Shown here piece after piece: positions 1 to 29,288 of a stretch of DNA of 29,288 nt. A model generated the notes under the pieces. That model was given only the letters and a program-made list of their open reading frames with translations. It ran no database searches and was not told the DNA's origin. Origin of the DNA: a virus. The stretch's first letter is position 1. Every line of letters starts with the position of its first letter. The position numbers were made by a program, and so were the translations under genes. Location of the stretch: the IMG/VR virus record IMGVR_UViG_3300006916_000253, positions 1-29,288 of that record; one strand, written 5' to 3'.

Positions 1-780
1 CTGTTGCTGTTTTTCGGCAATGGCCAACCACTCTTCATCGTTCGCCGTCATCGGGACCACCATAACACCGCCACGGTGTTCCACTTGGACTTTCTGGGGT
101 TGGTCATAACCCCGCATACGACTGAGAATTTCAATCGCCTTCAGCGGGTCCACAAGTTGCCGTTCTAGTCTTTGCCCGATCATGTCGCCGTCTTTATTAT
201 AGGAGCGTGTGACGACCGCCTTGCGGCATAAAGGGGAATCTGTCCCAACCGTCTGCAAAGTTGCCTCCATTGCGGCAGTCAGGAACATCTCGACTTTCGC
301 CTTTGATGCGATGGCGACACTTTCAACACGGGCGTTGAGTTCTTCCAAATAGGTCCGAGCTTCCTCTTTTTCAAATATCCCACGAATACAAGCCCACATC
401 TTGTCATTTGAAACCTTCTTCTTTGTTTTGAATGCCCCTTCAAACGCCTCCCGTGTTGGGATTGCTTGGGAGTATGCCAAGATGAATTTCCTCTCAGCTT
501 GGGTCAAGGTGTGAGGAGGTTCCACAAAACCAAGTTCGTCATGCACACCCTGAATTCCCTCTGAGAAGTCGCCCGGAGGAACAACTTGGGGGGCAACCCC
601 AAAGTTCACATCAAGCTCATTATCAGCACGATCCCCGCCTCCATCCGCCATCTTGTCAAGAGCGGCATTATATTGCCTGGCAATTTGGTGTTCCCTCTTC
701 GTCAGAACCCGTTGTTTCTCCATTTTTAGGCGGATCGGAACCATTTGGGCTTCCAAAAGTTCAAAGTCGGAATTAGTCAT
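1..780 (-). CDS. terS: Terminase small subunit (partial, 3' end off window)
   Basis: This protein would recognise the phage DNA packaging site and load the large terminase. 260 codons are open from ATG at 780 to the window edge with no stop. The visible C-terminal half carries features I associate with small terminases: a helical region (SKAKVEMFLTAAMEATLQ), a segment DPLKAIEILSRMRGYDQP, then GGVMVVP followed by DEEW. The N-terminal region is charged and helical, as expected of the DNA-binding part. The frame stays open upstream of 780 to a TAA near 897, and that stretch reads plausibly (EKFDTLRLFWELLW), so a GTG or TTG start further up is possible. It faces away from the replication genes across the control region. 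The large terminase should lie just past the left edge. The call rests on pattern recognition of the C-terminal half. Confidence 0.7.
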   Translation of the reverse strand, partial: MTNSDFELLEAQMVPIRLKMEKQRVLTKREHQIARQYNAALDKMADGGGDRADNELDVNFGVAPQVVPPGDFSEGIQGVHDELGFVEPPHTLTQAERKFILAYSQAIPTREAFEGAFKTKKKVSNDKMWACIRGIFEKEEARTYLEELNARVESVAIASKAKVEMFLTAAMEATLQTVGTDSPLCRKAVVTRSYNKDGDMIGQRLERQLVDPLKAIEILSRMRGYDQPQKVQVEHRGGVMVVPMTANDEEWLAIAEKQQQ

Positions 781-1306
781 CCAAAGAAGTTCCCAGAAAA
801 GCCTAAGAGTGTCAAATTTTTCCGCATTCACACTTCCAAGTTTCACCAAAAAAGTCCAAGAGTTCCAAATCTTTCTGTCCTCTCGTTTCTTTTTTCTTTC
901 TTAGTTTAACTAAAAATTAGCATTTAGGGGAGCAAGGGGAGTGGTCCCCCTTCTCTATACGAAAAAACATGAATCTGCCCCATAAAACACGTAAAAACAC
1001 CCCAAAAAAGCCCAAAACAAGCGGATTCCGGTCGCGCGTTAGGCAATCTGAAAATCAAAATTACTCCCCTGTATGCAATTTTCATATGCCCTGATCCCTG
1101 TCATAGAAAAGGATAAAGAGTACTAGGGGAGACTTGGGGAGTAAGAAAAGTGTAAATTACCCCTTTCTACGACAGGGGGGACAACAGGGGAGTAAAAAAA
1201 TCACTCCCCCAAAAAATCCTTATTTTTAACGATTTTATTTTTCGGCAAGGGGAGTGAGGAATTTACTCCCCCGGTCACTCCCCCTACGAAAAAAGAAGAT
1301 TTTGCC
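781..1306. other. Divergent noncoding control region
   Basis: No convincing gene lies between the small terminase on the minus strand and the first early gene on the plus strand. The interval holds the AGGGGAGT array (926-1284), two copies of TACGAAAAAA (958-967 and 1285-1294), a hairpin with arms AAGGGG and CCCCTT near 934-952, and an A/T-rich stretch around 1210-1243. A 41-codon ORF at 969-1094 overlaps the array and is not trusted. The position between divergent modules, next to the primase-helicase gene, fits a replication origin, a bidirectional operator region, or both (inference). Confidence 0.7.
926..1284. repeat. Array of 11 dispersed AGGGGAGT-type 8-mers, both orientations
   Basis: Plus-orientation copies are at 926 (AGGGGAGC), 935, 1125 (AGGGGAGA), 1135 (TGGGGAGT), 1186 and 1248. 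Reverse-orientation copies (ACTCCCCT or ACTCCCCC) are at 1063, 1203, 1265 and 1277, and a degenerate one (GGTCCCCC) is at 943. Spacing is irregular (9 to 120 bases), so this is not a simple tandem repeat. Several copies face each other as inverted pairs, for example 1186/1203 and 1248/1265. Such an arrangement suits a multi-site DNA-binding protein, as with iterons or a cooperative operator. The binding protein is not identified in this window. Confidence 0.75.
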
Positions 1307-1336
1307 TTGACCATTCAAAATTTTATGGTCATCTTA
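1307..1336 (+). promoter_or_regulatory. Early promoter P1 with internal dyad operator
   Basis: TTGACC (1307-1312) is followed after exactly 17 bases by CATCTT (1330-1335). This matches sigma70 spacing, with a good -35 and a weak -10. A perfect inverted repeat GACCA-N12-TGGTC (1309-1330) lies between the two boxes and would suit a dimeric regulator. The element recurs at 4137-4166 with the same spacing, and each copy begins exactly 75 bases before an ATG. It would drive the 41-residue ORF and the primase-helicase. Confidence 0.6.
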
Positions 1337-1381
1337 CCCTTCGAAAACCAACCCAAACCAACCAAGAAAACAACCAAGAAA

Positions 1382-1507
1382 ATGACAAAAGAACAGCTTT
1401 TTAAGGTCTTACGCCTTCATGGACTATGGCTAAAAAATGACAAAAGCGGCATCCAGGCAAATTGCTATGCCGCCATCACCTACCTTGAAATCTTGGGTCA
1501 GAAGTGA
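1382..1507 (+). CDS. Hypothetical 41-residue protein
   Basis: The function is unknown. The ATG at 1382 is preferred to a TTG at 1307, because that TTG is the -35 box of the putative promoter and the stretch between encodes a C/A-rich, low-complexity leader. The leader just upstream holds ACCAAGAAA units like those before other early genes. The product is small and mildly basic, with one hydrophobic helical segment near its C-terminus (CYAAITYLEIL). Its TGA overlaps the ATG of the primase-helicase gene (TGATG at 1505-1509), so it may act partly as a translational coupler. It is the first gene of the rightward module. Confidence 0.55.
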   Translation: MTKEQLFKVLRLHGLWLKNDKSGIQANCYAAITYLEILGQK

Positions 1508-4032
1508 TGGATTGCGAAGAAATTGACTTTGACGACTTCTCAAAACCTTCAACGGCAGCGGACCCATTGCGGTTCTTGCCGGAAGGCCTCAGAGAGTCCG
1601 CCAAACGGCTCCCCCCGGAGCAAGCCTACACAGTCCTTGAATTGGAGGAACCCGGAAAAGGCCACAATGCCAGCCTCCTCAAAGTTGCTTCCATTTGTTA
1701 CAAAATGGGGGTCCCTTTTGAGGATACATTCGATCACCTCCAAACCCAGTACGATCCGGAGCGGATCGACTACCGGACCGCACCCAGGCGGGCGGTTCAG
1801 CGTGTCTGGGATTGTGAAGGTCAACTAGAAAAGATCATCAACGAAAAGGATTTGGGTACTCCTTCAATCGAAGAAGAGGCACTGATGAAGTTCCGGCGGA
1901 CCCAAAAAGAGGAACTTTTGGAGCATTCACCACATCCTGAACCCAAGAAGGTTCGCCCCGTCGATATCATCAAGACTTTGTTCGAGCCTGACCACATCAT
2001 TAACCTTCAATTCTCCGCCTTTGAAGCGGGGACTCTTGCACGGGCCAAAGAGTTAGAGGAGCTATTCATCAACTCAAACACCAAAGCCAACGACTGGAAA
2101 TTTTTGAACCCTTCTCACTTCAAAAAAGTCGAAGGGGTAGTCAACCCGTTGGACAAAGAAGGACGGGTTGCGACCCGTTGTAATGCCAACGTCAAAAAAC
2201 GTGAGTGGATGGTGTTGGAGATGGACGATGACGACCAAGGGAAAGTGGAGCGGTTCACCGGATTCGCCCTCCAAATGGCGAAGTTCGCCCCTCTTCACAT
2301 GGCAATCGACACCGGGGGCAAGTCCTTGCATTTTTGGTTCGACCTCCGCAACTCCGAACGCCGGGTTACAAAAGAGTTTTTCAAGCTCGCCTGCCTACAC
2401 GGGGCAGACCCCAGAATGGCGGTCAAATCCCAGATTGCCAGGATGCCCAACGTGACCCCGGAGAAAGAAGGGCGGACACGGCAGACCATGCTGTATTTTG
2501 ACCCTGAAGGGAAGAAGAAACCCAGAGACCCAGACACAAAGAAAATCCGTTGGGATCTTGAAGGATTCGAAACTTACCTTGCCCTCAATAAACAGATCGA
2601 ATTCTTCTATCATGGCAAATCCAAGACCTTCTTTACAAAAGAGAACCAAGGGGCGTGGGTTGCCCTTGACCGGACATCCGTTAAAACTCACCTTGCCGAA
2701 ATCGGCTTCCGGGTTGACCGGATGGAAGGCGAACGGATTGCCCCAGTCGATGCGGTTGTCAATTCCTTACAATTGGACAAATCGGTTGATTCTGTACTTC
2801 CTGCCTTGTGTGGTCGCCGTGCTGGTTACTATGAAGAAAATGGGTTTCGGTACGTGGTCCAGAAGTCCCCTGATTGCATCAAACCCGCAAAGGGCCAATG
2901 GGTTACCATTGGGGCATTACTCAAAAGTCAATTTGATTGGTTCCACCCCCAACTTGAAATCTTTCTTGGTTGGTTGTCGTCCGGCGTCCGTGATTTTCAC
3001 AACGAAGGACGCCGGACGGCACGTTTTAGCCAAGCCCAATTCATGCACATTGCAGGGGAGAAAGACGCCGGGAAATCCCTTTTGCTTGTCCACATCCTCC
3101 CGGCGATGTTCGGGGGTCGGTCGTCATCCTGTATTGATCTATTCAAACGGACCTCTTCAGAGTTCAACGCCCACCTGTTTCAATCCGAACTCCTTTTCTT
3201 GGACGACACAAAGGAACTTGAAACCAACTATCAATTCCGGGCGGCGTTTGGTGAAAAGATCAAAGAGTTGACCGTCGGGGCAGGTGGCGGGGCAGACTTC
3301 CGGGGCATGTTCCAAGACAAAGTTCCGGTCCGCCCTTGGTGGCGATTCATTCGGATGATGAACACCGAACCCGCCACACTCGCCACGATCCCCCCGTTGG
3401 AAGACGGCGTCGAAGACAAGTTGATCCTCTTGCGTGCCCGGAGTATGGAGCATGGACCATTCGCCGCCATCAAACAAGTAAACCCGAATTGGTTCGAACA
3501 GGTCGAAAGGAACATCCGCAAAGAACTCCCACATTTCCTTTATTACCTGTTGTATGAACACAAGATCGCCGACGACATCAAGGACCCTTGGAACCGCTAC
3601 CCTGTCAAATCATTCAAAAACCCGGATCTCGTCATAGACTTCGAACAAACCGAACCCCACACTCAAGTTTTGTTCAAAATGGACAACGAGGCAAAACAAC
3701 GGCTTTTTTACAAGACCGGGTTTGACGAAGACGAAGACAATTACAAACAAATTGCCGCGCCTTGGTTTGGGACGGCGAACCAACTCTATGACATCCTCGC
3801 CCAATGTGGGACCAGGGCAAGTCAAATCCGGTTCCAAAAGGTCTGTCCATCGACACAAACTCTGGTTTCCCAACTCCGACGGTTGGAGAACCAGAAGATT
3901 AAACGGGCAACCTACTCTTTGAGACAGGACAAACTACCAAAGAAGAGACAAGGATACGAATATTGGATCATCAACCCGCCGGGATATATTGACCCAGAAG
4001 AAGGGGAAACCGACGATTCCTCTTGGGCGTGA
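1507..4032 (+). CDS. AEP-type primase fused to SF3 helicase
   Basis: This is the phage replicative primase-helicase, 841 residues. The central part shows archaeo-eukaryotic primase signatures: VLEMDDDD near residue 237 (acidic metal-binding motif), DTGGKSLHFWF near 266-276 (the sGxxxH-type motif) and RMPNVTPEK near 316. The C-terminal half is an SF3-like helicase. Its Walker A GEKDAGKS lies near 515-522, the Walker B-type LLFLDD near 562, and a sensor-like RMMNTEP further on. The N-terminal 130 residues are helical and unassigned. The start is ATG 1507, which overlaps the previous stop; a GTG one codon earlier is in frame. The protein ends in an acidic tail, GETDDSSWA, that resembles the tails of two other replication proteins here. 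The role is confident from motifs; the exact family name is not. Confidence 0.88.
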   Translation: MDCEEIDFDDFSKPSTAADPLRFLPEGLRESAKRLPPEQAYTVLELEEPGKGHNASLLKVASICYKMGVPFEDTFDHLQTQYDPERIDYRTAPRRAVQRVWDCEGQLEKIINEKDLGTPSIEEEALMKFRRTQKEELLEHSPHPEPKKVRPVDIIKTLFEPDHIINLQFSAFEAGTLARAKELEELFINSNTKANDWKFLNPSHFKKVEGVVNPLDKEGRVATRCNANVKKREWMVLEMDDDDQGKVERFTGFALQMAKFAPLHMAIDTGGKSLHFWFDLRNSERRVTKEFFKLACLHGADPRMAVKSQIARMPNVTPEKEGRTRQTMLYFDPEGKKKPRDPDTKKIRWDLEGFETYLALNKQIEFFYHGKSKTFFTKENQGAWVALDRTSVKTHLAEIGFRVDRMEGERIAPVDAVVNSLQLDKSVDSVLPALCGRRAGYYEENGFRYVVQKSPDCIKPAKGQWVTIGALLKSQFDWFHPQLEIFLGWLSSGVRDFHNEGRRTARFSQAQFMHIAGEKDAGKSLLLVHILPAMFGGRSSSCIDLFKRTSSEFNAHLFQSELLFLDDTKELETNYQFRAAFGEKIKELTVGAGGGADFRGMFQDKVPVRPWWRFIRMMNTEPATLATIPPLEDGVEDKLILLRARSMEHGPFAAIKQVNPNWFEQVERNIRKELPHFLYYLLYEHKIADDIKDPWNRYPVKSFKNPDLVIDFEQTEPHTQVLFKMDNEAKQRLFYKTGFDEDEDNYKQIAAPWFGTANQLYDILAQCGTRASQIRFQKVCPSTQTLVSQLRRLENQKIKRATYSLRQDKLPKKRQGYEYWIINPPGYIDPEEGETDDSSWA

Positions 4033-4136
4033 AGACAAAGGATTTTTGACAACAAAATGGCCCGAATATCAACCGTCCCTGTATTTGTCAGATGTGACAT
4101 GCCACAAATAAAAATGAAAAAAGTTGGAAATAAAAC

Positions 4137-4166
4137 TTGACCATTCCAAAAAATTTGGCCATCTTA
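4137..4166 (+). promoter_or_regulatory. Early promoter P2 with internal dyad operator
   Basis: TTGACC (4137-4142), a 17-base spacer, then CATCTT (4160-4165). The embedded dyad is GACCA-N12-TGGCC (4139-4160), one mismatch from the perfect dyad of the copy at 1307. TTGACCATTC and GGYCATCTTA are conserved between the copies while the middle differs. The sequence upstream (4100-4136) is A/T-rich. The element would separately drive the small-gene cluster that starts at 4212. Confidence 0.6.
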
Positions 4167-4211
4167 ATTTCCATAACCTTAAAACCAAGAACCCAAGACT
4201 ACCAAGACAAA

Positions 4212-4379
4212 ATGAAAATCCAATCCATCAACCAAGCCAAACAAATTGCCAAGAATACTTTTGATCAAGATTCAAGAATCAATGGTGTGACCATTGAAAC
4301 AGTCTTCGGAGATTTCTTCATCACTAAAGACCTGACAGTTTACACTGATGAAGATGCGATCAAGAAGGGTCTCAAATGA
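4212..4379 (+). CDS. Hypothetical 55-residue protein
   Basis: I do not recognise this gene. The ATG at 4212 lies exactly 75 bases after the -35 box of the upstream promoter-like element and follows a C/A-rich leader containing CCAAGA units. A TTG at 4137 in the same frame is the -35 box and is not taken as the start. The product has an N-terminal helix (INQAKQIAKNTF) followed by segments with beta-strand character (GVTIETVFGDFFITKDLTVY), as in a small single-domain protein. It is the first of four short early genes, a position where phages often keep host-takeover proteins (inference). Confidence 0.6.
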   Translation: MKIQSINQAKQIAKNTFDQDSRINGVTIETVFGDFFITKDLTVYTDEDAIKKGLK

Positions 4380-4382
4380 GAC

Positions 4383-4430
4383 CCCAAGAACCCAAGAACC
4401 CAAGAACCCAAGAACCCAAGAACCCAAGAA
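4383..4430 (+). repeat. Perfect 8-bp tandem repeat, CCCAAGAA x 6
   Basis: Six exact copies fill the gap between the stop at 4379 and the ATG at 4437, ending six bases before that ATG. The unit resembles the AACCAAG or AAGAACC words in other early leaders, so it is probably an amplified version of the usual translation leader. Exact 8-mers of this kind are prone to slipped-strand change. Copy number would alter the length of the untranslated leader, not a reading frame. Confidence 0.95.
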
Positions 4431-4436
4431 ACTAAA

Positions 4437-4637
4437 ATGACAAACCAAGAAATTGAAAAGATTGAGATCGACGGCAAACCAGCATTCACTACCTGCGGGA
4501 ATCTCATTTGGCCAAACACTCTGAATAATAAAGAGGTTCAGTTGAAAGCATTCAATATGCTGAAAAACGATCTGAGTTTTTCAGATTATCAGCGTGTCGG
4601 ACAGACAAATGTTTTCCTTCGTGGGGGTCAAATATGA
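4437..4637 (+). CDS. Hypothetical 66-residue protein
   Basis: Unknown function. It starts at ATG 4437, directly after the six-copy CCCAAGAA leader. The product opens with an acidic N-terminus (MTNQEIEKIEIDGKPAF), then CGNLIWPNTLNNKE and a helical stretch. It has no signal peptide or membrane segment. The bases right after its stop (GACCCCAAGA) repeat those after the stop of the gene at 4212, which suggests that gene-plus-leader units were duplicated or share a leader design. Confidence 0.6.
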   Translation: MTNQEIEKIEIDGKPAFTTCGNLIWPNTLNNKEVQLKAFNMLKNDLSFSDYQRVGQTNVFLRGGQI

Positions 4638-4652
4638 GACCCCAAGACATTC

Positions 4653-4865
4653 TTGCAATCCACCATCACAAGAACCTTGAACGCAAAGCAAATGCCCTTC
4701 TTGATCCTAGCAACCCTGACCCTGTTCCTGTCAGCCGGATGTGCCACCGGATTCAACCCAGAGGACTACAAAAGGCACCGTTCTATCTCCGACCGTCAGA
4801 ACGAACAAACCAACCGACTTCAATTTGAAGCCCGCCATGGCGGACCCATCTACACAAACCAATGA
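4653..4865 (+). CDS. Small lipoprotein (signal peptidase II type)
   Basis: The protein has a hydrophobic core (MPFLILATLTLFL) followed by the lipobox LSAGC, so it should be exported and lipid-anchored. The mature part is about 41 residues, hydrophilic and rich in charged residues. Ala at +2 favours outer-membrane sorting if the host is Gram-negative (known lipoprotein rule). Three starts are possible: TTG 4653, TTG 4677 and ATG 4692. The ATG form lacks the usual positive charge before the hydrophobic core, so an upstream TTG supplying Lys or Arg may be used. Its TGA overlaps the ATG of the next gene (ATGA at 4862-4865), which supports this frame over the competing one at 4634-4828. A superinfection-exclusion role is possible from size, type and early location, but unproven. 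Confidence 0.6.
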   Translation: MQSTITRTLNAKQMPFLILATLTLFLSAGCATGFNPEDYKRHRSISDRQNEQTNRLQFEARHGGPIYTNQ

Positions 4866-5191
4866 ATCTATCTTTCCAGGAAGCAAAAGAAGACCCCAGC
4901 ATTAAATCAATCAAGGTCATCTTCGAGCCTTTCACCAACGGGCATTCTCCAAACGCCCAAAAGGAATACACCTACAAGACCCGGCTTGATCTCAGGATTG
5001 GCGATTTTGTGATCGTCGAATCCCAAGACCAGTTCAAAATCGTTGTTGTCAGTGATGTCTGCGAGAAGGCATCACATTTAGACAAGAATGCAAAATTTGA
5101 ATATCAGTGGGCCTTTCAAAGGGTCGATGTCAAAATGAAACAACGTCTGGACCAAAGAACCCAACAATTTTCAGACCTCCAATGGTCTTGA
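4862..5191 (+). CDS. Hypothetical 109-residue protein
   Basis: I do not recognise a family with certainty. The start codon overlaps the lipoprotein stop (ATGA), so translation is probably coupled. The N-terminal half contains a beta-rich stretch (IKSIKVIFEPF, then YTYKTRLDLRIGDFVIVES, then FKIVVVSDV) that looks like a small SH3-like or OB-like barrel. The last 30 residues are charged and helical (VDVKMKQRLDQRTQQ). There is no signal or membrane segment, so it is likely cytoplasmic. Confidence 0.65.
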   Translation: MNLSFQEAKEDPSIKSIKVIFEPFTNGHSPNAQKEYTYKTRLDLRIGDFVIVESQDQFKIVVVSDVCEKASHLDKNAKFEYQWAFQRVDVKMKQRLDQRTQQFSDLQWS

Positions 5192-5227
5192 ACCTCACCC
5201 AAACCAAGAACTAACAACCAATAACCA

Positions 5228-5797
5228 ATGAAAATCATAATTGAAGTAGACGCCGCTGAACTGTCGGAAGACCTTTTAGCCCAAATCATCACACGTGGCA
5301 AACCATCCGCCGCCGCTGCCAACACCAACACGGAAGCTACAACCCAGAAGGTTGCAGAATCCACGCCAACAGACGATCCGGCGGACCGGAAAGCAGAGAT
5401 TGCCGCACGTCTTGACGAACTTGGTGTCCCACACCCAAAGAAAGGTTCCAGGATGACCACATGGGAAAAGACCCTTGAAGAAGCAGAAGCGGCGGCGAGT
5501 GACCCAGACCCGGCCCAAGAAGAAACCTCAGACGACGACTCTTGTGATGATTCCGAAGAAGCGGAAGAAGCGGAAGAAGCGGAAGAAGCAAAACCGGATT
5601 ACACCTACGAAAAAACCCACGCCTTAGCAAAAAAGGCGGTTCAGAAATCCGAGCTAAAAGGCGGACTAATCCGCAAGATCTTGGATGGGCATGTCGGCGA
5701 AGGCGTTGGACTCAAAGCGGCATTTGAAGAACACACCGACAAAATCCCGGCCATCGTTGCCGACCTTGAAAAGGCGGCGGGTTGCAAATACGAATAA
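5228..5797 (+). CDS. Acidic-linker protein with HeH/SAP-like motif
   Basis: A 189-residue protein with three parts. Residues 1-25 form a short strand-helix unit. Residues 52-88 (RKAEIAARLDELGVPHPKK and following) have the helix-extended-helix pattern of HeH/SAP-like nucleic-acid-binding motifs. Residues 95-125 are an acidic linker of Glu, Asp and Ala with the triplet AEE repeated. The C-terminal 60 residues form a helical domain (GGLIRKILDGHVGEGVGLKAAF) resembling the C-terminal unit of other small phage replication-region proteins. It precedes the DUF2800 nuclease gene, so a DNA-binding accessory role is plausible. The HeH assignment is tentative. Confidence 0.7.
   Translation: MKIIIEVDAAELSEDLLAQIITRGKPSAAAANTNTEATTQKVAESTPTDDPADRKAEIAARLDELGVPHPKKGSRMTTWEKTLEEAEAAASDPDPAQEETSDDDSCDDSEEAEEAEEAEEAKPDYTYEKTHALAKKAVQKSELKGGLIRKILDGHVGEGVGLKAAFEEHTDKIPAIVADLEKAAGCKYE
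5561..5587 (+). repeat. In-frame 9-bp tandem repeat, GCGGAAGAA x 3
   Basis: Three perfect units with a degenerate fourth just upstream (TCCGAAGAA) encode Ala-Glu-Glu repeats in the acidic linker of the 5228-5797 protein. Because the unit is nine bases, changes in copy number would lengthen or shorten the linker without breaking the frame. Confidence 0.9.
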
Positions 5798-5831
5798 ATT
5801 GCCCAACTGAATCCTCATAGTCTCAAAAACC

Positions 5832-5862
5832 GCCCCCGTCGTCATTGCCCGGCGGCGGGGGC
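5832..5862. other. Intergenic GC-rich hairpin
   Basis: Arms GCCCCCGTCG (5832-5841) and CGGCGGGGGC (5853-5862) pair over ten bases with one mismatch around an 11-base loop. No run of T follows in either direction, so it is not a standard intrinsic terminator. It sits 20 bases before the DUF2800 start and may stabilise or separate message segments. Confidence 0.5.
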
Positions 5863-5881
5863 AAATAACCAACCAAACACC

Positions 5882-7237
5882 ATGTCCCACTCTATTTTTG
5901 CCCCTTCTTCCGCTGAACAGTGGACGACCTGTTCCGCCTCCGTTGAAGCGATCCAACTTGCAAAATCCCAAGGTCTCATTACCGAGGAGGAATCCTCCGA
6001 ATATGCCGACGAAGGCACAGAGGCACACGACTTTGCTGACAAAGTTGCAAAGAAGCAAATGAGCCTTCACACCATTCCCCGACCAATGAAAGACCACATT
6101 GCCGGGTATCTTGCCGAAACCAACGAACTTCGGAACCTCAGAGACCCCAACATCGTCGGGGCATCCCATTCTTATGAACACCAGGTTCCTCTTTTCTACC
6201 GACCTGAAGACTTTGGGACCGTCGATTTTCGGGCAGTTCGCCCCAACCCGGAAGATCCGAACTTTGGAATTGACATTCTTGACTTCAAATATGGGCAGGG
6301 GGTCAAAGTGGATGCGTTTGAAAACAAGCAACTCGCAATTTATGGATATTCAACCATCCGGGACATTGAAAATAGCAAAGACAAACTTCCCGACACAATG
6401 CCTGTCCGCCTTGGTATCTATCAACCCAGACATCACACATTTGACGGCTCAGTTGATTGGTGGTCTCTGACCCTTGGAGATCTCCGCAAATTCTGCCAAG
6501 AGATTGAAGACGCCTACCATGTCGCCAATGACCCGATGGAGGCGGTTTTCAAACCCTCCCCCAAGGCGTGTCTGTTCTGCGACATCCGCAAAATCTGCAA
6601 GCATCGTTGCAAGACATCCTTTCAAGGTATGGGTCCAAAGGCCAACCCATTTGAAGAATTTGACGAAGAACCCGAACCACTTGACCTGACACAAGAACCA
6701 GAAGAAACCGCCATTACCATGACCAAAAAGAACCAACCGACCAAGTTTGTGACACCTGAGCAAGTCAAATGGATTGTTGCGCACGGAAAAGAAATGAAGA
6801 AGGTCATTGATGACGTGCTGGACGCCGAAACCGACCGGATTCAAAAAGGCGGTGATCTCCGGGGCGTCAAGCTTGTTGCCGGGAAGCAAGGGAATCGGAC
6901 ATGGGTTGATGAAGAGAGAGCTGAAAAAATGGCGTCGAACTATCTCAATGCTGAAGAGCGCAGCAAGCCTCGCCAATTTAAAACTGCCCCTCAGATCATT
7001 GCGGCATTGAAACCACATCTTGACCCTAAAGATCCCGACATCAAACCACTGTCAACCCAAGCTAAGATCGCATTCGGGTTCATGGAACCGAAGGAAGGAT
7101 CAAAGACCGAACCGTTGATCCACCGCCCCGATGGAAAACCGCAACTTGTCCTTGATGATGACCCAAGACCCGCCTTGGGGTTCAAACAACCTGAAGACCA
7201 CTTTGAGGCTGAATCCGACGATGAGGATTGGGCATAA
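5882..7237 (+). CDS. DUF2800 family PD-(D/E)XK nuclease
   Basis: A RecB/Cas4-like exonuclease candidate of 451 residues. Visible catalytic elements are Asp115 in GTVDF, Asp134-Phe-Lys136 in ILDFKYG, and Gln150 in NKQLAIY, the order typical of PD-(D/E)XK nucleases. Cys17 near the N-terminus and CLFCDIRKIC (Cys230, Cys233, Cys239; Cys243 follows) reproduce the C...CxxCx5C layout of iron-sulfur nucleases of the AddB/Cas4 type, so a 4Fe-4S cluster is inferred. The C-terminal third is charged and ends SDDEDWA, like two other replication proteins here. In many phages DUF2800 sits beside DUF2815 and a family A polymerase, as here. Its likely role is DNA end processing in recombination-dependent replication. 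Confidence 0.85.
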   Translation: MSHSIFAPSSAEQWTTCSASVEAIQLAKSQGLITEEESSEYADEGTEAHDFADKVAKKQMSLHTIPRPMKDHIAGYLAETNELRNLRDPNIVGASHSYEHQVPLFYRPEDFGTVDFRAVRPNPEDPNFGIDILDFKYGQGVKVDAFENKQLAIYGYSTIRDIENSKDKLPDTMPVRLGIYQPRHHTFDGSVDWWSLTLGDLRKFCQEIEDAYHVANDPMEAVFKPSPKACLFCDIRKICKHRCKTSFQGMGPKANPFEEFDEEPEPLDLTQEPEETAITMTKKNQPTKFVTPEQVKWIVAHGKEMKKVIDDVLDAETDRIQKGGDLRGVKLVAGKQGNRTWVDEERAEKMASNYLNAEERSKPRQFKTAPQIIAALKPHLDPKDPDIKPLSTQAKIAFGFMEPKEGSKTEPLIHRPDGKPQLVLDDDPRPALGFKQPEDHFEAESDDEDWA

Positions 7238-7242
7238 TCAAC

Positions 7243-7271
7243 AACCAAGAACCAAGAATCAAGAACCAAAG
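7243..7271 (+). repeat. AACCAAG-type leader repeat, 4 copies
   Basis: AACCAAG, AACCAAG, AATCAAG and AACCAAAG follow head to tail in the gap before the ATG at 7279. No Shine-Dalgarno sequence is present. The leader is one of the clearest examples of the C/A-rich pattern seen before most early genes that are not coupled by overlap. Confidence 0.85.
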
Positions 7272-7278
7272 AAATCAA

Positions 7279-7917
7279 ATGGAAACCAAAACCGTAACGA
7301 TCGAAGGCAACAAGTTCCGGGTCCCGGCAGATGCCGTCTACTACAAAACACTGAATGAACAAGAGATCAAAGTATATAAGATAGTAAATGAGCAAGTATT
7401 CCTTTGTCTATGCCCCAAAGAAGTCATAAACCTCTATTGGAGCACTAGCGTTGTTGCCTCTCCTGAAGATATTACAGACTCAGGGGACTTCATGCTCCTC
7501 CCCGGCCTCTCATCGAAGAAGACACTGGAGCAGACCAAACAGAGGCAAACCCAGTCTTGGGAAGAGCATCCAGTCCACAAAGAGGACCAGACCAAAACCC
7601 CCGTCCACTACTGCCCACCTGTTGCCATTGAGGGCATTGGGCAAGTCCTTTACAACTCCACCGCGATCAAGAAGAGGGAACCGTGGAACTGGAGAGAGGG
7701 ACAGATCGACCTCATGGGGTATCTTGGTAAAGCCCAACGCCACATCTTGGCAACCATTGACAAAAAAGATCAGGACGACCTAGACCCCGAAATCAAAACC
7801 CACCACCTCAATTGTGCAATGGCAGACCTTGCCATTATCATGGACGCCATGAAGCAAGGAACCCTTGTTGACAACAGACCGCCCACGAATTCCACAAAAC
7901 AAGACGGGAACTTGTAG
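7279..7917 (+). CDS. DUF5664-like dNTP diphosphohydrolase-type protein
   Basis: 212 residues. The C-terminal half carries the signature of DUF5664 (named dATP/dGTP diphosphohydrolase N-terminal domain in families I know): PVHYCPPVAI, then PWNWRE, then AQRHILATID, DPEIKTHHL and a last helix ending VDNRP. The usual GAxKYG element before NWR is replaced by STAIKKRE, and the usual Gly-Glu after the RHL segment is Lys-Lys, so catalytic competence is uncertain. The N-terminal 90 residues are unassigned and beta-rich. ATG 7279 is preferred over an in-frame ATG at 7228, which lies inside the previous gene and would translate the repeat leader. Its place between nuclease and SSB genes fits nucleotide-pool control during replication (inference). 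Confidence 0.6.
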   Translation: METKTVTIEGNKFRVPADAVYYKTLNEQEIKVYKIVNEQVFLCLCPKEVINLYWSTSVVASPEDITDSGDFMLLPGLSSKKTLEQTKQRQTQSWEEHPVHKEDQTKTPVHYCPPVAIEGIGQVLYNSTAIKKREPWNWREGQIDLMGYLGKAQRHILATIDKKDQDDLDPEIKTHHLNCAMADLAIIMDAMKQGTLVDNRPPTNSTKQDGNL

Positions 7918-7960
7918 AAATCCCAAAACTCAAAACCACTAGAAACTAGAAATACACAAG

Positions 7961-8632
7961 ATGTCAGATAAAAAAATCACTGGTCTCGTCATTGTCAAAA
8001 ACGCTCGGTTGTCATTCAACCAACTGTTTACAGCGCAAACGATTGGGGACTCCAAAGACCCAAAGTTCAACTGCACTGTGATCTGTGAAGAGGGGACGCA
8101 ACTCGCCGTTGAAGTCCCTGACTCCGACGGGAAGACGAAGAAAATCACCAAACCACATTCTTTCATGAAAAAGGTCTGTGATGAAGTCTTCAAAAACAAG
8201 TTCGGCAAATTGGATGCCATCTATGCAAATTGGGTATACAACAAGGCTGATGGTTCAGGAACCCGCAAGAAGTTCGTGGACAAGAAAACCGGAGAATATC
8301 GCCCCGGAACCGACGCCGAAACCTTCCTCATTGATGCTTCCATCAGAGAAGACCAATGTGAAGGTGGTAAAGTCACAGTCTTGGACAACACGAAAACCGA
8401 GATGCAGAAGAATGACAAACGGATCTATTCCGGTTGCTACGTAAATCTGTTGATAGAAGTCTATGGGTTCGACAACCCCAAGTCCGGTAAAGGCGTTTCT
8501 GCCTCCCTCGTTGGTGTCCAATGGAAAGGACACGGCGATCGTTTCGTTGGTAAAGTTGCCGATGCTGCCGACGAATTCGACGAAGAAGAAATTGACGAAG
8601 AAGAGGACGGCGACGAAGAAGATTGGGGCTAA
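7961..8632 (+). CDS. DUF2815 single-stranded DNA-binding protein
   Basis: This 223-residue protein has the layout of DUF2815, a phage ssDNA-binding family with an OB-like core. It opens with a strand-rich stretch (LVIVKNARLSFNQLF), contains a central YANWVYNKADGSGTRKKF region and the segment NDKRIYSGCYVNLLIEVYGF that is typical of the family, and ends in an acidic tail of about 20 residues that finishes EEDWG. The tail is comparable in design to those of T7 gp2.5 and bacterial SSB. It would coat ssDNA at the phage fork and in recombination intermediates. The leader contains ACTAGAA twice and no Shine-Dalgarno sequence. Confidence 0.85.
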   Translation: MSDKKITGLVIVKNARLSFNQLFTAQTIGDSKDPKFNCTVICEEGTQLAVEVPDSDGKTKKITKPHSFMKKVCDEVFKNKFGKLDAIYANWVYNKADGSGTRKKFVDKKTGEYRPGTDAETFLIDASIREDQCEGGKVTVLDNTKTEMQKNDKRIYSGCYVNLLIEVYGFDNPKSGKGVSASLVGVQWKGHGDRFVGKVADAADEFDEEEIDEEEDGDEEDWG

Positions 8633-8664
8633 GAACCCCAAAACTTTTCATTGTCATCCGTGAC

Positions 8665-9219
8665 ATGTTACACCCGCCTGGCGTCGTAAATACGGCGTCG
8701 GGCTTCGGGGGTATGGACCAGATAAAATTTGAGCCTTACCCCGATTGGCAGACAATGCCATTTCCTGGGGCTGCAAAAGAACCGTCGTTCCCGTGGCGGT
8801 ATCTTTTCGCCCCAATTGAAGGAGATCTTTTCACCGGGCAGATCTGTAAATACCACGGATGTACCAACAGCCCCCCAAAACATGCAAAATATTGTAATAC
8901 ATGCCATGGCCGAATGAGAGCAATCCGAGACCCTTGGCGGTATTATTTCAGGGCTTTGAAACTGTCCGCCAAGAAACGAAATATTGAATTCAAACTGACC
9001 TTTGAAGAGTTCCGGGCATTCTGTGACCAAACCAACTATCTCCAACTTGTCGGACGGTCCCCCGGAAGTTTCCATATTGACCGGGTTGACAACTTCAAAG
9101 GGTATGAAGTCGGCAACATCCAATTGATGGAGTCGTCCGCCAATGTCGGCAAAGGGAACAGGGAACGCCACCAGGAACCACCAACAGAGGAACAGTCTGA
9201 ACTTTGGGAGGATGATTAA
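8665..9219 (+). CDS. HNH endonuclease with Cys-rich finger
   Basis: A His-Me-finger nuclease of 184 residues. A zinc-site-like cluster Cys61-x4-Cys66 and Cys77-x2-Cys80 precedes a helical region (ALKLSAKKRNIEFKLTFEEF) typical of phage HNH proteins. The catalytic finger follows: His137-Ile-Asp139-Arg in FHIDRVDN, then GYEVGNIQL with Asn151, and SSANVGKGN. ATG 8665 and ATG 8713 are both usable; a TTG at 8623 would overlap the SSB gene. Its TAA overlaps the ATG of the polymerase gene (TAATG). It may be a free-standing homing nuclease next to the polymerase gene or a functional nicking enzyme; the sequence does not decide. Confidence 0.8.
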   Translation: MLHPPGVVNTASGFGGMDQIKFEPYPDWQTMPFPGAAKEPSFPWRYLFAPIEGDLFTGQICKYHGCTNSPPKHAKYCNTCHGRMRAIRDPWRYYFRALKLSAKKRNIEFKLTFEEFRAFCDQTNYLQLVGRSPGSFHIDRVDNFKGYEVGNIQLMESSANVGKGNRERHQEPPTEEQSELWEDD

Positions 9220-11570
9220 TGAGTAAAACCATCCACATTGATTTTGAAGTCTACTCTGAAGCACCGATTGGTGACGTTGGGGGTTTCAAATATGCTGAAC
9301 ACCCATCGACTGAAGTCTTGATCCTCGCCGCCTCAATGGATGAAGAAGATGCCCCAGTCCACACATGGGACGTGGTCAACTCAGTTGACGGGTCAGACGA
9401 ATGTTTGAAAGCCTTGGATCTTCTGCAACAGGCATTCAGGGACCATTGGTTGGTGTACGCTCACAACGTCTCTTTTGAAATTGCCATATTGCAACAGCTT
9501 TGCAAAAAGACGTTTGGGTTTGATTGGAACCCGGATGTGACCCTCTACCGATGCACCGCCGCCATGTGTCGCCGGGCGGCAATCCCTGCCAAACTGGGCC
9601 AAGCTTGTGAGTTTCTTGGACTCCCGCAACAGAAAGACAAGGAGGGCAAAGACTTGATCAAGAAATTTTCCGTGCCCCGAAAACCATCAAAGAAAGACCC
9701 ACGGACCCGGATTTTGCCGGAGGATGACCCGGAAGACTTCCAAAACTTCGTAGAGTATTGCCGTCAGGATGTCGTTGCCGAAAAGGCCCTCCACCGTGCC
9801 TTGCCAATGTTTGAACTGACCGGACCCGTCCTTGACTCTTTCCATATGGATCTCGCCATGAACATCCGGGGGATCCCGGTCAACATGGATGCCTTGAAAA
9901 AAGCCAAAGTCATCGCCGACAAATCCAAAGAACGGGAGACGCAGAAATTCGTCAACATGGTTGGGTTGAAACCCACCCAAAACGCCAAGTTTGGAGATTG
10001 GGCAAGGGCAAAGGGGTATCCGTTCAAATCAATGGACGCCGAACACGTCCGAAAATATCTGGGTCAGTCCGACCCGGTCAAAGATGCAGAGGTCAGAAAT
10101 GCCGTCCTTCTCCGCAAGAAAGTGACACACTCCGCCGCCGGGAAGGTAGACAAAATGATCCAATGTGCTTGTCAGGACAACCACGTCCGGGGGGCGTTGT
10201 TGTGGTCCGGGGCGGAAAGAACCCATCGTTGGGCAGGTCGTCTGATTCAACCCCAGAACTTTAAGCGGTCAAAGAAGTGGACCCCAATTGCCTATCAAGA
10301 CATCATCGACGGGGCGACCGTTGAAGACATACAGAATTTTTTCGGCGATCCGTTGGAAGTTATTGCAACGTCTATCCGCCATTTCATCCAAAGACCGGGT
10401 GGGAGGCAATTGGTCCAAGCTGATTATTCGGCGGTTGAAGCAAGGGGTGTAGCTTGGCTATGTGGCGAAGAGGCAACCTTGGATCTGTTCCGAACAGGGA
10501 AACCGATTTATGAACGAATGGGGGCGAAGATTTTCGGGGTGTCGGTCGAACAGGTGATCCGGGAACACAAAGAGAAGAACGACACAAAACGCTTCGTTGG
10601 GAAACAGGCGGTCCTTGGTTGTGGCTACCAAATGGGCTCGCCGAAGTTCCGTGGGACCTGCGAATCTTATGCCTTCAGAATCCCTCAAACAATGGTTGGT
10701 GAATTCAAACCCCGGTTCAAAAAGCAGATCCAGGAAGGGCAACGGATGGCATCTGAGGTCGAGGAATGGGATGATTGGCAAATTGACTTCCCGCCCTTTC
10801 ATTGGATGGAATGCAAGAACACCCAAGAAGGGGCAGAGTTCCGGGTGTGGGCATATCAAGAGAATGGCAAGCGGCGGTTGGTCAAGAACCCAGACACCCC
10901 GACCGACCAGGAATGGTATGATCTCGCCTATGACGACCTTGCATTCCGTGCGGTGTCTGCATTCCGGGAAGACAACCCGGCAGTCAAAGCGGCGTGGAAA
11001 TCCATTGACACCGCAGCAAAGGATGCGATCCGCAACCCCGGCAAGACTTTCTACGGGACTAAGAAACTCAAATTTCGGGTGACAGAAAAACTTGGGTTCC
11101 GTGCCTTGGTCATGTTCCTGCCCAACAAACACAATTTGATTTACCCATTGCCGAAACTCGTTTGGGGAGGCAAAGAGAAGGACGGCGAACCAGACATCAA
11201 CAACAACTTCAAAACCCAGATCACCTTCTTTGGCAAGATCGGTGAAGCCATGAAAGGCAACGCCGATCCGAGATTTCCAACGATGACAGGTTGGGGACGT
11301 TGCAAAACCTACGGCGGCAGCCTCCTTGAAAATGCCACGCAAGCCATTTGTGGGGATCTCATGGCAAACGGGGCAGTCAATGCTTGGAAAGCGGGATGGT
11401 TACCATACATGTTGATCCACGACGAAGCAATCACCCCGGCCAAAAAAGAAGGCGATTTGGGATTGCAGACAAAAAAGCTTTGCAACCTTTTATGCGGTTT
11501 GCCAGATTGGGCAGAAGGTTTCCCATTGGAAGCGGAAGGGGACATCATACCATTTTACATGAAAACATGA
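9219..11570 (+). CDS. polA: Family A DNA polymerase with 3'-5' exonuclease
   Basis: The replicative polymerase, 783 residues, with no 5' nuclease domain. Exonuclease motifs are IDFEVYSE (residues 7-14), AHNVSFEIAIL near 80 and YCRQD near 183. Polymerase motif A is QADYSAVEARG with catalytic Asp402. Motif B is Arg458-x3-Lys462-x3-Leu466-x3-Tyr470. Motif C is His734-Asp735-Glu736. Leu466 occupies the position of E. coli Phe762, the residue discussed in viral ecology as separating fast lytic (Phe) from slower, often temperate (Leu) phages. Translation is coupled to the HNH gene by TAATG. All catalytic residues are present. Confidence 0.95.
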   Translation: MSKTIHIDFEVYSEAPIGDVGGFKYAEHPSTEVLILAASMDEEDAPVHTWDVVNSVDGSDECLKALDLLQQAFRDHWLVYAHNVSFEIAILQQLCKKTFGFDWNPDVTLYRCTAAMCRRAAIPAKLGQACEFLGLPQQKDKEGKDLIKKFSVPRKPSKKDPRTRILPEDDPEDFQNFVEYCRQDVVAEKALHRALPMFELTGPVLDSFHMDLAMNIRGIPVNMDALKKAKVIADKSKERETQKFVNMVGLKPTQNAKFGDWARAKGYPFKSMDAEHVRKYLGQSDPVKDAEVRNAVLLRKKVTHSAAGKVDKMIQCACQDNHVRGALLWSGAERTHRWAGRLIQPQNFKRSKKWTPIAYQDIIDGATVEDIQNFFGDPLEVIATSIRHFIQRPGGRQLVQADYSAVEARGVAWLCGEEATLDLFRTGKPIYERMGAKIFGVSVEQVIREHKEKNDTKRFVGKQAVLGCGYQMGSPKFRGTCESYAFRIPQTMVGEFKPRFKKQIQEGQRMASEVEEWDDWQIDFPPFHWMECKNTQEGAEFRVWAYQENGKRRLVKNPDTPTDQEWYDLAYDDLAFRAVSAFREDNPAVKAAWKSIDTAAKDAIRNPGKTFYGTKKLKFRVTEKLGFRALVMFLPNKHNLIYPLPKLVWGGKEKDGEPDINNNFKTQITFFGKIGEAMKGNADPRFPTMTGWGRCKTYGGSLLENATQAICGDLMANGAVNAWKAGWLPYMLIHDEAITPAKKEGDLGLQTKKLCNLLCGLPDWAEGFPLEAEGDIIPFYMKT

Positions 11571-11573
11571 ACC

Positions 11574-11933
11574 ATGAAAACGATTGACATATTCAAAAAC
11601 GATCAACCAATCACTGACAAAGACATCGCCCGTCTTGAATCCAAAGGTCTTCTTGTGAAAAAAGAAGTGCCTATTGACGGTGGACCCCGTGACGGTCACA
11701 CCCAGACCAACAAGACGGCAGGGCAAGTCGTTTGCCAGAAGGCTCTTTACCGGGCATTCAACCAGGCAAAAGTCACCCAGAAGGATGCAAGACAACTTCT
11801 CATCATTGAGGCGGGACGGAAAGGTGGTTCCCGCAACTCTCATGTCCAAAAACTTCTCAATGTCTGCTTCTTCGACGACAAAGTGGAAGTCATGGAGAAA
11901 GTTGAAAAGTTCGGGGATGGCATCGCCTCTTGA
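11574..11933 (+). CDS. Hypothetical 119-residue protein
   Basis: Unrecognised. It begins three bases after the polymerase stop and overlaps the VRR-NUC gene by 17 bases, so it belongs to the replication operon. The N-terminal 35 residues look like a small helical unit (DKDIARLESKGLLVKKE). The middle is basic with helical segments (VVCQKALYRAFNQAKVTQKDARQ), suggesting nucleic-acid contact. There is no signal or membrane segment. Confidence 0.65.
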   Translation: MKTIDIFKNDQPITDKDIARLESKGLLVKKEVPIDGGPRDGHTQTNKTAGQVVCQKALYRAFNQAKVTQKDARQLLIIEAGRKGGSRNSHVQKLLNVCFFDDKVEVMEKVEKFGDGIAS

Positions 11934-12207
11934 AAAGGACATTGAACGCCTCGTTTGTGAATATGCCAAGGATCGGCATTGGTTGTTCTTCAAGTTCAAA
12001 TCCCAGAATCAACGGGGCGTCCCGGACCGGATCTTTGTCTTGCCATGTGGTCGTGTGATCTTCGCCGAATTCAAGAGATCCGGAAAGAAACCAACTGCCC
12101 TTCAACTGCACATCCACGACAAACTGAGAAATCAGGGCTGCACCGTCTGGGTCATTGACAACGTGACAACAGGCAAACAACTAATTGACGCCGCAACTTG
12201 GGAATGA
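11917..12207 (+). CDS. VRR-NUC domain nuclease
   Basis: A stand-alone VRR-NUC nuclease of 96 residues, the usual size for phage versions. Catalytic features are GVPDRIF with Asp37, FAEFKRSG with Glu51 and Lys53, and Gln63 in PTALQ. This family cuts branched or structured DNA and commonly sits beside an SNF2 helicase gene in phage replication modules, as here. ATG 11917 overlaps the previous gene. Its TGA overlaps the next ATG (ATGA at 12204-12207). Confidence 0.9.
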   Translation: MASPLEKDIERLVCEYAKDRHWLFFKFKSQNQRGVPDRIFVLPCGRVIFAEFKRSGKKPTALQLHIHDKLRNQGCTVWVIDNVTTGKQLIDAATWE

Positions 12208-12404
12208 CACGGAAAATTTTACTTGCACGGGTTCATCAACTGGAAATCCAAGTTGACGAGACCAAACGGGATCTTGAAAACCATTGGATGACCCAAGACC
12301 GGGATCTCTACAACACCCGATCCAACCCCGGCGGCATCATCCAGACGATGGAACAGGACGTTGCCCGGTTGCGGCATCGGATTAAGGAAGAGTTCCCGGA
12401 ATGA
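12204..12404 (+). CDS. Hypothetical 66-residue coiled-coil protein
   Basis: A small charged protein predicted to be mostly helical, with heptad-like segments (LLARVHQLEIQVDETKRDLEN and MEQDVARLRHRI) separated by a Gly/Pro break. Start and stop both overlap neighbours by ATGA, linking it tightly to VRR-NUC and the SNF2 helicase. This suggests a subunit or adaptor of that pair (inference). No known family is recognised. Confidence 0.7.
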   Translation: MTRKILLARVHQLEIQVDETKRDLENHWMTQDRDLYNTRSNPGGIIQTMEQDVARLRHRIKEEFPE

Positions 12405-13798
12405 AATTCACCCCCAAGCCCAACCAGGTCGAATTGATCAAGCACGGTCTCCAGCACCCCATAGATTTTTGGGTTGTGGATATGGGGCTATCCAAGACCG
12501 CTGCCCAACTCGCAATCTGGGATCAACTCTTCGTCCAGGGTGAACTGAAAGGTGTTTTGGTGGTCGCTCCGCTCCATGTAGCAACGATGACCTGGCCCAA
12601 CGAGGTCGAAAAATGGGATGACTTCCGGTGGATGCGGGTTGCCAACTTGCGGACAAAAGAAGGGGTTGAGACATGGTACAAAGGGGACGCTGAAATCTAC
12701 TGCATCAACTACGAAATGCTGGCCAAGTTTGCTGAAAAACACATCAAGGGTGTGAAACGGAAGGATCTCCCCGTTGACGAAGTCTTTTTTGATGAACTCG
12801 ACAATGCCAAATCGCCGTCTTCAAAGCGGATCAATGCCTTCCGTCGCCTGACACGTAGAAAGTCCGGGAAGGGCGTCCAAAGACTTTTCCCAAGGTGGCG
12901 GGGTCAGACGGGAACCCCAATTGGGACAAATCGGATCGGTCTCTTTTCCCAAATCCGCCTTTTGGATGACGGCGAAAGGTGGGGGAACTCCTTCACGGCG
13001 TGGCGGGACCAACATTTCAAGCCCCATAACTACTTTTCCGACTTCCCCAAATGGGAACTGATTCCCGGCATGGAAACCAAGTTGGAAGAAGACATTGCCG
13101 ACATAACCATCGTCCAGACGTTTGAAGATTGGGGAGATTGGCATGAACCGATCATCCGGGAAATCCCGGTAACACTGCCGGAGAAGGTCAAGGCGGACTA
13201 CCTGAAACTTGAAACCGAATATTTGGCAGAACTTGACGGGGGCGACATCGTCACCGCTGATTTTGAAGGGGTGATGCCCAACAAACTCCTGCAAATGTGT
13301 TCAGGCAACATCTACGTTAAAGATGATGAGTTTTCACCCAAGCGGGTCGTCCATCTCCACAAAGAGAAAATCAACGCTTTGGTGAAACTCCAGAGAGACC
13401 TTTGGGGGCAACCTCTTTTGATTGCTTGCAACTACCGACACGAAAAAGAGACCATCAAGGGGGCGTTGAAAGGTTGCATCGAATTTGACAAGAACAAGAT
13501 GACAGATTGGAACATGGGGAAAATCCCGGCAATGGTCGCACATCCCAAGAGCATCGGACATGGGTTGAATCTTCAATATGGTGGATCAAACGTGGTTTGG
13601 TTTACCCGCCCGTGGAACCCGGATTTGTACGATCAGCTCAACGCAAGGCTTGCCCGACGTGGACAGGAAGAACAGGTTGTCGTCTGGAATATAGTTGCCC
13701 AAGACACGATTGACACCGTGTTGACTGAGAACCTACGGGCAAAACAACAGGACCAATCCACATTCAAACGGAATCTGCAACGCCTCCGGGCGGCTTGA
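12401..13798 (+). CDS. SNF2-family helicase/translocase
   Basis: A 465-residue SF2 ATPase of the phage SNF2 type. Motif I is DMGLSKT (residues 27-33), where the usual Gly before Lys-Thr is Ser31. Motif II is Asp131-Glu-Leu-Asp in FFDELDNAK. Motif III follows as GQTGTPIG. The second RecA lobe has HPKSIGHGLNLQYGG and RPWNPDLYDQLNARLARRGQ, including the QxxxRxxRxGQ motif VI. The length is typical of phage forms. The gene closes the rightward operon, and its stop codon abuts the stop of the opposing virion gene without any gap. It probably remodels DNA or displaces proteins at forks. Confidence 0.92.
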   Translation: MKFTPKPNQVELIKHGLQHPIDFWVVDMGLSKTAAQLAIWDQLFVQGELKGVLVVAPLHVATMTWPNEVEKWDDFRWMRVANLRTKEGVETWYKGDAEIYCINYEMLAKFAEKHIKGVKRKDLPVDEVFFDELDNAKSPSSKRINAFRRLTRRKSGKGVQRLFPRWRGQTGTPIGTNRIGLFSQIRLLDDGERWGNSFTAWRDQHFKPHNYFSDFPKWELIPGMETKLEEDIADITIVQTFEDWGDWHEPIIREIPVTLPEKVKADYLKLETEYLAELDGGDIVTADFEGVMPNKLLQMCSGNIYVKDDEFSPKRVVHLHKEKINALVKLQRDLWGQPLLIACNYRHEKETIKGALKGCIEFDKNKMTDWNMGKIPAMVAHPKSIGHGLNLQYGGSNVVWFTRPWNPDLYDQLNARLARRGQEEQVVVWNIVAQDTIDTVLTENLRAKQQDQSTFKRNLQRLRAA

Positions 13799-14971
13799 TC
13801 AACCACCATTCGGTGATTCATACAACTTGCCGGAGAACCGACCCAGGAACTCTGTGTTGTTTGCGTCTGTGTCGGCGGACATCCAGACAATCTCTTTTTC
13901 CTCAAATACAAGCGGTTCCGGCAGATAATCACTGAAAACTGACCTTTCAGCAGTGTCAAACCCATCATGGAAATGTTGTTCGGTCGTGTTTGTGGTCGTG
14001 TTGTGGCATTTCAGATAGAAATTGACTTTGGGATCAGATCCAGACGGTTTGATTCCATTGATATGCAACCAATTCACCAAGAATGTGCAAGCCCTTGGGA
14101 CATAAAAGAGGCATTGTTGGGTAACACCTTTTGCCGCCGGGATCTCTCCCATCGTGTTACCACTTGTAGTCGCTGCCAAAGTGACTGCCCCTTCATTGGT
14201 CATCCCCGTGCCGGAGAGAATGACCCGGACCCGGTTGACACCGAAGAACGTGTTTGAAGTTGTGACGGTAGAGATCCCGTTGAGGTTGACTGTCTCTTCA
14301 ATCTGATCCCAGTTAGCATCAACACCATAGATTTTGATCTGCCTTGCCCCTGTCCCCGAACTGTTGGTGTCATTGGCAGAGGAAGAAGACACATCCAGAG
14401 TTTCCGCAGATACCAACTTCTGGTTGAATGTCCCACCGAAGGATGCAATGATTTCCTCCACCCCGGTGTCAACGTCACTGTTGGAACCAAATTTATTCCA
14501 AGACGAGTAGCCTTCTCGTTTCCCAAGAGCAACTTCGGCGGTAAAATCTGTAGGACGAACATTTTGTGCCCCCACCGCCTGAGCAAGTGGAGCATTCCCA
14601 CAAATGGATAGATTAGGAACTTGCCCAAGTTTGGTCTGGAGACGAAAAAATGTTTGGTTGGTCCCGGAGTTGTTGAAAAATTTAACCCGGTAAAATTGGC
14701 GGGACACGTAGAACAAATGTGGTACATTGATCCGGCTTGTTCTAAAATATTTTGTCAACGACTCATCAACATTCGTTTCATCTGGGGAAAACTCGATTTG
14801 GAAATATCCGTCTTGGTCTGTCTCGACCCCTACCAAGATTGATTCAAACCCGCCTACGTCTTCCCATGATCCGGTGAAGTTCGCCCCGTCATTGATTGGT
14901 GTGGCAGAAGAATTGACAGAGGAAATGATTCCCATCCGTGCATTGATGATTGGATCAAGGTTTCCGGGCAT
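13799..14971 (-). CDS. Virion structural protein, probable tail fibre/appendage
   Basis: A 390-residue beta-rich protein with no membrane segment. The N-terminal 100 residues (NFTGSWEDVGGFESILVGVETDQDG and following) resemble the jelly-roll-like N-terminal domain of virion proteins in environmental phages. The middle region (KIYGVDANWDQIEETVNLNG) and the C-terminal region (FLVNWLHING, then FYLKCHNTTT) are typical of surface-exposed structural proteins. It is the last gene of the leftward module, directly after TipJ, the usual site of receptor-binding or decorating proteins. Its stop abuts the SNF2 stop. The exact position in the particle is unknown. Confidence 0.65.
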   Translation of the reverse strand: MPGNLDPIINARMGIISSVNSSATPINDGANFTGSWEDVGGFESILVGVETDQDGYFQIEFSPDETNVDESLTKYFRTSRINVPHLFYVSRQFYRVKFFNNSGTNQTFFRLQTKLGQVPNLSICGNAPLAQAVGAQNVRPTDFTAEVALGKREGYSSWNKFGSNSDVDTGVEEIIASFGGTFNQKLVSAETLDVSSSSANDTNSSGTGARQIKIYGVDANWDQIEETVNLNGISTVTTSNTFFGVNRVRVILSGTGMTNEGAVTLAATTSGNTMGEIPAAKGVTQQCLFYVPRACTFLVNWLHINGIKPSGSDPKVNFYLKCHNTTTNTTEQHFHDGFDTAERSVFSDYLPEPLVFEEKEIVWMSADTDANNTEFLGRFSGKLYESPNGG

Positions 14972-14974
14972 TTC

Positions 14975-17728
14975 TTAGTTCTCCCACTGGTCGTCGGTTT
15001 CGTTGTAAAGTATGTTTATTGTTTGGTTATTTTTTATTGTAACGGGGGCAGTTACAACATTGCCAAAGTACAACACATCAAAATCTAAATAGCAATCCCC
15101 GCCTGAACGGTTTGCTACTTCAACAACTTGGTTTCCTGTCTTCTCATTCAATGTCAGAGTGACCCCCGCAGTCTTAAAAATAAAATAGTTGTACTGTGCC
15201 GCTGAATATGTCCCGGTCGTGTTGATGTCAATTGGACGATATTGGTTTGCCGGGGCATTCTCTCCAACTGTCCCTATCCAAGAGACCCAGTCACCTTGGT
15301 GGACATTGACACCTGCAACCCTGACCCGGAACGTCCCCGGTTGAACTGGGACGACTTGGAAAATGTCCTGGGTCTGTGCAATGGTTGCCCAATCTGTCCC
15401 ATCGGGAGAAGTCTGGACCAAATAATGGGTTGCACCGGGAGCGGGATTCCAGAGAACATTGACAAGGCGGTTGTCCCCAGGGACCTCCTCAACCCGCAAC
15501 CCTGTTACAACTGGTTTGTCTGGGGCTCTCAAGCTTGGTCCGGTGACAAGGGCGGAAACTGTCCCGAAGTCTTGAAACCTGTCTTGGTCGTCAACCACGG
15601 CGACGATGTGGACCTCTTCTTTCGTTTGGGGTCGGATCTCCCGGACCCGGCAAACTTCGCCGACGATGTTTTCTTTCCCAAATATGAAATAGGGTGGTTC
15701 CCGTTCGCAATCAAAGAAGAATTCACCCGCCGGGATTGAATCCGACATGGTCACGATGTTTGCGGCAGATCCCGCCGTCACCGTGTAGGGTCCAAGGTCT
15801 TGGCCATGTTTTCCCCGCAAGGCGATCTTGTAAGTCTCGCCGACCTCAAAAGTGACATCCTCAGAGAGGGTCAGGTCTTGCCCGTTGATCTCTTTGACGA
15901 AACCATTGGTCCCCCATTTCGGAATGTCTGACCCAATGCGGACAAGATCCCCAAAAGTTGGGTAGTATCCTTCCAACCCGGTCACGATGCTTGCAACGTC
16001 CCGCTCGTTCTTCTCCATGAACCAAAGGTACATCCCAAGGCCATAGGCGTTTTGCCGATCCGTGACACCTCGCAAACGAATTTTTTTGGGGTAGTCTCCG
16101 GCTTCGCCCCCAATGCGACACTCAACCGTTTCAAGTTTCCATGTTGTCTCGTCGACATATTCAACATCAAGACCATCGTTCTCTTTGAGTTTGGAAAGTT
16201 GTTTCGTCAGTTTGAAAGAATTCTTGATTGTGTTTTCTGGGTTCAGGAAAAAGTCCGGGGTTGTGTTCGGTTTGTCCCTTACAAAAGTGATCTTGGTCCC
16301 ATCCATGATCGGCTGAGACTTGTTCACGAAGAGACAAGTTTTGATTGCCTCCCAGACGGTCCCCCTCTGATCGAAGACATGGTCAAAGGTGATCCCGGCG
16401 GTGTCGGCAACTGTTGCCTCTGATCCGAAGAAAGAGAGATCCAAGAAGGCGTCGTCAAGGTCTCCCCCATAAGACGCCCGGAGAATGTTCGCCATTGCCC
16501 AAATCGGGGAACGTGATGCGGTCCTGTCGGCATAGGAATCAACCGCCGCTAATGTCCCCGCCCCACCATCCCAGTCTGGGAGCATCCGGGTTGCTACGAC
16601 GTTGACCCGGTTTGATGCCCGGTCGTTCAAATTGTTCGTCGCTTTGGCCTTGACTGCCAACATGGTCACATCCCCGAAATCGGTTGTGTTGGGGAGGAAT
16701 GCCCGGAGGCCCGTCCAGATTGCGTCATGCCCTGCCCGGTGTGAAGTGTCCTTGGTGTCGGTCCTTCGTCCCCGGACTTGGTAGCGTGCCGCCGTCACTG
16801 CAGTTTCAAAAGTGAACCTTTGGGGGGTGTTGGTTGCCAAGGTTTTTGACACATTGGCAAGGGTTGTCCAGGCCCCCGTCGGTGTCCCGGAGTCGTCAAT
16901 TTCTTGGTATTCAAATTCCAACGTCACTGTTTTTGAGGACAACCCGCCGGAGTCGTTCGCATAATAGAGACCCTTGGGGAAGACGATGTCAACTTGAAGC
17001 AAATTTGCATCGGTGTTTGCACTGTTGACGATGAAAGGCCCATTCCACCCGTCCGGCTCTTCCAACTCCAAAGTTCCGACCTCACCGGAAGATTCTACGT
17101 TGGTTGGGAAAAGGTCGATTGTTTCACCTGGCAACGCAATTTCTGTCTCTACTTCTGCAAAGTTACTTGCAAGGGTGTCTTCAATGAAGATGCCATGGTC
17201 TGCATCCGTGTCGGTGGTCACATCATAGGAACCGTGTCCGAGGCAAAAAAGTTGATATTGATATTGGTCGTTATCAATAAACTGGTTGTAGGGGGCAGCT
17301 GCATAACTTGGCCAAAGCTTATTCTTGCCATAGGCATCTTCAATGACATGCCCAAGGCGGTTCTTGTTCCGCTGTCCTTGTAGGTTGAAGACTGTGTCCG
17401 GTTCTGGGATGTCCCCCGCTCTTGGGGGGTCGAAACTCAGAACATAATAAGTCGCCGCCGCCGCCAACAACGCAACAAAAACCAAGCTGAAGAAATCATT
17501 GACGGCTGGAATCCAATAGACGCAATCACCATCTTTGAGGACCACATCCCCCCATTCTTCCCGGAGTGGGAAAACCCTCTTCCCATCGACGAATGCAAGG
17601 CAGATCCATGCGGTGTCCCGGTAGTCCCCGCCGATTGAATCCAGAGTAAAACCACTGTCCGACCTCTCCACATATTGTAGGTTGTGGTGTGGATCAAAAG
17701 GGTTCTCTAGCTTGAAAATTTTGACCAT
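14975..17728 (-). CDS. Tail tip protein J (host specificity protein)
   Basis: A 917-residue lambda-J-like tip protein. The N-terminal 75 residues form a small domain followed by a hydrophobic segment (about 79-98, FFSLVFVALLAAAATYYVLSF), recalling lambda gpI and gpI-J arrangements. A large central region carries J-type features (GQRNKNRLGHVIEDAYGK; NILRASYGGDLDDAFLD; DRQNAYGLGMYLWFMEKNERD). A fibronectin-III-like domain lies near residues 735-825 (APDKPVVTGLRV and following). The last 90 residues form a beta-rich tip (SAAQYNYFIFKTAGVTLTL). It overlaps the NlpC/P60 gene by 22 bases. It should assemble at the distal tail end and contact the host. Confidence 0.85.
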   Translation of the reverse strand: MVKIFKLENPFDPHHNLQYVERSDSGFTLDSIGGDYRDTAWICLAFVDGKRVFPLREEWGDVVLKDGDCVYWIPAVNDFFSLVFVALLAAAATYYVLSFDPPRAGDIPEPDTVFNLQGQRNKNRLGHVIEDAYGKNKLWPSYAAAPYNQFIDNDQYQYQLFCLGHGSYDVTTDTDADHGIFIEDTLASNFAEVETEIALPGETIDLFPTNVESSGEVGTLELEEPDGWNGPFIVNSANTDANLLQVDIVFPKGLYYANDSGGLSSKTVTLEFEYQEIDDSGTPTGAWTTLANVSKTLATNTPQRFTFETAVTAARYQVRGRRTDTKDTSHRAGHDAIWTGLRAFLPNTTDFGDVTMLAVKAKATNNLNDRASNRVNVVATRMLPDWDGGAGTLAAVDSYADRTASRSPIWAMANILRASYGGDLDDAFLDLSFFGSEATVADTAGITFDHVFDQRGTVWEAIKTCLFVNKSQPIMDGTKITFVRDKPNTTPDFFLNPENTIKNSFKLTKQLSKLKENDGLDVEYVDETTWKLETVECRIGGEAGDYPKKIRLRGVTDRQNAYGLGMYLWFMEKNERDVASIVTGLEGYYPTFGDLVRIGSDIPKWGTNGFVKEINGQDLTLSEDVTFEVGETYKIALRGKHGQDLGPYTVTAGSAANIVTMSDSIPAGEFFFDCEREPPYFIFGKENIVGEVCRVREIRPQTKEEVHIVAVVDDQDRFQDFGTVSALVTGPSLRAPDKPVVTGLRVEEVPGDNRLVNVLWNPAPGATHYLVQTSPDGTDWATIAQTQDIFQVVPVQPGTFRVRVAGVNVHQGDWVSWIGTVGENAPANQYRPIDINTTGTYSAAQYNYFIFKTAGVTLTLNEKTGNQVVEVANRSGGDCYLDFDVLYFGNVVTAPVTIKNNQTINILYNETDDQWEN

Positions 17729-18171
17729 TGGAAAAATTCAATGCGGTTCATGCCTATTCGTTTTAAGGTCTGAAGGTCGTGCAAACTGACAAAACCATTG
17801 GAAAAGACATGCAAGCATTTCCCCCCGTCGATGTCCAACCAAATACCAGCATGGTTGATTGCTTTCCGGCGAGACATTGCCACAACGCAACCGTGCTCCG
17901 GCCACTGAACTTTTCGCCAATCCGGTGATTTCGACCCCTCTTCAAAGAGTCGGGAACAAGTCAGAACATCAAATGGGTTCGTCCCGACCCGATCAGGCAA
18001 AGGCTGCTCAAACACATTCTTGAAATACCAGACCACCAACCCCCAACAGTCAAAACCCCGGAGATCCCGCCCCCGTGGTTTGAAAGGGATGCCCAGCAAT
18101 TTGTCAGTTACCGAGGCTAGGGAATCGAGATCTCGTGTAGTATTGAGTGAGATATGCGGAATTGATGACAT
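17707..18171 (-). CDS. NlpC/P60 tail peptidase
   Basis: A putative cell-wall peptidase at the tail tip, related to the lambda gpK C-terminal domain, 154 residues. The catalytic Cys is in GFDCWGLVVWYF, preceded by LLGIPFKPRGRD as in this family. The His is in INHAGIWL, and a further polar site follows in CLHVFSNGFVSLHDL. ATG 18171 is chosen, giving a helix before LLGIPF. A GTG lies at 18186 and a TTG at 18099. The ATG start overlaps the DUF1833 gene by 68 bases, which is long, so the start is uncertain. Position between DUF1833 and TipJ matches the standard tail-tip order. Confidence 0.82.
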   Translation of the reverse strand: MSSIPHISLNTTRDLDSLASVTDKLLGIPFKPRGRDLRGFDCWGLVVWYFKNVFEQPLPDRVGTNPFDVLTCSRLFEEGSKSPDWRKVQWPEHGCVVAMSRRKAINHAGIWLDIDGGKCLHVFSNGFVSLHDLQTLKRIGMNRIEFFQWSKFSS

Positions 18172-18613
18172 CGGTGAAAGAAGCACGTCCTACAACCTTG
18201 AAGGCATCAACTTGGATGTTTTCCAGATAGAATGTGTAAGGTTGGGACGTTTGCGGTTGAGAAGTGTCGTTGGACAGGAAAGGACGGTATTTGACAACAA
18301 CCGGGTCGTCAGTTGCCCCGATTGCATCAATGAAGTCAGGGACGTCTGGGTCAATGTTGTCAATTGCAAGCTGAAGTTCCTGTGAACCCTCCGTGTCGGC
18401 GGTCGGCGGAATCAAATCGAAGGGGACAGGTTGGAAAGTCTGGGTTGAATCATCTTCAAGGGTCAGATCCCATGCTTGACGATCCCGGACCAAATAGAGT
18501 GTCCCGGCAGGTAAACCGGAATGCGAAATCTCCAACGTGTGCAAAGTGTTCCGGTCATTCGGGGCAAGGGCGTTTGCCTCTTTCAAGGCGTCTGTCAAGA
18601 CGGTGTTGGGCAT
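18104..18613 (-). CDS. DUF1833 minor tail protein
   Basis: A 169-residue protein with the layout of DUF1833 tail proteins: a short N-terminal helix (LTDALKEANALAP), then TLEISHSGLPAGTLYLVRDR, then FQPVPFDLIPP and a strand-rich C-terminal half. Members sit immediately before the NlpC/P60 peptidase and TipJ in lambda-like tails, as here, and probably belong to the distal tail adaptor. Confidence 0.78.
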   Translation of the reverse strand: MPNTVLTDALKEANALAPNDRNTLHTLEISHSGLPAGTLYLVRDRQAWDLTLEDDSTQTFQPVPFDLIPPTADTEGSQELQLAIDNIDPDVPDFIDAIGATDDPVVVKYRPFLSNDTSQPQTSQPYTFYLENIQVDAFKVVGRASFTDVINSAYLTQYYTRSRFPSLGN

Positions 18614-18615
18614 TT

Positions 18616-18846
18616 CTATTGTGGGCCAGGCTCAAAAAAGGGGTCTTCGGAGTCTGATTTTCTGGATGTCAATTCCGTCAATGTGATCAAAGGGAACCCG
18701 GCAAGACATGGCGGGGTTGTACCACTAAAGGAGACAAGGATGTCTGTCCCCCCCAAAACTGGGGCAGAGGATATGTCATTTTGTACGCAACCCCAATCAA
18801 TTTGACCAGCAGATGCAACAGGAACAAGGCAGTATTTCCGGCTCAT
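18616..18846 (-). CDS. Hypothetical 76-residue tail-region protein
   Basis: Unknown. It overlaps the lectin-like gene by four bases (ATGA) and ends three bases before the DUF1833 start, so it is part of the tail operon. The product has two cysteines (in KYCLVP and WGCVQND), a strand-like middle (GTDILVSFSGTTPP) and an acidic C-terminus. It may be a small virion or assembly factor. Confidence 0.6.
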   Translation of the reverse strand: MSRKYCLVPVASAGQIDWGCVQNDISSAPVLGGTDILVSFSGTTPPCLAGFPLITLTELTSRKSDSEDPFFEPGPQ

Positions 18847-20411
18847 GGGTATGAAACTTCTGTTGGACTTGAGTGGTAGATTGCATGACCGGCACCTTTT
18901 AAATCCGTCATAATGCCAGTCTGGGACAAAGGAACAAGGAAGTGGAGCAAATTAGCTTGCGAAGCGTAGTTCCCGGAATCCGTTCGGAAATCATGGTCTC
19001 CCAGAGTGGTGATTGCAGTAATCTCATTGTCTGTCAAAATTTCATCCCAGATCCCCACACAACGGACCTTACCGTTGTGGTATAGTCCTCCGTTGGTCCA
19101 CCTCCCGACATAAGCAATAGACTTGATCAGATCATTCAGGTTTGTTGCAGTGATGGTCCCTTGCGAGACACCATCAATAAAGAACTCCATAGTGCCATTT
19201 GTCGCATCATCATAGGATCGAGTAACAACCAGATCATAGAAAGTTGATGTTGATGGTGCGCCCCCGGAGATAGCCTGATCAGCCCCACTATCCCCCTTCA
19301 TTTGGGCAACCCGATTGTTGCCAGAGTTCTTGAAAAACGATATGTAGTTAGCGGTCCCATTGCCGGATGCAAAAGGACATTCCGCCACACCTGATAAGGA
19401 GTCCCATGAAGCCCTGACATAAAGGGTGATGTCTCCCGTCCCAATGTCAGATTCAAGATCCATGAATGGGAGGAGATAGTCAGTGGCCCCATCAAGGTCG
19501 AGTGCTTTGGTAGCGGCGTAGGCCGGGACAACCATATTCGGGCTGGCAATGTGCCAGATGGGTGCATTCACCAAGGTTAATGTGTTACCATTTCCGGTTT
19601 CATCGGCAACAGTTGTCCCTGTCAATTCCTCAAATCTGTTATCGAGAAGGAGGTTTGCTGAAAAGGAATAGTTTTTTGCGTCGGTGTTCACTTCTTTTGG
19701 TTTGTCCACTCCGAACAAAACCCCTATCGCAGCAACATCCAAGACAGTGTTCCACACCCGAAAGAAATCAAGTGAACCGTGCCAAGTATTAGAAGGGGTT
19801 GTTGCGCTTGCGCCAATTAGGCATGCGGCATCCAGATCAGCGTCAAAACCTGCATTGGTTGAATCCAATATCTCGGTTCCATCTAAATAGACTTTTATTG
19901 TGGTGCCAGTGCGTGTCATAATCACTTGGTGCCACCGTTGTACAGATGGGAGTGTACTCGTTGCAACTTGACCACCAGAACCCGACTTTCTGTAGACCAC
20001 ATCTAACTGATTACCCGCATTGCGGTACATCCCTAGTGCATCACCGGTCAGGTCACCAAGGAGAAATAGATAGGGGGTGCCAAGGTTGTCATAGGAATTG
20101 AACCAAATTTCAACAGAGAGATCCCCTGTGCCTATTGTCGAAGGGTCAAAAGCGGAAGTGCAATAATGGTTCGACCCGTTAAAAAATAAGGAACCTACTT
20201 CAGTGATATTAGCTGGGGGAGAGAGACCATACTTTGCAAGGGTTGAGTCAGATGCCCCCGCAGTGGTTTCGGCGATATACAAAGCCAACTCTTCAGTGTC
20301 AAAAAACTGTTGACCAGCCACCGCCCTTTTTTTGAAACGGGTAACGTCCGCCGTCGCCCCCTGCAATGGTTGATCAACGAAATTTTTACTCTGTACTGTA
20401 TGGAATCCCAT
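18843..20411 (-). CDS. Double LamG/concanavalin-like tail protein
   Basis: A 522-residue probable receptor-facing protein. Residues 1-60 form a virion-anchor-like module (RFKKRAVAGQQFFDTEELALY). Two jelly-roll lectin units follow: about 75-235 (LFFNGSNHYCTSAF, LSVEIWFNS, VQRWHQVIMTRTGTTIKVYLDG) and about 310-465 (ALDLDGATDYLLPF, ITLYVRASWDS, YDLVVTRSYDD, MEFFIDGVSQG). Both show the LamG pattern of a D/NGxxxY/H start, a W-containing strand and a late FxDG turn. LamG/concanavalin folds often bind sugars, so surface glycans are a likely target (inference). It starts directly at the end of the upstream small gene (CAT at 20409-20411, stop at 20412). Confidence 0.8.
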   Translation of the reverse strand: MGFHTVQSKNFVDQPLQGATADVTRFKKRAVAGQQFFDTEELALYIAETTAGASDSTLAKYGLSPPANITEVGSLFFNGSNHYCTSAFDPSTIGTGDLSVEIWFNSYDNLGTPYLFLLGDLTGDALGMYRNAGNQLDVVYRKSGSGGQVATSTLPSVQRWHQVIMTRTGTTIKVYLDGTEILDSTNAGFDADLDAACLIGASATTPSNTWHGSLDFFRVWNTVLDVAAIGVLFGVDKPKEVNTDAKNYSFSANLLLDNRFEELTGTTVADETGNGNTLTLVNAPIWHIASPNMVVPAYAATKALDLDGATDYLLPFMDLESDIGTGDITLYVRASWDSLSGVAECPFASGNGTANYISFFKNSGNNRVAQMKGDSGADQAISGGAPSTSTFYDLVVTRSYDDATNGTMEFFIDGVSQGTITATNLNDLIKSIAYVGRWTNGGLYHNGKVRCVGIWDEILTDNEITAITTLGDHDFRTDSGNYASQANLLHFLVPLSQTGIMTDLKGAGHAIYHSSPTEVSYP

Positions 20412-20621
20412 CTATTGTCCTGTTGCTGAAGGAGTGATAGAGACCAAAGAGGCAGCATTGCTTCCCGCCCCTTGGCTGGCAAAATACATTTTTTTTGTGT
20501 CAGTCGCCCAATATCGCCACCCTTTTTTTGCACGTTTCGCCCATTTGGATTTATTCGCATCCGTGCCATGGGCAACCTGAAAGATCGCAGTTTGTTGAGC
20601 CAATGCCAATTGGAAAGCCAT
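20412..20621 (-). CDS. Small tail-associated protein (69 residues)
   Basis: The C-terminal half (WAKRAKKGWRYWATDTKKMYFASQGAG) resembles the N-terminal anchor module of the neighbouring lectin-like protein (KRAVAGQQFFDTEELALYIAE): both read KRA-x2-G-x4-(A)DT-x4-Y-x-A. This suggests a shared structural module in the virion, one copy free-standing and one fused to lectin domains. It abuts both neighbours without gaps. Confidence 0.6.
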   Translation of the reverse strand: MAFQLALAQQTAIFQVAHGTDANKSKWAKRAKKGWRYWATDTKKMYFASQGAGSNAASLVSITPSATGQ

Positions 20622-20622
20622 G

Positions 20623-21468
20623 TTATAGAACTCCGGTTTGTGTCAAAGGTGATGGGTCACGGGGACCGTAATCGTCACTGCTAGGATCAATGAACAGGGG
20701 ATCTGTTGTTGCGGATGCGGTGAAATCCGAACCCCATTGATATACGTGGCTTTCTTTCCCGGATGTTGCGTTTACCGCCCCACCATTTTGTTTGTAACTG
20801 GCATTAAGTGATGCCGTTCGGGCAAGAACCCCATTGTCAAAAGTTATGGTTGTGTTATCCGATAGATAGACCGCAGTTCCGGTGTCGGTTTCCTGAGAAA
20901 CCACCGTGCAGAATTCGAAGGTTGGGCTTGTGTCGAGGTCTTTGACAAAGTTTGTGACACCATCAGCCAATTCAAAGAGGCAGAATTTGAAGTTCGCATC
21001 GCATTTATCCTGCATGAAGTTCGTAGCTGATCCGAAGAATCCGCAGCGGTTGAACTGGATCGCCCCCATGCGGTGTTTCATGGTGTTGGCGTTCAAAGTA
21101 AAGTCGACCCCTTCGATGATGCAAGTGCTGGTTGAGTCACCGCCGGAATAAGGTGCTCCGAATGGTGACTCATCCGCTGTTGTCCAGTCGATTGTCACAA
21201 CCGGGGTTCCGAAGATGTCCCGGTGGTTTTTTGCCTTAAAAGTAATTCCATCGGTTGCATTATTATTGATACGGATGCCGTCATACGCCCCGTCTTCAAA
21301 AACAATTGTGTCACCAGAGGACAAACCTCCAACCGGGGGGTCTGTCTCATCAGAGTCATACGACCCGTCAAGTATTGCATCAAGGTCCGCCGTGGTGTCG
21401 ATCTCCCAAGGGTCCGCTTCCGTACCTTTGCCAGTTGTCCCGGCCCCGAATTTTACAAAATACTCCAT
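20623..21468 (-). CDS. Beta-helix-like tail protein
   Basis: 281 residues with a repetitive pattern of a right-handed parallel beta-helix, as in pectate-lyase-like fibres: DTIVFEDGAYDGIRINN, GITFKAKNHRDIFGTPVVTID, CIIEGVDFTLNANT, IQFNRCGFFGSATNF, FKFCLFELADGV, FEFCTVVSQET. The ATG at 21468 overlaps the previous stop (TAATG). An AGGAGG hexamer sits nine bases upstream, the only strong Shine-Dalgarno-like sequence noticed, but it also encodes the Gly-Gly end of the upstream protein. The role is probably host surface binding or glycan cleavage; no catalytic site was identified. Confidence 0.7.
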   Translation of the reverse strand: MEYFVKFGAGTTGKGTEADPWEIDTTADLDAILDGSYDSDETDPPVGGLSSGDTIVFEDGAYDGIRINNNATDGITFKAKNHRDIFGTPVVTIDWTTADESPFGAPYSGGDSTSTCIIEGVDFTLNANTMKHRMGAIQFNRCGFFGSATNFMQDKCDANFKFCLFELADGVTNFVKDLDTSPTFEFCTVVSQETDTGTAVYLSDNTTITFDNGVLARTASLNASYKQNGGAVNATSGKESHVYQWGSDFTASATTDPLFIDPSSDDYGPRDPSPLTQTGVL

Positions 21469-21773
21469 TAATATGTGCCTCCTGAGATGACAAGTTGGGA
21501 TGCAAAACAACCTTGGTTCGGTGAACCGAAAGATTGATAGTGCGGCAAGCCATTATATGCAATCTCAGAACTGTCTCCGGCGGCAATCGACAATGCTTGA
21601 CCCTCCATATCTTTGATCGCTCTTGCAAGAGACTTTTGGCTTGGTTGACCTGAAACCGGGTTGGCAACTTCTGACCCTCCCCCCGATGCCGGTCCCGTGG
21701 CAACTTTATGGATGAAATCCGCCCCGGAATGGAGGTTGTCGATGGATGTTTGGATTGCTGTTGATTCTGCCAT
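21468..21773 (-). CDS. Hypothetical 101-residue virion protein
   Basis: A small protein with an N-terminal helix (TAIQTSIDNLHSG), a flexible Gly/Ser/Pro segment, then KSLARAIKDMEGQAL and a beta-like C-terminal part ending LVISGGTY. The sequence style fits a short tail-fibre connector or a fibre N-terminus. Its stop overlaps the start of the beta-helix gene, so the two may form one assembly. Confidence 0.55.
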   Translation of the reverse strand: MAESTAIQTSIDNLHSGADFIHKVATGPASGGGSEVANPVSGQPSQKSLARAIKDMEGQALSIAAGDSSEIAYNGLPHYQSFGSPNQGCFASQLVISGGTY

Positions 21774-21776
21774 GAT

Positions 21777-22280
21777 TTACGAGGCTAAATTGAAGGAGTG
21801 TTCATCCTCCCAATGTTCAATCTCATCGTGCAAATTAGAAATCACATTCAACCAATTTGTCAAATCAGATCCTTCAATAGTCAAAAGTTCAAAGAATTCA
21901 TCCGATATTGTTGGAACCTCTTTGATTTCAATGGTAACTGAAACATCCCAATTGCCGCCATGCCGATGTTGTTCTTTGTAATCAGAAGCGAACCGGATTT
22001 CAGTTTCGGTCAGTTTGTTGGTATCAGGCAACGGTAACCGCATATTGAACCAGTCCGTTCCCCGGTTCAGTTTCTCGTTCCAAAACTTATTCCATGCCGC
22101 ATATTGGAGACGGTTCAACTCAAAAACCGCCGATGCAAGACGGATCTCTCTTGAAAAACGGGGTCTTTGCCTTGCCCGTCCTGAATCCATATTGGTTCGG
22201 ATATTGGAATGGTCAACGTCGGCGTTATACGACACCGAAGGCAAAGGGAAAATTGTTTCGTTCCAAGTTTGAATTGCCAT
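21777..22280 (-). CDS. Minor tail protein
   Basis: 167 residues. The sequence MAIQTWNETIFPLPSVSY, then SGRARQRPRFSREIRLASAVFELNRLQYAAWNKFWNEKLNRGTDWF, matches the pattern of small tail proteins encoded just after the tape measure: an aromatic start, a GRxRxRxxF stretch, a WxxF/FWxxxLxxG helix, then WF. ATG 22280 lies two bases from the tape-measure stop; an upstream in-frame TTG would overlap it. It is likely part of the distal tail or tip hub, in the gene slot of lambda gpM/gpL. Confidence 0.68.
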   Translation of the reverse strand: MAIQTWNETIFPLPSVSYNADVDHSNIRTNMDSGRARQRPRFSREIRLASAVFELNRLQYAAWNKFWNEKLNRGTDWFNMRLPLPDTNKLTETEIRFASDYKEQHRHGGNWDVSVTIEIKEVPTISDEFFELLTIEGSDLTNWLNVISNLHDEIEHWEDEHSFNLAS

Positions 22281-22281
22281 C

Positions 22282-24786
22282 TTATGCGGTCCTTTGCATT
22301 CCAAAATTACGGGTCAGGGACGGGACGAAAGACCCACCGCCATAGTTTGAATCTTTGGTCAATTTTGCTTCGGTCGCCTGAACCGCCTCTTGGATAATGA
22401 TTTGGCGTTCCCCACTTGGTAACATGACCGATTCAGCTTTGTCGATCCGTCCAGTTGTCTGGTTGATAATGGTGATCCCCCCGGACCCGCCACGGTTGGC
22501 AATGTCGAAGAGTTTCGCCTGTTGTTGTTTGTTCAGGATCATCTCACCTGAATTCACATTGGCAACCACGTTGTCACCTGAAAAAGAGGTTCCGGGGACA
22601 ATGCCCCCTTGTTCAAAACTTCCTCCGACGGGGGCGGCACGGATGGCGGCAACATTTGCAATCCCGGCGGCAACGGCAGCACCAGCAGCAGCGACACCCA
22701 ACGCCGGACCGACAACAGGAATCCCCGCCATTGCGGAATAGGCGGCATTTGCAGATTTATAGGTGTCAATGATCGCCTGAGTGACGGCAACCGCCTTCTG
22801 AGCCTTCAACGCCGCCTGACCAATCTTGGAAAGTGTCTCGTTGTTGGATTGGGCGAGTTTGGCATAGTTGCCAAACATATCTTTTGCCATGCCCAACCCC
22901 TGAATCATCCTTTCTTGCTCCATCTGAGCAATCAAATCATTCTTCTCCCGTTCCAGCTCAGCAACCATCTTGTTGCGTTCTTCCCCGGTCAGGGATTCGG
23001 CATTCATAATGATCTCATGCCGTCGAGCATAGAAGTCTTTCAACTCATCAAGTTCAAGTTGCCAGTTGGATCTTTGGAAATCCAATTCACGAATCTTGCG
23101 GTCTTCAAAGCTGGAAATGTTCTTTTCGTATTCCTGCCGCAACTTCTCTTCCATTTCGGCCCGGATCTCAGAACCCGCAACTGTGTTCTTGCGGACGATC
23201 TCCAACCGTTTCAAATAAGACCCTTCCAACGCCCTTTCTTCAGCACGTAAAGAATCAAGCAACTGAGTAAATTCTTTGTCCGCCTGTTCAGGACCAAGGC
23301 GTTCGTCTTCGGGTCTTTTCAGTAGTTGGGGGACTTCGGATGGTGTGATCCTGTACTTGCCCAACCTGTCACCTTCAACCTTTGGGGTGTTCAGTTTCTT
23401 TTCAAGTTCTTCCCGGAGTCTTTGAGCTTTCGCCCGTGTGTCGTCGATTTTGTCCCCAACATCTGTGTACCCGTCCCAGATCTCTTCAAAGGCATCCCCG
23501 GCAACTTCTTTCCAGAAACCCACTTCAATCCGGGTTTGTGCAATGGCGGAATTGATCCGTTCCCCGGACTTCTCCATTGCCTCGGCCCGTGCATCCATCG
23601 CCTTGACGAAGGCATCCCTGACCCCTGTTTTGTCCACCGGGTTCAATGCCCGCCCGATGGCGACACCAAAAGCGGCGGCGGTTTCAAGAAGTTCCTCAAA
23701 TTTGGCAACGAAGATTTCAACAACCGCCTTTGCTGATTCTTTCGCCATCATTGCAAGGGTGGTAAACCCTGCCCCTATGCCTTTCCAGAATGCTGTAAAT
23801 GCGGCGGGGGCGGTTTGAATGGATTTGATGAGAAACTCCATGACGTCCCCGACTTCTTCCCCCCATGCATCTGTTGAGTTTTCAACGATGGAGCTTGTGA
23901 AATCCATAATTGCGGCGAAGTCATCTGCCCAAGATTCAAAGCCAACTGTCCACGCCTTCAATTCCGCTTCAACAACGCCGGACTCCATCAGGTGATTGAG
24001 TTCGGTCAAAGCATCAATCCCAAGTTGCAATGATTCTTTCATTAGGTCACCAACCCCGGCTTCATTGATGTTCCGCCAGAGTTGGTTCCATGCATCCCCA
24101 AGGTTGGAGACTTTGCCCCCAAGGGTGTCCATCTGGTTCGCCATTGCCCCGGCAAACTCATTTTCCCCAAGACTCATCAAATACTTTTCAATTTCTTCAG
24201 CATTCTTTCCAATGGTCTTGGTGACGCCCCGGAAGGTGAAAGATACCTGGTCGCCTTGCTGTTTCGCCTTGATCCCAAATTCTTTGAGTCGTTCGAACTC
24301 GTTGGTCGTGGCATCGGCAACCGCTTCAATGAGTTGGGTCAGATCCTTCCCCATTGCCGCCGCCGTGTTGCCGTAAGACTCCAAGGCACGTTCGGAAGGT
24401 GTCAGACCAAGATTCGTCAACTTGGTGAATGCTTCAAGGGATTGTTCAAGGGCGTAGGGTGTCCGGGTTGCGAAACCCTCCAACGCTTCAAAGGCGGCAT
24501 TGGCGTCTTCGATTGACCCCGTGGCGGTCTTCAGACGTGCTTTGAAGTCTTGGGTCGCAACGCCGATGTCTAAAGCTTTGCGAAAACTTGCCGCCGCTGC
24601 CCCTGCTGCAAGAAGGACAGGGATGGTCCGCCGGAAGGAAGAGGCAAGCCCCCTGTTGGAGTTGGCAAGGCGTCCGCTTGCCTGCTCCGTTGATTGGGCG
24701 GAACGTCCAAGGCGGTCCAAGCGTCGTGACGCCTGCGAAACTTCATTCGACCGGACCTCTAAAACTAAAGACTCCACTTGTGGCAT
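22282..24786 (-). CDS. Tape measure protein
   Basis: The 834-residue ruler that sets tail length. The N-terminal region (residues 75-230) matches the tape_meas_nterm type: VATQDFKARLKTATGS, FATRTPYALEQSLEAFTKLTNLGL, and a final DAWNQLWRNI. Hydrophobic segments lie near 52-70 and 690-725 (VVGPALGVAAAGAAVAAGIANVAAI), as expected for a protein ejected across membranes. A long charged coiled-coil region spans roughly 500-620. By the usual relation of about 0.15 nm per residue, a tail near 125 nm is expected (inference). It starts 14 bases downstream of an intrinsic terminator. Confidence 0.92.
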   Translation of the reverse strand: MPQVESLVLEVRSNEVSQASRRLDRLGRSAQSTEQASGRLANSNRGLASSFRRTIPVLLAAGAAAASFRKALDIGVATQDFKARLKTATGSIEDANAAFEALEGFATRTPYALEQSLEAFTKLTNLGLTPSERALESYGNTAAAMGKDLTQLIEAVADATTNEFERLKEFGIKAKQQGDQVSFTFRGVTKTIGKNAEEIEKYLMSLGENEFAGAMANQMDTLGGKVSNLGDAWNQLWRNINEAGVGDLMKESLQLGIDALTELNHLMESGVVEAELKAWTVGFESWADDFAAIMDFTSSIVENSTDAWGEEVGDVMEFLIKSIQTAPAAFTAFWKGIGAGFTTLAMMAKESAKAVVEIFVAKFEELLETAAAFGVAIGRALNPVDKTGVRDAFVKAMDARAEAMEKSGERINSAIAQTRIEVGFWKEVAGDAFEEIWDGYTDVGDKIDDTRAKAQRLREELEKKLNTPKVEGDRLGKYRITPSEVPQLLKRPEDERLGPEQADKEFTQLLDSLRAEERALEGSYLKRLEIVRKNTVAGSEIRAEMEEKLRQEYEKNISSFEDRKIRELDFQRSNWQLELDELKDFYARRHEIIMNAESLTGEERNKMVAELEREKNDLIAQMEQERMIQGLGMAKDMFGNYAKLAQSNNETLSKIGQAALKAQKAVAVTQAIIDTYKSANAAYSAMAGIPVVGPALGVAAAGAAVAAGIANVAAIRAAPVGGSFEQGGIVPGTSFSGDNVVANVNSGEMILNKQQQAKLFDIANRGGSGGITIINQTTGRIDKAESVMLPSGERQIIIQEAVQATEAKLTKDSNYGGGSFVPSLTRNFGMQRTA

Positions 24787-24800
24787 TCTGGAAATAAAAA

Positions 24801-24824
24801 AGGTTGCCGGATTTGAAGCAACCT
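24801..24824 (-). terminator. Intrinsic terminator before the tape-measure gene
   Basis: Read on the minus strand, AGGTTGC and GCAACCT form a seven-pair stem with a ten-base loop, followed by a T-rich run (TTTTTATTT). It lies after the stop of the frameshifted chaperone and 14 bases before the tape-measure ATG. It would reduce transcription into the tape-measure gene rather than isolate an operon. Confidence 0.75.
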
Positions 24825-24859
24825 AAATAAAGAGGATCAAAATCTTTGGAGCCACGGCT

Positions 24860-25602
24860 TCAGTTTTTCAAGACAGTCATCAATTCCCTGTCCAGACGGA
24901 CCAAGACATCAACTTCGGGGGGCGTCGGAAAATTGCGGGTCAGTTTTGCCCAAGCATCAATCTCTTGGAAGGTCAGGTGGTCCGGCCCGGTCTTCAACTC
25001 TTGAAACCATTCCAGTAGATGCCCAACCTCGACCGGGCATTCCGGGATCGCCCAAAGTTCGTCAGGGTTCCGCCCCTGTTGTTCTGCAACTCTTCGGAGA
25101 CTTTCCCGGTGTGTGATCTTGCCGCCGTCAACCTTCGTCCCAAGAAAGAAGACCCGCTTTGCGTGGTCAATCAGTTTGTCAACGGCGGATTGAAAAAATT
25201 TCGACGGTCCCCCGCTACTTGCGAAACCTGATCTTGGATTTGGGGGGCACGGTAGAAAAGGTTCTGGACATTTTCCGGTGTGCAGGGGATGTCTTTGCCA
25301 TCGTCGTCGGTCAGGGACCAATCAGCAACCAAGGAGGCAACAAGCTTCCGTTCGGATTCAATGTCAAACTTCAGACCCGCCTTGACGTTGCCTTTGTTCT
25401 TTTTGTCCCGGATGAACTCAAGGCGTTCGGCATTGTAGTTCGCTTGGGCGAGTTTGTATGCCTCAGAGTCGTCGCCCCGGATCTTCAACCATTCATCGGT
25501 CGGCTCCCCCGTCCTTGGATCCACAAGGGAGATTTTGATCCCTCCTTCAGATTGTTGGCGGATGTCAAAGTCAGAGATTGAGAGCTTGGTTTTTTTGGAC
25601 AT
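24860..25602 (-). CDS. Tail assembly chaperone, frameshift product (GT-like)
   Basis: Expected product of -1 ribosomal frameshifting from the 25171-25602 gene at 25195-25201. The first 136 residues come from the upstream frame and the next 111 from the downstream frame, giving 247 residues. The downstream part (SAVDKLIDHAKRVFFLGTKV, then a helical segment ending DRELMTVLKN) has no credible start of its own: an ATG at 25321 begins a Pro/Arg-rich stretch that overlaps the upstream gene. Location between the tail-tube and tape-measure genes is the diagnostic site of lambda G/GT-type chaperones, which bind the tape measure and recruit tail-tube subunits. Confidence 0.82.
25171..25602 (-). CDS. 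Tail assembly chaperone, upstream product (G-like)
   Basis: 143 residues, the non-frameshifted form. It has a beta-rich start (TKLSISDFDIRQQSEGGIKISLVDP), a region EWLKIRGDDSEAYKLAQANYNAERLEF seen in phage tail chaperones, and a helical C-terminal part (LVASLVADWSLTDDDGKDIPCTPENVQNLFY). It terminates at 25171, shortly after the slippery heptamer. The G form should be made in large excess over the GT form. Confidence 0.82.
   Translation of the reverse strand: MSKKTKLSISDFDIRQQSEGGIKISLVDPRTGEPTDEWLKIRGDDSEAYKLAQANYNAERLEFIRDKKNKGNVKAGLKFDIESERKLVASLVADWSLTDDDGKDIPCTPENVQNLFYRAPQIQDQVSQVAGDRRNFFNPPLTN
25195..25201 (-). promoter_or_regulatory. -1 ribosomal frameshift slippery heptamer
   Basis: On the minus strand the sequence is A AAT TTT read in the G frame, an exact X-XXY-YYZ heptamer followed by two more T. 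Slippage by -1 leads directly into the downstream chaperone frame (AAA TTT TTT CAA). The G frame then ends seven codons later. Confidence 0.8.
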
Positions 25603-25619
25603 GGGATTGAAAGATTTTC

Positions 25620-25696
25620 GGTTCCGGGGGTCGGTTGTTTTTAGGTCCAGACAAAAACAAACCGCATTGAGCGTTTATATTATGGCCCCCGGAACC
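25620..25696 (-). terminator. Stem-loop with nested terminator after the tail-tube gene
   Basis: A perfect 11-base inverted repeat, GGTTCCGGGGG (25620-25630) and CCCCCGGAACC (25686-25696), encloses 55 bases. On the minus strand the enclosed segment holds a smaller hairpin (AAACGC, TCAAT, GCGGTTT with a bulge) followed by TTTGTTTTT, which could act as an intrinsic terminator. The outer stem itself has no T-run. It separates the abundantly needed tail-tube gene from the chaperone genes. Confidence 0.55.
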
Positions 25697-25708
25697 AGAA
25701 CTAAGAAA

Positions 25709-26905
25709 TTAAGCGGCAACCGGATAGACTCTTTGCACAGAAATATGAGAATCAAGGGTTTCGTCCTTATGTGCCGTGAAATTCACGGTGATCGTGATAG
25801 GACCATCACCAGTGACATCGGGTTGTGTCCCGGAACCGATGCGGCAATTTGGCAAGTTGATAATCAATTTGCGGTCTTGGAGATCCTGCAAAGTCAATTC
25901 CAATGCGAAGGATTCGTCATTGATGAATTTTTCCCAGAGGGCAGCGTCCTCAAAATACATCGTGATTGAACCTTCAACATCACTTTGCCCAACTGATGGA
26001 TCTTGGGACGTTTCACAACCAACGGCGAATTTTGCAGTGTGGTTGTTGTTGATTGTGATGTTGTAGTCGGTGACGGTACAATTCGCAACCGTGTCGATTT
26101 TCAATTCACCTTTGAAGGTGTCAAAGGGTTTGTAATCGTGTGACGGAATGTAGTCCGTATTTGTTGGGGCGGCGTCTTGTGGTCCGGTCATGTCCCGGCC
26201 AAAGACCCCGAAGACAGATTTTGCAATGTTGTTGGCAGCGGCGGAAAGATTCCAAGTTGTGATTTCACAACCGGAAAAGATTGAGAAACCTTTCGTCGCC
26301 ATGTCGGAGAATTGCCGCATGATGGAGAAAGATTTGCGGGTCGTCCCCGCTTTCAATGTGGCGGATTCTGCCCCATCGGTGAAAGATTCGATTTGGAAAG
26401 TGTCCCCGTCGATCTCGACCGTGTCAGTCGTGTTGAAAAGTTCATAGGTCGTGGCGGCAGCATCGGCAGGTGGATCGTAGCGGAACCGGGCATACTGACC
26501 ACGGGAATCTAGGTATTCAAGGGTGACGGTCCCGGTGTCGGCAACCGTTGTGAAGGTGTCCCCAACGGCAGACCCGGCAAAATCCGTTCCTTCCACATCG
26601 ACCAAGCAAGTATCAGAACCCGCCCCGGCATCATCGACAAAAGCCCCTTGCAAGGCGGATTCGATGAAGTCATCATAAGCAACAGCAGAAAGATCAGCGG
26701 AAATGTCACCAGACACACCCTTTGCCCCTGTCCGGGGTTCTGCCGGGAACCTGTCACCCGTCACCCGTTCAGATTCAAGGTTGTCTTTGGTCAATGCTAA
26801 GGTCGTCCGTGTGTCGGGAAGACGTTGGAATCGTGGATTGGTGGGGGTTGTCCCTCTCGTCGACTCAACGACATAGGACAGTTTATGGTTCGATGCTTCA
26901 GACAT
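25709..26905 (-). CDS. Major tail tube protein
   Basis: A 398-residue tail-tube subunit. The N-terminus (LSYVVESTRGTTPTNPRFQRLPDT and following, then SERVTGDRFPAEPRTGAKGVSGDISADLS) is the hallmark of this tail-tube family. The middle holds a beta-rich insertion, and the C-terminal part repeats strand elements (TFKGELKIDTV, VEGSITMYFED, IINLPNCRIG, ITITVNFTAHKD). It forms the stacked hexamer rings of the tail. The start has a weak AAGGGA about six bases upstream. Position after the tail terminator and before the chaperones is the usual one. Confidence 0.88.
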   Translation of the reverse strand: MSEASNHKLSYVVESTRGTTPTNPRFQRLPDTRTTLALTKDNLESERVTGDRFPAEPRTGAKGVSGDISADLSAVAYDDFIESALQGAFVDDAGAGSDTCLVDVEGTDFAGSAVGDTFTTVADTGTVTLEYLDSRGQYARFRYDPPADAAATTYELFNTTDTVEIDGDTFQIESFTDGAESATLKAGTTRKSFSIMRQFSDMATKGFSIFSGCEITTWNLSAAANNIAKSVFGVFGRDMTGPQDAAPTNTDYIPSHDYKPFDTFKGELKIDTVANCTVTDYNITINNNHTAKFAVGCETSQDPSVGQSDVEGSITMYFEDAALWEKFINDESFALELTLQDLQDRKLIINLPNCRIGSGTQPDVTGDGPITITVNFTAHKDETLDSHISVQRVYPVAA

Positions 26906-26915
26906 TGTGATCCCT

Positions 26916-27398
26916 TTATGTTACGGTGTGGCGTTTCAAATACGAAATGAAATTGATTGATATGGATTTCCTGAAAAACCCTTCCAAGATCCGACCCTGA
27001 GAAATTTCACTTGTTTTGACAAGGACAGAATGCCCTTCATAAATAAAGGTTCGACCCCCATGAAAGAAGACCCGGCGTTTTGTGTCCCAAGGGATCAATT
27101 CAATCTCTCCCTTGTTTTTTGCAACGTTGATGTCGATTTGTAGGATTCCGGTTTCTTCATCAAAACCTCCATGCCCAACCGTCCCACCTGTTGAACCAGA
27201 GGGAAGGATTGAAACTTTCGCCCAAGTGTTCACATTGCCGACGTTGTTGCCTCTGTTCTCCCATTCGATGCTTCCGGCCGGAAGGGTTGGCAATCCGGTC
27301 ACGGTTCCCGCTTCAGTGTCGATGGATGCGTTCCCCGTCAAGAAATCGTTGGCAGCGGTGATCAATGCAGACCGGATCTTTGAATCGTTCGGGGTCAT
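26916..27398 (-). CDS. Tail terminator protein
   Basis: 160 residues resembling gpU-like/DUF4128-type tail terminators. It has an N-terminal helix (SKIRSALITAANDFL), then WENRGNNVGNVNTWAKVSILPSG with the aromatic start typical of the family, TGILQIDINVAKNKGEIEL and a C-terminal strand pair (SQGRILEGFFRKSISINFISYLKR). It would cap the finished tail tube. Its start overlaps the preceding gene by four bases. Confidence 0.75.
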   Translation of the reverse strand: MTPNDSKIRSALITAANDFLTGNASIDTEAGTVTGLPTLPAGSIEWENRGNNVGNVNTWAKVSILPSGSTGGTVGHGGFDEETGILQIDINVAKNKGEIELIPWDTKRRVFFHGGRTFIYEGHSVLVKTSEISQGRILEGFFRKSISINFISYLKRHTVT

Positions 27399-27784
27399 CG
27401 TTTGTTTCTTATCAGTTGGGCGATTCTTAAAAGATTTTTCCTGACCATGCCTTCGGGGGCTTTGATTGAAGAGTGGCCATCGTATTCAATCCGGGCAGCA
27501 TACGGCAAGTTATTTGTCAGGAAGACTTCAAAATCTTCGGACCCGTCGAAATCCAAGATAAACTCTTCAACCCGTGGCAAGCTTGCATTCTGGGTTGCAT
27601 CCTCATCCTTCTTGTCGGACGGGTTGCCTTTCGATGGGAACCAGTTGCCCCGTAGTCGACCTTCTAAAACGGGGGTGTCTTTGATCACCGATTTGTAAAG
27701 GCGGAAGATGATTTCCGCATGGAACTCTTTGATTTCGTCGGTGGATTCTGCCGTCCACCGGGCGACACCGGCCCCAAATGACAT
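27395..27784 (-). CDS. HK97 gp10-like neck protein
   Basis: 129 residues. TPVLEGRLRGNW, then FLTNNLPYAARIEYDGHSSIKAPEGMVRKNLLRI, are the defining stretches of gp10-like proteins that bridge head and tail. The N-terminal helix (TDEIKEFHAEIIFRLYKSVIK) also fits. It sits between head-closure and tail-terminator genes, in the standard order. Confidence 0.85.
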   Translation of the reverse strand: MSFGAGVARWTAESTDEIKEFHAEIIFRLYKSVIKDTPVLEGRLRGNWFPSKGNPSDKKDEDATQNASLPRVEEFILDFDGSEDFEVFLTNNLPYAARIEYDGHSSIKAPEGMVRKNLLRIAQLIRNKR

Positions 27785-27785
27785 T

Positions 27786-28193
27786 TTACGGAATGGCGGA
27801 ACGCCCGGAAAGTTTTACCCCGACCATAAAGACAACAGCTTTCGCCCCGGTCGGGTTCAAAGGGGTGACGCCGGAAACTTCCCAGACCTTCGACTCAAAC
27901 AGGACAAGATCACCATTCTTCGGTTCAAAACTGTTGGTGTTCACTTCAGCATACAAGAACCGGGACTCAACCGTTGAAAGATCTTCAAAGGTCTTGTTGT
28001 CAAATGCGTTCCGCCCGGAAGAAATTGGCAATGCAACAATTTTAACCGTTTCGGTGGATGTCGATGCCCCTGTCTCTTCACCCGCTACCGGGTCGAATGT
28101 CCCACCGCCAACACGGTTGAAAGTCACGGACGTCCCGAACTTGTTGAGAAGTCGCCGGGCGGTTTTTTGAGTTCCTGTATAGTTGAATGCCAT
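27786..28193 (-). CDS. Head closure (stopper-like) protein
   Basis: 135 residues from ATG 28193, one base after the stop of the upstream gene; an upstream in-frame start at 28223 lies inside that gene. The product has an N-terminal helix (QKTARRLLNKFG) and a beta-rich barrel (SVTFNRVGGGTFDP, VKIVALPISSG, GDLVLFESKVWEVSGVTPLNPTG) typical of the small head-closure proteins next to the connector. The last two strands (VVFMVGVKL) close the fold. Assigned by pattern and position. Confidence 0.72.
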   Translation of the reverse strand: MAFNYTGTQKTARRLLNKFGTSVTFNRVGGGTFDPVAGEETGASTSTETVKIVALPISSGRNAFDNKTFEDLSTVESRFLYAEVNTNSFEPKNGDLVLFESKVWEVSGVTPLNPTGAKAVVFMVGVKLSGRSAIP

Positions 28194-28194
28194 A

Positions 28195-28689
28195 TCACCG
28201 GATGATCCGGGCGGCAGATACATTCTTGAAAAGGGGTTCCAGAATAGCCAACGCCTTGACGGGTTTGGGTTGAGGTGAAGTGTCCCCGGTTGTGTTGTAC
28301 TTCACCATAAGAGAACCAACCTTTTCTTCCGCAACTTCCCGCCCTTCTGAAGATGCCAGAAGGTCGAGACCTCCATGAATATCAACAACAAGTTGACATT
28401 GGGCATTCAACAGAATGGTCGGGATCTCCCCTGAAATGATGTCACCATGCAGGGAAATGTTGTCACGGGGGAAAGTGACGGGTTGGTCTTCAAATGATCG
28501 AAAACCCTGAAAATCTTTTTCCAAGGTCTCTAAATAGTCGTTTGCCTTGATCAACAGGCGTTCCCGGTCGTCCGTGTCATCCGGGATTGTCAGACCCCGG
28601 TCGTCGGCGTAGGTCACAAGGTCGGCAACATCCGCAAATGTATTTGCGTTTGCTTCGCCGCTTGTCGTCTGTTGGACAAGTGTTGGCAT
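28195..28689 (-). CDS. DnaT-like head-tail adaptor
   Basis: 164 residues similar to phage proteins labelled 'DnaT-like ssDNA-binding', which in morphogenesis clusters act as connector adaptors. Typical stretches are ANTFADVADLVTYADDRGLTIP, ERLLIKANDYLETLEKDFQGFR and PVTFPRD, then helices (TILLNAQCQLVVDIH, VAEEKVGSLMVKYN). Its place right after the capsid region supports an adaptor role rather than a replication role. Confidence 0.78.
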   Translation of the reverse strand: MPTLVQQTTSGEANANTFADVADLVTYADDRGLTIPDDTDDRERLLIKANDYLETLEKDFQGFRSFEDQPVTFPRDNISLHGDIISGEIPTILLNAQCQLVVDIHGGLDLLASSEGREVAEEKVGSLMVKYNTTGDTSPQPKPVKALAILEPLFKNVSAARIIR

Positions 28690-28696
28690 TGGTCAG

Positions 28697-28999
28697 TTAG
28701 TCCCAATTCTCTTCAGTCTTCGACGCCTTCTTTGCCGGGGCTTTCTTCGCCGGGGCTTTCTTCAAACCTTCAGCGGCTTTGCGTTTTTCATCCGCTTCCG
28801 CCTTTTTTGCGTTTGCTTCCTTTTCGGCGGCAGCGGCTTGAATTTCGGCATCGGTTGCTAACGCTTCCGCTTCTTTTTTGCCGAGGTCGGCAGCATCAAA
28901 ACCCATGATTTTCTTGAATGCTTCTTTGCGGGTTGCCCCGTTCTGTTGCAGACAGATGATTTTGCGGTGTTCTTCAGAATTGGGTTGTCGGATATTCAT
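28697..28999 (-). CDS. Lysine/alanine-rich small protein
   Basis: 100 residues. The N-terminal third (NSEEHRKIICLQQNGATRKEAFKKIMGFD) looks like a small helical domain. The rest is a helical, charged Ala/Glu/Lys segment leading to a histone-H1-like stretch with the pentamer KKAPA twice, and the protein ends KTEENWD. It lies between the major capsid gene and the connector genes, so a head-associated or scaffold-like role is possible but unproven. ATG 28999 is preferred to an upstream in-frame start at 29023, which would lie in the terminator. It begins 16 bases past that terminator. Confidence 0.7.
   Translation of the reverse strand: MNIRQPNSEEHRKIICLQQNGATRKEAFKKIMGFDAADLGKKEAEALATDAEIQAAAAEKEANAKKAEADEKRKAAEGLKKAPAKKAPAKKASKTEENWD
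28734..28763 (-). repeat. In-frame 15-bp tandem repeat x 2
   Basis: Two perfect 15-base units (GCCGGGGCTTTCTTC on the plus strand) encode consecutive Lys-Lys-Ala-Pro-Ala pentamers in the C-terminal tail of the 28697-28999 protein. Confidence 0.9.
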
Positions 29000-29015
29000 A
29001 ATGGAGGAAATAAAA

Positions 29016-29047
29016 AAGCCCAACCCTGGAATGTCAAGGTTGGGCTT
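29016..29047 (-). terminator. Intrinsic terminator after the major capsid gene
   Basis: Read on the minus strand, AAGCCCAACC (29047-29038) and GGTTGGGCTT (29025-29016) form a perfect ten-pair stem with a 12-base loop, followed by TTTT and ATTT. The strong stem and T-run make it a good Rho-independent terminator. The next gene starts only 16 bases beyond it, so that gene depends on read-through. Confidence 0.9.
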
Positions 29048-29069
29048 CTACTATGGGAATTGAGAAAAC

Positions 29070-29288
29070 TTAGTCATTCACCTCAAGAAATGCCAAAGCA
29101 ATGTTCTTGCGTGGGATGATACGATTCCAATGGGTTGCGGTTGCAAGTTCGGCATAGGTTGCGGAACGTCCATTTGCTGGTGTCCCAACATAGCTGAACC
29201 CATATGGGTGAATTGCATTGGCAACACGGGTTGCAAGTCGTCTCTCGCCGCCACCATCACCAGACTCTTCTTTGTCGTACATGGAAGA
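29070..29288 (-). CDS. Major capsid protein (C-terminal part)
   Basis: The frame is open from the TAA at 29070-29072 through the right edge. The visible 72 residues match the C-terminus of HK97-fold capsid proteins: AIHPYGFSYVG, then SATYAELATATHWNRIIPRKNIALAFLEVN. The last block, with an NW-type turn followed by KNIALAF, is the usual final strand pair. The true start and any prohead protease lie outside the window. Confidence 0.82.
   Translation of the reverse strand, partial: SSMYDKEESGDGGGERRLATRVANAIHPYGFSYVGTPANGRSATYAELATATHWNRIIPRKNIALAFLEVND

Follow-up and report, generated by a model that had tools for sequence, protein, structure and literature searches.

What are the short, near-identical sites between the packaging and replication genes of this phage for, and which protein reads them? 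Our analysis covers one virus record, 29,288 bases long and lacking end repeats, which is called the window throughout. An earlier note on it had described eleven near-identical 8-mers in 926–1284 and suggested an origin or a two-way operator. The location and the two orientations hold up, but we count ten sites with at most one mismatch to AGGGGAGT in this interval, of 21 such sites window-wide. On the sequence evidence, we think it likely that the array is an iteron replication origin of the P4-alpha/SaPI-Rep type, read by the adjacent primase-helicase.

Clustering of these short sites, in both orientations, is far above chance in the window. The ten sites start at 926, 935, 1063, 1125, 1135, 1186, 1203, 1248, 1265, and 1277, with those at 1063, 1203, 1265, and 1277 on the minus strand. 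Exact AGGGGAGT was found four times window-wide, each time in the 926–1284 interval (0.8 expected). The GGGGAGT core occurs eight times in the 29,288 bases, four times per strand, and all eight copies are inside 936–1283; as the earlier note's reading would have it, the word is not equally frequent elsewhere. The densest 7-mer cluster at the array has 8 copies per 400 bp, and the shuffle maximum for any 7-mer was 5 copies per 400 bp, whether the region was shuffled (2000 dinucleotide shuffles) or the whole window (60 shuffles). A second large 7-mer cluster in the window, CCAAGAA (9 copies per 400 bp from 4185), lies within and around an 8-bp tandem repeat (4379–4430), an array of 6.5 copies of AGAACCCA right behind the helicase gene.

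The sites are arranged as direct and inverted pairs. A tight direct pair on the plus strand, 9 bp apart, is formed by AGGGGAGC (926–933) and AGGGGAGT (935–942), together spanning 926–942, and is followed by a single minus-strand AGGGGAGT at 1063–1070. The second direct pair, also on the plus strand and 10 bp apart, comprises AGGGGAGA (1125–1132) and TGGGGAGT (1135–1142), within 1125–1142. Two inverted pairs that the earlier note missed lie at 1187–1209 and 1249–1271; both read GGGGAGT-N9-ACTCCCC (in full, GGGGAGTRA-N5-TYACTCCCC), and the second begins 46 bp past the opposite site at 1203. The last site, GGGGGAGT on the minus strand (1277–1284), is a direct repeat of 1265–1272 at 12 bp. No tandem repeat was called within the array, in agreement with the earlier view that irregular spacing and mixed orientation do not make a simple tandem repeat. 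A plasmid-type RepA iteron origin, with its longer, regular tandem direct repeats, was rejected because the window sites face both ways at irregular intervals.

Between the inverted pairs is an A/T-rich segment (1210–1248), a candidate DNA-unwinding element, so that site sets flank an A/T-rich stretch. The lowest-GC 50 bp near the array (1193–1242, GC 0.22) overlap this space. Cumulative GC skew has its minimum at 24364 and no turning point at the array, and an Rfam search gave no match. Scanning viral contigs for the GGGGAGTRA-N5-TYACTCCCC palindrome returned 35 loci, but outside the same phage these were single palindromes with no cluster. More than 30 of the contigs (L008–L041), mostly A/T-rich, carry one exact copy each and are unrelated to the window array; many of them have the common context GATGACGG....

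The array sits between the terminase small subunit (TerS) gene and a DUF5906 primase-helicase gene. The TerS gene (1–849, minus strand) is divergent from the helicase gene and runs off the window, but is complete in contig L001. The primase-helicase gene, the candidate origin reader, occupies 1504–4032 on the plus strand (starting with GTG at 1504 or ATG at 1507), 227 bp past the last array site, and the interval holds a 41-aa open frame without a family match (1382–1507, plus strand). Rightward, the gene order is DUF5906 helicase, DUF2800, dATP/dGTP hydrolase, Enc34-type SSB, family A DNA polymerase, and SNF2 helicase, while the tail genes run leftward. The family A polymerase (9219–11570) has extra stretches at about residues 492–554; of six phage relatives aligned with it, at least five lack them. 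A position between divergent genes would also suit the two-way operator, at which a phage repressor or activator would bind cooperatively and control divergent packaging and replication promoters. We regard this as unlikely; a search of 800–1520 for sigma-70-like promoters found none, and further evidence comes from the relatives and the survey described below.

Two contigs, L001 and L002, come from the same phage and carry the array in near-identical sequence, adding no divergence. Divergent relatives were collected through an alignment scan with the family A polymerase, which gave 80 loci, and a scan with the helicases of the window and of one of these loci, L048, which gave L129, L130–L134, and L135. 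The L048 helicase is 40% identical to that of the window over 785 aa, and the two are syntenic through DUF2800-SSB-polA-VRR-SNF2. Of the 12 AGGGCAG sites in the L048 locus, 9 lie directly upstream of the helicase gene, on both strands, and include one GGGCAGT-N9-ACTGCCC pair with the same 9-bp gap as in the window; this array falls into two halves that nearly mirror each other around an A/T-rich gap. Across L130–L134, invariant columns make up 59 of 60 within the sites and 93 of 223 between them (p = 1e-17); the choice of footprint columns favours this count, as a column was taken where three or more of the five sequences have the word. Conservation in relatives, a check set by the earlier note, is seen as sites in the same place in L048 and as sites kept while the intervening sequence changes in L130–L134.

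These relatives bear on three other readings of the array. For the operator, L048 and L130–L134 have an 81-aa frame (L048:1748–1993), helix-turn-helix-like by eye and divergent from the helicase gene across the array, but it has no counterpart at the equivalent position in the window. A pac-type packaging site, bound by the adjacent terminase small subunit, is suggested by the divergent TerS neighbour in the window and again by L129 (helicase 49% identical), where AGGGYA sites at 802–1121 (11 of 26 in the locus) adjoin TerS (phrog_1482, 2.6e-22) and the helicase gene is 3.9 kb away. In L048, however, TerS is not beside the array, whose neighbours are the helix-turn-helix-like small frame and a frame matching a minor head protein; with the further evidence below, we judge the packaging site highly improbable. 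The distance in L129 could also suit an iteron origin read by another protein that then loads the helicase, which we consider very unlikely for reasons also given below. L135, with a helicase 47% identical, had no detectable array; this record (L135:1–3741), the sole helicase relative from the genome collection, is a metagenome-assembled Rickettsiales record with a tRNA-like stretch before the helicase.

The iteron origin that we favour has close parallels in satellite P4. P4 also has type 1 iterons of 8 bp, oriented both ways, and a primase-helicase (alpha) protein. Its iterons are annotated at 9310 (−), 9320 (−), 9331 (−), 9353 (+), 9396 (−), and 9406 (−) in ori, and at 4314 (+), 4323 (+), 4366 (−), 4384 (−), and 4398 (+) in crr. 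Direct pairs 9–10 bp apart and opposite gaps of 43 bp are found in both, compared with direct-pair spacings of 9, 10, and 12 bp and one opposite gap of 46 bp (1203 minus to 1249 plus) in the window; the remaining window gaps (16, 51, and 127 bp) depart from the P4 spacing. The core also differs (GGGGAGT vs GGTGAAC in P4), and the window has one array, 5′ of the gene, whereas P4 crr adjoins the 3′ end of the alpha gene and P4 ori is away from alpha.

Origins of phage-inducible islands and related elements offer a second comparison. In PICIs, two iteron sets flank an A/T-rich region (PMC6092414), and repeats are bound by the C-terminal domain of SaPI Rep and of Cch2 (PMC7581432). As in the window, SaPI/PICI elements have iteron sets around an A/T-rich region beside an initiator-helicase gene (Rep or Pri-Rep), and their iterons are element-specific (PMC6092414, PMC7581432), just as words are private in the phages we surveyed. 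They differ in being satellites with the origin directly 3′ of rep, while the window comes from a tailed phage that encodes its own polymerase module and has its array 5′ of the helicase gene. SCCmec Cch2 is a self-loading helicase whose C-terminal dsDNA-binding domain reads short repeats beside its own gene (PMC7581432), although its putative origin consists of three 5-nt direct repeats alone and is not from a phage. Streptococcus thermophilus phage Sfi21, which has other replication genes than the window, has an annotated non-coding origin (L136:14488–14785) at the 3′ end of a putative primase gene.

We then surveyed arrays across 87 partly related loci, comprising the window, the best 80 polA matches, and six phage records. 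Blind to gene positions, we picked in each locus the best mixed-orientation 7-mer array, with approximate p-values, and primase-helicase genes were subsequently placed by phmmer. The detector recovers P4 ori and crr, but because it picks the P4 integrase arm sites as well, finding an array does not by itself prove an origin. It also misses some origins, since the annotated origin of Sfi21, used as a positive control, gave no mixed-orientation array. Arrays were found in 36 of 63 loci with an identified helicase vs 2 of 24 without, leaving 27 of the 63 with none at the survey threshold; the same threshold was passed by 2 of 261 shuffled loci.

In 34 of the 36 loci that have both, the array and the helicase gene are no more than 400 bp apart, with 4.1 expected from random placement. 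The 36 helicases fall into 21 clusters at 60% identity, so these loci are partly non-independent. Of the two counted misses, L126 also has a GTTGACA array (6/6) right behind the helicase, and in L120 the array is 760 bp away. Each phage or clade has a word of its own; dozens of other phages thus bear differently worded arrays beside a primase-helicase gene. Most arrays (32 of 36) are nearest the 3′ end of the helicase gene, mostly 1–25 bp off, rather than between divergent promoters, which makes an operator less likely. Strong GTATCCA and GTCAACA arrays directly 3′ of the VapE genes of phiFL4A (L044:11354–11650) and phiCDKH02 (L047:11446–11694) are predicted origins in named phages. Both abut the VapE gene and are separated from TerS by the SNF2 helicase, an order that argues against a packaging site. 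As for another reader, the primase-helicase, the one gene type sought, was consistently found beside the surveyed arrays.

Common spacing rules were observed across the survey. Adjacent sites 5–14 bp apart have the same orientation in 130 of 138 cases and opposite orientations in 8, while all 23 pairs 45–49 bp apart are opposite and none are the same. We propose a spacing code of direct pairs at 8–12 bp and opposite sites at 45–49 bp. The latter spacing matches the P4 origin, a further point against the operator.

The word also tracks the C-terminal tail of the helicase, not its N-terminus, among VapE phages, a sister family of the DUF5906 helicase in the window. In 22 of these phages, motif similarity correlated with C-terminal tail identity (r 0.33, Mantel p 0.0025), including after removal of N-terminal identity (r 0.34, p 0.002), and for the N-terminal 300 residues the values were r 0.05 and p 0.25. 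This covariation parallels the C-terminal binding of repeats by SaPI Rep and Cch2 (PMC7581432), and it counts against both the terminase and another protein as the reader. Taken with conservation in the relatives, the survey, and the P4 geometry, it is the iteron-like origin, of the two functions proposed earlier, that is favoured.

The earlier note could name no site-binding protein in the window, which is probably wrong, as the neighbouring primase-helicase (1504–4032) is the best candidate reader. Its N-terminal half has motifs, LEMD and TGGKSLHFW, that look like those of archaeo-eukaryotic primases. It scores at the cut-off against PF19263 (27.6 bits, residues 517–622, in the P-loop/helicase region), and the L048 helicase scores above it. 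Elsewhere in the survey, the helicases of L044, L047, L050, and L063 match VapE and/or DUF5906, and those of L042 and L046 match AAA_25. A tblastn search of phage records with the window helicase gave no matches at 1e-5, the best being weak Caulobacter phage matches (E 0.2–0.4). A full-length structure model was poor (pLDDT 43) and was dropped. The C-terminal 140 residues, modelled separately, contain a predicted winged helix (pLDDT about 88–91 over residues 51–90 of these 140); Foldseek found nothing below E 0.79 with this model, and its structural matches were generic winged-helix proteins, with a best Z of 6.7 that is common for winged helices.

From this, we infer binding, hexamer loading, melting, and origin activity as follows. 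The primase-helicase would bind the GGGGAGT sites through its predicted C-terminal winged-helix domain and assemble on the site clusters, by analogy as hexamers. It would then melt the A/T-rich segment near 1194–1248 and load itself. Its primase half would prime, and extension would fall to the phage family A DNA polymerase and SSB, whose genes lie downstream. The main weaknesses of this origin reading are the 5′ position of the array, the exceptions L129 and L135, and covariation that comes from a sister family.

To our knowledge, most tailed phages lack a mapped replication origin. We give about even chances to a general rule, in which the VapE/DUF5906 helicases (in some cases AAA_25) of DUF2800-SSB-polA-SNF2 phages would be self-loading origin readers, each with a private word and all with a common spacing code. 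Such phages would therefore be the same replicon type as the P4 and PICI satellites. The association of array and helicase would allow an origin and its reader to be predicted from sequence alone in dozens of phages, and the spacing rule can be tested by mutation. If the rule is true, satellites and phages would be within reach of the same origin-protein exchanges.
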